A DNA stretch of 64,000 bases from Oribacterium sinus. Lineage in GTDB: Bacteria; Bacillota; Clostridia; Lachnospirales; Lachnospiraceae. Within the stretch, counting starts at the first letter, position 1; the number at the start of each line of letters is the position of its first letter. Under the pieces are notes generated by a model, which saw only the letters and a list, made by a program, of their open reading frames with translations, was not told the DNA's origin and did no database searches. Of the stretch, positions 1 through 64,000 are shown piece after piece. The position numbers were made by a program, and so were the translations under genes. The stretch is from assembly GCF_014202695.1 (NCBI RefSeq), contig NZ_JACHHH010000007.1, positions 62,001 through 126,000 on the forward strand, read 5' to 3'.

Positions 1-315
1 TCGAAAATCATCCATCAGACTTTCTTTACACTGGGTAAATAAGCCCTGCCCCCTCATCTTGGGATGGACAAAGGCAAGACAAAGGAGCACATCCTTTCCT
101 CCCTGCTGTTCTCCAAGCTTATAGCCCATAAGCAGTGCCAATATTCCCTCGGCAATTCCCGTTTCCTTCTCTCCCTCATTGCGAATGAGATAAAAGAAAT
201 CATAATCCAAATCTGTATCGTAGGGATGTTCTTCCTCTAAATTACAAAGAGAGAGGAGTGTCTTACAATCCCTCTCCTCTTCTAAAGACAGAGTTCGTTG
301 TAATTCGACTTCCAT
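1..315 (-). CDS. GNAT-family N-acetyltransferase, C-terminus beyond the window
   Basis: The reading frame runs on the minus strand from an ATG at 315 to the window edge with no stop, giving the first 105 residues. The stretch HPKMRGQGLF near the edge is the acetyl-CoA-binding motif A (R/Q-x-x-G-x-G/A) of the GNAT fold, preceded by a hydrophobic beta-strand (DVLLCLAFV). GNAT enzymes transfer acetyl from acetyl-CoA to an amine; the substrate here cannot be told. An AGGAGAGAGG stretch precedes the ATG. It is a separate unit, downstream of glgP in the same direction, about 100 bp away. Because the C-terminal half is missing, only the family is claimed. Confidence 0.75.
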   Translation of the reverse strand, partial: MEVELQRTLSLEEERDCKTLLSLCNLEEEHPYDTDLDYDFFYLIRNEGEKETGIAEGILALLMGYKLGEQQGGKDVLLCLAFVHPKMRGQGLFTQCKESLMDDFR

Positions 316-412
316 TCCTCTCTCCTGTTCTAACTCGTCAAAGTCATTCCTTTCCTTCTTTGAAGTACAAGGCTTCTAAGCCTATTTCATGACTTTCTCC
401 TAGCTAATCCTT

Positions 413-2872
413 TTAGTCTTTAAAAACAATCTTATCCAATCCCCAGATATCCTTAGCGTACTCCTCAATGGTTCTGTCAGAGGAGAACTTTCCGGCATGG
501 GCTGTATTTAAAATAGCCGCTCTTGCCCACCACTCTTCATCCTGGAACTTCTTCACTGCTTCTTCCTGTGCCTTCATATAAGCACGAAGGTCCTTTAAGA
601 TAAAGTAACGATCCGCTCTGTCGGATTCATTGGTATTTAACAGGGAATCATACAAAGGTCTGAACAATTCAGGATCCTCAGGACTGTAGAAGCCGTTTAC
701 CAGCTGCATTAGGACTCTGCGAATTTCCTGGTCATTGTTGAAAATGTCCATAGGACGGTACTCGTTGTTATGCTCTAAAGCAATAACCTCGTCACTGCTC
801 ATACCGAAGATAAAGGCATTTTCCGCCCCAACTTCCTGTACGATTTCCACGTTCGCTCCATCCATAGTTCCCATGGTTAAAGCACCGTTTACCATAAGCT
901 TCATGTTGGAGGTACCGGAGGCTTCCTTGGAAGCGGTGGAAATCTGCTCGGAGAAATCAGCTGCAGGAATAATCACCTCTGCACTGGATACCTTATAATC
1001 CTCAATAAAAACCACCTTAATCTTATCCTGGATGGAAGGATCATTGTTGATGACCTCCGCCACGTTATTGATGAGCTTAATGGTCAGCTTTGCAGTCTTA
1101 TAGCCTGCTGCCGCCTTGGCTCCGAAGATAAAGGTGTGGGGATAGAATTCCATCTCCGGATGATCTTTAATCTGGTTGTAAAGATACATCACGTGAAGGA
1201 TATTCATCAGCTGTCTCTTATACTCGTGCAAACGCTTTACCATTACGTCAAAGATGGAATCCACATTTAACTTAATGCCGTTATGCTTCAGCACATACTT
1301 GGCAAGACGCTCCTTGTTATGTCTCTTAATGGCCATAAACTCAGCCTGAGCCTGCTTATCATCCGCATAAACTGCCAGCTTCTCCAGCTTGGACAGGTCG
1401 GTAAGCCACTGATCTCCGATATGGGCGGTAATCCACTTTGCCAGCTCCGGATTGGCATGGTAAACCCATCTTCTCTGGGTAATACCGTTTGTTTTGTTGG
1501 AGAATTTCTCCGGATACATCTCGTAGAAGTCTCTTAATTCCTGCTTCTTTAAAATCTCCGTATGAAGAGCCGCTACACCGTTTACCGCATGGCCACCGAT
1601 AATGGCAAGGTGTGCCATCTTCACCTGTCCGTCATAGATAATTGCCATCTTGGCAATCTTCTCTTCCGCCTGCTCAGGATACTTAGCCCGAACGGTTTCA
1701 CAGAATCTGCGGTTAATCTCCTCCACAATCTGATAAATTCTGGGAAGAAGCTTGGAGAACAGCTCAATGGGCCACTTTTCCAAAGCCTCAGCCATAATGG
1801 TATGGTTGGTGTAAGCGCAGGTTTTTAAGGTAATCTCCCAGGACTCATCCCAAGTCAGATGATAATCATCCATCAGTACACGCATAAGCTCTGCCACGGC
1901 AACTGTGGGGTGGGTATCATTTAACTGGAAAGCCACCTTCTCATAAAGCTTCCGAACATCGCCGTTATGTCTCTTGGCATAGTCTGCTACCGCAGTCTGT
2001 ACAGATGCGGAAATGAAGAAATACTGCTGACGAAGACGAAGCTCCTTACCGGCATAGTGGTTATCGTTGGGATACAATACCTCTACGATATTTCTGGCCA
2101 TATTGGCTGACTCCACCGCCTTCTGGTAATTTCCCTTATCAAACTCATCCAAACGGAAGGTGTCAGTTGCCTTGGCATCCCATACTCTTAAAGTGTCTAC
2201 CACATGGTTGTTGTAGCCCACCACCGGAGTATCATAGGGAATTGCCTCTACAGCCTGATAGCCCTTATGTACAAAGTGCAGTCTTCCATCTTCCTCCTGT
2301 ACAGTCTCTACCCAACCGCCGAAACGAACTTCCTTGGCAAGCTCCGCACGACGAATCTCGAAGGGGTTTCCGTCCTTTAACCAGTCATCCGCCACTTCCT
2401 TCTGGTATCCGTCTACAATCTGCTGCTTGAAGAAGCCGTACTTATAACGAATACCGCATCCGCAAGCCCAGTAGCCCAGGGTTGCCAAGCTATCCAGGAA
2501 GCAGGCCGCTAAACGACCAAGACCGCCGTTTCCTAAAGCCCAGTCCGGCTCCGCCTCTTCCAGTGCGGAAAGGTTTAAACCAAGCTCGTTAATCACATCT
2601 CGAATTTCCTCCTGAGATGTCAGGTTTAAAATATTGTTGCCCAAAGCTCTTCCCATTAAAAACTCCATGGAAAGATAATAGACTCTCTTACAATCCTCTT
2701 CCTCAGCCGCCTTGGTAGTACGAATCCAGTCATCAATAATCTGATTCTGTACCGCTGCCGCTACAGCATGAAAAGCTTCCTTCTCGTTTAGCTCTGTTAA
2801 TTCTCGTCTGAAAAGCTTTCTGGCATTGTTTTCCACTTCTTTTTTAAACAGTGCTTTGTCAAACTTTTGCAT
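413..2872 (-). CDS. glgP: Glycogen/starch/maltodextrin phosphorylase
   Basis: 819 residues, the usual length of bacterial glycogen phosphorylases (GT35). It cleaves alpha-1,4-glucans with phosphate to give glucose-1-phosphate in the cytoplasm. Visible family marks are GNGGLGRLAACFLDSLATL near residue 115, where the N-terminal half meets the active site, and the pyridoxal-phosphate site EASGTSNMKLMVNGAL around residue 650, with the PLP-binding lysine. The ATG at 2872 follows a strong Shine-Dalgarno (AAGGAGGA). It lies 159 bp downstream of ileS in the same direction; the gap holds a GC-rich hairpin, so it probably has its own transcript. No other glycogen genes are adjacent. GlgP and MalP cannot be told apart from sequence alone. 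Confidence 0.93.
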   Translation of the reverse strand: MQKFDKALFKKEVENNARKLFRRELTELNEKEAFHAVAAAVQNQIIDDWIRTTKAAEEEDCKRVYYLSMEFLMGRALGNNILNLTSQEEIRDVINELGLNLSALEEAEPDWALGNGGLGRLAACFLDSLATLGYWACGCGIRYKYGFFKQQIVDGYQKEVADDWLKDGNPFEIRRAELAKEVRFGGWVETVQEEDGRLHFVHKGYQAVEAIPYDTPVVGYNNHVVDTLRVWDAKATDTFRLDEFDKGNYQKAVESANMARNIVEVLYPNDNHYAGKELRLRQQYFFISASVQTAVADYAKRHNGDVRKLYEKVAFQLNDTHPTVAVAELMRVLMDDYHLTWDESWEITLKTCAYTNHTIMAEALEKWPIELFSKLLPRIYQIVEEINRRFCETVRAKYPEQAEEKIAKMAIIYDGQVKMAHLAIIGGHAVNGVAALHTEILKKQELRDFYEMYPEKFSNKTNGITQRRWVYHANPELAKWITAHIGDQWLTDLSKLEKLAVYADDKQAQAEFMAIKRHNKERLAKYVLKHNGIKLNVDSIFDVMVKRLHEYKRQLMNILHVMYLYNQIKDHPEMEFYPHTFIFGAKAAAGYKTAKLTIKLINNVAEVINNDPSIQDKIKVVFIEDYKVSSAEVIIPAADFSEQISTASKEASGTSNMKLMVNGALTMGTMDGANVEIVQEVGAENAFIFGMSSDEVIALEHNNEYRPMDIFNNDQEIRRVLMQLVNGFYSPEDPELFRPLYDSLLNTNESDRADRYFILKDLRAYMKAQEEAVKKFQDEEWWARAAILNTAHAGKFSSDRTIEEYAKDIWGLDKIVFKD

Positions 2873-2921
2873 CCTTCCTCCTTATACATCCCTTACTAAT
2901 TCCTTTTAGTAATATATAGTG

Positions 2922-2946
2922 ATTTTCCCCGCCGAAGCGGGAAAAT
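2922..2946. terminator. GC-rich hairpin between ileS and glgP
   Basis: ATTTTCCCCGC and GCGGGAAAAT pair around a small loop (TTCG on the minus strand) with one bulged base. There is no long T-run behind it on the minus strand, so it may be a weak ileS terminator or a leader hairpin for glgP. Confidence 0.4.
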
Positions 2947-3010
2947 GGTTTCACCGTTAATTTTTTCTTAGCATCTAAGCAAAAATTTCAAAGCTCAGCT
3001 TTCCTTTGTC

Positions 3011-3067
3011 ACTAAGCAAAGCTTTTCGCCCTTAGTTTTTCTTTACAGCTAAGCAAAGCTTCTCGCC
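3011..3067. repeat. Imperfect duplication of the ileS 3' end
   Basis: A 20-bp segment at 3048-3067, inside the last ileS codons, recurs at 3011-3030 just after the stop with 18 of 20 bases the same. A weaker third copy of the AAGC(A)AA core follows near 2975. It looks like a small slipped duplication across the stop codon. Confidence 0.6.
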
Positions 3068-6000
3068 GTTAATATCCCATTCCTTCTCATAGCCTTCACA
3101 GCAGTTGCAAGTAAGCTCTGTAGCAAGAACGGTCTTGCATAACTCCTCTTTGTACTTATTCATTAAGCCCATAAGGAAGTCATTATCCTCGGCATAGAGG
3201 GTAATTTGATCCATAACCTCAAAGCCTGCTTCCTTACGCATGGTCTGCACCTTGGAAATGATTTCACGGATATAGCCCTCTTCCTTCAGTTCCTCCGTCA
3301 GGTTGGTATCCAGCACTACGGTGTACTTAGCATCTTCCTCCGTAATAAAACCGTCCTTCTTTGTGGATTCAATTAACAAATCCTCCTTGGCTAAGGCAAC
3401 TTCCGTGCCATCCTTTGTGGTAAAACGAATAGATCCCTCTGCCAATGCCGCCATACCCGCCTTGCTGTCCAAGTCTTGTAAGAACTGGCGGATCTCATTC
3501 AAATGCTTTCCATACTTCGGTCCCACAGTCTTTAACTGAGGCTTAAAGATGTACGCCGTAAAGTCGGACAAATCCTCCTTAAACTGCAGGGACTTTACAT
3601 TTAACTCATCGGTAATGATATTCTCCCAATCCTTGGAAAGAGCCTGTCCTCCGGAAACATACATGGCGGAAAGAGGCTGTCTGTTCTTAACCTGAGCCTT
3701 TTCTCTTGCAGCCCTTCCCAAGCGAACCAAAGCAAGAACTTCTTCCATGCTTTCTTCCAGCTTGGGCTCAATCCACTCTTCATCCGCTACCGGATAGGCA
3801 CAAAGATGAACGGAAGGTTTAGCATTCTTATCTACTGAGCATACCAGGTTCTGATAGATAGACTCGGTAATGAATGGCACCAGCGGAGCAGCCAGCTTAA
3901 CAAAAGTCACTAAAGCTTCATATAAGCAAAGGTAAGCATTTATCTTATCCTGCTCCATCCCCTTAGCCCAGAAACGCTCTCTGGAACGACGTACATACCA
4001 GTTGGAAAGGTCTTCACAGAATTCCTGCAATGCAGCCGCCGCCTCAGGAATCTTAAACTGGGAGAGATTGGTATCCACGGTAAGGATTAAAGAATTCAGC
4101 TTACTGAATACCCACCTGTCCATGGGTGTAAGACTCTTCTTGTCCAAGGTATATTTTGTAGGGTCAAAGTTATCAATGTTGGCATAAAGCACAAAGAAAG
4201 CATAGGTATTCCATAGTGTAGACAGGAACTTTCTCTGTCCCTCCACTACCGCCTGATCATGGAAACGGTTGGGTAACCATGGTGCAGAGTTGGTATAGAA
4301 GAACCAACGGATTGCATCCGCTCCGTGCTTTTCCAAGGCCTCCATGGGATCTACGGAATTACCCTTGGACTTGGACATCTTCTGTCCGTTTTCATCCTGT
4401 ACATGGCCGAGCACCAAGACATTTTCAAAGGGAGCCTTGTGGAACAAAATGGTGGACTCCGCCAATAAGGAATAGAACCATCCTCTGGTCTGGTCTACCG
4501 CTTCACAGATAAACTGTGCAGGGAACTGAGCCTCGAAAAGTTCCTTATTCTCGAAGGGATAATGATGCTGGGCGTAGGGCATAGCACCGCTGTCAAACCA
4601 ACAGTCAATAACCTCCGGAACTCTGGTCATTTCTCCGCCACACTTCGGACACTTACACTTTAAATAGTCCACATAGGGCTTATGAAGCTCAATATGCTCA
4701 TAGCCTACATAGTCGGAGGAATAGCCCTTATCTCCCTCAGCCTTTAATTTTGACAAGACCTCCTGATAATTATCGGCTCTTTCCGATAATTCTTTAATGG
4801 AACCGATGGCTTCCTGTTCTCCACAGTCTTTACATTCCCAAATATTTAAGGGAGTTCCCCAGTAACGATCACGAGAAAGGCTCCAGTCCTGTACATTTTC
4901 AATCCAGTCGCCGAAACGTCCCTTACCGATAGACTCGGGAATCCAGTTTACGGTATTGTTATTTGCAACCAGCTCATCCCGAACAGCGGTCATCTTGATA
5001 AACCAGCTTTCTCTTGCATAGTAAATCAAAGGTGTTCCGCAACGCCAACAATGGGGATAGCTGTGTTCAAATTTCGGTGCGTCAAAAAGAAGTCCCCTCT
5101 TCTCCAGGTCCTTCAATACTTCCGGATCCGCACTGATGGCGCCTTCCGCCACTTCTTTCTCTGTAGGTTTACAACGCATACCGAAGAAAGGTGTCTCCGC
5201 TGTAAGCTTTCCTTCACTATCCACAAACTTTACAAGGGCTAAATCGTTTTCTCTACCGATTCTTCCGTCATCTTCACCGAAGGCAGGGGCAATATGGACG
5301 ATACCGGTACCGTCATCTGCACTGACATAATAGTCGGAAACCACGATATGGGCCTTCTTATGCTGTCTCTCCGCTTCCTTTTCAGCACCGTCATAAAGAG
5401 GCTCATAGGAAAGACCCACCAAGTCCTTACCCTTACAGGTTTCCAGAATGGAATAAGCTTCTTCTCCCTCCTTCGCCAAACCGGACAATACCGCATCCAG
5501 TCTTGCCACAGCCAGGATATAAAGATTACCGTCTGCAGCCTTTACCTTGGCATATTCCAAATCAGGGTGTACACAAAGTGCCACATTGGAGGGTAGGGTC
5601 CAGGGGGTTGTGGTCCAAGCCAGGAAATAACCCTCTTCTCCCTTGATTTTAAAGCGAACAACCGCAGAACGCTCCTTCACTTCCTTGTAACCTTGCGCTA
5701 CCTCATGGGAGGAAAGGGGAGTTCCGCAACGGGGACAGTAGGGCACAACCTTAAAGCCCTTATACAAGAGCTTCTTCTTCCAAATCTCCTTTAAGGCCCA
5801 CCACTCGGACTCAATAAAATCATCATGGTAGGTCACATAAGGATTATCCATATCCGCCCAGAAGCCTACCTTGTAGGAGAAGTCCTCCCACATTCCCTTG
5901 TACTTCCAGACATTCTTCTTACATAAATCAATAAAGGGTGCTACCCCGTAGGATTCAATCTGCTCTTTTCCGTTGATGCCGATTTCTTTCTCAATTTCCA

Positions 6001-6280
6001 GCTCTACAGGAAGGCCATGGGTATCCCATCCCGCCTTTCTGGGTACCATCTTCCCCTTCATGGCATGAAATCTTGGAATCATATCCTTAAAGGCTCTGGT
6101 TTCCACATGACCAATATGCGGTTTTCCGTTGGCCGTAGGAGGACCGTCATAGAAAACATAGGAGGCATTCTCCTTCTGCTCCAGGATGGACTTTTCGAAG
6201 ATTTGTTCTTTTTTCCAGAACTCTTCGACCTCTCTCTCCCTTTCCACGAATTGCATATTGCTATCTACTTTTTTAAACAT
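3032..6280 (-). CDS. ileS: Isoleucyl-tRNA synthetase
   Basis: 1082 residues. Class I aminoacyl-tRNA synthetase that charges tRNA-Ile with isoleucine. The HIGH motif is at residues 55-58 (GKPHIGH) and the KMSKS loop near residue 635 (QKMSKSKGNS). The CP1 editing domain (WTTTPWTLPSN) lies between them, together with Cys-x-x-Cys pairs (CPRCGTP, CWRCGTP). The long C-terminal domain without the terminal zinc finger points to the longer, eukaryote-like IleS form common in Clostridia; that form is often less sensitive to mupirocin, a family-level remark only. The gene has its own promoter 33-61 bp upstream of the ATG and no T-box leader, since only 71 bp separate it from pncB. Confidence 0.96.
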   Translation of the reverse strand: MFKKVDSNMQFVEREREVEEFWKKEQIFEKSILEQKENASYVFYDGPPTANGKPHIGHVETRAFKDMIPRFHAMKGKMVPRKAGWDTHGLPVELEIEKEIGINGKEQIESYGVAPFIDLCKKNVWKYKGMWEDFSYKVGFWADMDNPYVTYHDDFIESEWWALKEIWKKKLLYKGFKVVPYCPRCGTPLSSHEVAQGYKEVKERSAVVRFKIKGEEGYFLAWTTTPWTLPSNVALCVHPDLEYAKVKAADGNLYILAVARLDAVLSGLAKEGEEAYSILETCKGKDLVGLSYEPLYDGAEKEAERQHKKAHIVVSDYYVSADDGTGIVHIAPAFGEDDGRIGRENDLALVKFVDSEGKLTAETPFFGMRCKPTEKEVAEGAISADPEVLKDLEKRGLLFDAPKFEHSYPHCWRCGTPLIYYARESWFIKMTAVRDELVANNNTVNWIPESIGKGRFGDWIENVQDWSLSRDRYWGTPLNIWECKDCGEQEAIGSIKELSERADNYQEVLSKLKAEGDKGYSSDYVGYEHIELHKPYVDYLKCKCPKCGGEMTRVPEVIDCWFDSGAMPYAQHHYPFENKELFEAQFPAQFICEAVDQTRGWFYSLLAESTILFHKAPFENVLVLGHVQDENGQKMSKSKGNSVDPMEALEKHGADAIRWFFYTNSAPWLPNRFHDQAVVEGQRKFLSTLWNTYAFFVLYANIDNFDPTKYTLDKKSLTPMDRWVFSKLNSLILTVDTNLSQFKIPEAAAALQEFCEDLSNWYVRRSRERFWAKGMEQDKINAYLCLYEALVTFVKLAAPLVPFITESIYQNLVCSVDKNAKPSVHLCAYPVADEEWIEPKLEESMEEVLALVRLGRAAREKAQVKNRQPLSAMYVSGGQALSKDWENIITDELNVKSLQFKEDLSDFTAYIFKPQLKTVGPKYGKHLNEIRQFLQDLDSKAGMAALAEGSIRFTTKDGTEVALAKEDLLIESTKKDGFITEEDAKYTVVLDTNLTEELKEEGYIREIISKVQTMRKEAGFEVMDQITLYAEDNDFLMGLMNKYKEELCKTVLATELTCNCCEGYEKEWDINGEKLCLAVKKN

Positions 6281-6312
6281 GTAGTTCTCCTTCTTATTCC
6301 TTTAGTCGCCTT

Positions 6313-6341
6313 ATTATAATGATTGGGGAAAAATAAAGCAA
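6313..6341 (-). promoter_or_regulatory. Sigma-A promoter of ileS
   Basis: On the minus strand, TTGCTT (6341-6336) and TATAAT (6318-6313) are separated by 17 bp. The predicted start near 6306 leaves a leader of only about 25 nt before the ileS ATG, with AGAAGGAG as ribosome binding site. Confidence 0.75.
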
Positions 6342-6351
6342 GAAATTGTCC

Positions 6352-7806
6352 CTATTCTCCTCTGCTGTACTGCGTCAGCAATTGCTTCTTCATCTCATAC
6401 AATTTATCGGATAAATCCACGTGTACGGCATGGGGATTGGTTAAACGTCTGCACTCCTCCCAAAGGCTTTCCTGTTCCTTCTTGCAGTGGGCTTTGATTT
6501 CCTCTACAGAAGGGCAATTATACACCAACTTGCCACCTAAGAAAATAGGTACAAGAAGCGGTCTCATCTCATAGCTTCCGCCCTTTAAGGTACTTTTCTT
6601 CCATGTATCAATGGGATCAAACAGTACCAAATCCTCTGCCTCGGAAAATCTCTCCTCCTCCAGGGCAATATAATCCGCAAATACCTTTCCGCTGTCTTTT
6701 TCAATAATACGATAAATCTGCTTATTTCCGGGATTGGTAATCTTTTCGGAGTTCTCCGACAGTTTTATCTTAGGAACCCATTGTCCCTCATCCGAATATG
6801 TAGCCGCAAGCTTATATACTCCGCCAAAGCTGGGCTGACTTTCCGAGGTAATCAGATTGGTTCCCACACCCCAGCTGGTAATGCAAGCTCCCTGCGCCTT
6901 TAAGGAAGCAATCAGATTCTCGTCCAAATCATTGGAAGCGGAAATTATTGCATCAGGATAGCCCGCCTCATCCAACATTTTCCTGGCCTTCTTGGAAAGG
7001 TAAGCCAAGTCTCCGGAATCTAAACGAATACCGAAGCGCTTCAAGGTAATCCCTTCTTCCTTCATGGCATCATAGCAAAGAATGGCATTCTTTACACCGC
7101 TCTTTAAGGTATCATAGGTATCTACCAATAAAATACAATTATTGGGATAGAGTCTGGCGTAAGTCTTAAATGCCTCTAATTCTGTCGGGAAGGACATGAT
7201 CCAGGAGTGAGCATGGGTTCCCAACACAGGCATATGGAATTTCTGTCCCGCATAAACGTTGGAAGTACCGATGCATCCTGCAATGACCGCGGCTCTGGCA
7301 CCGTATATTCCCGCATCCGGTCCCTGAGCCCTTCGTAAACCGAACTCCATTACCCCGTCTCCCTGAGCCGCATGCACCACTCTGTAAGCCTTTGTGGCAA
7401 TGAGAGACTGGTGATTGACCAGATTTAAAATGGCAGTTTCCACCAACTGAGCCTCAATCACCGGAGCAATTACCTTGATTAAGGGTTCCTTAGGAAAGAC
7501 TACTGTTCCTTCCGGAATGGCATATATATCTCCGGTAAAGTGAAAACCTCGAAGATATTCAATAAAATCTTCATCAAAGGTTCCCAAACTCCGAAGATAA
7601 TCAATATCTTCTTCACTAAAATTCAGATTGCGGATATATTCAACCACCTGCTCCAAACCGCAGCAAATGGCAAAGCCGTTTCCACAGGGATTCTTTCGAT
7701 AAAACATATCGAAAATTACTCTTTCCTGATGCTTTCCACTTTTTAAATAGCCCTGCATCATGGTGAGCTCATAAAAGTCTGTCAGTAACGTAAAGTTTCT
7801 TTCCAT
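6352..7806 (-). CDS. pncB: Nicotinate phosphoribosyltransferase
   Basis: 484 residues. Converts nicotinate and PRPP, with ATP hydrolysis, to nicotinate mononucleotide, the entry step of the Preiss-Handler route to NAD. Family marks include LLTDFYELTMMQGYL at the N-terminus, the LRRAQGPDAG segment, the GTHAHSWIMSF region with the histidine that is phosphorylated in this family, LDSGDLAYLSKKAR, and the GVGTNL phosphate-binding loop. The ATG at 7806 follows GGAGAAAGAAG and begins 10 bp after the stop of the MATE gene, so the two are probably co-transcribed. Confidence 0.95.
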   Translation of the reverse strand: MERNFTLLTDFYELTMMQGYLKSGKHQERVIFDMFYRKNPCGNGFAICCGLEQVVEYIRNLNFSEEDIDYLRSLGTFDEDFIEYLRGFHFTGDIYAIPEGTVVFPKEPLIKVIAPVIEAQLVETAILNLVNHQSLIATKAYRVVHAAQGDGVMEFGLRRAQGPDAGIYGARAAVIAGCIGTSNVYAGQKFHMPVLGTHAHSWIMSFPTELEAFKTYARLYPNNCILLVDTYDTLKSGVKNAILCYDAMKEEGITLKRFGIRLDSGDLAYLSKKARKMLDEAGYPDAIISASNDLDENLIASLKAQGACITSWGVGTNLITSESQPSFGGVYKLAATYSDEGQWVPKIKLSENSEKITNPGNKQIYRIIEKDSGKVFADYIALEEERFSEAEDLVLFDPIDTWKKSTLKGGSYEMRPLLVPIFLGGKLVYNCPSVEEIKAHCKKEQESLWEECRRLTNPHAVHVDLSDKLYEMKKQLLTQYSRGE

Positions 7807-7816
7807 CTTCTTTCTC

Positions 7817-9175
7817 CTAACGATAGTCGACCCTGGGATACTGTTTTCTGATATAGAAATACATAACCCACAGGGAAAAGGCAGTAATCATCCAACTCAC
7901 GGGATAACTGATGTATAAGGGCCGTAAGCCATTGAAGAATTCCATAGGAAAAAGTACCATGACATAAAACACACGACTCAAACAAATTCCCACCAAGCTG
8001 ATAAACATCGGTTGAATACTGCAGCCAAAACCGCGTAGCGCTCCCACCAAGGTATCCATCATGCCAAAAATCATATACGGATAGACGATAATCTCCAATC
8101 TTTCCTTGGCGTATTGCAAAACCTCTCCATCCTTCGTAAAAATCCCTGCCAGGTTTCTTCCAAAGAAGAAAACAATTATGCCGGTCAGAAGGGCAATGCT
8201 GAATAGCAGGGTTAAGCTGCTTTTCAAAATACCGTTTAATCTACTGTATTTCTTCGCCCCAAGATTTTGGCTGACAAAGGACATCTGCCCCTGGGATATG
8301 GAGTTCATGGAAATATAGACAAATCCTTCTAAATTGGCGGATATGGTGGCTGCCGCCATAGCCTGAGAGCCGAAGGTATTGATGGCGGATTGAATCATTA
8401 CATTGGAAATGGAAAATAAGGTTCCCTGTATCCCTGCCGGAAGTCCTATGGAGACTATCTTTTTTAATTTGTCTCTATGGATACGAAAGCGGAGGGGATG
8501 AAGGTGCAAAGCTTCCTTTTCTCTTGCCAGTAAAATCACTAAAACCACAGCCGAAAAGAGCTGAGAAATGCTGGTGGCAATAGCTACTCCTGCAACCCCC
8601 ATCTTCCACTGAATCACAAAGTTTAAATTGAGAGCCAGATTCAAAAGGCCTGCCAAGATCTGTACATAGAGGGGACGCCTTGTGTCTCCCACTGCTCGAA
8701 ATACCGCTGCCAAAAAATCATACAGTACCATAAAAGGAATACCTAAGGAAAAGTAGCGAAGGTAAGTCTCTGCCTGAGGCGCCACTTCCTCCGGGGTATT
8801 CATCCCCCGGATAATCGCGGAAATAAGTAAATTTCCAATTAGCAGAAGCAAAAATCCCGAAAGCAAAGCCGTAGTGTAGGCTGTAGCCAACAGTTCCTCC
8901 ACATCCTTTCTCCGATTGGCTCCGATATACCGGGCAACAGCAACGTTTACCCCCACCGACAGACCTAAAAAAAGGTTAACCAGCAGGTTTATAATCGGCC
9001 CCGAAGTGCCTACAGCCGCCATTGCCACAGCTCCCACATATTTTCCCACAACAAAGACATCCGCCGCATTGAAAAGCAGCTGTAAAATCCCCGTAAACAT
9101 CAGAGGAAAACAAAATTGAAGCATTTTAGGAAGAATTGCCCCCGTGGTCATATCCAACTCGTAGCTTTTTTTCAC
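7817..9175 (-). CDS. MATE-family efflux transporter
   Basis: 452 residues with about 12 hydrophobic segments in two homologous halves, typical of MATE (NorM/DinF-type) cation-coupled exporters. MKKSYELDMTTGAILPKMLQFCFPLMF at the start and the repeated GLPAGIQG and AAVFRAVGDTRRP signatures are characteristic. Substrate cannot be inferred. The start is a GTG at 9175 with GAAAGGGGG upstream as ribosome binding site; that site is the last unit of a 23-bp tandem repeat array. Transcribed toward pncB with a 10-bp gap. Confidence 0.92.
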   Translation of the reverse strand: MKKSYELDMTTGAILPKMLQFCFPLMFTGILQLLFNAADVFVVGKYVGAVAMAAVGTSGPIINLLVNLFLGLSVGVNVAVARYIGANRRKDVEELLATAYTTALLSGFLLLLIGNLLISAIIRGMNTPEEVAPQAETYLRYFSLGIPFMVLYDFLAAVFRAVGDTRRPLYVQILAGLLNLALNLNFVIQWKMGVAGVAIATSISQLFSAVVLVILLAREKEALHLHPLRFRIHRDKLKKIVSIGLPAGIQGTLFSISNVMIQSAINTFGSQAMAAATISANLEGFVYISMNSISQGQMSFVSQNLGAKKYSRLNGILKSSLTLLFSIALLTGIIVFFFGRNLAGIFTKDGEVLQYAKERLEIIVYPYMIFGMMDTLVGALRGFGCSIQPMFISLVGICLSRVFYVMVLFPMEFFNGLRPLYISYPVSWMITAFSLWVMYFYIRKQYPRVDYR

Positions 9176-9267
9176 TTTTCCCCCTTTCGATTCTATTCTA
9201 CATTCCCTTTCAATTCTATTCGCTTTTCACTTTCGAAGCTATTCCATTTTTACTTTCGAAGCTATTC
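9176..9267 (-). repeat. Four 23-bp tandem repeats before the MATE gene
   Basis: Read on the minus strand, four consecutive 23-bp units (9267-9245, 9244-9222, 9221-9199, 9198-9176) each begin GAATAG and carry (C/T)GAAAG at positions 10-15. The first two share GAATAGCTTCGAAAGT; the last two GAATAGAAT(C/T)GAAAGG. The final unit supplies the ribosome binding site of the GTG-started MATE gene. Copy number could vary by slippage. Confidence 0.8.
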
Positions 9268-9290
9268 AGCATTTCCTTCCGAAGGTCCAT

Positions 9291-9785
9291 TTAAGAAAGA
9301 GAAAGTTCCTGTCCCAGACGATTCTTAAGCTCATCCGCATCCTCTCCCACAATAATCTGCACTTCATCTTTTCTGGGACGGATTAATCCGGGAAATCCCG
9401 CCTCCCGAATGCAGGATTCCTTCACCAAATCATAGTCTTTAATGCCTACCTTCAGCCTTCTATTCTCACTTCGTAAAGACTGAATGTTTTCTTTTCCCCC
9501 TAAGCCTTCCAAAAGAGGCGGAAGCAGAGCGGAAAGATTCTTCGCTTCCAAGCGAACATGGTATTTGTCTTTCTCATCAATATGATATTCCAGTGCCTTT
9601 TTATGCCTTCTTTTTCTCAAGAAACGCAGAAGGAGAAATAGAAGAAAAAGGAAAAGAATCAGCCCTCCGATACAGGCATACAGCAGTGGGGGCTGAAGGA
9701 CTTGTTCTATGGAAAAGCCGGAAGGAGCTTCCGCCACTCCCGTAGCGCTCAGAATATAAAAAAAGGGCATTAGCCAATCAAACAT
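9291..9785 (-). CDS. Membrane-anchored PTS EIIB-like protein lacking the active cysteine
   Basis: 164 residues. One strong membrane segment (about 33-56) with a short outer N-terminus and a basic stop-transfer run (RFLRKRRHKK) is followed by a cytoplasmic domain. Residues 90-160 read like the EIIB domain of glucose-type PTS permeases: LLEGLGGKENI, then a strand ending in RRLKVGIKD, then EVQIIVGEDADELKNRL. In true EIIB the cysteine that is phosphorylated sits six residues after the GGKENI motif; here that position is Glu107. No EIIC or EIIA domain is present, so sugar transport is unlikely and a regulatory or scaffolding role is inferred. It lies 32 bp downstream of the LysR gene in the same direction. 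Confidence 0.7.
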   Translation of the reverse strand: MFDWLMPFFYILSATGVAEAPSGFSIEQVLQPPLLYACIGGLILFLFLLFLLLRFLRKRRHKKALEYHIDEKDKYHVRLEAKNLSALLPPLLEGLGGKENIQSLRSENRRLKVGIKDYDLVKESCIREAGFPGLIRPRKDEVQIIVGEDADELKNRLGQELSLS

Positions 9786-9817
9786 TGCCGTTCCTTTCCG
9801 GGAGAAGGCTTCTCCCT

Positions 9818-10741
9818 CTAAATACTGTCTGTTTCTTCTTGTACCTTATATTTCTGCAGCTCTTCCACATATTTTTTGCCAAGCTCGGAAAGATGCATCT
9901 TCTTATTTTTTATATAGCCGATTCGCATGGTTTCTTCTGTATCCAAAGGAATCGCAATATACTCCGGTCCGTTTAATTCCTGACAAATAATACCGGAACA
10001 GAGTGTATATCCATTTAAGCCCACCATAAGATTTAAAATCGTAGCTCGATCATTGACCTTAATGAACTTCTTGTAATCATAGGTACTTAAAACTTCTTCC
10101 GCAAAATAGAAGGAATTTCTCTCCCCCTGATCAAAAGTGCAACAGGGATAATCCATCAAATCCTCCATGGAAATGAGCTTTTTCTTTGCCAAAGGATTGG
10201 ATTTCGCCATGAAAACATATATTTTGCAAGAAAAGAGGGGTACAAATTCCAAGTCTCCCTCTCGTAAAATCTTTCCGATGACATTTTCATTGAAGTCATT
10301 TTCATAGATAATGCCCAGTTCACTGATTTGCTTACGGACATTTTCAATAACATCAATGGTTCTGCCTTCAAAAACGGAAAACTCATACACATTGTTTTCC
10401 TCATACTGTCGAAGCAGTCGAATAAAGGCCTCCACCGCAAAGGTATAGTGTTGCATGGAAACACTGAATTTCTTTTTCTGAGGTCCTCCGGAGAGATATT
10501 TATCTTCCATTAGCTGGTACTGTTCAGAAACCTGTCTGGCATAGCCCAGAAATTCCTCTCCTTCAGGCGTGGCGATAATTCCCCGGTTGGACCTGGTAAA
10601 GATTTCTATCCCGATTTCTCTTTCCACCGCCTTGATGGTAGCGCTTAAGCTGGGCTGGGTCAGGTACAGCTGCTTCGCCGCCTCGTTCATGGAGCCGTAA
10701 TCGGCTACCGCGATGACCTGACGAAGCTGTTGTAAGGTCAT
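9818..10741 (-). CDS. LysR-family transcriptional regulator
   Basis: 307 residues. The N-terminal winged helix-turn-helix (residues 1-60) is classic: LQQLRQVIAVADYGSMNEAAKQLYLTQPSLS as A-A-x-x-L-x-x-(T/S)-Q-P-S-x-S motif, followed by the E-x-x-I-G-x-x-(I/L)-F-x-R strand-turn. The rest is the periplasmic-binding-like effector domain. Its ATG overlaps the stop of the upstream wall-binding protein by 4 bp (ATGA), indicating translational coupling. LysR regulators often control a divergent gene, here possibly nagB, but no target can be read directly. Effector unknown. Confidence 0.92.
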   Translation of the reverse strand: MTLQQLRQVIAVADYGSMNEAAKQLYLTQPSLSATIKAVEREIGIEIFTRSNRGIIATPEGEEFLGYARQVSEQYQLMEDKYLSGGPQKKKFSVSMQHYTFAVEAFIRLLRQYEENNVYEFSVFEGRTIDVIENVRKQISELGIIYENDFNENVIGKILREGDLEFVPLFSCKIYVFMAKSNPLAKKKLISMEDLMDYPCCTFDQGERNSFYFAEEVLSTYDYKKFIKVNDRATILNLMVGLNGYTLCSGIICQELNGPEYIAIPLDTEETMRIGYIKNKKMHLSELGKKYVEELQKYKVQEETDSI

Positions 10742-11496
10742 TCCACGCCTCCTGCCACATAGGTAATATAACCTGCGGGATCGATAAACACTCTTTCTCC
10801 CGCAACGCCCCGAATCATCATAAGATCCATGACAGAAATCATCTTCTTTTCACTTCCGTTGTTATATTCAATCACGGCATTTTTATGAAAGGCCGCATCC
10901 CCGGCATACAGAAGTTCCCCCGACTTTCTATCGTACAAACTCATTTTCTTGAAAATCACAAAGGGATATCCGTTCCCTTCTTCCAGACTTAACTGGTTGG
11001 GGCTGTCAAAGAAAGCCTTGGCGTCCGGATGCTCCATCAAAACGGAGATATATTTCGCGGTTTTCTCATTTAACTCCTGCATGGGCTTTCCCTTCCTTAG
11101 AAGAGAGCCGTTTTCCGAAGTCTTTCTCTGATCCGGTGTTTCTGCGGAAATGAGAGCCGCTCCATCTTCTCCCAGATAAAAATTGCCCACGTACTGCTTT
11201 TCCGCCATAGCTCCGTCACTGTTCAGAAAATACCATTTCCCGTTCCAGCTGACCCAGCCGGTCTGCATTTTACTGTTTAAGCAAAAATACCAACGTCCAT
11301 CCGTGGAAGACTGTACCCAGCCGGTATAGCTTTCTTTATTGTCCGAAGAATAATAGTACCAACTCTGTCCTTCCTGCTCCCATCTTCCCTCTGCATGGGA
11401 AATTCCTGTTCCCATGAGAAAGAACAGAAAAAGAAATGCCATTCCCGACAAAAAACGTCTGCAAATATTCTTTTGATATCCCTTTTGTACTCTCAT
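10738..11496 (-). CDS. Secreted wall-binding protein with choline-binding-type repeats
   Basis: 252 residues. A signal peptide (basic start, hydrophobic core, cleavage after SHA near residue 35) is followed by about four aromatic-glycine repeats of the CW_binding/choline-binding type: SWYYYSSDNKESYTGWV, GRWYFCLNSKMQTGWV, GKWYFLNSDGAM and a weaker one. These bind wall polymers non-covalently. The C-terminal 130 residues form a domain I do not recognise. Its gene heads a unit that continues into LysR (4-bp overlap) and the EIIB-like gene, an unusual pairing for an extracellular protein. A promoter with extended -10 lies 30 bp upstream. Confidence 0.82.
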   Translation of the reverse strand: MRVQKGYQKNICRRFLSGMAFLFLFFLMGTGISHAEGRWEQEGQSWYYYSSDNKESYTGWVQSSTDGRWYFCLNSKMQTGWVSWNGKWYFLNSDGAMAEKQYVGNFYLGEDGAALISAETPDQRKTSENGSLLRKGKPMQELNEKTAKYISVLMEHPDAKAFFDSPNQLSLEEGNGYPFVIFKKMSLYDRKSGELLYAGDAAFHKNAVIEYNNGSEKKMISVMDLMMIRGVAGERVFIDPAGYITYVAGGVE

Positions 11497-11525
11497 TCTA
11501 TCCTCCTTTACATAACTATTTGCCT

Positions 11526-11531
11526 AGTATA
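11526..11531 (-). promoter_or_regulatory. Extended -10 of the wall-binding protein operon
   Basis: On the minus strand TGC-TATACT (TG-n-TATACT) lies 30 bp upstream of the ATG at 11496. The -35 region is poor (TATTAC at 17 bp), as is usual for extended -10 promoters. An AAGGAGGA ribosome binding site follows. Confidence 0.55.
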
Positions 11532-11594
11532 GCATAATTTTTTCCATTGTAATACCCACCGTAGTTTTTCCTAGATTCTGCTTAGGATTTTCTA

Positions 11595-11623
11595 TTGTAT
11601 ACCCCATTTCTTTTTGCTACTAT
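11595..11623 (+). promoter_or_regulatory. Sigma-A promoter of nagB
   Basis: TTGTAT (11595-11600) and TACTAT (11618-11623) are spaced by 17 bp, about 33 bp upstream of the nagB ATG. No operator for a GntR-type NagR regulator was recognised. Confidence 0.65.
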
Positions 11624-11655
11624 GAAAAAAACGCAGATTGCAAGGAGGGACTCCC

Positions 11656-12390
11656 ATGTTTCGGATTGAAAAGGTAAAGGATTACTCGGTTCTCAGCAAA
11701 AAAGCCGCCATGCTGATTGCGGCGGAAATCACCCAAAGAGAGCACCCGGTTTTGGGCTTAGCCACAGGCTCCACTCCCATCGGTGCCTATCAGGTTTTAA
11801 GAGAATTATATCAGGAGGGACGGCTGGATTTTTCTGCAGTACGTACCGTGAACCTGGATGAATACAGAGGTCTTGCTCCGGAGGACAGCCACAGCTACCG
11901 CTATTTTATGAATCAAGAGCTGTTTCAGCACGTGAGTATTCCTATGGAAAACACTGCCGTTCCCAACGGTCTTCTGGAAGACGCGAATAAGGCTTGCCTT
12001 GAGTATGAAGCTCTGATTCGTAAATTAGGAGGAATCCATTTACAGATTCTGGGACTTGGACATGATGGGCACATCGGATTTAATGAGCCAAGTGATTCTT
12101 TCCCAAGGGAAACCCACTGTGTACAGCTTGCCGAAGAAACCATCGAAGCCAATCAGCGCTTCTTCTCATCTAAAGAAGAAGTTCCCAAAGAGGCCTACAC
12201 CATGGGAATCGGCACCATTATGAAAGCCAAAAAAATCCTCTTAATGGTTTCCGGAAAGGATAAGGCAGATATTTTACAGAGAGTCTTAGAAGGACCGGTT
12301 ACCCCCTCTGTCCCCGCTTCCATTCTGCAATTCCATCCCCATGTTACCGTACTTGCGGATGAAGCTGCTTTAAGTAAATGTAAAATCTAG
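11656..12390 (+). CDS. nagB: Glucosamine-6-phosphate deaminase
   Basis: 244 residues from the ATG at 11656, the normal NagB length. It converts glucosamine-6-phosphate to fructose-6-phosphate and ammonia, feeding amino sugars into glycolysis. Visible marks are ATGSTPIGAYQ, the catalytic-site NLDEYRGL, HSYRYFMNQELF, and GLGHDGHIGFNEP with the histidine-aspartate region of the active site. I chose 11656 rather than an in-frame TTG at 11638 because AAGGAGGG at 11642-11649 lies at the right distance and protein families begin near MFRIEKV. nagA is not adjacent. It stands alone and diverges from the wall-binding protein operon. Confidence 0.95.
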   Translation: MFRIEKVKDYSVLSKKAAMLIAAEITQREHPVLGLATGSTPIGAYQVLRELYQEGRLDFSAVRTVNLDEYRGLAPEDSHSYRYFMNQELFQHVSIPMENTAVPNGLLEDANKACLEYEALIRKLGGIHLQILGLGHDGHIGFNEPSDSFPRETHCVQLAEETIEANQRFFSSKEEVPKEAYTMGIGTIMKAKKILLMVSGKDKADILQRVLEGPVTPSVPASILQFHPHVTVLADEAALSKCKI

Positions 12391-12434
12391 AAATTTTTTT
12401 GATTTTTACAGCCAATTATTTTCCGTCTCAAAGA

Positions 12435-12503
12435 AAAGAGCCGAAAAAACGGAGAGAAATATGCCTGCTATAGAAGCTATTCTTTCTGATTTTTCGACTC
12501 TTT
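12435..12503. terminator. Long-loop inverted repeat after nagB
   Basis: AAAGAGCCGAAAAA (12435-12448) and TTTTTCGACTCTTT (12490-12503) pair over 14 positions with one mismatch, with about 40 nt between. T-rich sequence follows on the plus strand. It lies between convergent nagB and the minus-strand gene at 12645 and may act as a two-way terminator. Confidence 0.45.
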
Positions 12504-12644
12504 TTAGATAGAAAAATTCGATTTATTTTTGTCAGGTTACAAAAATGGTTTTTGCTTTTATGTCTTCTTTTATGCCATAGATTTTCCTCCCTCCGATGTC
12601 TTCTATATATCCAGGTTTTCACCATAGTTACCAAACAGAATGTC

Positions 12645-14078
12645 TTAAGAAGAACTCTCGGCAGAAGCTATAGAGGATGCATTAGGCTCCGACTTGGCAG
12701 ATGCCTCCGCTGAAGTCCCCATTGTGGGATTGGCGCTATCGGCAGACGCTTCTGCAGAACTCTCCCCAGATGATTCGGAAGGTAGCTGAAGGGTAACTCC
12801 GGAAACAGACTCCGGTGCCTTTAAGCTATTGTCTTCTCCCCTGTAATCCGTAAGGAGTGGGAAGATCTCCTGCTTATAAAACTCGGCATAATCTTTATAT
12901 CCGTACAAATACAGAGAATCATCCTCTCCCAGGGGAAAGGCTATGGGATGAACAACTCCCTTTCCAATGCCGTCATCCGGCTTTACCAGTGCTTTTCCGT
13001 CCTGATCCATAAGCAAATCCTGATATTCTATTCCATTAAAATACTGAATATTTTGTAGGCTTCCATCCTTCAGTTTTAAAGGCGCATGGATTTCAAAAAG
13101 CAGGAATAGCCTGTTGTGACCAAGCACCGGGGCATCTTCTTTCCGACTAAGAAAATAATTCCCCAAATACTGTACGGATATGCCGGAAAGATCGATATAT
13201 TCCTCTGCTGTTCCCCCAATCATCTCCTTACGTAAAGAATCCATAAACGCTTCCTGTAGAAGTCTTAATGTGTCTCCGGGAATATCTTTTCCACTGGTCC
13301 AGTAGGCATTTGCCTTGGGAACTTCATATTCCTTCTCTGTTTCTAAAAAATAGATATGCTCTTTCTCCACTTTTCTCATTAATTCCTGATAAAAAGTAAT
13401 TTTGATTTTATCCCCGGAGGCAAGGCCTTCTCTTTTGCTGATATTCACATCGCTAAGCTCCATCCAGGCGGGAGCATCCTTTAAGCTCAGCTCTACTCTA
13501 ATCTGTGGAGAATTTCCCGTAAATTGAACCTCCAGAAAATCAAAGGGATTCACCGCTGTCCGCTCATAAAGCCCCTTAACCACCAGATCCTTATCCTCCC
13601 AAAGCAACTTCACGTTATAGCTTTTCTCAATCCAGGATAAATCCTCTTTACAGCTTAAGGAAACATGTTCTCCATTTTCCAATTGACTCTCCTCGGAAAG
13701 CTCCGGAAGCTGCATTACCGCATACTCCACTTCACTCAATATAATCTCTTTCTCCGCCTCTTTCAGAAAAAGGTTGGTCATCATTCCGAAGATTCCTCTG
13801 CTTCTCTTACTGTATCTTCCTTTTCTCTTGATTTTTCCAAGATAATTTTTTTCAAAATCTTCTTTCTGAAAGATAAGCTTTCCCTCTCCCAGACCATCTT
13901 CACCGGTAAATTCCACCTGATAGAACTTATCCAGAGGAATCTTCACCGGCCGGTTATTGTAAGCACCAAGGGCTGTAATGCCAATAAGGAAAAGAGCTCC
14001 TATACAGGCAAGAACAATACAGTTTCTTTTCATTTTTTTGGAAACGTTAAATGAAGGTTTTTTCATTGGGGAAGGCAT
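12645..14078 (-). CDS. Membrane-anchored extracytoplasmic protein of unknown function
   Basis: 477 residues from the ATG at 14078, chosen because AAGGAG lies 7 bp before it; a longer frame from 14123 has no such site. A short basic N-terminus precedes one membrane segment (residues 19-40); the rest should face outside. Two Ig-like segments (KIPLDKFYQVEFTGEDGLG near 45 and NPFDFLEVQFTGNSPQIRV near 175) resemble the paired domains seen in TcaA/zinc-ribbon-type membrane proteins of Firmicutes, though no zinc ribbon is present. The last 45 residues are Ser/Ala/Glu-rich and probably disordered. No enzyme motif is visible and no function is assigned. It is alone, with a good promoter and a leader of about 180 nt. 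Confidence 0.75.
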   Translation of the reverse strand: MPSPMKKPSFNVSKKMKRNCIVLACIGALFLIGITALGAYNNRPVKIPLDKFYQVEFTGEDGLGEGKLIFQKEDFEKNYLGKIKRKGRYSKRSRGIFGMMTNLFLKEAEKEIILSEVEYAVMQLPELSEESQLENGEHVSLSCKEDLSWIEKSYNVKLLWEDKDLVVKGLYERTAVNPFDFLEVQFTGNSPQIRVELSLKDAPAWMELSDVNISKREGLASGDKIKITFYQELMRKVEKEHIYFLETEKEYEVPKANAYWTSGKDIPGDTLRLLQEAFMDSLRKEMIGGTAEEYIDLSGISVQYLGNYFLSRKEDAPVLGHNRLFLLFEIHAPLKLKDGSLQNIQYFNGIEYQDLLMDQDGKALVKPDDGIGKGVVHPIAFPLGEDDSLYLYGYKDYAEFYKQEIFPLLTDYRGEDNSLKAPESVSGVTLQLPSESSGESSAEASADSANPTMGTSAEASAKSEPNASSIASAESSS

Positions 14079-14267
14079 ATCCCGCTCCTTTCTCAGCAAA
14101 TGCTGTAGCGCCCTCCCTGGCATGAATCTCCTAGACTTTAATATGATTTTGGATTGTAAAAATGAGATCTTAAACTTATGGAGATAATAGAATCGATAGA
14201 AATAGCTTTTATCCTACGCACATTTTTTCGGCCACTGCGTTTTCTTCCATATTTCGTTCATGGTTTC
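14079..14267 (-). other. Long leader of the membrane protein gene at 12645
   Basis: The predicted start near 14261 leaves about 180 nt before the ATG at 14078. It contains a possible 15-codon leader frame starting MNEIWKKTQW but without a ribosome binding site. No riboswitch consensus was recognised. Beyond the promoter, 14297-14467 is AT-rich and I see nothing in it. Confidence 0.3.
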
Positions 14268-14296
14268 ACTATAGCACAAAGCCTTAATTTTGTCTT
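14268..14296 (-). promoter_or_regulatory. Promoter of the membrane protein gene at 12645
   Basis: On the minus strand AAGACA (14296-14291), 17 bp, then TATAGT (14273-14268), with TGC before the -10 making it an extended -10. Confidence 0.6.
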
Positions 14297-14467
14297 TTTT
14301 AATAAATTAATAGCAGTATATTGTAAATTTATTAGATATTTTGTATTAAATTGATTTTATAGAACGATGGAATCCCAAGTATGAAGGGGTTTTCATTAAC
14401 ACATTTTGTCCTATAAGCCAATGGTAAGATACCACCCTTTACAGGAGCGATACACATTAAGAACAAG

Positions 14468-14497
14468 AAAAAAAGCACCACGACTCGTGATGCTTTT
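14468..14497 (-). terminator. Intrinsic terminator of tRNA-Gln
   Basis: Directly behind the tRNA, AAAAGCATCACGA and TCGTGGTGCTTTT pair on the minus strand with one G-U pair and run into T-rich sequence. Confidence 0.85.
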
Positions 14498-14499
14498 CG

Positions 14500-14571
14500 C
14501 AGGGCTACAAGGATTCGAACCTTGAAATGACGGAGTCAGAGTCCGTTGCCTTACCGTTTGGCGATAGCCCT
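14500..14571 (-). tRNA. tRNA-Gln (anticodon CTG)
   Basis: A complete cloverleaf can be drawn on the minus strand. The acceptor arm AGGGCTA pairs perfectly with TAGCCCT. The anticodon arm ACGGA/TCCGT encloses the loop CTCTGAC, so the anticodon is CTG, reading CAG. The T arm contains the invariant GGTTCGAATCC. The discriminator is G and CCA is not encoded. It is a single tRNA gene with its own promoter and terminator. Confidence 0.95.
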
Positions 14572-14619
14572 AAAATCTGCTGTTTTCTTAAAAAATGAAT
14601 AAAAATCAGCGACTCGATT

Positions 14620-14648
14620 ATCATACAGAGTTTTTATTTTCTTGTCAA
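14620..14648 (-). promoter_or_regulatory. Strong promoter of tRNA-Gln
   Basis: TTGACA (14648-14643), 17 bp, TATGAT (14625-14620) on the minus strand; the predicted start near 14613 lies about 42 nt before the mature 5' end. Confidence 0.85.
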
Positions 14649-14826
14649 GAGATTTTTTTATTCTTATTAGATTTTCTTCATAAAACAAAAATTTTGTTTT
14701 CAAAACTCAAATGTGTTTCATAGCATTTACGATTTCTCTAAAATCTAATATTTTGACTATCTATTTTTTCTTTATATGCCTATAATCAAACAAGCTGTAT
14801 TAATGAATTTAAGGAGTAGTACGAAA

Positions 14827-16149
14827 ATGAAATTCTTTCGTTTAAATTATTTTCAGAAAATCATCCTGGGTTTTGCCTCGTTGATTCTATTGGGAGCAAT
14901 TCTGCTGATGTTGCCGATCTCCAGTAATGATGGCGTTTATACCCCCTTTCTAAATGCACTCTTCACTTCCACCTCCGCTTCCTGTGTTACCGGTTTAATT
15001 GTATACGATACCGCCACGCACTGGTCTTTCTTCGGGCAAGCAGTCATTCTTTTCTTGATTCAAATTGGTGGGCTTGGTGTGGTGGTAGTGGTAACCTCCG
15101 TCATCCTTTTCTTCGGAAAAAAAATCGGATATTCTCAAAGAAACACTCTGGCTAATTCCATTTCTGTAAGCTCTCAGGGCGGAATCATGAAAATGTTGGT
15201 TTTTCTTCTGAAATGGACCGGAATTATAGAGTTATTCTTTGCTGTCATTCTTGCGACACAATTTATTCCCGAGTTCGGACTTCGTAGAGGACTTTGGTAT
15301 AGTGTTTTCCACTCCGTATCCGCTTTTTGTAATGCCGGTTTCGATTTGATGGGCGTTAAAGAACCCTTTTCTTCTCTCACGGAATACGTAGGAAACCCTG
15401 TGGTGAACATCAGCATTATGAGCCTGATTCTTCTTGGAGGCTTAGGCTTTATGACTTGGCAGGATATTGCAAAAAATAAATGGAATTTTCATCGCTTTCG
15501 TCTACAAAGCAAAATCATTCTCTCTACTACAGTATTTATTATTCTTCTTCCTGCACTATTTTACTTTTTTGTTGAGTTCCCAGGGCTGCCCATAAAAAGT
15601 CGGGTTTTTGCTTCATTATTTACAGCAGTCACTCCACGTACTGCAGGCTTTAATACTGTGGATTTTTCAAAATTTTCCGATAGCGGAATCTTTTTGCAAA
15701 CCTTGCTAATGCTGGTAGGGGCTGCGCCGGGAAGTACGGGAGGCGGTATGAAAGTCACCACAATGACTGTTTTACTTTTAACCTCCATTGCTATTTTTAG
15801 AAACAATTCCCGTACAGAAGCCTTTGGAAGGACTATTTCCAGAGAAGTCATTCGAAATGCTACGACAATCGCTTTCATGTATATTAGTTTATGTATTCTC
15901 TCCGGAATGTTTATCAGTCTCCATGATAAATTACCGCTACTGGTCACCAGCTTTGAAGCTGCCAGTGCTATTGCCACTGTGGGGCTTACACTGGGAATCA
16001 CCCCAAATCTTAGTCCCATTTCTCATATGGTTCTCATTTTTCTAATGTACACCGGAAGAGTTGGCGGACTTTGTTTGATTTATGCCGTCTTTCCTAATGC
16101 TAACCAAAACAAGGGAAGACTTGTTGAAGAAAATGTAATTGTCGGATAA
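14827..16149 (+). CDS. ktrB: KtrB/TrkH-type potassium channel subunit
   Basis: 440 residues from the ATG at 14827, chosen over in-frame ATGs at 14776 and 14803 because AAGGAG (14811-14816) lies 10 bp before it. It forms the membrane pore of sodium-linked or proton-linked potassium uptake. Four pore-loop signatures, each with the filter glycine, are visible in order: SCVTGLIVYDT, FCNAGFDLMG, PRTAGFNTVDF and ATVGLTLGITP. Hydrophobic segments alternate with these as in the M1-P-M2 fourfold design. ktrA follows after 10 bp. A TATAAT at 14781-14786 lies upstream but its -35 is poor (a TTGACT at 14753 is 22 bp away). Confidence 0.93.
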   Translation: MKFFRLNYFQKIILGFASLILLGAILLMLPISSNDGVYTPFLNALFTSTSASCVTGLIVYDTATHWSFFGQAVILFLIQIGGLGVVVVVTSVILFFGKKIGYSQRNTLANSISVSSQGGIMKMLVFLLKWTGIIELFFAVILATQFIPEFGLRRGLWYSVFHSVSAFCNAGFDLMGVKEPFSSLTEYVGNPVVNISIMSLILLGGLGFMTWQDIAKNKWNFHRFRLQSKIILSTTVFIILLPALFYFFVEFPGLPIKSRVFASLFTAVTPRTAGFNTVDFSKFSDSGIFLQTLLMLVGAAPGSTGGGMKVTTMTVLLLTSIAIFRNNSRTEAFGRTISREVIRNATTIAFMYISLCILSGMFISLHDKLPLLVTSFEAASAIATVGLTLGITPNLSPISHMVLIFLMYTGRVGGLCLIYAVFPNANQNKGRLVEENVIVG

Positions 16150-16159
16150 AGGAGAAAGT

Positions 16160-16813
16160 ATGAAACAAATTTTAATTATCGGTCTAGGTCGTTTCGGTTT
16201 ACATGTCGCAAAAAAGCTAAATGAAATGCATACGCAGGTTCTCGGAGTAGACAGCAGTGAGGAAAGAGTAAAAGCAGCTCTCCCCTACGTTACCAATGCG
16301 GAAATTGGAGATGCAGGAAATCAGGAATTCTTAAAGTCTCTGGGTATCTCCAATTTTGACGTCTGTATTGTAGCCATCGGAACCGACTTTTTAGCTTCTT
16401 TGGAAGTCACCTCCCATTTAAAGGAACTGGGTGCAAAAAGAGTAGTTTCCAGGGCTGCCAGAGATTTACAAGAAAAATTCTTACTTAGAAACGGAGCCGA
16501 TGTGGTAGTTTATCCGGAAAAATTAGTCGGAAGCCTTACCGCTGTGCAGTGCAGTTCTGAGAATGTTTTGGATTACATTCAAGTCAGCAAAGACTTTGCC
16601 GTTTTTGAAATCGCCTTACCTGAGGATTGGATTGGTAAATCTATTGGAGAAATTGGAGTTCGAAATAAATTCAAAGTCAATATTATTGCTGTCAAATATA
16701 ATGATGAAGTCAATGTTACTTTGGGACCGGACTACCAATTCCGAGAAGGAGAAAGCCTTTTTATTATCGGCAAGGATAAGGATATCCAAAAATATTTTCA
16801 TACTTTAGGGTAG
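16160..16813 (+). CDS. ktrA: KtrA/TrkA-type potassium gating subunit
   Basis: 217 residues from the ATG at 16160, with AAAGGAG just before it. The N-terminal RCK (TrkA-N) Rossmann domain shows GLGRFG at residues 8-13 and the acidic GVDSSEERVK at the end of the second strand; the C-terminal TrkA-C domain follows from about residue 140. It is a cytoplasmic ring-forming protein that binds nucleotides (ATP/ADP or NAD(H)), and in related proteins c-di-AMP at the C-domain, to open or close KtrB. It forms a two-gene operon with ktrB. No ydaO-type riboswitch is seen upstream. Confidence 0.94.
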   Translation: MKQILIIGLGRFGLHVAKKLNEMHTQVLGVDSSEERVKAALPYVTNAEIGDAGNQEFLKSLGISNFDVCIVAIGTDFLASLEVTSHLKELGAKRVVSRAARDLQEKFLLRNGADVVVYPEKLVGSLTAVQCSSENVLDYIQVSKDFAVFEIALPEDWIGKSIGEIGVRNKFKVNIIAVKYNDEVNVTLGPDYQFREGESLFIIGKDKDIQKYFHTLG

Positions 16814-16860
16814 AATTTTTAAGCAAATGATCCTGCTTGAGAGCAATACTCGTTATGAAT

Positions 16861-16905
16861 AAAAACATCCTCCATGTCAAATATCCGACTCAGAGGATGT
16901 TTTTT
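16861..16905. terminator. Two-way terminator between ktrA and the LCP gene
   Basis: AAAAACATCCTC (16861-16872) pairs with GAGGATGTTTTT (16893-16904). T-run follows on the plus strand for ktrA, and the A-run at the 5' side gives T-run on the minus strand for the convergent LCP gene. Confidence 0.85.
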
Positions 16906-16921
16906 CTTTATTTGCCGGCTT

Positions 16922-18607
16922 TTAAGTTCCCGGTGTATTATTTTCTTCCGTCTCTAAAGATTTTTCTCCTAGGGCCGCCCCGGGTCCTACTTCCACAGTT
17001 TCCTCCGTTTCCTTCTTTTCTTTTGTTTCCTTCGTCTCTTCTTCTGTGGATTTTTTCTCTTCCTTTGTTTCTTTTTTATTTTTTACAGTGCTCTCTTCTT
17101 CCGTTTCCGTCTTAGTTTCCTGTTTCTTTGTAGCCTCTGTCTGCTCCTCTTTTTTCTTTTTCTTACCCTTCTCCGCATTTTCAGCGGCCTTGGCTTTTCC
17201 GGCTTCCTTCTTTCTCACAGTTCCTCCGCCTGTACCTGCTTCCTCAGCATCTTCCATGGGAGAGCCAACTCCGGAAACTTTGGCGATATGGGCACTGATT
17301 TCCTGTACCTTGGCACTGGGGCTATAGTTCTCCACGCCGTAAAGATAGCTGTGTAATTCCGTTACATTGCTGGCCAGCGTTGCCGGAATTACCACATCCA
17401 TTTTCTTAATCTTCATGGTGGTTCTGGCAAAGGGGAAGCCTCTGCTTTCTCCGATATGATAACGATCCACCTGGGTAACCAATGTGGTGATATCTCCCAT
17501 ATCCAGACTGGTGGAAAGCTCCGGTAAAACCATGGATGCTACCTGCATTAGCTTTACAGGACCTGCCTTTTTTGCCTTATCAAAGGCAAGGCCAAGAACC
17601 TTCCTCTGTCTTGCAGTACGGTTAAAATCCGTGTCCATTAGACGGAGTCTACCGTAGGCCACCGCCTGAATTCCGTCCAAATGATTCATCCCAGCATGCT
17701 CCAGATGCACGGAAGGAATTCCGGTGGACTGTACCGTTTCCGTGATAAAGGCATTAATATAGAAAAACTCCGCATCGGAAAGCTCCAGATCCACGCCTCC
17801 AAGAGCGGAGATTCCCTTCGCCACCGCAGCCCAGTTAAAGCTGACATAGTCGTCAATCTTAATGTCCAGATTTCTCTCTAAAGCTTCAACAGCTTGCTTG
17901 TGCCCCCCCTTAAAATAAGCTTCATTAATCTTATGATAAGTTCCCTCTTCATCAATCTGCATATAGCTGTCTCTGAAAACGGAGCTTAATTTCACTTCTC
18001 CGGTTCGCTTATTGACGGAAGCCAGCATAATCACATCGGAAAGCGCACCGGCCTCCTTGTTGCCGTCTCTAGAATCTAAACCGAAAACTGCCACCGTCCA
18101 ATATTTCGGACCAAAATACGGAGAAATAAAACGCCAAAGGAGAAGACCGAAAAATACAAGCAGTAAAAGAATGCCCAGCTTCTGAAAAATAGACTTCTTT
18201 TTCTTTCTTTTCCCTCTGTCTTGCCCCGACCTTTCCGAAGCCGTATTTCTATTGCTTCTTCCGCTGTTCCCGCCGCTTACGGCCTTTCGATTCTCTGCTC
18301 CGGATGGATTTCTTCTTCTATCGGAGCGACCGGTGGCTGTAGCGATATTTGCGCCCTGTCTTTGGGACTTTCTTCTTTTCAGACTTTGGGGCTCTTCCTC
18401 GAAGTTCTCATCTTCATAGTCCTCATCATAGTCGTCATAGTCCTCATCATAATCATCTTCATACTCGTCATCGTAGTCATCATATTCCTCATCAGAATCA
18501 TACTCCTCCTGATAACGATTTCGAGAGGGACGTCTATTTCTGCTGCTTTCTTCTCTTTCTCTGATAAATTCTCTACTGGGTGCAGTTCTTCTTTTTCTGT
18601 CTGCCAT
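16922..18607 (-). CDS. LytR-CpsA-Psr (LCP) family wall-polymer ligase
   Basis: 561 residues from the ATG at 18607, preceded by AGGGAGAAG; a longer frame from 18667 lacks a ribosome binding site. The cytoplasmic head (1-140) is Arg-rich and then extremely acidic, with Asp/Glu/Tyr runs. One membrane segment (about 142-162) precedes an outer LCP domain (about 172-402) carrying VAVFGLDSRD, SDVIMLASVN, VFRDSYMQI, and GGVDLELSDAEFFYIN, with the arginines (GRLRLMDTDFNRTARQRKV) that bind the polyprenyl pyrophosphate in this family. LCP proteins attach teichoic-acid-like or capsule polymers to peptidoglycan. The 130-residue tail is a Lys/Glu/Thr low-complexity region, longer than usual. Confidence 0.88.
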   Translation of the reverse strand: MADRKRRTAPSREFIREREESSRNRRPSRNRYQEEYDSDEEYDDYDDEYEDDYDEDYDDYDEDYEDENFEEEPQSLKRRKSQRQGANIATATGRSDRRRNPSGAENRKAVSGGNSGRSNRNTASERSGQDRGKRKKKKSIFQKLGILLLLVFFGLLLWRFISPYFGPKYWTVAVFGLDSRDGNKEAGALSDVIMLASVNKRTGEVKLSSVFRDSYMQIDEEGTYHKINEAYFKGGHKQAVEALERNLDIKIDDYVSFNWAAVAKGISALGGVDLELSDAEFFYINAFITETVQSTGIPSVHLEHAGMNHLDGIQAVAYGRLRLMDTDFNRTARQRKVLGLAFDKAKKAGPVKLMQVASMVLPELSTSLDMGDITTLVTQVDRYHIGESRGFPFARTTMKIKKMDVVIPATLASNVTELHSYLYGVENYSPSAKVQEISAHIAKVSGVGSPMEDAEEAGTGGGTVRKKEAGKAKAAENAEKGKKKKKEEQTEATKKQETKTETEEESTVKNKKETKEEKKSTEEETKETKEKKETEETVEVGPGAALGEKSLETEENNTPGT

Positions 18608-18811
18608 AGTCTTCTCCCTATTTTTTGTAAGTGCTCTGCCTGAAAAGTATAACAAAGCTTTCTTCACAAAAAAAGTGCTTTCATAATTCCTTAATATAAA
18701 GAATTTTTATTTTTACGATAGGAAAATACCGCCAACGTTCCAAGCATACAGAAATCTATAGAATAGGCGTGTTCCCATAGGATAAAGGATTTTTATGTAA
18801 ACATTACCCGA

Positions 18812-18841
18812 TAACAAAAAAAGAAGGGAGAATAATCTCCC
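18812..18841 (-). terminator. Terminator of pckA
   Basis: On the minus strand GGGAGA-TTAT-TCTCCC (18841-18826) is followed by TTCTTTTTTTG. Confidence 0.8.
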
Positions 18842-18868
18842 TCCTCGTTATCAGCAATAGTACTATTC

Positions 18869-20473
18869 TTATGCCTTAGGGCCTGCTGCAGAAAGCTTCT
18901 TTCCTGCCTCGGAGCTCTCGTACTTCTTAAAGTTCTTAGCAAAACGTCCTGCCAAGTCCTTTGCCTTCTCTTCCCACTGGCTTGCATCAGAGTAAGTATC
19001 TCTTGGATCTAAGATCTTCGGATCTACGCCGGGTAAAGCTACAGGTACTTCGAAATCGAAGTATGGAATCTTCTTGGTCTCAGCCTTAGCCACATCTCCG
19101 TTTAAGATGGCATCAATGATTCCACGGGTATCCTTGATGGAAATTCTCTTTCCGGAACCGTTCCATCCGGTATTTACCAGATAAGCCTTTGCTCCGCTCT
19201 TCTCCATACGCTTAACCAGCTCTTCCGCATACTTTGTTGGAGGAAGCTCCAAGAAAGCCTGTCCGAAGCAAGCGGAGAAGGTTGGTGTAGGCTCTGTGAT
19301 TCCTCTCTCTGTTCCGGCTAACTTTGCGGTAAATCCGGAAAGGAAGTAATACTGAGTCTGCTCCTCTGTAAGAATAGAGATAGGAGGCAGTACACCGAAT
19401 GCATCTGCGGAAAGGAAAATAACATTTTCCGCTGCAGGTGCGGAGGAAACAGGCTTTACAATATTGTCGATGTGCTGGATAGGATAGGACACACGAGTAT
19501 TCTCGGTAACGCTCTTGTCCTTGAAATCAATCTTTCCATTCGCATCCATGGTAACATTTTCCAGCAATGCATCTCTGCGGATAGCCTTATAGATATCCGG
19601 CTCGGAATCCTTATCCAAGTCGATGACCTTAGCATAACATCCACCCTCGAAGTTGAAGATACCGTTGTCATCCCAGCCGTGCTCGTCATCTCCGATTAAG
19701 AGTCTCTTGGGATCGGTGGAAAGGGTGGTCTTTCCTGTTCCGGAAAGTCCGAAGAAGATTGCAGTGTGCTTTCCGTCCAGATCCGTATTTGCGGAACAGT
19801 GCATAGAAGCAATGCCTTTTAATGGAAGGAAGTAGTTCATCATGGAGAACATACCCTTCTTCATCTCTCCGCCGTACCATGTATTTAAAATAATCTGCTC
19901 TCTGCTGCTGATGTTGAACATAACAGCAGTTTCAGAATGTAAGCCAAGTTCCTTGTAGTTTTCAATCTTTGCCTTGGAAGCATTGTAAACCACGAAGTCC
20001 GGCTTAAAGTTCTCCAGCTCTTCCTTGGAGGGCTGAATGAACATGTTTGTTACAAAGTGTGCCTGCCAAGCTACTTCCACAATGAAACGCACTGCCATTC
20101 TGGTGTCCTTGTTGGCTCCGCAGAAAGCATCCACCACAAATAAACGCTTGTTGGAAAGCTCCTTCTTTGCCAATTCCTTAGCAGTGTTCCATGCTTCCTG
20201 AGACGCAGGATGGTTATCGTTCTTATATTCATCGGATGTCCACCATACGGTATCCTTGGATTTCTCATCCATGACAATGTACTTATCCTGGGGAGAACGT
20301 CCGGTGTAAATACCGGTCATTACGTTAACAGCTCCTAATTCGCTGACCTGTCCCTTTTCATAGCCTTCCAAATCCGCTCTGGTTTCCTCCTGGAACAAAA
20401 GCTCATAGGATGGGTTATGTACGATTTCCGTGGTTCCTGTAATGCCATATTGTGTTAAATCCAAATTTGCCAT
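18869..20473 (-). CDS. pckA: Phosphoenolpyruvate carboxykinase (ATP)
   Basis: 534 residues, typical for the ATP-dependent enzyme. It interconverts oxaloacetate + ATP and PEP + CO2 + ADP; in anaerobic fermenters it may run in the CO2-fixing direction. Visible marks are [10 protein letters not shown] for substrate binding, the kinase-1a loop [14 protein letters not shown] near residue 245, the metal-binding [21 protein letters not shown], and the adenine-side [24 protein letters not shown]. The ATG follows AGAAGGAG. A promoter lies about 75 bp upstream and a clear terminator follows, so it is a single-gene unit. Confidence 0.96.
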
Positions 20474-20689
20474 AGTGGTCTCCTTCTCACTCTTTTAAAA
20501 TTTCAAGCCTCTCGTATGAAAAAAAATACAAGGCTCAATGTTCTTATTATACATACTTCCCTTGGAAAGTCACTTGAATTTTACATTTTTTTGTTGCTTT
20601 ATTTTTAATTACTTAATGATTTTTGCTTTAATTTTTTTTTAATTTTGATTTTAAATTTAGAAATATTTGGAATTTTCTTCGAAATAGCA
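20474..20689 (-). other. AT-rich gap upstream of pckA
   Basis: The near part holds the pckA promoter. The rest (about 20575-20689) is a run of T- and A-rich sequence in which I see no gene or clear site. Confidence 0.4.
20546..20573 (-). promoter_or_regulatory. Promoter of pckA
   Basis: On the minus strand GTGACT (20573-20568), 16 bp, TATAAT (20551-20546). The spacer contains TTCCAAGGGAA, a small dyad that could be a regulator site. Confidence 0.55.
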
Positions 20690-20724
20690 TAAAAATAGCG
20701 AGGCGATATGAAACGCCTCGCTAT
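20690..20724 (-). terminator. Terminator of the wall-repeat protein gene
   Basis: A perfect 11-bp stem, ATAGCGAGGCG (20695-20705) with CGCCTCGCTAT (20714-20724), 8-nt loop, followed on the minus strand by TTTTTATG. It lies about 100 bp after the stop at 20821. Confidence 0.9.
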
Positions 20725-20820
20725 TATCAGCTGTGGAAGCTAAAATCTCTCCTGTAATGGAGAATCTCGAAAATCCCGTCCGCAATAGGGTTTCCGTACC
20801 TTAGACAAATGTACTTATTT

Positions 20821-23514
20821 TTAAGAGGACAGATTGGAAGCACTGACCGGTTCTTCCGGAAGCTTCTCTACCGCTTCTTCAAAGGATAAGGGAAGCTCCA
20901 GAGTTTGATAACCCTTACGCACCAGAATCAGAGTATGCTTTCCCTCTGCCTTTCCCTTAAAGGCCTTAGGAGAAATCACCAGTTTTCCCTCCTCTTCCAA
21001 TAGCTCCATGGAAGAAGAGTTAATCTCTGTTGTAAAGCTTTGTTTGTCTAAGTAAGCCTTAATTTCTCCTTCCTTCAAATACTCTCTATCCTCGGTCTCT
21101 AACACAATGTCCTCTCCGGGCTTTGCCACTCCAACCGTAAACTTCGGCGGCTTAACTCCCGTAAGATACTCTGTTCTTAGCTCTTTGGACAAAGAGCCGT
21201 CCTCCAGGACTCTATAGAGAGAAGAAGGAACCTTTCTGATGGCTTCTGCGGTTTTCAAATATTCTGACGGAGAAAAGCTTGCGATGCTCTTTGCCGTTTT
21301 TTCTTTGTAGGCTGCAAAATATCCGGTAAAATCGTAGAACTGATCTCCTCCTTCGGGAAGAAAATACTTGTCCCCTCTGGAACGAAGGAAACGAGCTGCC
21401 ACCAGATTCGCATCCGGATTGGAAATTCCCAGCTCTCTAAGCAATAGGGCATTGCTTAAAAGATCATAGGAAAGGGCTAAATACTTATCCTCTCCTTCTC
21501 CAAGCTTTGGCAAATCGGAAAGGTCCGGCTTTTTCTTCGTAAGAACCTCTCTAGAGGTAGCATGGGAGATAGCATCAAAACTGCCCCTGTCTTTTTCTGC
21601 GTCTTTCTGTCTTGCCTTCTCCTCCTTAACATCCTGCTCTTCTTTGGCTTCTCCGGCAAAAACCTCAAAGCGTTGCTTAATCTTTCCAAATCCGTTTAGC
21701 TTTACCGTAAGCACATATTGTCCTACCTGATCGGTGAGAAGACTTCCTTCTTCGTCCTTTCTCTTTCCATAAAGAAGTAATGCCCCATCATAATAGTAAA
21801 AGTCTTTAAGATATTCCAGATTTTGACTGCTACCATCCGGCTTTTTTAAAACTAATTTTGAGGAGGGTTCTCCAAACTCACTGAGATACAATCTTCCCGG
21901 AACCTCTGCCATAAAGCGAATAGTCTCACCCTGTTTTGGAGTACTGCTCTCCGGAGCCTGTTGTAACACCAACTTATCCTGAGAAACCAGTTCCAAGGGA
22001 ATGGTTATTGTACTGTCATCATAGGAGGAGTGAATCTTTACCTGATACCAGCCCTTGCTCCTTAGGTTCTCCTGTCCTGCAGGAATATTCACAACGCCAA
22101 GCTCTCCATGCCTAGTCTTATGCACCGCTTCCTTCGTAAATTGCAAAGAGGCATTTTTATTTCCCAAGCCGTAAATACTGCCTTCACTCAAAGAGGAAAT
22201 AGAATCAATCTTTTCAAACCATTTTTTCTGTTCCTCTGTTTCAGCAAGTAGTTCATATTTGATGGGCTTTCCATTATTTTCTCCCTTATAATCCACCGGA
22301 AATGCTTTAAAATAATAGGTAATAGGGATTCCCTTTTCTTCTTGCTCGCTTAAATCAAAGGTAGTTCTACTTTCCTTGGTTCTTTCTCTACCTGCTTGTA
22401 CGGAGGGATAATTTAACTCTTCCTTCGTAACTTTTCCCTTTATGACTAAAGACAGATCCCCGGAGCTTTCGAAGGATCTTGCAGGGGCTGCCTTGGCCTC
22501 TCCGGCATTTAAAGACAGAAGTTCCTTTTCTTCTCCGCCATCTTTCTTGGAAATCGTCAGATTCTTGGGAGAAACCACCGTGCTTTCCCACTTCCAAAGC
22601 TTTCCGGCAGTATCAATGGGCGTTAACGCTTCGGTAATATCGGTTCCATCCACCTCTACCTTGTAATCCTCCGGGCGTCCCTCTTTAAAGGAGAGTACAA
22701 TGTACTTGTCAAATCCCAGATTGACTACTCCGCTATGCTCTCTCTCCAATACGGAAAAGACTTCCTTTTTCTCCTGCTCTTCTTGCTCTTTCTTTTCCTG
22801 CTCTTTCTTTTCCTGCTCTTTCTTTTCCTTTTCTTCCCGAGCCTTCTTCTCCGCGTCCTCCTTCTGCTTTTCTGTCGAAGACTGTTGACTGTTTGTAGAA
22901 TTGCTTACACTGCCTGAACCACTTCCGGAACTCCTTCCGAAGCTTCCCCCTGATGACCTGCCGGAACCGCCGGAGCTGCTGCGATTTACCCCTAGGACTT
23001 CCGGAATACTACGACTTACTCCCGCAACCTGTTGTCCATCTTCCTTGGAGAGAAGCCCTTTGCCCTGCTCATAAACAGGCTTTCCATTCTCTACCCAACG
23101 TCCATCCTCATCTACAGAATAGCCATCCTTTGCTCCCGCGGTAAGCAACTCCCCTAAATGGGCAGAATCCTGATCCTCGAAATAATAGCAGTAGCCGTCA
23201 ATCCACTGCCAACCTGTACAGAGCCTTCCAAAGGAACCGTCATGAGCAGTGTGGAAGAAGAACCATTTTCCGCTTGGACTTTTCCACCAGCCGGATTGCA
23301 GTGTTCCGCCGTCTTCCTTCAGCAGATACCAAGCTCCCTCGGAGACAATCCATCCCTTCTGTTTTTCTCCCTGGGGATTGATAAATGTCCAAGTCCCTTC
23401 CTCCTTCTGCCAATGCCCCTCCGTATTTCCTACCGCCAAAGCGGGGAAGCTTTGCGAAAGCATCATACACGCTGCCATCCCAATTGCCAGATTTTTAAAG
23501 CCCTTTCGTACCAT
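20821..23514 (-). CDS. Large secreted wall-binding protein with N-terminal choline-binding-type repeats
   Basis: 897 residues. The signal peptide (VRKGFKNLAIGMAACMMLSQSF, cleavage after ALA near residue 27) is followed by aromatic-glycine wall-binding repeats (about 30-170: GHWQKEEGTWTFINPQGE, GWIVSEGAWYLLKEDGG, GWWKSPSGKWFFF, GWQWIDGYCYYFED), a Ser/Gly linker, and a charged Lys/Glu stretch with five KKEQE-like repeats (about 215-250). From about 255 to 330 it resembles the haemoglobin-interacting/DUF1533 type of surface domain (FDKYIVLSFKEGRPEDYKVEVDG), a resemblance I cannot test. The rest is unrecognised extracellular beta-rich sequence. Repeats at the N-terminus rather than the C-terminus are less usual. 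Single-gene unit with promoter, candidate operators and terminator. Confidence 0.78.
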   Translation of the reverse strand: MVRKGFKNLAIGMAACMMLSQSFPALAVGNTEGHWQKEEGTWTFINPQGEKQKGWIVSEGAWYLLKEDGGTLQSGWWKSPSGKWFFFHTAHDGSFGRLCTGWQWIDGYCYYFEDQDSAHLGELLTAGAKDGYSVDEDGRWVENGKPVYEQGKGLLSKEDGQQVAGVSRSIPEVLGVNRSSSGGSGRSSGGSFGRSSGSGSGSVSNSTNSQQSSTEKQKEDAEKKAREEKEKKEQEKKEQEKKEQEEQEKKEVFSVLEREHSGVVNLGFDKYIVLSFKEGRPEDYKVEVDGTDITEALTPIDTAGKLWKWESTVVSPKNLTISKKDGGEEKELLSLNAGEAKAAPARSFESSGDLSLVIKGKVTKEELNYPSVQAGRERTKESRTTFDLSEQEEKGIPITYYFKAFPVDYKGENNGKPIKYELLAETEEQKKWFEKIDSISSLSEGSIYGLGNKNASLQFTKEAVHKTRHGELGVVNIPAGQENLRSKGWYQVKIHSSYDDSTITIPLELVSQDKLVLQQAPESSTPKQGETIRFMAEVPGRLYLSEFGEPSSKLVLKKPDGSSQNLEYLKDFYYYDGALLLYGKRKDEEGSLLTDQVGQYVLTVKLNGFGKIKQRFEVFAGEAKEEQDVKEEKARQKDAEKDRGSFDAISHATSREVLTKKKPDLSDLPKLGEGEDKYLALSYDLLSNALLLRELGISNPDANLVAARFLRSRGDKYFLPEGGDQFYDFTGYFAAYKEKTAKSIASFSPSEYLKTAEAIRKVPSSLYRVLEDGSLSKELRTEYLTGVKPPKFTVGVAKPGEDIVLETEDREYLKEGEIKAYLDKQSFTTEINSSSMELLEEEGKLVISPKAFKGKAEGKHTLILVRKGYQTLELPLSFEEAVEKLPEEPVSASNLSS

Positions 23515-23589
23515 ATTTCCTCCTTCGTTGCTAAAAATGGGAAAATTCGTTTTCCTTTTCCTGTATCAGTTTTTCTTAGTAAATATAAA

Positions 23590-23624
23590 TTAGATTTTAC
23601 TAATTTTATATTAGTCTATACTAA
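23590..23624. promoter_or_regulatory. Paired TTAG-n6-CTAA dyads at the wall-repeat protein promoter
   Basis: TTAGTCTATACTAA (23611-23624) overlaps the -10 and TTAGATTTTACTAA (23590-23603) lies exactly 21 bp further downstream in transcription, two helical turns apart. A further half-site TTAGTAAAT occurs at 23576. The geometry suggests a repressor operator. Confidence 0.45.
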
Positions 23625-23646
23625 CTCTTTATTTTTTCCTCGTCAA
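23618..23646 (-). promoter_or_regulatory. Promoter of the wall-repeat protein gene
   Basis: On the minus strand TTGACG (23646-23641), 17 bp, TAGTAT (23623-23618); leader of about 100 nt. Confidence 0.65.
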
Positions 23647-23678
23647 TATATAAGACTTTTAACAAAGATAAAAGACAC

Positions 23679-23726
23679 AAAAAAATCGCCCTTTGGCAGG
23701 ACCGAAATCCTTGCCAAAAGGCGATT
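23679..23726 (-). terminator. Terminator of the first giant surface protein gene
   Basis: On the minus strand AATCGCCTTTTGGCAAGGA pairs with TCCTGCCAAAGGGCGATT (one mismatch/wobble) and is followed by TTTTTTG. About 45 bp after the stop. Confidence 0.9.
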
Positions 23727-23771
23727 CATTGTTTTTGAAACTTCTTCCCAATAGTTAAAAGAGAATGAGCT

Positions 23772-26700
23772 TTAACTTTTCGGTTTTAGCTTTCTTAAGA
23801 AGTAGTAAATGCTCAAAAGGCTAAAGCTTAGTGCTGAAGCAAAAGCATACCAAAGCAAATGAGAAGCATCTGCCGTATTTACATTTCGAGATTGGGCTCT
23901 CCTCAGGGCTCCCAACACTTCTCCCAAACGCTTTAATTCCGCTTCTTCCTCCGGCGTCAAAGGACGTTTCCGTCCTGCACCGAGAATCTCACCGATTCGC
24001 TTCTGAATCTCCTCGATGGTTCTGGGTACTGTGGGACTTGGCGGAATAGTGTTTCCATTGTCCGGTGTAGGATTCTGCGGTTCTTCCGGAAGCGTGGGCT
24101 TCTCAGGCTCTGCCGGCGGTTCTCCCGGACCTCCCGGGGTGTTTGGCGTTGGGAAGGAAGGTCTGCTTGGCGTTCCTCCTCCGCCTCCCGGTCTGTAGGG
24201 ATTGTACTTATTGTCAAAGAGAATCTCTGAAACTTCCGCACCGTTCTTGTAGATCTTTCTGCTTACCATTAAAGTCTCTTTACTATCGTTAGACTGGGTT
24301 ACCGTAAAGACTACCGTATATACAGTGTTGTCATAAGTATATCCGTTGATGCCGTCCTTTAGTTCCTTTACCGTATACACGTATTTTCCGGGAACATGGA
24401 AGGTAATAGGAGCAAATTCCGTATGTCCTTCTCCGGCAATCACCACCATCTCCGTTTCAGACTGGCTACCCTCCGGCATTGGCTGGAAAAGTCCCTTAGG
24501 CATAGAGCTTAAGGATGGCTTCACTTCGGTAATAAGACCGCTGGAGCCGTATAAAACACCCTCTTCCAAATCGGAGTTGCTCACGATTTTCTTATTCCTA
24601 ATAACATTGTTATCCGGATCCAGATACTCCTCGAAAGTATCGTTTCCCTTACCGTTATTGAAAAAGATTTCCTTGTCATTGAAGATTGGATCTTCTCGCT
24701 TATCTGTCCAGTAAACGGAGTTGGAAGAAATCTCCATGGTTTCCGTCCGAAGTACAAAACGGAAGGGGTCAGCCTTGGGGGGCTTTAATCCGGAAATCTT
24801 CTTTCCAAGATCCACCTGTCCCTGTGTCGGTGTAGGCTTAAAGACATTGGTATAGTTGAAGTCATCTCCTCCTACTAAGGCAAAGAGATGACCATTTCCT
24901 AAATCATTAACTGTAATGGTGATATCTCTGGTAGGACGAGGATCGTTTACGATACCGGGGAACAAACCGCTTTCCGTTACGGTGTACTTGTATACTCCGG
25001 GGCGGGTAATATGTACTCTTCCGAAGTTTACTTCTCCACCTATAGCATCCGGATTGGTCTTGCTCAGGCTGTCTGCAGTTCCTGCTTCCGCCGGCATAGG
25101 CTCTCCGTTCACTCTTTTTAAGGTGAAGGTAAATGTATTGGAAATATCCGGTTTCTTCACTCCCGCCGTTGCGCTTAGGAATTTTTCCACCTTGATTTCC
25201 GGGTCAATAGCCTGTACGCCGTAAACGTTGGTAAAGGTCATCGGGTTGGTCTCGCTAAGCTGTAAATCCGATTCCATCTTTACGTGATTCGGATCCGTTA
25301 CGGTAATGGTGATAAACTTATCTCCCATATCCTCGCTTTGCACACCATCCAAATGCTGTCCGCTTTCATGAATCTTGTACTGGTACGTTCCGGGCTTTAA
25401 AAGACGAATCTTTCCGAAGTTCACCATACCTCCGTTAGCATCCGGATTACGCTTTACGGTGTCGATGGCATTGCCCTCTTCATCCAATAAAGGAGCTCCA
25501 TCCACGCCGCTTAAGGTAAAGGTGAACTTTCCTTGAATACTGGGGGCATTTAATCCTGCCGGCACATCCAACACCTTTTTTACCGGTAAATTAAAGACTA
25601 CCGGTTCCACAAGACGGTGCTTACTGCTGGACTGTACCGTATCCGGTGCTACATTCTGGGGAACATCATTTCCCGGGAACAAAATGCCGGTACGATAAGC
25701 CACATTGGTGTTTTCCACCTTAATCTTCTTCTGATCCATGTGGGCTACCATATTGACATTGGCTAAAATGAGTCCCTGCTGGTCCAGAATAAAACGCTTT
25801 CCTGCTTCAGTGGTTCGAAGGTCAAAGGCAAGGGCCTTGATTTCCTTTCTATCTACTGTATTTGCGCTTTCATTTTCATAGTTCCATTCCTTCCAGATAC
25901 TGTCACTGAATTTCGGATTGTTATGATTGGTATCCGCCGCATACCCGGCAGCATCATACAGGGGTTTTCCCAGGTCTCTTTGTTCCGGAGTAGGAATAAC
26001 CGTAGAATAAAATACTCTGGGCTTTAAGGTATCCTGGTTGTTGGCATTGGTTTTGTCATAGGAGCGTTTACTGAGCATACTGTTAATGTCTACTCCGGTA
26101 AAATCTCCGTTTCTGTCCTTTTCCTCCCCTAAGATATCAAAGATTACCAAATCCGTGGTTCTACTGGTGGCAGACGCCTGATACAGAAGTCTATGATTAT
26201 AGGGGTCTCCCATATAGCTCACATTATTTCCAAGGTAACGAGAATCGATTTCTGTGGAAACCGTATTGTTAAAGGTTGCCTCCAGTACTGTTACCGGCCC
26301 GTAAGGCATGGTTAAGCTCGTTACAGAGGTGGTAAAAGCCCCATTTTCATGGGCTGCCTCATCCCTTTTGGCAGTATATTTTCCAAGCAATGCAGGGCTG
26401 GGATTAGGGGTTTTTCCATTGGAATAGTTACCGTCCCAAATGGTATTGGCATCCTTATTGATAAAACCAACGGTGTTTACTACGGATCTTCCACGGTCTA
26501 CGATATTGGTATAGGGATTCCAGAGAGTATAAGCCATTCTCCAACCGCTTCGGTTATAGAATTTGTCCCAGTAACGATGCTGCTTGTCATCCGGAATAGT
26601 CAGATGAATAATCATCATGGTTTGTCCGGAGTTTTCCCAATTCTTCTTAAACTCTACCGTATAATCCTTTCCCTTTACAAATCTTTTTTCTTCCGGCGGT

Positions 26701-29700
26701 ATCTCTGCCTGATCCATGTTTCCTATTATGATAGATGATTCATCCACATAGGTTCCTGCCGGAAGCAAGTCATAGATGTCCCCCTTCTTCAGAACATATT
26801 TGTCTGTGTACTCATCCTGCTGAAGGCTGGTGGGGAAGGTTCCCCAGTTTAACCCTCGAACAAATACCTGCATACTCTGCTCGCTTCGTTCAGGGTGATC
26901 TACATACGGGGCATTAGTCTTTGCAAACTCAGAGTTAATGTTTAAAGGCTCTAAACCGTATCCTACTTCCGTGAAGTAATCTCCGGCTCTCTTATTCAGC
27001 CTCTGTACTCCCAGCTGACGAACCTCTCCGGTGGCATCTCCCGCTAAAAAGCTGATGTTGTAGCCATCAGTTCGAGCCATAGTAGTGGCAATGGCACTTT
27101 GCATTGCCGGCTGGGGGGTAATTTGTAGGGTAAATGCCGCGTCAAAGCTGGTTCTGTAATACGGAGAATCCTGCTTAAGGCGAAGGCCTACAATATTATT
27201 TCCAAAGGCTTTCTCTAAATCCAATTGATTTAAGTGAGTAACGTGAGAAGCTTTATTCTGGGTAAGATCCCACTTATCCTCATACCCCGGTTCCGGCGTA
27301 AACTGCACTCTTCTTCCGGCGTCAAATCTAAAGGTTCCGTACTTGAAATAATCATCTAAGCCGGTACCCTTCCTTCTTAACCAGATTTCTACAGGAGGAT
27401 ACTCTGCATATTCCTTCTTATAATCTCCCTTTTTGGCAAACCGGATAATCGGATTATCCACCTTCTCCACATCATAGACCTTCATGTCCTTCATGTAAAT
27501 CTTACTATAGTGGTAATCGTCATCCGTTAAATCATATACAGGGCCTCTGTAGGCATCCGCATTTGTTCCGTTATCATGGGGCAGGTTGGAAAAGGCTCCG
27601 CTTCCCAAGGTCTGCTCCACATTTTGATTGTTTACGCTGATTCTGCTAGTAGAAAAAAGCTTATACTTTCCGTCGGTAATGGTGGTTCCCGAACCGGGTT
27701 GTCCGGAAGTTCCGGAGGTTGTGTATTTTCCGTCTGTCCCAAAGGCAACACTGTTATCATCCGCCTTGTAATTGGAGGACAGGGTAAAACTGTCATTCCA
27801 GTTACTGTAGACAACCGGAGCTTTTCCGCCATCCTTATAAATACTTTGTAAACCGAAAATTCCTATATAGACTTTTCGATCTACCGTATTATATTTTTTC
27901 AGTACAAAATCACCGGGAGTGGAAGGATGCACATAGACCATCATGGGGTCCTTAGGCGTTACATCCTTTTCTCTTACGTACCCATCCGCCCAAATTTCCT
28001 TATAATGAATTTTGTTCGTAATGGGTAAGCCCTGTGTAGCTAGATTAATGCCATCGTTCTTTGCATCCTCCAGCTTTTGCATGGGATACTTATATAGCAA
28101 GGCATATAGCTGGGAATTATAATGGGCGTTGGCATATTGTAAGTTTTCCGCATAGGGCAAGCCGACAGGAAGATTGGGAACGCTTGGATCCTTGGGAATT
28201 CCCACATAAGTTCTATCAATCGGATTTTCCAAATATGGGGCATTTGCCGGAGGATTCTCTCCCACTCCCATATACTTTGCAATATTGGCATAGCCATTCT
28301 TGGCATAAACCTCAATATTATTCTCATTATTGGCAATATTGTTATAGAAGTAATTGTTCCAGGCCACATTGCTGGGGAGTTTCTTTGCACCAATCAAGGT
28401 TCCGCCATCGGAATCCAGAGGACTCCCGGCATGGAAAACATAGTCAAAGGGCTGTGAGCTTCCTTTGGCTCTGTCCACTCTAACATACCAAACTCCGTAA
28501 AAATACTGTTCTGCGTCGTCAGGTTTTTTCCCCCAGCTGGGATCCCAGGTAAAATAAACGCCCTGATTCACATCTGCCGTTCCATGCTTTAAAGTAAAAT
28601 TGGTTTCTTTAACCTCCGTTTCCACATGAACGGAAAGGGTTTTGTCCTCTTCTGCGTCAAGACTACTGTCGCTATGATCAATCTTCATGCTTACCGGAAA
28701 AGTGTTATCAAAAACACCTTTTTCCTGGCCGTTAATCTGCTGATGCGTTACAGCAAGCATGGTCGGTGTCAAGTTATAAGCAATATCCGCCTTAAAGGTT
28801 AAACCGCCGGTAAGCTCTCTAAAATTTGCCAGGCGGAAGTACTCTTCGGTTCTTCCTCCACCAATATCCTTCTGAATAATCGTATAGTTAAAACTACTTT
28901 GTGGATTGGTATTTGGCGCCTTAGGTATTCCGGTGGTAATCGCCGGTTGTAACTTATGCTGGTTATTATTCTTTTTCTCATACACGGATATCTTATCCGG
29001 CTCGGCACTGTCCCAGCCCTTAAAAATACGGGCAGGAATTTCCATGATTACCGTTCCCGGTGCATACTTGGTATTCTTATTTCCCTTTAAGGTAAGTTCT
29101 ACCCCTAAGGTCGTAGTATTCGTGGCATTAGAAGCCTTCTCGGGAGGAATGATTTTTAACTCCCTCTGGTCTCGCATCACGCCGTTACTGCCGTCTGTAT
29201 AGCTGTGTCCGGTTGTGGCATTGCTTGTTCCCGCATTCGGATCCGGCGATTCCATCCAGAAGGCCTTAAAATCATGGGCACTGGCACTTTGTCCTGCAGA
29301 AACCGCCGTAGCGACAATAGGACTAAAGTGCTTTGCGGAGAAGAGCAAATCCTCTCCCTCTTCTTTTACAGGAAGAATCTCTGCCGGAAGGCCTTCAGGA
29401 AGGTGCACAATGCGAAGATCCTTGTCTTCTTCCGCCAAAACCTCTTTGATTTTCTCGGTCTTTTGCAGGCGGATCTCCACCTTCTTTCCGTTCTTCGGCT
29501 GAACTTCCTTTTCTACGCCATCCACTTCTCTGACAAAGGAAATATCCACCGCATCCAGCACCTCCACAAGGGGCACCATTCCGGGATAATCCTTTTCATA
29601 GTCCTTCTCTAAAAGAGACTTGGCTTCCTCAACCACGGACTCCTTCTCCAAAGGAAGCAGCTTCATCTGTGTGCCCTCTTGGAAAGCGCCCTCCGGATAC

Positions 29701-30278
29701 TCCGCTGTAACCGTCATATCCTTATAAGACAGGGCAAAGGAACCGGCCTCCATGTATTTCACCGCTTCTTTCCCTGCTTCTTCGGAAGGCTGATTTGCTC
29801 CCTCTTCAGGGCTCTCTTTATTCTGACTTTCCTCTGTAGCCGCATTCTTCTCTTCTGTCAAAGAAGAATCCGAATTTTCCTGCTCATCCCCTGCTTGTTC
29901 CGCAGCAGATGTTTCTTCAGAGGCTATCTCCTGCTCCTCGGAAGCCGCTACGTTCTCCTCACTTTCCTCTCCGGAAGGCTTTGCCGCTTCTGTTCCTACG
30001 CCGGAAGAGTTCTCGGCCTGTTCTGTAGCTGTGGCTTCAGCCGGGGAACTTGCTTCAGAAGATACCCCCATCTGCTCTGCAATTTCCTGTGCATTTTCCG
30101 AAGCATAGCTCACGCTTTGCAAATTTCCCGCAAGCATCAAAAAACTGAGGAAATAAGCCATACCCTTCTTGGCAAAGCCTCCTCCTTGACGTCTTTTGGA
30201 AAAATTCCTACGGGTTAAGGTATCCCTTCCTCTTCCCATAGCTTCCGCATTCTCCTGCTTTCTCATTTTGTACCCCAT
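23772..30278 (-). CDS. Giant pilin/adhesin-like surface protein with Spy0128-type isopeptide domains (copy 1)
   Basis: 2168 residues. The ATG at 30278 follows AAAGGAG. A long basic leader precedes a signal core (FLSFLMLAGNLQSVSYA, about 42-60). Residues 60-170 are Glu/Ala/Ser-rich; a conserved globular part (about 170-345, ending FSAKHFSPIV) and a long unrecognised beta-rich region follow. Three FctA/Spy0128-like domains sit at about 1565, 1700 and 1825, each with the Lys strand (VKKVLDV, VEKFLSA, LGKKISG), the Glu strand (YQYKIHES, YKYTVTES, YVYTVKE) and the Asn strand (FTNVY, YTNVF, FDNKY) expected for Lys-Asn cross-links. Then come a Pro/Gly linker, a charged helical segment, NVNTADASH, a membrane helix and FLRKLK. 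No LPxTG exists. It is one half of a tandem duplication. Confidence 0.85.
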   Translation of the reverse strand: MGYKMRKQENAEAMGRGRDTLTRRNFSKRRQGGGFAKKGMAYFLSFLMLAGNLQSVSYASENAQEIAEQMGVSSEASSPAEATATEQAENSSGVGTEAAKPSGEESEENVAASEEQEIASEETSAAEQAGDEQENSDSSLTEEKNAATEESQNKESPEEGANQPSEEAGKEAVKYMEAGSFALSYKDMTVTAEYPEGAFQEGTQMKLLPLEKESVVEEAKSLLEKDYEKDYPGMVPLVEVLDAVDISFVREVDGVEKEVQPKNGKKVEIRLQKTEKIKEVLAEEDKDLRIVHLPEGLPAEILPVKEEGEDLLFSAKHFSPIVATAVSAGQSASAHDFKAFWMESPDPNAGTSNATTGHSYTDGSNGVMRDQRELKIIPPEKASNATNTTTLGVELTLKGNKNTKYAPGTVIMEIPARIFKGWDSAEPDKISVYEKKNNNQHKLQPAITTGIPKAPNTNPQSSFNYTIIQKDIGGGRTEEYFRLANFRELTGGLTFKADIAYNLTPTMLAVTHQQINGQEKGVFDNTFPVSMKIDHSDSSLDAEEDKTLSVHVETEVKETNFTLKHGTADVNQGVYFTWDPSWGKKPDDAEQYFYGVWYVRVDRAKGSSQPFDYVFHAGSPLDSDGGTLIGAKKLPSNVAWNNYFYNNIANNENNIEVYAKNGYANIAKYMGVGENPPANAPYLENPIDRTYVGIPKDPSVPNLPVGLPYAENLQYANAHYNSQLYALLYKYPMQKLEDAKNDGINLATQGLPITNKIHYKEIWADGYVREKDVTPKDPMMVYVHPSTPGDFVLKKYNTVDRKVYIGIFGLQSIYKDGGKAPVVYSNWNDSFTLSSNYKADDNSVAFGTDGKYTTSGTSGQPGSGTTITDGKYKLFSTSRISVNNQNVEQTLGSGAFSNLPHDNGTNADAYRGPVYDLTDDDYHYSKIYMKDMKVYDVEKVDNPIIRFAKKGDYKKEYAEYPPVEIWLRRKGTGLDDYFKYGTFRFDAGRRVQFTPEPGYEDKWDLTQNKASHVTHLNQLDLEKAFGNNIVGLRLKQDSPYYRTSFDAAFTLQITPQPAMQSAIATTMARTDGYNISFLAGDATGEVRQLGVQRLNKRAGDYFTEVGYGLEPLNINSEFAKTNAPYVDHPERSEQSMQVFVRGLNWGTFPTSLQQDEYTDKYVLKKGDIYDLLPAGTYVDESSIIIGNMDQAEIPPEEKRFVKGKDYTVEFKKNWENSGQTMMIIHLTIPDDKQHRYWDKFYNRSGWRMAYTLWNPYTNIVDRGRSVVNTVGFINKDANTIWDGNYSNGKTPNPSPALLGKYTAKRDEAAHENGAFTTSVTSLTMPYGPVTVLEATFNNTVSTEIDSRYLGNNVSYMGDPYNHRLLYQASATSRTTDLVIFDILGEEKDRNGDFTGVDINSMLSKRSYDKTNANNQDTLKPRVFYSTVIPTPEQRDLGKPLYDAAGYAADTNHNNPKFSDSIWKEWNYENESANTVDRKEIKALAFDLRTTEAGKRFILDQQGLILANVNMVAHMDQKKIKVENTNVAYRTGILFPGNDVPQNVAPDTVQSSSKHRLVEPVVFNLPVKKVLDVPAGLNAPSIQGKFTFTLSGVDGAPLLDEEGNAIDTVKRNPDANGGMVNFGKIRLLKPGTYQYKIHESGQHLDGVQSEDMGDKFITITVTDPNHVKMESDLQLSETNPMTFTNVYGVQAIDPEIKVEKFLSATAGVKKPDISNTFTFTLKRVNGEPMPAEAGTADSLSKTNPDAIGGEVNFGRVHITRPGVYKYTVTESGLFPGIVNDPRPTRDITITVNDLGNGHLFALVGGDDFNYTNVFKPTPTQGQVDLGKKISGLKPPKADPFRFVLRTETMEISSNSVYWTDKREDPIFNDKEIFFNNGKGNDTFEEYLDPDNNVIRNKKIVSNSDLEEGVLYGSSGLITEVKPSLSSMPKGLFQPMPEGSQSETEMVVIAGEGHTEFAPITFHVPGKYVYTVKELKDGINGYTYDNTVYTVVFTVTQSNDSKETLMVSRKIYKNGAEVSEILFDNKYNPYRPGGGGGTPSRPSFPTPNTPGGPGEPPAEPEKPTLPEEPQNPTPDNGNTIPPSPTVPRTIEEIQKRIGEILGAGRKRPLTPEEEAELKRLGEVLGALRRAQSRNVNTADASHLLWYAFASALSFSLLSIYYFLRKLKPKS

Positions 30279-30545
30279 GTCACACTCCTTTATGACTCTA
30301 TTCTTCCCACTTGGAAGCTTCTTCTAAACGACGCCTTAAACGGGATCTTGCACACACCAGGCGGGCAATACTCCATAAAAATAACTTTTAAGGCAATCGT
30401 CTTGAACAAAAAAACTGATAGGACTGCCTATTGTAGGGGAAGTCCTATCAGTTTGTCGACAAATAATTATTATCCTATTATCTGTTTATGCAAAATTCAT
30501 TTATGGCATAATAATTTCTTTGAGAATCTAAAAAAATCAATAGTT
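30279..30545 (-). repeat. 267-bp leader repeat, copy 1
   Basis: The 267 bp upstream of the first giant gene recur upstream of the second (37092-37358) with the same length; I could spot only one base difference (near 30358). It contains a strong hairpin (30408-30452) and ends in CAATAGTT, the junction of the duplication. Promoter elements in it are weak (a TTGCCT/GAGTAT pair is possible). The remaining bases up to 30587 match the 3' flank of the first gene. Confidence 0.9.
30408..30452 (-). terminator. Strong hairpin with T-run in leader repeat copy 1
   Basis: ACTGATAGGACT (30414-30425) pairs perfectly with AGTCCTATCAGT (30441-30452); on the minus strand it is followed by TTTTTTTG. It can end transcripts of the gene at 30588 or act as an attenuator about 130 nt ahead of the gene at 23772. 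Confidence 0.85.
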
Positions 30546-30587
30546 AAAAGAGAATGAGCTTTAACTTTTCGGTTTTAGCTTTCTGCT

Positions 30588-33500
30588 TTATCTTTTCTTC
30601 TTTAACTTTCTTAGGAAGTAGTAAATGCTCAAAAGGCTAAAGCTTAGTGCTGAAGCAAAAGCATACCAAAGCAAATGAGAGGCATCTGCCGTATTTACCT
30701 TTCGAGATTGGGCTCTCCTCAGGGCTCCCAGCACTTCTCCCAAACGCTTTAATTCCGCTTCTTCCTCAGGAGTCAGAGGACGCTTCCGTCCTGCACCGAG
30801 AATCTCACCGATTCGCTTCTGAATCTCCTCGATGGTTCTGGGTACTGTGGGACTGGGCGGAACATTGTTTCCATTGTCCGATGTAGGAGTCTTGGGGTCT
30901 TCCGGAAGCGTGGGCTTCTCAGGCTCTACCGGCGGTTCTCCCGGGCCTCCCGGGGTATTCGGTGCGGGGAAGGATGGCCTCCTTGGTGTTCCACCACCTC
31001 CGCCACCCGGATTCCTTGGATTGTATAGGTTATCAAAAAGAATCTCAGATACCTCTACACCATCCTTATAAATCTTACGAGTCACTACCAAGTCCTCTTT
31101 ATTTTCAGCAAGCTGACTTACCGTAAAGACTACTTTATAAAGGGATTTGTCATAGGTATAGCCTCTGAGTCCATCCTTTAATTCCTCCACCGTGTACACG
31201 TATTTTCCGGGAACATGGAAGGTAATGGGAGCAAATTCCGTATGTCCTTCTCCGGCAATCACTACCATCTCCGTTTCAGACTGGCTACCCTCCGGCATTG
31301 GCTGGAAAAGTCCCTTAGGCATAGATCTTAAGGAAGGCTTTACCTCGGTAATAAGGCCACTGGAGCCGTATAAAACACCTTCTTCCAAATCGGAGTTGCT
31401 CACGATTTTCTTATTCCTAATAACATTGTTATCCGGATCCAGATACTCCTCGAAAGTATCGTTTCCCTTACCGTTATTCAGGAGGATTTCATTTTCATCA
31501 AAGCTTGGGTCCTCTCTCTTATCTGACCAGTATACGGAGTTGGAACTAATTTCCATGGTCTCTGTCCGTAAAACAAAGCGGAAAGGGTCTGCCTGAGAAG
31601 GCTTTCTTCCGGAAATCTTCTTACCCAGCTCCACCTGTCCCTGTGCCGGTGTAGGCGTAAAGACATTGGTATAGTTAAAGTCGTCTCCTCCTACCAAGGC
31701 ATAGAGTTTACCATCAAGACGACGAACTTTAATCGTAACATTTCTGGTGGCACGAGGATCGTTGTTTACTCCGGGGAATAAACCGCTTTCTGTGACTGTA
31801 TACTCATAATCTCCTACAGCCGCAATCTTAACTTTTCCGAAGTTAACCTCTCCTCCAATGGCATCAGGATTTGTCTTACTTAAACTGTCGGAACCACCTG
31901 CCTCTAGCGGCATAGGTGCTCCATTTTTACTCTTTAAGGTAAAGGTAAAAGCGTCACTGATATCCGGCTTCTTGATTCCTGCCGTAGCGCTTAAGAACTT
32001 TTGCACCTTGATTTCCGGTTCAATGATTTCTTCTCCGAAAACATTGACAAAACTTAAAGGATTGCCATTGTCAAATCGTAGGTCAGAAACCATCTTCTTG
32101 TGATCCGGGTCTGTAACAGTAATGGTGATAAATTTATCTCCCATGTCCTCACTGGTAAGACCGTCCACATTCCTTCCATGCTCATTAATTTTATAAGTAT
32201 AGGTTCCGGGTCTCATCAGGCGAATGTTTCCAAATTCTACCGTTCCGCCGTCCTTATCCGGGTTCTTCAATACTGTAGTGATAGGATTTCCCTTTTCATC
32301 CAGTAAAGGTGCCCCATTTTCTCCGCTGATTGTGAAGGTGAATTTTCCGCGAATATCGGGAGCTTGCGTAGCTAATTCCTTTGGGACTTCCAAAATCTTC
32401 TTTACCGGAAGCTTAAAGACTACCGGCTCCACCAGTTTATGGCTACTGCTGCCTTCTACAATATCCGGTGCCACATTCTGAGGAATATCATTTCCCGGGA
32501 ATAAGGTAGCTACACGGTATGCCAGATTGGTGTTTACAACAGGAATCTTATCCATATCCGTATGGGCCAGCATATTAACATTGGCAATCAGCAATCCCTT
32601 CTTATCTAAAATGAAGGGCTTCTTGTCTTTGGTAGTACGAAGATCAAAAGCCAAAGCCACAATTTTATCTTTTTCTACGCCGACATTTTGTGTTTCGTCC
32701 TCGTAGTTCCATTCATGCCAAATACTGGTACCGGTGTTCCTCGGATTGTTTGGATTCGTATCACTGTTGTAATCCGGGTCATGAAAGGCCTTCCCTAAAT
32801 CTCTTTTTGCCTCAGTAGGAATTTCATAAGAGTAAAAGACTCTGGGCTTTAAGGTATCCGAGTTGTCAGCATTGTCCTTATCAAAGGAGCGCTTACTCAA
32901 GAGACTGTTGATGTCTACACCGTTAAAGTCTCCGTTTCTATCTTTTTTCTCTCCCAGGATATCATAGATGACCAAATCCGTTGTTCTGCTGTTATCTGAA
33001 GCCTGATACATCAGTCTATGGGTATAAGGATCTCCCATATAGCTTACATTAGCACTTAAATAACGGGGATCAATCTCCGTAGAAACCGTATTGCTGAATC
33101 TTGCCTCCAGTACCGTTACCGGGCCGTAAGGCATATTCAGTTCCGTTACGGAGGTGGTATATTTATCATTGCTACTGTTTAAAGCATTCAGCGCAAGCTC
33201 CTCGTAATATTTAATTTTATCTGCATTATTCCCCGGATTTGCAAGCTTCGGGTTATAGTTTGGATTCCAAATGGTATCCTTGTCAGTATTGACAAATCCC
33301 AAGGTGTTTTTTGCCGTTCTTCCCCGGTCCACGATATTGGTGTAAGGGTTCCAAAGGGTATAGTTTAGCTTCCAACCGCTTCGATTATATTGTTTATTCC
33401 AAAAACGATGCTCTGCATCATCCGGAATGGTTAACTTAATAATCATCATGGTCTGACCGGAGCCTTTCCAGTTCTTCTTAAACTCTACGGTATAGTCCTT

Positions 33501-36500
33501 CCCCTTGACAAATTTTTTACTTTCCGGTGGAGTGTCCGCCGCATCCCAGGTTCCCAGAACAATAGAGCGTTCGTCCACATAGGTTCCTGCAGGAAGAAGA
33601 TCATAGATAATTCCGGATTTTAACACATAAGGCTTGGTATACTCATCCTCCTGTAAACTGGTGGGGAAGATTCCCCAGTTAAAGCCCCAGGCAATAACAT
33701 CCATGCTTTGCTCGCTGCGCTCAGGATGGTCCACATAAGGTTTGTTTTGCTTTACCAGCTCCGAGGTGATATTTAAGGGCTCTAAACCATAGCCTATTTC
33801 AGCCAAGTATTTTCCCGCCCTCTTATCAATAATCGCTGTACCTAATTGACGGACTTCTCCTACAGCGCCACCTGCCAGGAAGTTCATGTTATACCCGTCT
33901 CCTTTAGCCATGGTATCGGCAATGAAGGTCCGCATAGCAGGCTGAGGAGTCACCTTTATGGTGAATGACGCATCAAAGTTTGTCTTATAATAGGGGGAAT
34001 CCTGTTTAAACTGAAGCCCTACAATGTTATCTCCAAAGGCCGCCTCTAAGTCCAGCTGATTCGTTTGGGAAATGTCGGCATTGTCACGGAGTGTATACTT
34101 CTTTGTTGCGCCGGGCTCTGTTACGGTAAAGATAACGCCTCCATGGTCGTTATAGCTTAAGCGACCATACTCAAAATATCCTCTTCCCGGATATCTCTTA
34201 TCCTTTACCATAACCTGTACGGGAGGATAGCTGGAATCTTTCTTTCTAGGGCTTGCTTTGCCGGAGAATTTTACCAGCTGATTCCCCAAATAATCCACAT
34301 CATAGGCCTTCATATCTCTTAAATAGATACGGCTATAATGGTAGTCCTCCTCTGTTAATTCATAAACGCCACCTCTATAAACATCACCGTTTGTTATAGA
34401 ATCACTGGAGAATTCATCCTGATTTGTTTCCTCTTTCAAAGTTTTTCCATTTACTTGGCTGGGTTTTACAGAGAATAGCTTATACTTTCCGTCTGTAAGG
34501 ATAGCACCGGAACCGGGAACATTAGTATCAGAGGTGGTATAGCTTCCGTCCCGTGACACATTTACACTGCTATCCTTTGCCTTATATGTAGCAGAAAGAG
34601 TAAAGCTTTCATTCCAGTTGCTATATACTACAGGAGCCGCTGCACCACCTTTATAAATACTTTGTAATCCAAAAACGCCAAGGTAAATCTGTCTATCCAC
34701 AGTATTATACTTCTTTAATAAAAAGTCTCCCGGCCCTGAAGAGCGAAGAAGTACCTTCATAGGTGCCGCCTCCGCCTCACCCTTTCTCACATAGCCGTCT
34801 GCCCAGGTTTCTGTAAACCCAACCTTATTGCTAATATCAAGCCCATCGGTCGTAAGATCGATACCCTTGTCCTTTGCCTCTTGCAACTTGCTCATAGGAT
34901 ACTTATACAGTAAGGCATAAAGCTGGGAATTATACTTGTCGTTGGCATAGTTTAAGGCAGCCACATAGGGCTGATGAGTGGGGAGGTTTTCTACACTGGG
35001 ATCCTTAGGAATTCCTACATAGCTTCTATTAATGGGGTTCTCCAAAAAAGGCTTTGTTGCCGGAGGATTTTCTCCCGGCCCCATAAACTTTGCAATATCC
35101 GCATAACCGTTTCTGGCATGATTTTCAATATCACTCTTATTGTAGTAGACGTTCCATGCCGCGTTTGTAGGAAGCTTCTTCGCACCAACCAGGATACCTC
35201 CATCCGAATCTGCAGGGTCTAAGGTATGGAAGGTATAATCAAAGGCCTGAGAGCTTGCCCTGGCTCTATCCACTCTTAGATACCAAACGCCATAGAAATA
35301 CTCACCGGGGTTATCCGTGGTAGTGCCCCAGCTGGGATCCCAGGAGAAGAATATCCCCTGCTTCATATCCGCCTCACCATGCTTGAAATTGAAGCTAGTA
35401 GGCTCAACCTTGGTTTCCACATGAACGGAAAGAGGAACATCCTGTTTCACATCCAAATTGTTGTCGCTGTGGTCAATATTTAAGCTGACAGGGAATTTAT
35501 TGTCATAGACACCTACCCCCTTAGCATAATCATGCTTTACCTTCAGCATGGAAGGAGTCAGGTTATAGGCAATATCCGCCTTAAAAGTAAATCCACCGTT
35601 TACTGCCCTATAGTTAGTTAAACGAAGATAGTCTTCCGGCTTATCCTTTCCGGGAACATTCTTTTTGATAATGGTATAATTAAAGCTACTTTGGGTATTG
35701 GTATTCGGCGCCTCAAGCAAGCCTGTAGCCATAGAAGGCTGCAGCTTATGCTGATTCCCTTCCTTTTTCTCATATACAGAAATTTTGTCCGGTTCATTTT
35801 CATCCCAGCCTTCAAAAATTCTGGCAGGAACATCAATATTAACCGTTCCTACATCATAACTGACATTTTTGTTTCCCTTAAGGGTAAGCTCTATGCCCAG
35901 GGTAGTTGTATCCGTACCGTTGGAAGAACTATCCGGAGGAATGATTTTTAAATCTCTTTGTTCCCGCATTACACCGTTACTGCCATCGGTATAAGTATGG
36001 CCGTTAGGAATGGTCGTGCCAAATCGAGGAGCATTAGGAGCTTCCGTCCAAAATGCCTTAAACTCATGGTTGACAGCCTCTTCTCCCAAATCCCTTGTCC
36101 TTCTTACCAGGATAATGGGACTGAAATGCTTTGCGGAAAACAGGAGTTCTTCTCCCTCCTCCTTTACACTAAGGATTTCTCCGGGATGATTTTCAGAAAG
36201 ATGTACAATCTGTAGTTCTTCCTCAAGATCCTCTTCTTGATCTTCTTTAAGATTTTCCTCAGTCTTCTCTAAAGCATCCTTTATTTTTTTACTTTTTTGT
36301 AGGCGAAGCTCTACCTTCTTGCCGTTCTTAGGCTGTACTTCCTTTTCCACACCGTTAACTTCTCTGTAGAAGGAAATGTCGATAGCCTCCAGTACTTCAA
36401 CCTCCGCCTCTTCCCCCGGATTCTTTTTCTTATAATCCTTCAAAGAAAGGGCCTTGGCCTCTTCCAGAATGCTTTCTGAATCTACCGGGACCACCTTCAT

Positions 36501-37091
36501 TCTGGTTCCCTCATAGAAGGTTCCCTCAGAAAAGCTTGCCAGTACAGTAATATCCTTACTGTAGGAAGCCTCAAAAGAACCGGCGTCCATATACTCCGGC
36601 TTTTCCTCCTGCTTAGCTTCTTCCGATGACAAACTAGCCTTCTCTTCCAAAGAAGACTCCTCAGTCTTTGCTTCCGAAGGAGCAGTCTTATTCTCCTCTT
36701 CTGATACTAGCTCTTCTTTCTTTTCCTTTTTTCCCTCTGATGCGGATCCTTCCTTCTCTAAGGCAGTTTCTTCCAAAGAAGTCTTTCTCTCCCCCGTCTT
36801 CTCTTCCGAAGAAAGGACAGCTTCCTTCTCTTCCGCCCTTTCTCTTAGACTTTCATAGGATTTTTCTTCCGTAGCAAGAGCGATACGTTCTACCGTTTCT
36901 CCAGCAATTTCTTCCGCATAGCTCACGCTTTGCAAATTTCCCACAAGCATCAAAAAGCTGAGGAAATAAGCCATACCCTTCTTGGCAAAGCCTCCTCTTT
37001 GACGTCTTTTGGAAAAATTCCTACGGGTTAAGGTATCCCTTCCTCTTCCCATAGCTTCCGCATTCTCCTGCTTTCTCATTTTGTACCCCAT
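30588..37091 (-). CDS. Giant pilin/adhesin-like surface protein with Spy0128-type isopeptide domains (copy 2)
   Basis: 2167 residues, same plan as the protein at 23772: identical long leader and signal core (FLSFLMLVGNLQSVSYA), a Glu/Lys/Ser-rich segment that differs strongly in sequence, the conserved KHFSPI region, a long beta-rich middle, three Lys/Glu/Asn isopeptide domains (VKKILEV..YTYKINE..FVNVF; VQKFLSA..YEYTVTES..YTNVF; LGKKISG..YVYTVEE..FDNLY), a Pro/Gly linker, charged helices, KVNTADASH, membrane helix and basic tail. Both ends are almost identical to copy 1 at the DNA level while the middle has diverged widely. A short insertion near 30585-30610 gives this copy a different end (LKKKR instead of LKPKS). 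Expected to sit on the cell surface. Confidence 0.85.
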   Translation of the reverse strand: MGYKMRKQENAEAMGRGRDTLTRRNFSKRRQRGGFAKKGMAYFLSFLMLVGNLQSVSYAEEIAGETVERIALATEEKSYESLRERAEEKEAVLSSEEKTGERKTSLEETALEKEGSASEGKKEKKEELVSEEENKTAPSEAKTEESSLEEKASLSSEEAKQEEKPEYMDAGSFEASYSKDITVLASFSEGTFYEGTRMKVVPVDSESILEEAKALSLKDYKKKNPGEEAEVEVLEAIDISFYREVNGVEKEVQPKNGKKVELRLQKSKKIKDALEKTEENLKEDQEEDLEEELQIVHLSENHPGEILSVKEEGEELLFSAKHFSPIILVRRTRDLGEEAVNHEFKAFWTEAPNAPRFGTTIPNGHTYTDGSNGVMREQRDLKIIPPDSSSNGTDTTTLGIELTLKGNKNVSYDVGTVNIDVPARIFEGWDENEPDKISVYEKKEGNQHKLQPSMATGLLEAPNTNTQSSFNYTIIKKNVPGKDKPEDYLRLTNYRAVNGGFTFKADIAYNLTPSMLKVKHDYAKGVGVYDNKFPVSLNIDHSDNNLDVKQDVPLSVHVETKVEPTSFNFKHGEADMKQGIFFSWDPSWGTTTDNPGEYFYGVWYLRVDRARASSQAFDYTFHTLDPADSDGGILVGAKKLPTNAAWNVYYNKSDIENHARNGYADIAKFMGPGENPPATKPFLENPINRSYVGIPKDPSVENLPTHQPYVAALNYANDKYNSQLYALLYKYPMSKLQEAKDKGIDLTTDGLDISNKVGFTETWADGYVRKGEAEAAPMKVLLRSSGPGDFLLKKYNTVDRQIYLGVFGLQSIYKGGAAAPVVYSNWNESFTLSATYKAKDSSVNVSRDGSYTTSDTNVPGSGAILTDGKYKLFSVKPSQVNGKTLKEETNQDEFSSDSITNGDVYRGGVYELTEEDYHYSRIYLRDMKAYDVDYLGNQLVKFSGKASPRKKDSSYPPVQVMVKDKRYPGRGYFEYGRLSYNDHGGVIFTVTEPGATKKYTLRDNADISQTNQLDLEAAFGDNIVGLQFKQDSPYYKTNFDASFTIKVTPQPAMRTFIADTMAKGDGYNMNFLAGGAVGEVRQLGTAIIDKRAGKYLAEIGYGLEPLNITSELVKQNKPYVDHPERSEQSMDVIAWGFNWGIFPTSLQEDEYTKPYVLKSGIIYDLLPAGTYVDERSIVLGTWDAADTPPESKKFVKGKDYTVEFKKNWKGSGQTMMIIKLTIPDDAEHRFWNKQYNRSGWKLNYTLWNPYTNIVDRGRTAKNTLGFVNTDKDTIWNPNYNPKLANPGNNADKIKYYEELALNALNSSNDKYTTSVTELNMPYGPVTVLEARFSNTVSTEIDPRYLSANVSYMGDPYTHRLMYQASDNSRTTDLVIYDILGEKKDRNGDFNGVDINSLLSKRSFDKDNADNSDTLKPRVFYSYEIPTEAKRDLGKAFHDPDYNSDTNPNNPRNTGTSIWHEWNYEDETQNVGVEKDKIVALAFDLRTTKDKKPFILDKKGLLIANVNMLAHTDMDKIPVVNTNLAYRVATLFPGNDIPQNVAPDIVEGSSSHKLVEPVVFKLPVKKILEVPKELATQAPDIRGKFTFTISGENGAPLLDEKGNPITTVLKNPDKDGGTVEFGNIRLMRPGTYTYKINEHGRNVDGLTSEDMGDKFITITVTDPDHKKMVSDLRFDNGNPLSFVNVFGEEIIEPEIKVQKFLSATAGIKKPDISDAFTFTLKSKNGAPMPLEAGGSDSLSKTNPDAIGGEVNFGKVKIAAVGDYEYTVTESGLFPGVNNDPRATRNVTIKVRRLDGKLYALVGGDDFNYTNVFTPTPAQGQVELGKKISGRKPSQADPFRFVLRTETMEISSNSVYWSDKREDPSFDENEILLNNGKGNDTFEEYLDPDNNVIRNKKIVSNSDLEEGVLYGSSGLITEVKPSLRSMPKGLFQPMPEGSQSETEMVVIAGEGHTEFAPITFHVPGKYVYTVEELKDGLRGYTYDKSLYKVVFTVSQLAENKEDLVVTRKIYKDGVEVSEILFDNLYNPRNPGGGGGGTPRRPSFPAPNTPGGPGEPPVEPEKPTLPEDPKTPTSDNGNNVPPSPTVPRTIEEIQKRIGEILGAGRKRPLTPEEEAELKRLGEVLGALRRAQSRKVNTADASHLLWYAFASALSFSLLSIYYFLRKLKKKR

Positions 37092-37358
37092 GTCACACTC
37101 CTTTATGACTCTATTCTTCCCACTTGGAAGCTTCTTCTAAACGACGCCTTAAACGGGATCTTGCACACACTAGGCGGGCAATACTCCATAAAAATAACTT
37201 TTAAGGCAATCGTCTTGAACAAAAAAACTGATAGGACTGCCTATTGTAGGGGAAGTCCTATCAGTTTGTCGACAAATAATTATTATCCTATTATCTGTTT
37301 ATGCAAAATTCATTTATGGCATAATAATTTCTTTGAGAATCTAAAAAAATCAATAGTT
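37092..37358 (-). repeat. 267-bp leader repeat, copy 2
   Basis: Second copy of the leader repeat described at 30279-30545. It ends in CAATAGTT (37351-37358), shared with 23749-23756 and 30538-30545. Only about 40 bp separate it from the end of the interrupted third gene. Confidence 0.9.
37221..37265 (-). terminator. Strong hairpin with T-run in leader repeat copy 2
   Basis: Same 12-bp stem and T-run as at 30408-30452, shifted by 6813 bp. Likely terminator of the interrupted gene at 37401. Confidence 0.85.
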
Positions 37359-37400
37359 TTCAAAGTTTTTTATAGGGATTTTTTTGAAGAGTCTTCTTTC

Positions 37401-40400
37401 TTATCTTCTCTTCTTTCTTCTAAGCAGAGAACATCCACTGTATCCGCCCAGGCATAAAGCACTCAAGATAAATCCCCATGCCAAGAGCTTTAGATTTTTT
37501 GTATCTCCTGTGGATACCTGTCTGGAGAGAAGTTTTTCTTCTTCTCGAATACCGCTAAGCACTTCTCCCAGTTCCTTTAATTCCTGCTTTTCTTCCTCTG
37601 TTAAAGGCCGAGTCTGTCCAAGAATCTCTCCAATTCTTTTTTCGACTTTTTCTCTTCTTTCTCTCAGCACCCGTCTTCTTCCGGCAAGTTCTGCAGGAGG
37701 AATATTTCCGACGGTTACCGTTTTCGGTGTTTCCGGATTGGGAGGTAGCACAGGACTAACAGGAGGAAGCTCTTCTCCAGGCGGAGTTTCCGGTATTGAA
37801 GGAGGATTTGGATTATCCTTTGGCACCGGCTCCGTAGGCTTCTTGGGCTCTTCCTTCTTAGGACTTTCCTATGGACTTGGTCTATCCTTCTTAGGCTTTT
37901 CCCTATTGGAGCTCGGGGTCTTAGGCTCTTCCTTCGGTGTTTGCGGCGGTGTCTTCGGCTCCTCCTTCGGTTTCGGCAGATCCTTCTCACTATAATGATT
38001 CGTAAAGCTTAGCTCCGTTTCCCCATCATAGCTTATTTCCGCACTTAATTTTGTATAGTTTGGCGCATCTACCTTAACCTCTACCGTTAGTGCTTTTTCC
38101 GATACAGGGTCATTGCTAACCCCCGGAAAAGCTCCGCTTTCCTTTACAGTATAATGATAGGTTCCCGGCCGGTAGAAGGTTATTTTCGGAAAATGAAATT
38201 CTCCTCCCATATCCTCCGGATTTTTCACGGTATTTAAAATCGCATTTCCCTCCTCGTCTATCATAGGCGCATTTCCCACCGGCTTTAAGCTAAAGCTGAA
38301 GGCTCCCTTTGCTTTGATATCTGCATTTCCGGCATCTTTGCTGATATGTTTTTGTCCCTTGATTTCCACGCTGATTGGCGGAAGAATCCTATGCTTACTA
38401 ATGTCAGTTTTATCGGTAGCTTGAGAAGTATTGTTCGGCTGGTCTCCTGTAAAAGTACGGTGAATTGTGATTGCCGTATTGGTATTCTCCACACTAAACT
38501 TCCGCTTTTCTGTGGATGCATTCATGTGAACATAAATGCTGATAGCACTTTGTCCCGGAAGATAAAAGGGCATACCGGTCTTGGTCTTTCGTACATCCAC
38601 CGCAATAGCTACAATACTTTTCTTGTCCACAGGATGATTTTCAGGGTCATATTTGGTCCAGATACTGCTGTCATCCACATTGAGATTCGATACATCCGGC
38701 TTTACCGTAGCATAATAAACTACCGGTGCTGCAGTATCTTTGTTATTGGCATTGTGGGCATCGTAGGTTTTCTTTCTTAAAAGGGCAGGGAAATCCACAT
38801 AGTCAAAGTCTCCATTCCTTTCCTCCTCTGTTCCCAGAATATCATATAATACATAATCTGCCGTCTTGGAATTGGGAGCGGTACTGTACATTAATTTATG
38901 CACATAGGGGTCTCCTGCATAGGAAACATTTTGCGGAATATACTCCTTCTTGATTTCCGTACTGATACGGTTTACAAATCCGGCGGATACTGCGGTAGGA
39001 ATGTTATAGTCCACATTGGCTTCCGTATACAAGATTCCCTGTTTCTCCGAAGTGGAAGTTCCCATCACGGATTTAAAATACTGCTTATTCTCATAATTTG
39101 CCGTAGCAAAATTGTCTGTTGTCAAATTCGTCGTGCTCTTATGTTTGGGAGTCTCATCCACAAAGCCTACATTATTCTTGGGGTTGGCACCATTATCAAT
39201 AATACTGCTATAGGTATTTTCCAGCTTATACTGCACACGTACACCGTTTCTGGTCAGTACACCGCCGGTAAACCAATCGGCTTTTCCCGGTCTTTTAAAG
39301 CGGATTTTCATCATGGTTTGTCCGGAGTCTTCCCAGTTTGGAATAAATTCCACGGTATAGTCTTTTCCTTTTTCATAGCGTGTTCCCGAAGTCGGTAGGG
39401 CATCCGTGTAGCTATAGTCTCCCATCTCTATACTATCCGGGACAACATTCGTATCGAAGGGCAGTAAATCATAAAAGCTACCCTCTGTAATTTTATAGGC
39501 ATTGAGATAAGCAGCATAAGAATTATTGATACTCATATCATTATATGCCGTGAAAGTAACGGTTCTTCTTTGCCTTCCCGTTGCCGGATCATCCTCCACA
39601 GTACCTATACTTTTCTTTTCCAGCACACTTTGATAATTTGCCGGACTCAGTTGGTAGCCTACCTTATTCCAAAACTCTCCTACCTGATTTTTTACAATCT
39701 CCGTGTCTCCAATGGACAATTTTCCTTCCGCAGGTGCGGCAATAAAACTGTTCTTCTTATTTTGAAGGTCCTTCTCCAGCCTTTGCTTCATGGCCTCCGT
39801 GGGGTGAAGACGAAGATTTACTCTTGTAGTAAAACCGGTCTCATAGAAGGAGCTGGAGTTTTTAAAGCGAATCTCCTTGATTCCCTCCGGAAAGGACACG
39901 GGTTTCTGCACAGTAGCATCCTGTTCCACTCCGGATACACTGCGGAATTTTTTGTATCCCGCTGCATTCAGATAAAGCTCTCCAAGCTTTTCTTCACTTC
40001 CCCCCTTCTTCTTACCGTAAACCTCAATGGGGGCAAAGCGGGAATAGGCGTTGCTGGGATTTACGGCTTTTTCATTACTGTAGCCGTTAAACTCCACATC
40101 ATAGGCGGTATAGTCCGCCAGATAAAAGGACTCATAGGAATAGTCATCTTCTGACAGCACATAAGGATCTCCCCCTGTAGAAGGATAGCTTAGTACTCCG
40201 GCGCTTTCCGTGGGCTTTCCGTCACTGCTGCTAATATTGTCCATGCTAAAGAGGGTATATCTTCCCCCATCGGAAATCTCCGCCTTGGAACCGTGGGCAG
40301 TAGTATAGGCCGTATGATCTCCATTCCATGTGATTTCACTATCCTTTAAATGGGTACCTGCAAAAAGACTGTAGGAAAGACTCACCGGAGTTCCCTCCGC

Positions 40401-42989
40401 CAAAAGAGTCTGCATTCCCTTAATCAACTGGGTATTGGTATCGGTTGGCTGACCGGTATATTTATCTAAACGAGCTACTCCCCCAATATTTTTTCGTACA
40501 TATACTTCCAGTTCTGCAGTACTTTCCGCCTTGGGTGTTCCGTTATATCCGTCCTGCCAAATATCCTGTACAGAAAAAGTACTTTTGTACTTTAGTGGAT
40601 GAGTTTCCAAATCCTGCCCGCTACTCTGTGCTGCTGTAATATCCGTTTTGGGATAGCGATAAAGAAAGGCATAAAAAGCGGTATTTCTATAGCCTCCATC
40701 ATCATAGCTGGCATATTCTTTATAATCCAGGTTTTTATTTTTGTATTCCGTCTTATATTCCGGAGCAATAAAAATGCTTGTCTTTCCCATAGGATTCTCT
40801 AAACGAGGCAAACTGGGCGTCGCTACACCCATTTCTGTGGCAATATCCTTGGGACTGTTCCCTATTTTGCCAATCATTTGGTTCGGATTAAATAAAGCAT
40901 CAAATTCTCCGTCCTGAGGATAACGCTTTACCCCGATTAATTGCCCGGAAGAGATAGCCCCTGAACCGGCTACCGGAGCCGATGTGGATGTAATATCCGG
41001 CACAAAGGATAGTGCCTGGGTACTCCACTTGGCACGATCCGCTCTTCCATAAAAGAGGCCGTAAAAATAATTATCCGCATCCGCAGGCCTCGGTCCCCAT
41101 GTGGGATCCCATTGGAAATAAACGGATTTGGGCGCATCGAACTTCTTCGCCTCCCTTAGCTCCACCGTGCTGGGATTTACTTTGGATTCCACCCTGATTC
41201 TCAGTTTTCGTTCTATACTGGCATCATGGGGGCCGGTAAAACTTCCATCCATGTCCTGATCGACTTCCAAGAATACAGGAAATTCCAGCTCATAAACACC
41301 CTTTTCTCCCGAAGTACTGTCGTGGGTATAATCTAATAAGGTGGGCGTAAAATTATAGGAAAAAATAGCCCCCAGGGAGTTTGCAGGACCTCTGGCATCC
41401 GTGTTACTGACTTTAATATAAGGTACCGCTACTCCGTTTACCATTTTGGTAATGCCGACTTTTGTATAATTACTTCTGTTCTTTGAAACCCCCGGCGCTT
41501 CCACAATATCTCCCGGATTAAATTGGGAAATTAAGCTTCTGCTGTTTTGGTCCTCCGCCACCTGATCCGTTCCGTCTTTTCCTTTAAAAATCGCTGCGGG
41601 AAGATAAATGTTGATAGAACCTGTAGGATAATCCTGGGGCGCTCCCGCCCCTCCGATAAAATTCACCATATAGCTGATTCCTATGGTCATGTTGTAATTT
41701 TTTTTCGGCTTAATCAGCATAGACTTTTTTGTGTCTTCATCAGCAGGATTATAATCGGAGTTAATATAGCTGATGGAATCATTTTGGTTAGCAGTAGCAT
41801 TAACACTCCAAAAGGCATGGAACTTGATATTGTTATTGTTTCCTTCTGTAGGAACATCTCTCCTTCTTCTGGTACGTACTACTGCATAGGGACTGAAACG
41901 TTTTCCTTGAAAACGGATTCCTTCCCCCTCTTCCTGAGAATCCAAATACTCTACACCCTTCTGCTCATCAAAATGCAGAACCTGTAATTTTGTTTCCCCT
42001 GTCTGAGAAGAATCCAATCCCAAGCTACTATCCGATTCCTCTCTTGCTTCATCCTCAGCTTCCGGCTCTACTTCTGTAGTTGTTTCCCTGCCTTCTTTTT
42101 TCTCTAATGAGGATTCTTCCAGTGTAATCTCTACGGCTTTTCCTTTTTTCGGCTGAACCTCGATCTTCTTGCCGTCCTCGTTTAAAACATAAAAAGAAAT
42201 ATCCACAGCGGAAAGAGAGTCTATCTCCCAGCCTTCTTCCTTCTGCTTTTCTTTATTCTTTCCGGCTTTTTTTCTATCTTCTTTCAGATGATTTCCGGCA
42301 TCTTGTAGCTTAGCTCTTTGCAAAGCCTTCTCTTTCATTTCCTCTAAAAGACTTTCCTCCTTGATGTCCCTTACTTCCATCTGTACCTCTAAAGGGAAGG
42401 TAGACTCCGGATATTTTGCCGTAATCAGAACGCCGGCTTCACTAAGCCCTTCTATTTCTGTCTCTTCAGAGTTCAAAATAAATTTTGCAGCTTTTTTTGT
42501 TCCTTCTAAAGAATCCGTCACGGAAGAATCTCCCTCTTTTGAAGAAGATTCCATTGTAATAGCTTCCGTTGAAGAGGCTTCGTATGAAGAGGCTTCTACA
42601 GGAGAACTACCTGTTACAGAGCTTTCTATTGTAGCGCTTTCTATTGGAGAGCTTTCTATTGGGGAACTTTCCGGTGAAGACTCTTCCAATGAAGTGCTTT
42701 CTGTTGAAGCTGTCTCTTTAGGTGAAGCTTTCTCGAAAGAAATAGCTTCCTTCTGATTTTCCGACTCTGTTTCCTTGACTTGCAGCGGCGACGCAGATAC
42801 CTCCTCCGCAAAGCTTACTGTTTCTAATTGACCGGCAGCTAAAAGCATAGCCAAAAAGAAGGCAAAAAGTCGTTTCCCTACTCTTCTCCCTTTCTTAAAA
42901 ACCGGGATTTGTCCTCGAAATCCCTGTTTTTCCCGCCATTTTTCTTTGTCTGCGCCTAAACCGTTTCTACTCGCACTTTCCTGCATCAT
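37401..42989 (-). pseudogene. Third giant surface protein, interrupted by an in-frame TAG
   Basis: From the ATG at 42989 (AGGAG six bases before; a longer frame to 43085 lacks a site) the frame encodes about 1706 residues to a TAG at 37869-37871. The same frame then continues intact for 155 more codons to a TAA at 37401. The first part has a signal peptide (FAFFLAMLLAAGQLETVSFA), a Ser/Glu-rich segment, the KRFSPYAV region, a beta-rich middle and one Spy0128-like domain (KGQKHIS, YHYTVKES, FTNHY). The codons after the TAG supply the rest of the Pro-rich linker, the charged helices, QVSTGD, a membrane helix and RRKKRR. Without read-through the product would be secreted unanchored. Either a recent nonsense mutation, a sequencing error, or a regulated stop. 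Confidence 0.75.
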
Positions 42990-43206
42990 TGTAGACTCCT
43001 TTTCCTCCAAAAAAAGAAAGGGTATCTTCCTCAACTCTTTCTTCCTTCTTATTCTTAACCTTAGATTTATCGACTCAATTTCCACTTTTTAAAAGGATTA
43101 TCCGAAAATAAAATAAAACAAATATTTTTTTCAAAATTTTTTGTTTTATTTTTAAAATCAATAGTGTTTATGTTTTCCTGTCTATATTTTTCTCAATTTC
43201 CTATAC

Positions 43207-43253
43207 AAAAAATAGAGCATAGAGTAGAGGCAATAATGCCCTTCTCTATGCTC
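43207..43253 (-). terminator. Terminator of the chemoreceptor gene
   Basis: GAGCATAGAG (43215-43224) pairs with CTCTATGCTC (43244-43253), with an inner GGCA/TGCC stem; T-run follows on the minus strand. Confidence 0.85.
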
Positions 43254-43302
43254 CATTTTATAATCTTAAGCTAAAGCTTATGTCGATAAACAGAACCCTC
43301 TA

Positions 43303-45543
43303 TTATCTAACCTTAAACTTATCTACAAGGTCATTCATCAGGTTAGCCTGAGCGGATAATTCCTCTGCTGTTGCTGCACTTTCCTCTGCTGTTGCGGAGT
43401 TCTCCTGCACTACAGCGGAGATTTCCTGAAGACCGTCACTCAAGCGACTAACGCCTGTGGATTCCTCTTCGGAAGCCTTGGAAATTTCTCCGATTAAATC
43501 ATTCACCTGGTTTGTACTCTCGGATACGGAATGCAAAGCTTCCGCAGTTTCCTCGGTGAACTTAGCACCCTTCTGTACTGCACCGATGGTCTCTTCAATC
43601 AGAAGAGAAGTATTCTGAGCCGCTTCCTGAGACTTCTTAGCCAGGTTTCCGACTTCATCCGCAACTACCGCAAAGCCCTTTCCTGCCTCTCCTGCTCTTG
43701 CCGCCTCGATAGCTGCATTTAAGGAAAGGATATTGGTCTGGAAAGCGATATCATCGATGGTCTTAATAATCTTACTGATTTCCTTAGACTTCTCGGTGAT
43801 TTCTTCCATAGCGCCCTGCATATCAGTCATCTTCTGGTTACTGGTTTCCACATGAGAACCGCTGACAACACCAAGCTGCTGTGCCTTTTCCGCCTGCTTT
43901 GTAGTATGACGAATCTGCTCTGTAATATCTTCCATAGTCTTGGAAAGCTCTGCAATGGAAGAAGCCTGCTTGGTAGTACCCTCGGAAATTCTCTGGGCCA
44001 TGCTGCTTACCTGTTCTGCACTGCTGCTTACTTCGGAAGAAGAAGTGTGTACGTTCTTCAAGGTACTGTTCAAGCTTGTGGAAATTTCCTGTAAAGAGTT
44101 CAAGATTGGACGGAAATCTCCCTTATAGTTCTCATCTTCTTTGATTTCAGATCCGAAATCTCCCTGAGCAAATGCTCCAAGCTTCGCCTGTAAATCGGAT
44201 ACCACATAGGTCAAACGCTTTACGATATTGTTAAAGCTCTTTACCAGACGACCGATTTCATCTTCTTGGGCATAGGAAACCTTAATGTCGAAGTTACCCT
44301 CTGCCAACTTGTCACTTTCCTCTGCCAGCTTTCCAAGAGGACTAAGAGACTTCTTCAGTGCTGTGAAAAGAATTACCTGTAAAAGAATAAACAAAACAAC
44401 TTCTGCAACAGCCAAAGCAACAAAGAGCTGGTTCTTACCCTGGTTGTAAAGGTCTAAGCTCATTGCGGACTGCACATACCAGTCTGTTCCATAGATGGTG
44501 AGCGGTGCAAAGTAACGAATACGGTGACTGTCCTTAACGTGGAAGATACTCTCTCCGTCAAACTTGCTCTGGATGTCATTCTTAAAGGTCTCTTCTCCAA
44601 CATATTCTGCAAGATTCTTTCCTACCGCATCAGGATTGGAGCTAAATACGAACTTACCATCCTTATTGATAACATCAAAGAAGGTCTTAGCACCCTCTCC
44701 GGACTTATCTTGTCCCAGAGAATCAAACATCTTAACATTTAAGTCTACTACTACCGTTCCCATAAACTGGTCATTATGAAGGATAGGTACAACCAATACG
44801 AAGATGGTCTCTCCGGTAATAGAGGATACGAAGGGGTCTACAACATGACTGACTTTTTCCTGAGAAGCTTTGGTATAATATTCTTCCGCTCCGTTTCCAT
44901 AGAACTTGTAGTCCAGGAACTTGTAGAAACGCTTGTTCTCATCTCCGTTATCTCTTCCTAAATACATAGCGTATTCCGGCTCACCCTGCTGGAACGCATT
45001 TGGCTCGAAGAAAACGCCCGCACCCATAATGTGTTCATCATGACGAATCATTTCCCAGACAGAATCCAGTAAATATTTTTCTTCAAAGGATCTTCTTTCA
45101 CTTAAGTGAACGGTGTCTTTTAAAAGACTGGGAACTGTTGCCGCACCGTTATCGGTTTCGTTATACATTTCATCCAAGTGTTCGCTGATTGCTCTTGCAG
45201 TGTTCTCCGCTAAAGTAATGGACTTTCTGGCTTTTTCCACATTCATCGCTGTAGTGGAAAGTAAGTAATCCTGATTAATCTTATCGAAGGATTTTCCTAC
45301 CGCACTTAGCAGAGCAATATTTGCCAGCACAAAGACTACCAACATGGATACGCAAACCAATGCAGAAATTCTTCCTGCCAGGCTGCTTCTCTTTTTACCC
45401 TTTACAGCCTTTGCCTTCTGTCCCGGCTTAACTCCCGGAGCTTTCTTAAAAGCCTTGGAGCCCGGCTTTTCCTGGCCCCCGCCTGCCTGTGTCTTAACAG
45501 CAGCTTCCTTTGGGCTTAACCCGTTTTCCTGTGTGTTTTCCAT
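43303..45543 (-). CDS. Methyl-accepting chemotaxis protein
   Basis: 746 residues. An unusually long basic cytoplasmic head (1-55, rich in Lys, Pro, Gly) precedes the first membrane helix (about 57-79). The outer part (about 80-370) looks like a double Cache sensor ([38 protein letters not shown]). The second helix (about 374-398) leads to a HAMP linker ([22 protein letters not shown]), and the signalling hairpin tip [26 protein letters not shown] that contacts CheA/CheW is intact. It signals to the flagellar motor or another Che output; no che or flagellar gene lies in the window. A good SD (AAGGAGGA) and a terminator frame it as a single gene. Confidence 0.95.
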
Positions 45544-45697
45544 TCTTCCTCCTTGAAATTGTCATTCCTCTATCTCAGGAAAATTCTCGTGAAATGGTAG
45601 GAGTTACTCTCCTCCATGATTCCGCTTTAATCAATATCGTCAGTTTGGAAGAATGTATTAGTGAATTTACGGAAATAAAAAAAGCTATCGTTAGCTC

Positions 45698-45836
45698 TAA
45701 TGCAGTATGGTCTGTAATTGGGGCACGCTCCCGCTAACCTCGCCTTCGTAGCAGTACTAACTTCAAGCTTCGCTTTGCTCGCTTTCAGTAAGTACTGACG
45801 GGCTCAAATTGCCCCATTACAGACCATACTGCATTA
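45698..45836. repeat. Conserved-core hairpin element, copy A
   Basis: The 21-bp outer arm 45698-45718 pairs perfectly with 45816-45836, continued after one bulged T by GGGGCA (45720-45725)/TGCCCC (45810-45815). Inside is the core shared with the copies at 51220 and 54636: GGGGCACGCTCCCGCTAACC plus TCGCC, and on the 3' side ACGGGCTCA(A/G)ATTGCCCC. An inner CAGTACT/AGTACTG stem follows. The outer arms differ between copies but stay complementary. Located between dnaJ and the chemoreceptor gene. Confidence 0.85.
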
Positions 45837-46109
45837 TTCGCTTTAACTTATGAATTTTAACAGTCCTTCACTTCGCCGGATTTCAGTAAGTGTCGTTGGC
45901 CTTATATTACCCCATTACAGACCATATTGCATTATTCGCTTCTCTTTTGAATTTCTACAGGCTTTCACATTGCCGGTTTTCAGTAAGTGCCGTTGGCCTC
46001 AGATTGCCCCTATTACAGACCATACTGCATTATTCGCTTCTCTTATGAATTTTTACAGGACTTTACTTCGCCGTTTTTCTGCAGGTGCGGTTAGACTCAG
46101 ACTCCTCCT
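45816..46109. repeat. Three degenerate 98-bp tandem repeats of the hairpin element's 3' half
   Basis: ATTACAGACCATA(C/T)TGCATT recurs at 45816, 45914 and 46012, an exact 98-bp period, each followed by ATTCGCTT and, later in the unit, TTTCAGTAAGTG-like and (G/A)CCCC motifs matching the 3' side of copy A. Divergence rises toward the dnaJ end. The rest of the 45544-46185 gap shows no gene. Confidence 0.8.
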
Positions 46110-46185
46110 GATTCAGTCCTATATGTTGAAAAGCCTTAATAGCCTCTCAAATACGCTTTTTTTATTTCTGTAAATTTCCCCGATC

Positions 46186-47298
46186 TTAGTCTACCTTCTC
46201 TCCGCAGGCTTCGGCGTAGGCTTTCAGGGCTTCTTTTTGTTTCTTATTTAATTTCTTCGGGGTTTCTACTACTAAGGTTACGTAGTGGTCGCCTCTAACG
46301 TTGGGGTTCTGTAAGGATGGAACGCCCTTACCCCGTAGTCTGGTTCGGGTATCGGACTGGGTTCCGGGAGCAATCTTTAACTCCACCGGTCCATCCACGG
46401 TCTTTACAATGGTGCTTCCCCCCAATGTAGCCTTGGGGAAGCTGATGGCCTCTGTTGAGTAAATATTTACGCCCTGTCTCTTAAAAAAGGGGTGATCGCT
46501 AACGGATACCTCTACCAGTAAGTCTCCCCTGGGGCCGCCGTTTCTTCCAGGGTCTCCGCCTCCGGACTTACGAATAGCCTGTCCATCATCAATTCCCGCA
46601 GGAATAGCAATTTCCATGCTCTTCTCCGTGTTGATGTAACCTTCTCCACGGCAATCCGGACATTTTTCTTTAACCACTGTTCCTTCTCCGTGACATTCCG
46701 GACAGGTGGTTACCTGCTGAATGGTACCGAAGATGCTTTGCTGAGTCATTCTTACCTGACCTGCACCGTTACAACGGGGACAGGTCTGTCTTTCCGTTCC
46801 CGGCTTTGCTCCGGAGCCGTTACAGGTCTTACAGGTATCTTTATATCGAATCTTAATGGTCTTCTTTACACCCTTAATAGCCTCATCAAAGGAAATACGA
46901 AGTCCTACACGGATATTGGCTCCCTTTTCCGGCATATTGGATCTTCTGCGGGAAGAACCGTAGGAGGAACCGAAGCCTCCCCCGAAAAACTCGGAGAAAA
47001 TATCTCCCATATCCATGCCGCTGAAATCAAAACCGCCAAAACCGGAGCTTGCTCCCGCAACGGAATTCGGATCAAAGGCCGCATGGCCATAGGTATCATA
47101 GGCCTTTCTCTTCTCCGGATCGGACAATACCGCATAGGCTTCCGAAGCTTCCCGGAATTTCTCTGCGGCACTTTCATCTCCGGGATTAGAGTCCGGATGG
47201 TACTGCTTTGCCAACTTTCGATAGGCTCTTTTAATGGCACTATCATCGGCATTTTTATCTACCCCCAGCACCTCATAATAATCACGCTTTTCTGCCAT
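46186..47298 (-). CDS. dnaJ: Chaperone protein DnaJ
   Basis: 370 residues. J domain (1-70) with HPD at 34-36, needed to stimulate DnaK ATPase; Gly/Phe-rich stretch (about 75-115); four zinc-binding C-x-x-C-x-G-x-G repeats (CKTCNGSG, CPRCNGAG, CPECHGEG, CPDCRGEG); then the C-terminal substrate-binding and dimerisation domains. Delivers unfolded clients to DnaK. Last gene of hrcA-grpE-dnaK-dnaJ; 70 bp separate it from dnaK. Confidence 0.97.
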   Translation of the reverse strand: MAEKRDYYEVLGVDKNADDSAIKRAYRKLAKQYHPDSNPGDESAAEKFREASEAYAVLSDPEKRKAYDTYGHAAFDPNSVAGASSGFGGFDFSGMDMGDIFSEFFGGGFGSSYGSSRRRSNMPEKGANIRVGLRISFDEAIKGVKKTIKIRYKDTCKTCNGSGAKPGTERQTCPRCNGAGQVRMTQQSIFGTIQQVTTCPECHGEGTVVKEKCPDCRGEGYINTEKSMEIAIPAGIDDGQAIRKSGGGDPGRNGGPRGDLLVEVSVSDHPFFKRQGVNIYSTEAISFPKATLGGSTIVKTVDGPVELKIAPGTQSDTRTRLRGKGVPSLQNPNVRGDHYVTLVVETPKKLNKKQKEALKAYAEACGEKVD

Positions 47299-47368
47299 AT
47301 ATTTTCCTCTCCTTTAAATCCCAGGAAAAGACAGGCTTAAGCCTGTCTTCTCCGGAAAATTTTTCGAA

Positions 47369-49264
<1,896 letters not shown>

Positions 49265-49385
49265 CTATATACAAAAATGTTTTTCTTAAAAACTTTTTCT
49301 TACTAACGTTATTTTAGAACTCTTACATGATATGCTCATGTCTCAGGCTTTATAGCCTTACTATCTGTTGTATTACTTTAAGCAC

Positions 49386-49982
49386 CTACTTCTTTACCTT
49401 TACCATGGAGTGTCGAACCACATTTCCCCGATAGGTATATCCCTTCTGAAGATCCTGGGTAATGGTATCTTCCTCCGCATCTCCCTCTTCCTCCGTCATC
49501 ACCGCATTGTGTAAAGCCGGATCAAACTTCTTACCGAGGGCCTCGATTTCCTGAATGTTGCAATCGGCAAACATCTTCTGAATCTGCTTGTATATTCCTT
49601 CTATGCCTTTGACGAAGGGGGAATCCTTTTCCTCTTCCTGCACATGACTTAAAGCTCTTTCAAAGTTGTCCACCACGGGAAGCAGGGCTTCGATAATGCT
49701 TTTGGCTCCCAGTTCAAACATCTGTGCCTTTTCCTTCTCGGAGCGCTTTCTAAAGTTCTCATACTCCGCCAAGGTTCTAAGGTACTTATCCTTTAATTGG
49801 AGAAGTTCCGGATTCTCTTCGGAGCTTCCTTCCTCTACAGCCTGAGAACTCTCCACGGATTCCTCTCCGGAAGTCTCTTCGGAAGCAGCCTCCCCATTCT
49901 CTTCCGCATCTACTTCTGCAGATGCGTCCTGAGCCTGCTTAAGCTCCTCTTCCATCCCTTGCTGCTCTGTATTTTCTGCCAC
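49386..49982 (-). CDS. grpE: Nucleotide exchange factor GrpE
   Basis: 198 residues. A strongly acidic, disordered N-terminus (1-60), a long coiled coil (KDKYLRTLAEYENFRKRSEKEK), and the C-terminal beta domain ending HAVMTEEE-like (HNAVMTEEEGDAEEDTITQ) and GYTYRGNVVRHSMVKV. Releases ADP from DnaK. Sits 19 bp after hrcA in the heat-shock operon. Confidence 0.96.
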   Translation of the reverse strand: MAENTEQQGMEEELKQAQDASAEVDAEENGEAASEETSGEESVESSQAVEEGSSEENPELLQLKDKYLRTLAEYENFRKRSEKEKAQMFELGAKSIIEALLPVVDNFERALSHVQEEEKDSPFVKGIEGIYKQIQKMFADCNIQEIEALGKKFDPALHNAVMTEEEGDAEEDTITQDLQKGYTYRGNVVRHSMVKVKK

Positions 49983-50001
49983 AAGTCTCTCCTTTCTCTA
50001 T

Positions 50002-51015
50002 TTAAAAACTCCGTTCCATATCCTGAATCAGTTTTGTCAAAGTTTTTAAAACCTTCTCATAATCCATTCGCTTCGGTCCAATGACACCAAGGGTACCCTG
50101 CATTCCGTTACCCAAGTGATACTTTGCGGTAACTACTGCACAATCCGTCACATCCTCCAAAGGACTTTCCTTTCCGATATAGACCTGAATGCTTCCATCC
50201 TTTTCTTCCGACTCGTTGTCTTTCAGAAGACCTGCCAGCTCTTCCTTCCGCTCTAAAGCGGAAATCAGCTTGGAAGCATTTTCCGAATCGGTAAGCTCCG
50301 GATATTTGAAAATGTTGGTGGCACCTGAGGTATAAATCTCCACCTCTTCCTCCTCGGGATGCAAAAGATCCTGCATTCCCCGAAGTACGGTTTCCATGGT
50401 CGCTTTATATGGCGTTCTATCCATTAAAGAGCGGATATCCTTTTCCCCCAGCTCCTCCACGGAGAACCCTGCTAAAACATCATTTATCAAAAGGTTTAAG
50501 GAGAGGATGGCCGCCTGCTCCAAATCCTCCGGAATATCTAAGGTAATGGTCTTTACGATATTGCCCTGAAACATCAGAAGGAATAAGACCTTCTGCTTCT
50601 CCACTAAGGAAAGCTGCAAGAACTTGATTTTATTCTTCTGCATACTGGGGCCGGATACTAAGGCCGCGTAGTGAGTATCACTGGCAATGTTTCTTACCAA
50701 AGCCTGTAAGGTACTTTCCAGTCGTTCCATTCTGGCAAACATAGAGCTCTTCACATCGGATAAGGCCCGCTCCTGCTTTTCCATAAGCTGATCCACATAA
50801 AAGCGGTAACCCTTATCTGAGGGAATTCTTCCTGCAGATGTATGAGGCTGTATAATATAGCCTAACTCTTCCAAGTCGCTCATTTCATTACGAATGGTTG
50901 CCGAACTTAGATTCAAACCGGAAAACTTACTGATGGTACGAGAACCTACCGGCTCTCCGGTTTCCAAATAGTTTTTGATAATCGTGGTGAGAATAATCAC
51001 CTTTCTCTGATCCAC
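50002..51015 (-). CDS. hrcA: Heat-inducible transcription repressor HrcA
   Basis: 337 residues from a GTG at 51015. I prefer this start because AAAGGAGG lies 11 bp before it, HrcA proteins begin at this point (DQRKVIILTTIIKNYLETGEPVGSRTIS), and a longer frame from a GTG at 51051 would run into the CIRCE operator. The N-terminal winged helix binds CIRCE; the remainder is the HrcA dimerisation/GAF-like domain. It represses its own operon and is kept active by GroEL in known systems. First gene of hrcA-grpE-dnaK-dnaJ. Confidence 0.95.
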   Translation of the reverse strand: MDQRKVIILTTIIKNYLETGEPVGSRTISKFSGLNLSSATIRNEMSDLEELGYIIQPHTSAGRIPSDKGYRFYVDQLMEKQERALSDVKSSMFARMERLESTLQALVRNIASDTHYAALVSGPSMQKNKIKFLQLSLVEKQKVLFLLMFQGNIVKTITLDIPEDLEQAAILSLNLLINDVLAGFSVEELGEKDIRSLMDRTPYKATMETVLRGMQDLLHPEEEEVEIYTSGATNIFKYPELTDSENASKLISALERKEELAGLLKDNESEEKDGSIQVYIGKESPLEDVTDCAVVTAKYHLGNGMQGTLGVIGPKRMDYEKVLKTLTKLIQDMERSF

Positions 51016-51044
51016 AGAACTCTTTCCCTCCTTTCTCGGCTTTG

Positions 51045-51071
51045 TTGGCACTCATGTGTATTGAGTGCTAA
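51045..51071 (-). promoter_or_regulatory. CIRCE operator (HrcA binding site)
   Basis: TTGGCACTC (51045-51053), 9-bp spacer, GAGTGCTAA (51063-51071). Only one base of the inverted repeat departs from the CIRCE consensus. It starts within a few bases of the predicted transcription start. Confidence 0.95.
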
Positions 51072-51082
51072 CACATGGTCAT

Positions 51083-51111
51083 AATATACCGCTAATGGAA
51101 GGATGTGTCAA
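51083..51111 (-). promoter_or_regulatory. Sigma-A promoter of the hrcA operon
   Basis: On the minus strand a consensus TTGACA (51111-51106), 17 bp, TATATT (51088-51083), immediately ahead of CIRCE. Confidence 0.9.
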
Positions 51112-51219
51112 GAATTTTTATGAAGAACTTTGTGAATTTCTGATGAACAAGGCGGGGCGGAGTTTTTGCTTCTTACTTCCGCATTTTTCTTACCGTTTTA
51201 TCTATAGAATAGATGGATT

Positions 51220-51360
51220 TCGCTTTTCCGGTATAGGGCTTACTCCGGGGCACGCTCCCGCTAACCTCGCCTCGTATGGGTTCTAAGCTTTTATAGGACA
51301 AAAGCTAAGAACCCACGGGCTCAGATTGCCCCCGTCATAAGCCCTATACCGAGAAAGCGA
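51220..51360. repeat. Conserved-core hairpin element, copy B
   Basis: Outer arms TCGCTTT..GGTATAGGGCTTA (51220-51242) and TAAGCCCTATACC..AAAGCGA (51338-51360) pair over 20 of 23 positions. GGGGCA (51247-51252) pairs with TGCCCC. Core GGGGCACGCTCCCGCTAACC + TCGCC is shared with copies A and C. The inner arm is a different 16-bp stem (TGGGTTCTAAGCTTTT with AAAAGCTAAGAACCCA, one mismatch). It lies between hrcA and mtaB; the rest of that gap (51112-51219, 51361-51534) shows no gene. Confidence 0.85.
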
Positions 51361-51534
51361 GCCGAATGCATTGAATAAAAAAGTAATAGAATCAATATGC
51401 CAAAATGAAAAATTGAAAAAAAATTTTGAATCTAAGACAAATGTCAAAAGTCGGAAGCATGAGAAATCGCCCCTCCTTGTTCGGGGAAAGAACGCTGTAG
51501 AAACGCAAGGCTTGATATTTACAGTTTGCTCTTC

Positions 51535-52965
51535 CTACTCCCCTAAAATCATCTCTCCCTTCAGTTCTAAGCCTTTTACCGTTCTAATGCTTCCGATAGC
51601 TTCTTTTCCTAATTGGGTCAATCTTTCTTCTTGCTTTTCTTTGTCTTTCTCGAACACTGCCAAGAGTTCATCCTGTACCGGCAGGATATAGCGGATATAT
51701 TCTTTATTGAATCCGGTGTAATAGTGTTTTCCTTCAATTTCCCGGATTTCTTCTATTAAGATGGAGCTTTCTTTTCCTAAGAATTTCTCTCTAAATTTCT
51801 TGGAGTCTTCCAACGCCAGTGCCAAAAGCTCTTTGGAGCGGGCTGTTTTGATATTATCCGGAATCTGCTCCTTCATTTCGTCTGCTTTCGTCCCCTTTCT
51901 TCTGGAGAACTTGAATACGTGGAGATCATAGAAGGAGATTTCCTTTAAAAAGGCAAGAGACTCCTGAAAATCCTCCTCCCTTTCTCCGGGGAAACCGACA
52001 ATCACATCCGTAGTAATGGCCGCCAAGGGATAAACTCTTCGGATATTCTCTACCGCCTTTTTGAAGTCTTCTTTAGTATAATGACGATTCATTTCCTTTA
52101 AGGTCTTTTCCGCACCGCTTTGTAAGGACAGGTGAAAATGAGGGCAGATTGCTTCTACTTCCTTTAAACCTGCTAAAAAGCTTTCCGTAATAATTCTAGG
52201 TTCAAGACTCCCCAAACGAATTCTTTGAATACCGGAAATCTTTCCCACCTCAGAAATCAAATGGAGTAAAGCCTCTCCCGTTTCCGCCTTTCTGCTGGCA
52301 TATTCATAGGAAAGATTTTCAAAATCCAATCCATAGGAAGACAGGTGAATGCCGGTAAGCACCACCTCTTGAAAGCCTTCCTTTGCCAAATGGCGAATCT
52401 CCTCCAGACAGTCCTCTTCCTTACGGCTTCTAATTCTCCCCCGAACATAGGGGATGATACAATAGGCGCAAAACTGATTACAGCCGTCCTGCACCTTTAC
52501 AAAGGCTCTGCTCTTATCCTTCGGCTTGGAAAGGAAGAGATTTTCGTACTCTCCCTCCTCCCGCACCGGGGAAAAGGGCTCCATGGGGCTTGCATCATTT
52601 TCCAGCATAGCCTCCCGATAGGCCTTAATCAGCTCTACCACCCTACCTTTTCCGGTATTTCCGATAAGAATATCAATGCCCTTATCCTCTTTCAGCTCCT
52701 CCTGCTTTCCTTCCACATAGCAACCGGTGGCGATGACGATGGCCTCAGGATTCCTCTGCTTAGCCTGATGAATCATTTGCCGGGATTTTCGGTCCGCAAT
52801 ATTGGTCACGGAGCAGGTGTTAATCAAGTAAATGTCCGCCTCCTCCGTAAAGTCCACCAGCCTGGCCCCTTCCTGCAAAATCGCTTCGGTCATGGCCTCT
52901 GTCTCGTATGAATTGACTTTGCAGCCTAAGTTGTGCATGGCAAAGCGCAGTCCTGCTAAATCCAT
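51535..52965 (-). CDS. mtaB: tRNA t6A37 methylthiotransferase
   Basis: 476 residues from the ATG at 52965; the ATG two codons earlier has its purine-rich site touching it, so the later start fits better. Radical SAM enzyme that turns t6A into ms2t6A at position 37 of ANN-decoding tRNAs. The N-terminal methylthiotransferase domain holds three conserved cysteines (NLGCKVN, NTCSVT, ATGCYVEG), the radical SAM core has CNQFCAYCIIPYVRGRIRSR near residue 160, and a C-terminal TRAM-type domain follows. Divergent from the HPr-like gene. Confidence 0.94.
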   Translation of the reverse strand: MDLAGLRFAMHNLGCKVNSYETEAMTEAILQEGARLVDFTEEADIYLINTCSVTNIADRKSRQMIHQAKQRNPEAIVIATGCYVEGKQEELKEDKGIDILIGNTGKGRVVELIKAYREAMLENDASPMEPFSPVREEGEYENLFLSKPKDKSRAFVKVQDGCNQFCAYCIIPYVRGRIRSRKEEDCLEEIRHLAKEGFQEVVLTGIHLSSYGLDFENLSYEYASRKAETGEALLHLISEVGKISGIQRIRLGSLEPRIITESFLAGLKEVEAICPHFHLSLQSGAEKTLKEMNRHYTKEDFKKAVENIRRVYPLAAITTDVIVGFPGEREEDFQESLAFLKEISFYDLHVFKFSRRKGTKADEMKEQIPDNIKTARSKELLALALEDSKKFREKFLGKESSILIEEIREIEGKHYYTGFNKEYIRYILPVQDELLAVFEKDKEKQEERLTQLGKEAIGSIRTVKGLELKGEMILGE

Positions 52966-53008
52966 TTTCATCCTCTTTCTAAAATTACAGTTCTTTCACG
53001 GCTTTCGC

Positions 53009-53037
53009 TTGACTTTAAAATCGTTCATTACTACAAT
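53009..53037 (+). promoter_or_regulatory. Promoter of the HPr-like gene
   Basis: TTGACT (53009-53014), 17 bp, TACAAT (53032-53037), about 30 bp before the GTG start. Confidence 0.75.
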
Positions 53038-53067
53038 AAACTTATCATTTTTAAAGGAGGGTAAGCT

Positions 53068-53304
53068 GTGAAGACGGTTCGTATTTCATTAAATTCTATT
53101 GATAAAGTTAAGTCCTTTGTAAACGAGTTGGTTCATTACTCTGATGTGGACTTCGATTTGGTTTCCGGTCGTTACGTGATTGATGCAAAGTCTATTATGG
53201 GAATTTTCTCCTTAGACCTTTCCAAGCCCATCGACTTGAACATTCATGCTGATGATGGAGAGATGGAGGATATTTTATCCCACCTGGCTCCTTACATCAT
53301 TTAA
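53068..53304 (+). CDS. HPr-like protein without the active histidine
   Basis: 78 residues, GTG start with AAAGGAGGG eight bases ahead. The fold signature of HPr is recognisable in RYVIDAKSIMGIFSLDLSKPIDLNIH (compare the K-S-I-M-G-(V/I)-(M/F)-x-L helix of HPr). The N-terminal strand-loop that should carry G-L-H-A-R-P-A reads LNSIDKVKSFVNEL, so the phosphorylated histidine is absent. A phosphotransfer role is unlikely; a binding or regulatory role is inferred. Hairpin and 91 bp separate it from thiI. Confidence 0.8.
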   Translation: MKTVRISLNSIDKVKSFVNELVHYSDVDFDLVSGRYVIDAKSIMGIFSLDLSKPIDLNIHADDGEMEDILSHLAPYII

Positions 53305-53348
53305 CTGTTGTATCTTAACGGAAAGAAAGAAGATATACAAGGCTTTTC

Positions 53349-53374
53349 AAAAGTGCATGGTTTCATGCACTTTT
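53349..53374 (+). terminator. Hairpin between the HPr-like gene and thiI
   Basis: AAAAGTGCATG and CATGCACTTTT form a perfect 11-bp stem with loop GTTT. The T-tract is short, so termination may be partial, allowing read-through into thiI. Confidence 0.65.
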
Positions 53375-53395
53375 CTTATGTAAAGAAGGAGAATT

Positions 53396-54604
53396 ATGCA
53401 ATACCAAGCATTTTTGATTAAATATGCAGAAATCGGCACCAAGGGAAAAAACCGTTATGTCTTTGAGGACGCCCTGGTTCATGACATTCGGATGAAATTA
53501 AAGCGGGCCACCGGAAGCTATTCCGTAAGCCGGGAACGGGGAAGAATCTATGTAAATGTAAAGTCCGAGGACTACGATTATGAGGAGTGCATTGATGCCC
53601 TTCGCCATGTGTTCGGTATTGCCGGCATTGCGCCAATGGTGCAGGTGCCTTTAAGTCCGGACTTCTCCGTTTTGGAAAATGCAGTTCTTTCCTACTTTAA
53701 AGAAGCCTATGGCGACAGCAATGTTTCCTTCAAGGTAGAAAGTCGAAGAGCCGAAAAGTCCTATCCCATGACCTCTCCGGAGCTGGATCAGGAACTTGGC
53801 CACAGCATTTTGGAGGCCTTCCCCAATGCTCGCGTGGATGTGCATAAGCCGGATGTGAAGCTTCGAGTGGAAATCCGCCAGTATATGAACATTTACGGAA
53901 AGATTATTCCCGGACTGGGCGGAATGCCCCTGGGTACAAACGGAAAGGCCATGTTGCTGCTTTCCGGAGGAATTGACTCCCCCGTTGCGGGCTACAAGGT
54001 GGCAAAGCGCGGTGCCTTACTGGAAGCTACCTACTTCCATGCCCCACCCTACACCAGCGAAAGAGCAAAAATCAAGGTTATGGACCTGGCGAAGCAGGTT
54101 TCCACCTATACCGGACCCATACTGCTTCACGTGGTAAATTTCACGGATATTCAGCTGGCTATTTATGAGCACTGCCCCCACGAGGAGCTGACCATTATTA
54201 TGCGCCGCTATATGATGCGGATTGCTGAGGCATTGGCCTATAAAAATAACTGTATCGGCTTAATTACCGGAGAATCCATCGGACAGGTAGCTTCCCAGAC
54301 TCTGCAAAGTCTGGTCTGCACCAATGAGGTCTGCACTCTTCCGGTTTACCGCCCCTTGATTGCCTTCGATAAGCAGGAAATCGTAGATGTGGCTCAGGAA
54401 ATCGGAACCTACGAAACCTCCATTGAACCCTACGAGGATTGCTGTACCATCTTCGTGGCAAAGCACCCCGTTACCAAGCCTATCCCGGAGAAGATTCGGA
54501 AATCAGAGGAAAAACTGGCGCCTATCGTAGCGGAAATGGTGGAGAAGGCCATCAATGAGGCAGAGGCGATTTTGATGCGGAAGGATAAGGCTGCTGAAAT
54601 TTAA
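53396..54604 (+). CDS. thiI: tRNA 4-thiouridine synthase (ThiI, short form)
   Basis: 402 residues. An N-terminal ferredoxin-like and THUMP region (about 60-170) binds tRNA; the PP-loop SGGIDSPVAGYKVAKRG (about 189) activates uridine 8 with ATP. YFHAPPYTSERAKIKV, TGESIGQVASQT and EDCCTIFVAKHP are typical. It lacks the C-terminal rhodanese domain of enteric ThiI, so sulfur would come another way, as in other short forms. The ATG follows AGAAGGAG. Last plus-strand gene before the AT-rich island. Confidence 0.95.
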   Translation: MQYQAFLIKYAEIGTKGKNRYVFEDALVHDIRMKLKRATGSYSVSRERGRIYVNVKSEDYDYEECIDALRHVFGIAGIAPMVQVPLSPDFSVLENAVLSYFKEAYGDSNVSFKVESRRAEKSYPMTSPELDQELGHSILEAFPNARVDVHKPDVKLRVEIRQYMNIYGKIIPGLGGMPLGTNGKAMLLLSGGIDSPVAGYKVAKRGALLEATYFHAPPYTSERAKIKVMDLAKQVSTYTGPILLHVVNFTDIQLAIYEHCPHEELTIIMRRYMMRIAEALAYKNNCIGLITGESIGQVASQTLQSLVCTNEVCTLPVYRPLIAFDKQEIVDVAQEIGTYETSIEPYEDCCTIFVAKHPVTKPIPEKIRKSEEKLAPIVAEMVEKAINEAEAILMRKDKAAEI

Positions 54605-54635
54605 AAAAGGATGTAGGAAAAGTCATGTTTAAGGA

Positions 54636-54781
54636 TTCCTTCCGATATAGGTCTAAAATTGGGGCACGCTCTCGCTAACCTCGCCTTCGTAACAGTACTA
54701 ACTTCAAGCTTCGCCTCGCTCGCTTTCAGTAAGTACTGACGGGCTCAGATTACCCCCATTTTAGACCTATACCGGAAGGAA
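54636..54781. repeat. Conserved-core hairpin element, copy C
   Basis: Outer arm 54636-54659 (TTCCTTCCGATATAGGTC...) pairs with 54758-54781 over 23 of 24 positions, then GGGGCA with TACCCC. The core GGGGCACGCTC(T)CGCTAACC + TCGCC and the inner CAGTACT/AGTACTG stem are nearly identical to copy A, whereas the outer arms are not. It lies 31 bp after thiI, at the edge of the AT-rich island. The rest of the gap to 54910 shows nothing recognisable. Confidence 0.85.
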
Positions 54782-54910
54782 TGAACTGTCTTTTTCTACA
54801 TTTTTACTGCTTCTCCAATTCTTGTTCTAACAACGAACAACTAATTTAAGCTTCAAATAAAATGTTCACATTACTTTTTAGAATATAGAATAAGTTCAAT
54901 TTTGGAATTG

Positions 54911-56578
54911 CTATACGTTTAACAAATATGAATATGGAGATTGAGCCACTTGATTAAAATTTCCAACAGCTACTATTCTTGAATTCTCCATTACTACTAT
55001 TTGATCGTATTGTTTCAGAATTTGTGGATTGCTCTTATGACTGATAGTAACAATGGTTCCATTATACTTGAGAAACATATTTTCCAAAAAGTATGTATTC
55101 TTTGTATCCAATGCACTCATCCCCTCATCCACAAATATAATCTCTGGTTCTCTAATAAAAACTCTTGCAATTGCTATTTTTTGTTTTTCTCCTCCTGATA
55201 AATTATTTCCATTATCTGATAAAACTGTTTTTACTCCATTAGGTAATTTTCTAATTAGTTCCTTTAAATTTACCAATTCAATAACTTTATCCAATTCTTT
55301 CTTCTCAACATCATGTCTTAAACATATATTAAATTCTAATGTATCTTGAAATATATAAGGATTCTGTTGTACAAAATTAATTTTCTTCCTCAGCGATATT
55401 TCATCTATATCAGAAAGTTCTTCGCCATCTATTTCTATTTTTCCAGAATACGCTTTATTAAGCTTTGTTAACACCTTTAATAAAGTGCTTTTACCACTCC
55501 CACTACTTCCTAGTAATACATACTTTTTACCTCTTTCTAATAATAAATCAAGGTTTTCTATTGCAAAACTTTGAGAACCTGGATAACAATAACTCAGGTT
55601 TTTTATCTCTATAGTTTTAATTTCTTCTTGTAATACTTTCTCTTTATCTAATGTTTTCTCATAAGTTACTTTTTCCAGTATCCCGAGTATTTTTTGTTCT
55701 ATAGGATAAATTGAATTCATTTCGGCAATGTAAAATGGTCCCTGATTTATAGGCAAAATAACATAGTTCATAACTTGCATGATTGCCAAAGCAGTTCCTA
55801 TTGAAAAATAGCCTTTATGTGATAAAAATGCAGCCAAAACAACATTTATAGACAAGATCAAAAATCCATTAGATGTTACCAATAACTGTATACAATCATC
55901 ATAAAAATTAGATCGTAACCTGCTTTCCTCAACTTTTTTATTTGAATCATTTAGCTTTATTAAATATTCGTTTTCAAGCATAAAAAGTTTGATAGTTTCA
56001 ATTCCGTATAATAGTTCTTTTAGCATACGAAAAAACTGTGCAGTAGCTTCTATATATACATTTTTTAATTCAGAACTTTTATTTACAAATAAACTTGGCA
56101 AATAAATACTAATTAATCCACAAGCCACAACAGACATTGCAATATATATATTGACATATATCAAATAGCCGAGCGAAAGTACAAATGAAGACATTGTTCT
56201 AACTAACATAAACAGATTGATTAATTTTTTTTCATATATCATATCTACATCTTTATTTACAGTAGATATGAACTCCATATTATCATAGTCTGATTTATTT
56301 ATAATATTACCTATTAAATCATTCTTAATGTCTTTACATATATAAGACGCTATCAAAAGAGATAGTCTCTGAAATGATGCATATAAGGCTATATTTGACA
56401 AAATAAAAAGAACTATTACAACAATAATTCTCAAAAATCCTGAATTGTTATTTGTGATTGCAGTATCGATAATTTCTTTTAATATTATGCCTTTCCCAAC
56501 ATCCATTATTCCCAATAAAATACTAAGGAAAAAACTCAGGAATATAAGATATTTGTATCTTAGAATATAGTTTGCCAT
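54911..56578 (-). CDS. ABC exporter, fused membrane and ATPase domains
   Basis: 555 residues. Six membrane helices (about 1-310) of the type-IV exporter fold, then an ATPase domain: Walker A LGSSGSGKSTLL near 358, signature LSGGEKQKIAIARV, Walker B IIFVDEGMSALD, H-loop TISHKS. There is no C39 peptidase domain, so it would not itself cut a leader peptide. It follows the radical SAM gene by 34 bp and is the last gene of the unit, so export of the modified peptide is inferred. Base use is clearly AT-richer than flanking housekeeping genes. Confidence 0.88.
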   Translation of the reverse strand: MANYILRYKYLIFLSFFLSILLGIMDVGKGIILKEIIDTAITNNNSGFLRIIVVIVLFILSNIALYASFQRLSLLIASYICKDIKNDLIGNIINKSDYDNMEFISTVNKDVDMIYEKKLINLFMLVRTMSSFVLSLGYLIYVNIYIAMSVVACGLISIYLPSLFVNKSSELKNVYIEATAQFFRMLKELLYGIETIKLFMLENEYLIKLNDSNKKVEESRLRSNFYDDCIQLLVTSNGFLILSINVVLAAFLSHKGYFSIGTALAIMQVMNYVILPINQGPFYIAEMNSIYPIEQKILGILEKVTYEKTLDKEKVLQEEIKTIEIKNLSYCYPGSQSFAIENLDLLLERGKKYVLLGSSGSGKSTLLKVLTKLNKAYSGKIEIDGEELSDIDEISLRKKINFVQQNPYIFQDTLEFNICLRHDVEKKELDKVIELVNLKELIRKLPNGVKTVLSDNGNNLSGGEKQKIAIARVFIREPEIIFVDEGMSALDTKNTYFLENMFLKYNGTIVTISHKSNPQILKQYDQIVVMENSRIVAVGNFNQVAQSPYSYLLNV

Positions 56579-56612
56579 TTTTAATCCTTTTTACCTTGTC
56601 ATACAAGCCATC

Positions 56613-57911
56613 TTAAATATATTGTGATATTATGTAAGTCTTTAATTTATCCACAAGAGTTGCATCAAAAATATCCCTCATACAATCCTTTTCATTTTCT
56701 CCTTTTGCCCAGGTACATCCTCCATAGCATATCGGAGCATACTTACAAAAGTTAATGCATTTTGCCTCTTCCAAATGATAATCATACCATTTCTTATTAT
56801 CTATAATTAACTTTCCATCGGTACTTATTTTGCCATGAACATCACTATATAATAGCCCAGGGCAAGCATATATGTTGAGTTGTTCATCCACTGTATATCC
56901 ATTCGCTAATTTACCAATACATAGCCCACTAATTTCTTTAAATACCTTAATCCCATTTTCAATTAAGTAATAATTCAACTTAACAATTTCTTTTGCCAAT
57001 TCAATATCATTGTCTCTCTCGTCATTACCATCTAAAATTATCTCTCCTTGGGTTCCAAATATCTCATGGAATTTTATTGATGTAATAGCTTGTGTAAGAT
57101 TTTTATCAATTAAATAATCTATCAATTCTTTAGATTTGTTCACTGTTTCTTTGTTTACATTTATTCTCAAACATATCGTACTCAAAATATCTGAAGTTTT
57201 ATGCTTTTTAATTAATTTTAGACTTGAAATAATCTTGTCAAAACTACCTTCGCCATTGGGATATACACGGAATGAATCATTAATCTCCTTAATTCCATCT
57301 AGCGTAATTTGGATATTGTCTATATTATCTAAGTAGAATTTAATATTACTTTCATTAAATAAAGTACCATTGGTAATCAATACACACTGAATCACTAATT
57401 CTGGAAAAATATCTTCTAGACGTCTCAAATCTGTAATTATTTGCTGACACATAGAATCATTAAACATTGGTTCTCCACCAAAAAGACTGACGGCAAATAA
57501 TTTAGTATTATATTTTTTTATTTCATTTTTAAAATATTCAATAACCACTTTCCAATTGCTTTCAGTCATATACTTCTTGCAATTAAGTTCTTTCCTTATA
57601 TCCTGATAACAATATGTACAATTTAAATTACAAGCTGATGTTGTCGAGATAAATGCCGCCATTTTGGTTTTATCAAACTTTAACGAAGATATATTGCTCT
57701 TTAATCTTGAAACCTCAAATTCATGGCTATCAACTATAATGCCATTTTCATATAAGCTAGTTTCTTCACCTTTTGATAAACGAATTTCCTGATTTCCATT
57801 CAAAAAATCGACTAAATCGTGATCACAAGAAATCAAACATTGAGATGCCAAATTGAAAAGATACTCTTTCCCTTCAATATCTAATAATAAATTATACTTT
57901 GAAGCTACCAT
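56613..57911 (-). CDS. Radical SAM/SPASM peptide maturase
   Basis: 432 residues. C-x-x-x-C-x-x-C for the SAM-binding [4Fe-4S] cluster is at Cys94, Cys98, Cys101 (CNLNCTYCYQD), followed by LFGGEPMFN (glycine-rich SAM site). The C-terminal SPASM region (about 335-410) has many cysteines: SGLCIGKL, IYACPGLLYS, CINFCKYAPICYGGCTWAKGE and DCM, able to hold auxiliary clusters. The first 80 residues look like a small peptide-recognition domain. Such enzymes cross-link or epimerise ribosomal peptides. Strong SD AAGGAG ahead of the ATG. AT-rich. Confidence 0.88.
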   Translation of the reverse strand: MVASKYNLLLDIEGKEYLFNLASQCLISCDHDLVDFLNGNQEIRLSKGEETSLYENGIIVDSHEFEVSRLKSNISSLKFDKTKMAAFISTTSACNLNCTYCYQDIRKELNCKKYMTESNWKVVIEYFKNEIKKYNTKLFAVSLFGGEPMFNDSMCQQIITDLRRLEDIFPELVIQCVLITNGTLFNESNIKFYLDNIDNIQITLDGIKEINDSFRVYPNGEGSFDKIISSLKLIKKHKTSDILSTICLRINVNKETVNKSKELIDYLIDKNLTQAITSIKFHEIFGTQGEIILDGNDERDNDIELAKEIVKLNYYLIENGIKVFKEISGLCIGKLANGYTVDEQLNIYACPGLLYSDVHGKISTDGKLIIDNKKWYDYHLEEAKCINFCKYAPICYGGCTWAKGENEKDCMRDIFDATLVDKLKTYIISQYI

Positions 57912-58203
57912 TGTTTCTCCTTAATTAATATCTTTTTAGCAACTTTTTCTACCGTATACAACTTTCAGAAATCACGTTATAGGCGGAACATAAAGGACGA
58001 AATTTGTTCTTCCAAAAGGCAATGCCATCTCTTTTAAATATTACCCCCGACAATATAATCTCTTACAGTACTACTATAAATCTCTATTTTTATAAGCTCT
58101 CAAGTAAATTGAATTCTAAACTAATCCAACGTGGTATTTATATAAAAACAAATACAACATGAAAGTAGTTAATCGACAATTTCTTTTTCAAAAATCTTGA
58201 ATA
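57912..58203 (-). other. Gap between candidate precursor and radical SAM gene
   Basis: About 290 bp, AT-rich. It holds a possible promoter on the minus strand (TTGAGA at 58103-58098, 19 bp, TATAGT at 58078-58073) and two tiny frames (14 and 18 codons; the latter, 57972-58028, begins MALPFGRTN) lacking good ribosome binding sites. Nothing else is recognisable. Confidence 0.3.
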
Positions 58204-58296
58204 TTATCTAATTCTTGTAATGCAGTTCCCAAAAATTCCGCAAAAATTAACTTCTGAAAATGTTAAGTAGCCTCTTTCTAAAATCTTGAATCTCAT
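58204..58296 (-). CDS. Candidate RiPP precursor peptide, possibly frameshifted
   Basis: A 30-codon frame starts at an ATG with AAAGGAG 8 bp ahead, 60 bp after the permease gene. As read it gives MRFKILERGYLTFSEVN and then FCGIFGNCITRIR with two cysteines. Dropping one T from each of two five-T runs (58242-58246 and 58190-58194) instead gives a 41-residue peptide whose second half is FAEFLGTALQELDNIQDF then EKEIVD, ending at 58169. Its position before the maturase makes it the best precursor candidate. Which frame is real cannot be decided here. Confidence 0.4.
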   Translation of the reverse strand: MRFKILERGYLTFSEVNFCGIFGNCITRIR

Positions 58297-58355
58297 ATCA
58301 TTTTCTCCTTTCTTTAATGTTAACTGTATTTACTCAAGAGCTTATAAACAATTTT

Positions 58356-60719
58356 TTACTCCCCTCTATTAATAATATAGTTAGGAGAATACTTACTCTG
58401 CCTACACACATAGAGTATGGACAGGAAGTAAGATAATAGAATAAGGATTATTGCGTAACAAAGTATATATCCATTAGGAAGGTTAAACCGCAAATCATAA
58501 ATCCCCATTCCTTGCAACATAAGGATCGAAATTCTATTGGTAAATAGCAAGGATAATAAATATCCTATACAGGAAGCCATTGTCAAAATCGGCAGGATAC
58601 TCATAGAAATCTGCCTTGCTATCTGATACGTCGTGAAGCCTATTGCTCTCATCACAGCAAAATCACTTTCGTTATTTAAAACTACTGTCTTTACCAGTAA
58701 AATCACAGTAGTTAGTGTAATAAACATACTTACGAAAAGTACCCAGAGGAGAATCGCCTTTACATTGGCTATAACAGAAGCAAATTGGCTGTTAAATAAT
58801 TCTTTGAAATTTTCGATGTAAGTAATTTCATCCCCCATTTGAGATTGAATCTTTGATATTGCGACCTCTATGTCCCTGTTATTCTTTAGATACAGATACA
58901 TCGATTCCCAACTGGCATCCGGTTCTATTTTTAGGATACCGTCATAGGTAAAGAAAATATCAAGTCCTCCGGTATAGCTGCCTTGTGTCAGTCCGGTTAC
59001 TACATATTCTTCCTCCGGAGCTTGTTCTTGATAATCATTTCTGATCGAAATCACATCTCCTATTCCTTTTTTTAAACTCTTGGAGAGATTAACCGAGATG
59101 GCGATTTCATTGTCATAGAAAGGATACCTTCCCTTATATAAGCCTATCTTCTCCAATTTCTCATAGTCATCATAAACCGTTACTCTTCCGCTTACATTGT
59201 TATCACATAGGATTTCTCCCCCTCCGGGACCTATGCATTTTATAACGGCTTTGGTGTTATCCATTTCGGATATTGTCTGATATAGCTTCTGAATGTCTGC
59301 TTCTTTCTCGGGCTTTAAAACAATATCAAATTTCTCCATACCACTGATTTGCGATAAACCGTCTTCTTTTTGAACAATATTGGAAAATAAAGTGATAAAA
59401 AATGAAGAGGATAATACTGCTAAGGCAACAATCAAGCAGATGGCTATATTTTGTTTCTTTCTACAAATCAATAAATAAATAGCTGATAAAAAGTCCAGGG
59501 ATAAAGGAATTTTCCCAAAAAATGAATGACTGATTCCACCATTATAATTACCCCTTTGTCCCCTTATGGCTGCTACCGGAGTGATTTTCTTTACGGTAGC
59601 CGTTGCTTGAAATGCAAATAGGAATACTATAATTAGATTCACCGATAGGATTTCTAATCCTCTCATCACATGAAAAGAATTTACCCACTTCATACCGCTT
59701 TCTGCCGTTATGGAGGGAATGAAAGTGGATGCCAGTACAGCAGATAATAAAATCCCTAGAACGCTTCCCATAAACCCTAAGAAAATATATTGGAATACAA
59801 AGGATAGTCGAATTTCCCTATCACTAATGCCTAGGGCTTTCATTACTCCAATTGTTTTAAAATCCTTATAAAAACTGTCTTTAATTCTAAAATACATTAC
59901 CAGACAAACCACTATCAGAGTTACCATAGAAAAGAAAAGTATCGCAATACTGTAAACGTGTAATGTGGAGTGCATAGAATACCGAGCGGAAGCAATATCC
60001 GTATAGGTTCCATAAGGCGCCTCTTTGATGAGTGGGATAAAGTTTTGTCTTAAACCCTTATCTTCAGACTTAAGCAACAATAAAGCACTGCGGCTCTCAT
60101 TTCCAAGAGAATTTTCCAATTCCGAGAAAGATTTCTCCGGTACATCAAAGGCCATAACGCCTCGATTACCATATAAGATATCCTCAGTAAATCCGGCAAT
60201 CACAAAGGTCTTATACTCATCAAGGTACTTTATAGATAAATTTTCTCCTAATTGAAAACCAAATAAAGTTTTGCACAGATAGGGAACAAATATTGCATTC
60301 TCCGGCTGGGTCTCCATTTTTTCCACAAGATTGACAGTAGATAAAAGATTGTCTCTATCAAAATTCCGTATAATCCACGAACCCTGTAATTCTTCCTTAT
60401 TTTCTACAGAGATTGCTGTTTTTAAGAAAATCAAAGTATCTTCTGTTTCATAAGCGGTATTGATTTCTGATTTTTGAATGAAGCTCTCGATATCCCTTTT
60501 TTTACTTTCTAAGTATTCTCTGGGAAATATGGCGCTATAATCTGCACTGTTTGTTGCTTCATAAACAGTCTCAAATAAAGCCGAAAAACTATCTTCTATA
60601 GAAAAAGATATCCCTATCAAAAAAGAAGACACCGCAATCAAAAAAACAAAGACAAAAGATCCATACACATTTTTTTTAATTTTAGAAAGGTTAAAAAGTA
60701 ATATTCTTTTTATCATCAT
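58356..60719 (-). CDS. MacB/BceB-type ABC permease
   Basis: 787 residues from the ATG at 60719, which shares one base with the stop of the ATPase gene (TAATG). Two FtsX-type permease modules: a membrane helix near the start, a large outer domain, three helices (about 265-390), then a second helix/outer domain/three-helix set ending near 780. This is the layout of transporters that move or sense peptides and lipids, including bacteriocin-resistance pumps. With the ATPase it forms a two-gene ABC system next to a two-component system, as in Bce-type peptide sensing and detoxification, so self-immunity or antimicrobial-peptide resistance is inferred. Confidence 0.85.
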   Translation of the reverse strand: MMIKRILLFNLSKIKKNVYGSFVFVFLIAVSSFLIGISFSIEDSFSALFETVYEATNSADYSAIFPREYLESKKRDIESFIQKSEINTAYETEDTLIFLKTAISVENKEELQGSWIIRNFDRDNLLSTVNLVEKMETQPENAIFVPYLCKTLFGFQLGENLSIKYLDEYKTFVIAGFTEDILYGNRGVMAFDVPEKSFSELENSLGNESRSALLLLKSEDKGLRQNFIPLIKEAPYGTYTDIASARYSMHSTLHVYSIAILFFSMVTLIVVCLVMYFRIKDSFYKDFKTIGVMKALGISDREIRLSFVFQYIFLGFMGSVLGILLSAVLASTFIPSITAESGMKWVNSFHVMRGLEILSVNLIIVFLFAFQATATVKKITPVAAIRGQRGNYNGGISHSFFGKIPLSLDFLSAIYLLICRKKQNIAICLIVALAVLSSSFFITLFSNIVQKEDGLSQISGMEKFDIVLKPEKEADIQKLYQTISEMDNTKAVIKCIGPGGGEILCDNNVSGRVTVYDDYEKLEKIGLYKGRYPFYDNEIAISVNLSKSLKKGIGDVISIRNDYQEQAPEEEYVVTGLTQGSYTGGLDIFFTYDGILKIEPDASWESMYLYLKNNRDIEVAISKIQSQMGDEITYIENFKELFNSQFASVIANVKAILLWVLFVSMFITLTTVILLVKTVVLNNESDFAVMRAIGFTTYQIARQISMSILPILTMASCIGYLLSLLFTNRISILMLQGMGIYDLRFNLPNGYILCYAIILILLSYFLSILYVCRQSKYSPNYIINRGE

Positions 60720-61492
60720 TACCAACCCATTTCCTTTAGAAAACCGTCCAATTGTATATTTCTTTCCTTATCATGATCTACTGTATATTGTCCCAGATTA
60801 CACTCCCCGCAAATCACTCCATCCTTTAAATACAGTATGCGATTCCCTCTTAAAGCTGCATTAAAGTCATGGGTAACCATTAAGACACTTCTACCCTGTT
60901 GATGAATATTGCTTAATAAATCAAGAACTCTGCACCCTGATTCGGAGTTCAGTGCTCCTGTAGGTTCATCTGCAAACAATATATCCGGTTCATTGATTTC
61001 AGCACGGACTACTGCAACTCTTTGTGCTTCACCTCCCGAGATTTCTGCGGGACTTTTATCCCAATTTTTTTCTTCAATATGAACCATTGAGAGAAGCTGC
61101 TTTGCTTTCTGCATAACTTCAGCATTATTTTTATTTCTTAACAGACCGCTTAGCACAACGTTATCCAGAACCGTAAGATTATGAATCAAATTAATCTGTT
61201 GGAATACAAATCCACAGTGATTTCTTCTAAAATCAGATAATGCATTGTTAGATTTACTTGAAATCTCTTCGTCTCTAAAGAAGACTCTTCCCAAAGATGG
61301 ATTATCCATTCCCGAAAGCATATAGAGAAGAGTTGACTTACCGGAGCCTGATGCTCCCATAACCACCGTAAAATCCCTCTCATAAATTTCTAAATCTATA
61401 TTCTTTAAGATGTGTTCACTATGGTTTTTCATTGAAAAGCTTTTACAGAGCTTTTCTGTTCTAATGATTATATTATTATCATGACTCACCAT
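60719..61492 (-). CDS. ABC transporter ATPase partnering the FtsX-like permease
   Basis: 257 residues. Walker A GASGSGKSTLLYML, Q-loop VFQQINLIHNLTVLDNV, signature ISGGEAQRVAVVRAE, Walker B DILFADEPTGALNSESG and H-loop MVTHDFNAAL are all intact, in the order typical of the MacB/LolD/BceA group. AAAGGAAC precedes the ATG. Upstream lie phased TTAAG half-sites that probably bind the response regulator encoded at 63019. Confidence 0.93.
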   Translation of the reverse strand: MVSHDNNIIIRTEKLCKSFSMKNHSEHILKNIDLEIYERDFTVVMGASGSGKSTLLYMLSGMDNPSLGRVFFRDEEISSKSNNALSDFRRNHCGFVFQQINLIHNLTVLDNVVLSGLLRNKNNAEVMQKAKQLLSMVHIEEKNWDKSPAEISGGEAQRVAVVRAEINEPDILFADEPTGALNSESGCRVLDLLSNIHQQGRSVLMVTHDFNAALRGNRILYLKDGVICGECNLGQYTVDHDKERNIQLDGFLKEMGW

Positions 61493-61579
61493 TTTGCGTT
61501 CCTTTCATGATTCATTTCTTGTTGCACGTCCCTTTTTCTATATTGATTTTATCATTCTAAATCTTAGCAGTCTTTGCCT

Positions 61580-61619
61580 CTTCCTTAACAATTCTTAACT
61601 GACTTACCATGATTCTTAA
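61580..61619 (-). promoter_or_regulatory. Candidate response-regulator binding site (phased half-sites)
   Basis: On the minus strand TTAAGAAT (61619-61612), TTAAGAAT (61598-61591) and TTAAGGAAG (61588-61580) are direct repeats whose TTAA cores are 21 and 10 bp apart, i.e. on one face of the helix, as OmpR-type regulators prefer. They lie 88-127 bp before the ATPase gene; possible -10 sequences (TAGAAT, TAAAAT) follow. Confidence 0.5.
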
Positions 61620-61703
61620 CTTTATTATTCTCCTGAATTTCTTTATCCCATTTTCTAAAATGCTATTGAAAATGCAGGCTTTGCATGCACTACTCTTTAC
61701 GAA

Positions 61704-61749
61704 CAAAAAAACACTACAGGAAAGTCTTTCTTTGAAAGTTTCCTGTAGT
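61704..61749 (-). terminator. Terminator of the sensor kinase gene
   Basis: ACTACAGGAAA (61713-61723) pairs perfectly with TTTCCTGTAGT (61739-61749); GTTTTTTTG follows on the minus strand. It separates the two-component genes from the ABC genes. Confidence 0.9.
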
Positions 61750-61762
61750 ATCTTCCATCTAA

Positions 61763-63022
61763 TTACGCCAATGGTAAATCTATTGTTACACAAAATTGAT
61801 TCTCTATTTTATCAAAACGAATTCTTCCTCCGATTTTATCTATAATCTTTTTGCAAATATATAAGCCCAATCCGGAACCGGCAAAATCCTTTGCTTTTTT
61901 TCCCCGATAAAATCTTTGATCCACAAGATGAATTTCTTCCTCTTCAATGCTGTCTCCAAAATCGCTAACAGAGATTCGTAAGTACTGATTGAAAAAACAG
62001 GAAGATACAGCAATCTCCGTATTTGCATATTTATAAGAATTATTGATTATGTTATCGAAAACCTGCAATAGCCGATTCTTGTCTATTTTTATAATGCAGG
62101 AAGGAATGGATATTTCTCTAATATAGTTTTTGTAATCTGCACTACGAATAATATCTGTTACAACTTCACTACATTCTTCTCTTACAATAACTTCCATTTC
62201 CTCCAACTCATCTAATGTAGACTGCAATAAATTGGAAGCCAGAAGATTGATTTGCTCCGCTTTATCCATAATGATCATCATCTTTTTTCTTTTAGATGCG
62301 TTATCCTCTTGTAACGCAAGAAGTTCTGTCGTTGCTTTTATGGAAGCAATCGGCGTTTTTATATCATGACTTAACGAGGCTATAAGCTCTTTTCTCTTTT
62401 TTAGAGCATTTTGCTCATTGATTTTGGCGTTTAAAAGCTTCTCTCTCATAATATCAAAGCTATTGGCAAATGTACTAAGAGCATTGTTACTATGAATACT
62501 GAGAGGCATCTCAAGATTTCCATCTGAAATTCTTTCTGCAAAAACTTTTAATTGGTCTAATGGTTGAAGTATGGTTCTCCATATTTCAAATACCAGGATT
62601 GCAATAATGATAAAAAACAAGCTGTTAATCAGTAAATAGATATTTCTCATACGAATACTGTACGAAACGTAACGTTCATAATCTTCATTTAAAATAATAA
62701 GCTTTCCCACTGCTTTCTCGTTTTTTACAATATCTATAATCGTATCTTTGTTTTTTATAGAGTCTTCCAATCCACGTCTCTTCATGAGCATGGATTCGTA
62801 AACAATATCTCCCTGCTCATTAATAACATAGAATGAAAGAGTGCTTTTCCTATCTCGAAAAGCACTGTCTTCCCAGTGCCCCCAGTTTTTTTCCACTGAT
62901 TTTCTGATATAATTTACCTCAGCAAAATCGTTAGGCTTCTTCATTATCGGTAAGCCTAAAAATACCAGGGTAAGCCAGGAAAGGATCAAGATTAGTAGAA
63001 AATAGAGATACCCTTTTTTCAT
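61763..63022 (-). CDS. Sensor histidine kinase
   Basis: 419 residues from the ATG at 63022, which overlaps the regulator's stop by 4 bp (ATGA) and has AGAAGGAC ahead. Two membrane helices (about 6-27 and 128-147) flank an outer domain of about 100 residues; HAMP linker; phospho-acceptor His219 in SLSHDIKTPIAS; N-box NRLLQVFDNIINNSYKYA; G-box GSGLGLYICKKII. It is translationally coupled to the regulator. The outer domain is larger than in the BceS group, which has almost none, so it may sense its ligand directly. Confidence 0.93.
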   Translation of the reverse strand: MKKGYLYFLLILILSWLTLVFLGLPIMKKPNDFAEVNYIRKSVEKNWGHWEDSAFRDRKSTLSFYVINEQGDIVYESMLMKRRGLEDSIKNKDTIIDIVKNEKAVGKLIILNEDYERYVSYSIRMRNIYLLINSLFFIIIAILVFEIWRTILQPLDQLKVFAERISDGNLEMPLSIHSNNALSTFANSFDIMREKLLNAKINEQNALKKRKELIASLSHDIKTPIASIKATTELLALQEDNASKRKKMMIIMDKAEQINLLASNLLQSTLDELEEMEVIVREECSEVVTDIIRSADYKNYIREISIPSCIIKIDKNRLLQVFDNIINNSYKYANTEIAVSSCFFNQYLRISVSDFGDSIEEEEIHLVDQRFYRGKKAKDFAGSGLGLYICKKIIDKIGGRIRFDKIENQFCVTIDLPLA

Positions 63023-63705
63023 TGTCCTTCTCCTAATGTCAACATGTACCCTATCCCCCAAACTGTTCTTAAAACTTGCGGTTCGTTAGGATCTATCTCT
63101 ATTTTTTCTCTTAATCTGCGAATATGGACATTTAGTGTATTATCTCCGGTGATACTATCCTGCCATACATTTTGGAATAATTCCTCTTTCGATATGGTTC
63201 TGCCTTGATTTTTCAGGAGATAGAAAAGTAACTTTTTTTCCATTCCTTTCAGCTTTATTCTTTCCCCGGCGTTATATAATTCTTCTTTTTTTAAATCAGC
63301 CTCACATCTTCCCACGCTCACGCCGTCTAATTTATCTTCCGGATAATATCGTTTCAAGAAAACCTGTATTTTTGCAAGCAAATAGCTGAGAGAATAAGGT
63401 TTTTGTATATAATCATCCCCTCCAATATGTAAGGCTAAAATCATATCATCCGTACTGCTACGTGCACTGATGAAAATAATGGGCACATCAGTCATTTGTC
63501 GAATTTTTTTACAAAGTTCAAACCCGGATTCATCACCCAAATTAATATCCAGCAAAATTAACTTTACCTTATCTCGAGAAAGAACTTCAAAACATCCCTC
63601 ATCAGACTCTGCCGTAACGGTACTGATACCGAACAAATTCAAATATTCACTTGTGGCTTCCAGCAAACTTTTCTCATCATCAATGATTAGACAATCATAA
63701 ATCAT
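63019..63705 (-). CDS. OmpR/PhoB-family response regulator
   Basis: 228 residues. Receiver domain (1-120) with acidic Asp9/Asp10, phospho-acceptor Asp53 (LLLDINLGDESG), conserved Ser/Thr and Lys (FISARSS, DDYIQKPYSL), then a winged-helix DNA-binding domain (about 130-226: NVHIRRLREKIEIDPNEPQ, VWGIGYML). Expected to bind direct repeats; the TTAAG sites at 61580-61619 are the candidate target. First gene of the two-component pair. Confidence 0.94.
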   Translation of the reverse strand: MIYDCLIIDDEKSLLEATSEYLNLFGISTVTAESDEGCFEVLSRDKVKLILLDINLGDESGFELCKKIRQMTDVPIIFISARSSTDDMILALHIGGDDYIQKPYSLSYLLAKIQVFLKRYYPEDKLDGVSVGRCEADLKKEELYNAGERIKLKGMEKKLLFYLLKNQGRTISKEELFQNVWQDSITGDNTLNVHIRRLREKIEIDPNEPQVLRTVWGIGYMLTLGEGQ

Positions 63706-63812
63706 AAAAACAGCTCTACCTCACTTTCTGCTTCTCCCTGTATGCGTTAATAAATAGATGGTAGATTTGTATATTCTTTACTTTGTTTAAATAAAACTAC
63801 TGACTCTTTCTC

Positions 63813-64000
63813 TTAAAATGACTTTTTCCTACATATAAAGGCGTGCCACTCCCCTTCCTGCAGCTCTTCCAGAATTTCCCATTCCTTCACTGCTTTCAGG
63901 GTCTCTCTGACTTCCTCCGCCTTTTCTTCCAAAATTCCGGAGGCAATAAAGATTCCTCCTTCTTCCAAAAACTTTGGTACTTCCGGTGCCAAGGCAATGA
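63813..64000 (-). CDS. prmA: Ribosomal protein L11 methyltransferase, C-terminal part
   Basis: An open minus-strand frame enters at the window edge and ends at a TAA at 63813-63815, giving the last 62 codons. ALAPEVPKFLEEGGIFIASGILEEKAEEV and the ending EGEWHAFICRK match the end of PrmA, which trimethylates ribosomal protein L11 using SAM. In many Firmicutes prmA follows dnaJ; here about 16 kb and the AT-rich island lie between them. Confidence 0.8.
   Translation of the reverse strand, partial: IALAPEVPKFLEEGGIFIASGILEEKAEEVRETLKAVKEWEILEELQEGEWHAFICRKKSF

What the first reader, a model, noticed from the sequence alone, without database searches (positions are those of the whole stretch)
54911..63705. 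RiPP-type island with its own ABC self-protection and two-component control
On one strand and in order: response regulator, sensor kinase, ABC ATPase, FtsX-like permease, a short peptide frame, a radical SAM/SPASM maturase and an ABC exporter without peptidase domain. The maturase has both the C-x-x-x-C-x-x-C site and a cysteine-rich SPASM tail. This is the gene set of a ribosomally made, radically modified peptide with sensing and immunity. The precursor does not resemble a class I can name, so the product may be undescribed.
Basis: partly seen in the sequence, partly recalled or inferred. Interest (0 to 1): 0.8.

Follow-up and report, generated by a model that had tools for sequence, protein, structure and literature searches.

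The report
Small radical-SAM peptide cluster, unnamed family
A bacterium, probably of the Lachnospiraceae, carries a foreign-looking gene island that probably makes, exports and perhaps senses a small chemically modified peptide; the peptide matches no family in the library searched, but this general kind of gene cluster is well known.

Summary
In detail: seven genes lie on the minus strand in the order given, in a low-G+C block between prmA and thiI. In one congener those two genes are adjacent; in another a single unrelated gene separates them. The peptide frame can now be named: 58204-58296, 30 aa, with a clear ribosome site. It is real by comparison: the closest maturase found (36% identity, another family of the class) has directly upstream a peptide sharing LExGxxxFSExNFC (score 61; 0 of 5,000 shuffles). 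The maturase has CX3CX2C and seven SPASM-type cysteines; its best structural match is a thioether-forming enzyme, and it lies below the cut-offs of all 25 NCBIfam models listed (of 66). So: a new, rare family of a known kind. 'Own immunity and control' is half supported: the regulator-kinase-ATPase-FtsX cassette occurs without a maturase in 14 of 14 inspected loci, differs in G+C, and is absent near the three nearest maturase relatives. Yet a strong terminator follows the kinase, and only weak candidates follow until the exporter, so co-expression is plausible. A 21-nt inverted repeat bracketing the precursor is unexplained.

The parts
63019..63705 (-). OmpR-type response regulator, 228 aa
   Evidence: Pfam Response_reg and Trans_reg_C
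61763..63061 (-). sensor histidine kinase; likely start ATG at 63022; two predicted membrane helices with about 103 aa outside between them
   Evidence: Pfam HisKA, HATPase_c; hydropathy; start
61708..61754 (-). terminator-like hairpin plus T run right after the kinase stop
   Evidence: inverted repeat, sequence, fold -24.2 kcal/mol, z -5.5, 0 of 200 shuffles as good; 14 of 14 pairs
60719..61492 (-). ABC ATPase, LolD/MacB type, 257 aa
   Evidence: Pfam ABC_tran; NCBIfam LolD is the best hit, below cut-off
58356..60725 (-). FtsX-type permease, 789 aa, 8 predicted membrane helices, two large outside domains
   Evidence: Pfam FtsX, two stretches; MacB_PCD just below its cut-off; hydropathy
58328..58348 (-). 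left arm of a 21-nt inverted repeat bracketing the precursor gene
   Evidence: 19 of 21 pairs; 0 such pairs in 100 shuffles of the island; arm found only twice in the genome held
58204..58296 (-). RiPP precursor peptide, 30 aa, MRFKILERGYLTFSEVNFCGIFGNCITRIR, ATG start, ribosome site AAAGGAG, two Cys (C19, C25)
   Evidence: homologous to the peptide upstream of the closest maturase
58089..58109 (-). right arm of the 21-nt inverted repeat
56613..57911 (-). radical SAM/SPASM peptide maturase, 432 aa, with a possible leader-binding N-terminal domain
54911..56578 (-). ABC exporter with fused membrane and ATPase domains, 555 aa, no peptidase domain found

Best explanation
A horizontally acquired island that makes a small radical-SAM-modified peptide. 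The 30-aa precursor is bound through its leader (shared motif LExGxxxFSExNFC) by the maturase's N-terminal domain; the maturase's Fe-S clusters drive a radical cross-link at the cysteine(s) of the C-terminal part, most likely a Cys thioether (inferred from the nearest solved structure, not shown). The fused ABC exporter carries the product out; leader removal is by a protease outside the island, or does not occur. The upstream two-component system senses a peptide or envelope signal and switches on the ATPase-FtsX pair; because precursor, maturase and exporter follow that pair with only weak terminator candidates, the peptide genes are probably in the same regulated transcript, so that product and protection rise together. 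Shown: gene content, precursor homology, catalytic motifs, island position. Inferred: the chemistry, export, sensing, protection and co-transcription.
For: Domains and motifs. Precursor: the closest maturase found (G1315, 36%, E 5.3e-78) has a homologous peptide ending 83 nt upstream; local score 61, 0 of 5,000 shuffles reach it; in the window the precursor is the best of 829 small frames against that peptide (66, next 47). The maturase model resembles 5why/5wgg best (the enzyme name CteB is recalled), and strands and helices at 7-75 would fit a leader-binding domain (low confidence). One locus: prmA and thiI are about 380 nt apart in G1114 and hold one DUF4143/AAA gene in G178. Low G+C. The hairpin after the kinase is the only perfect terminator-like stem found from there to the exporter's end.
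Against: No cross-link, product or transcript was observed. No inspected relative keeps all seven genes together: the cassette lacks a maturase in 14 of 14 loci and the three nearest maturase relatives lack the cassette in the stretches held. Peptide genes and cassette differ in G+C. Only the first Cys of the precursor is shared with its G1315 relative, so a two-Cys ring with this spacing cannot be the family's common product. The exporter type is not conserved: G1315 and, with a weaker hit, G236 have a two-gene ABC-2-type transporter instead. The first terminator scan found 3 sites against 3.8 in shuffles and missed the kinase hairpin; the laxer one lists 11 imperfect candidates between 61689 and 55547, one of them (57995-58013, 6 of 7 pairs) between precursor and maturase.
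Confidence: 0.68

Rival explanations
1. Two independent modules side by side: a general peptide-resistance cassette (two-component system plus FtsX transporter, acting on peptides of other organisms) and, next to it, an unrelated three-gene RiPP cluster that landed at the same spot.
For: Cassette without a maturase in 14 of 14 inspected loci; different G+C; nearest maturase relatives lack the cassette in the stretches held.
Against: Both occupy one site that is empty in a congener; a gap of only 59 nt from permease to precursor; no terminator-like site in that gap.
Confidence: 0.4
2. The peptide is a signal rather than an antibiotic: exported, sensed by the kinase, and read as a density cue, as proposed for some clostridial ranthipeptides (recalled; not read here).
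For: A kinase with an outside stretch of about 103 aa lies in the island.
Against: Transporters of the MacB/BceB architecture in Gram-positives are tied to detoxification or sensing of antibiotics (PMC5985334, passages); no set of target genes is known.
Confidence: 0.15
3. The 30-aa frame is chance and the maturase acts on another substrate, such as the frame at 57949-58053 or a distant protein.
For: A second small frame with two Cys lies between precursor and maturase.
Against: The 30-aa frame has a homologue at the same place beside the closest maturase, whereas the second frame's local score to it is reached by 858 of 3,000 shuffles.
Confidence: 0.05

Closest known systems
CteB (thioether-forming maturase, PDB 5wgg/5why; the name is recalled, the entries' titles come from the calls)
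   Same: Best match by sequence (5wgg, E 5.9e-20) and by model (5why, E 9.9e-14, TM about 0.47); radical SAM plus SPASM.
   Different: About 20% identity; the SCIFF maturase model scores 73.7 bits against a cut-off of 425; the precursor has two Cys and does not match the SCIFF peptide model.
CefB (Cys-every-fifth maturase), geopeptide maturase, PapB
   Same: Three of the four best NCBIfam models for the maturase (155.7, 145.8, 100.1 bits).
   Different: All far below their cut-offs 600, 400, 340; the precursor has two Cys six apart, no Cys-every-fifth pattern, and no CX3D repeat of the PapB substrate (that repeat is recalled).
Bce-type peptide sensing and resistance modules
   Same: Two-component system beside an ATPase and an FtsX/MacB-type permease.
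   Different: BceB has ten helices and one outside domain (PMC5985334, passages); here eight are predicted with two outside domains, closer to the YbbP layout named there, and the kinase has an outside stretch of about 103 aa.
yydFGHIJ (epipeptide YydF) of Bacillus subtilis
   Same: Precursor, radical SAM enzyme and an ABC pair postulated as self-protection in one locus (PMC7026026, passages).
   Different: A radical SAM epimerase and a putative protease, no two-component genes in the operon as described in those passages; there the ABC pair turned out to be at most a minor resistance factor, a caution for this case.

Membership tests
Radical SAM/SPASM RiPP maturase | CX3CX2C motif and SPASM-type cysteine-rich tail | tested here: met
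   C94/98/101; C331/350/385/389/395/399/410; the three motif Cys and five of the seven tail Cys are invariant in the window enzyme and three relatives
Radical SAM/SPASM RiPP maturase | adjacent small precursor gene conserved in relatives | tested here: met
   met in the closest relative, G1315; in G236 the contig starts 100 nt before the maturase; the Dielma peptide is not significantly alike (1,491 of 5,000 shuffles)
Radical SAM/SPASM RiPP maturase | leader-binding (RRE) N-terminal domain | tested here: inconclusive
   strands 7-29 and helices 31-75 in the model would fit, but confidence there is 42-64; no Pfam hit
Ranthipeptide | Cys thioether to a non-alpha carbon | not testable with these tools
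   needs product analysis
Ranthipeptide | match to a named ranthipeptide model (SCIFF peptide TIGR03973, PapB NF047865) | tested here: not met
   no peptide model matched; PapB 100.1 bits against 340
Sactipeptide | Cys thioether to an alpha carbon | not testable with these tools
   needs product analysis; RumMC model 51.3 bits against 720
CefA/CefB system | maturase above the NF038107 cut-off; Cys at every fifth position | tested here: not met
   155.7 against 600 bits; two Cys six apart
Bce-type resistance module | permease with one large outside domain between helices 7 and 8; kinase without an outside sensor domain (the latter recalled, supported by passages) | tested here: not met
   by hydropathy, outside stretches 44-258 and 448-657; kinase stretch 40-142
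Bce-type resistance module | protects against, and is induced by, a peptide | not testable with these tools
   needs assay

The most novel reading that the evidence does not exclude
The precursor gene sits on a 218-bp segment between 21-nt inverted repeats that a site-specific recombinase can flip, so that a cell population switches synthesis of this undescribed peptide on and off while keeping its protection genes on.
Probability: 0.06. Interest if true: 0.65.

Novelty: new member of a known kind. Interest (0 to 1): 0.36.

Why it matters
It adds a small precursor-maturase family (LExGxxxFSExNFC) that the NCBIfam models searched do not name, with two sequences from different bacterial families that can be tested directly in vitro. 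If the peptide induces the adjacent cassette, it would be a compact case of a resistance module joined to a peptide-making cluster.

Tried and rejected
Second small frame 57949-58053: looks like a second precursor by eye, but the local score is reached by 858 of 3,000 shuffles (the global score is reached by only 10 of 3,000, which I do not count as enough alone). Dielma fastidiosa peptide as a homologue of the window's: not significant (1,491 of 5,000; against the G1315 peptide 115 of 5,000). A peptide beside a more distant maturase (L044) scores 42 against the precursor, just above the best of the other 8,822 small frames of 20 loci (38; the single 161 is the window's own copy in L192; nested starts counted apart): a lead, not proof. 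Promoter scan: 42 sites against 45.6 in shuffles, so uninformative. Rfam: no match at E <= 1 in 54000-64000. Scans that found no relative: genome contigs and viral contigs with the single maturase; tblastn of the precursor on plasmids. The plasmid and phage tblastn searches of the maturases listed only matches of about 32% identity or less (best 10 or 20 rows shown). The precursor had no match in G236, whose contig starts 100 nt before the maturase, and the tool warns that an empty answer there shows little. Literature: from titles and abstract starts I recognised nothing on this family, and searches returned no paper; this is not proof that it is unpublished. Rows left out: L046 (maturase frame of 306 aa), the third maturase-like frame of L038 and Dielma were not in the tree; L054 was not in the alignments.

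Full report
What is there. The block 54911-63705 holds seven genes on the minus strand: response regulator, sensor kinase, ABC ATPase, FtsX permease, 30-aa peptide, radical SAM/SPASM enzyme and fused ABC exporter. The exporter has no C39 peptidase among its Pfam hits. The peptide MRFKILERGYLTFSEVNFCGIFGNCITRIR (58204-58296) follows AAAGGAG at a usual distance. The flanks are thiI and prmA.

Where it sits. Among 17 genomes searched for the genus, own included, only the own genome has a full-length maturase match; the matches elsewhere cover only part of the enzyme, best E 1.5e-19, and 2 of 17 have none at 1e-10. I inspected the thiI neighbourhood of 5 of the 15 other genomes with a thiI match. 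In G1114 prmA and thiI are neighbours with about 380 nt between; in G178 one DUF4143/AAA gene lies between them; in the other three no prmA was called in the stretch, so they say nothing. The G+C of the seven island genes is 27.5-36.6%, against 45.1% (sd 2.4%, lowest 39.4%) for 22 called frames of 200 aa or more elsewhere in the window. This fits acquired DNA. The bacterium is probably a Lachnospiraceae: the maturase contig of its family-mate G236 has the same length and the same maturase as a record titled Lachnospiraceae bacterium SIG336; the genus is unnamed.

Relatives of the maturase. Samples of genomes gave matches in 11 of 397 (family, E <= 1e-20), 5 of 392 (order, 1e-25), 5 of 398 (phylum, 1e-25) and 4 of 391 (class, 1e-25), own genome counted each time and samples overlapping. 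The nearest is G1315 (36%, E 5.3e-78), then G236 (31%) and Dielma fastidiosa (31%). The scan kept 80 of 94 relatives, most of them with partial matches. A tree of 21 maturases, made before G1315 was found and without Dielma, joins the window's enzyme with G236's (support 99/97), on long branches. Of 83 genomes around G1315, G1315 included, no other has a close copy (next E 7.2e-41). In these samples the family is therefore rare.

The precursor is real. In G1315 the frame directly upstream of the maturase encodes MKKELFMVLEEGHIEFSESNFCVFCNPVQITH. Local score 61 against the window's peptide; 0 of 5,000 shuffles reach it. It is the best of 347 small frames in that locus, and among 8,823 small frames from 20 other loci the best, apart from the window's own copy, is 38 (nested starts counted apart). 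Searched the other way, the window's peptide is first of 829 small frames, 66 against 47. Shared letters run LExGxxxFSExNFC; of the cysteines only the first is common. Neither peptide matches an NCBIfam model.

The enzyme. CX3CX2C and seven tail cysteines would fit three Fe-S clusters. The four best NCBIfam models are CefB, geopeptide maturase, TIGR04463 and PapB; the 25 listed of 66 are all under their cut-offs. phmmer against solved structures puts 5wgg first, Foldseek on the model puts 5why and 5wgg in the first three rows; I know these as CteB, a thioether-forming enzyme (name recalled). The model is modest (mean pLDDT 60.8, three sequences). A thioether is thus the most likely bond, but this is inference.

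The control and protection genes. Relatives of the permease were found in 38 of 299 family genomes, own included. I inspected 14 loci from 11 of these genomes: the 11 best places after the own one and three further ones. In all 14 a regulator, kinase and ATPase like the window's lie with the permease, and in none of the stretches held (12-18 kb; two of them cut by a contig end) does blastp at 1e-3 find a match to the maturase, the precursor or, over more than 300 aa, the exporter. The stretches held around the three nearest maturase relatives (15 kb each for G236 and Dielma, 19.5 kb for G1315) show no regulator, kinase or permease match, only general ABC ATPases; G236's is cut on one side. The cassette is 33.9-36.6% G+C, the peptide genes 27.5-29%. 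So two modules of probably different origin have come together. Against pure coincidence: a terminator-like hairpin lies right after the kinase (fold z -5.5, 0 of 200 shuffles as good; 14 of 14 pairs), while from there to the exporter's end a lax scan finds only imperfect candidates, one of them in the precursor-maturase gap (57995-58013) and none in the 59-nt permease-precursor gap. The stricter scan had missed the kinase hairpin, its loop limit being 8. The layout of permease (two outside domains) and kinase (outside stretch of about 103 aa) is not that of Bce modules (PMC5985334 and PMC10314905, passages read).

Unexplained. A 21-nt inverted repeat (19 of 21) at 58089-58109 and 58328-58348 brackets the precursor. 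No pair of that quality turned up in 100 shuffles of the island, but the real window holds 7 such pairs in all, two of them in the block shuffled, so such pairs are not unique here. The arm occurs in the genome held only at these two places (up to 3 mismatches). It could form a long RNA stem (the whole region folds no better than chance, z -1.5), be the ends of a small mobile element, or bound an invertible segment. In G1315 and Dielma a close hairpin lies at the precursor's end instead. I did not look for a recombinase genome-wide and could not see other isolates.

Verdict. It is a new, rare family of a known kind.

Noticed in passing
58089-58109 and 58328-58348: 21-nt inverted repeat bracketing the precursor gene, its arm found nowhere else in the genome held; function unknown.
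   Followed up: partly
58183-58213 and 58272-58302: Direct repeat, 81% over 31 nt: the DNA of the precursor start (MRFKILERG) seems repeated in degenerate form right after its stop (IIFKIFEKE), perhaps a decayed second copy; not tested against chance.
   Followed up: partly
57949-58053 (-): Second small frame with two Cys between precursor and maturase, TTG start; local likeness to the precursor not significant.
   Followed up: yes
54635-54782 and 51220-51360: Palindromic elements with about 100-nt loops sharing a core like TTCCGGTATAGG; 15 matches to a 14-nt core at up to 3 mismatches in the window against 4.1 expected, so perhaps a dispersed repeat family.
   Followed up: partly
45783-46101: Tandem array of a 98-bp unit, 3.3 copies, with an inverted copy of part of the unit just beside it (45698-45718).
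   Followed up: no
L044:6823-6936 (-): Small peptide MRIVREAQAVITSLNEVNICNAGGSCIINAVAGCGGK beside a distant maturase resembles the precursor around EVNxC...GxCI; a second version lies nearby.
   Followed up: partly
L042:1589-4196 (+): Seven short frames after a distant maturase, six of them listed with two or more Cys, several with similar starts (MLYLIR, MEFLI): looks like a multi-precursor cluster.
   Followed up: no
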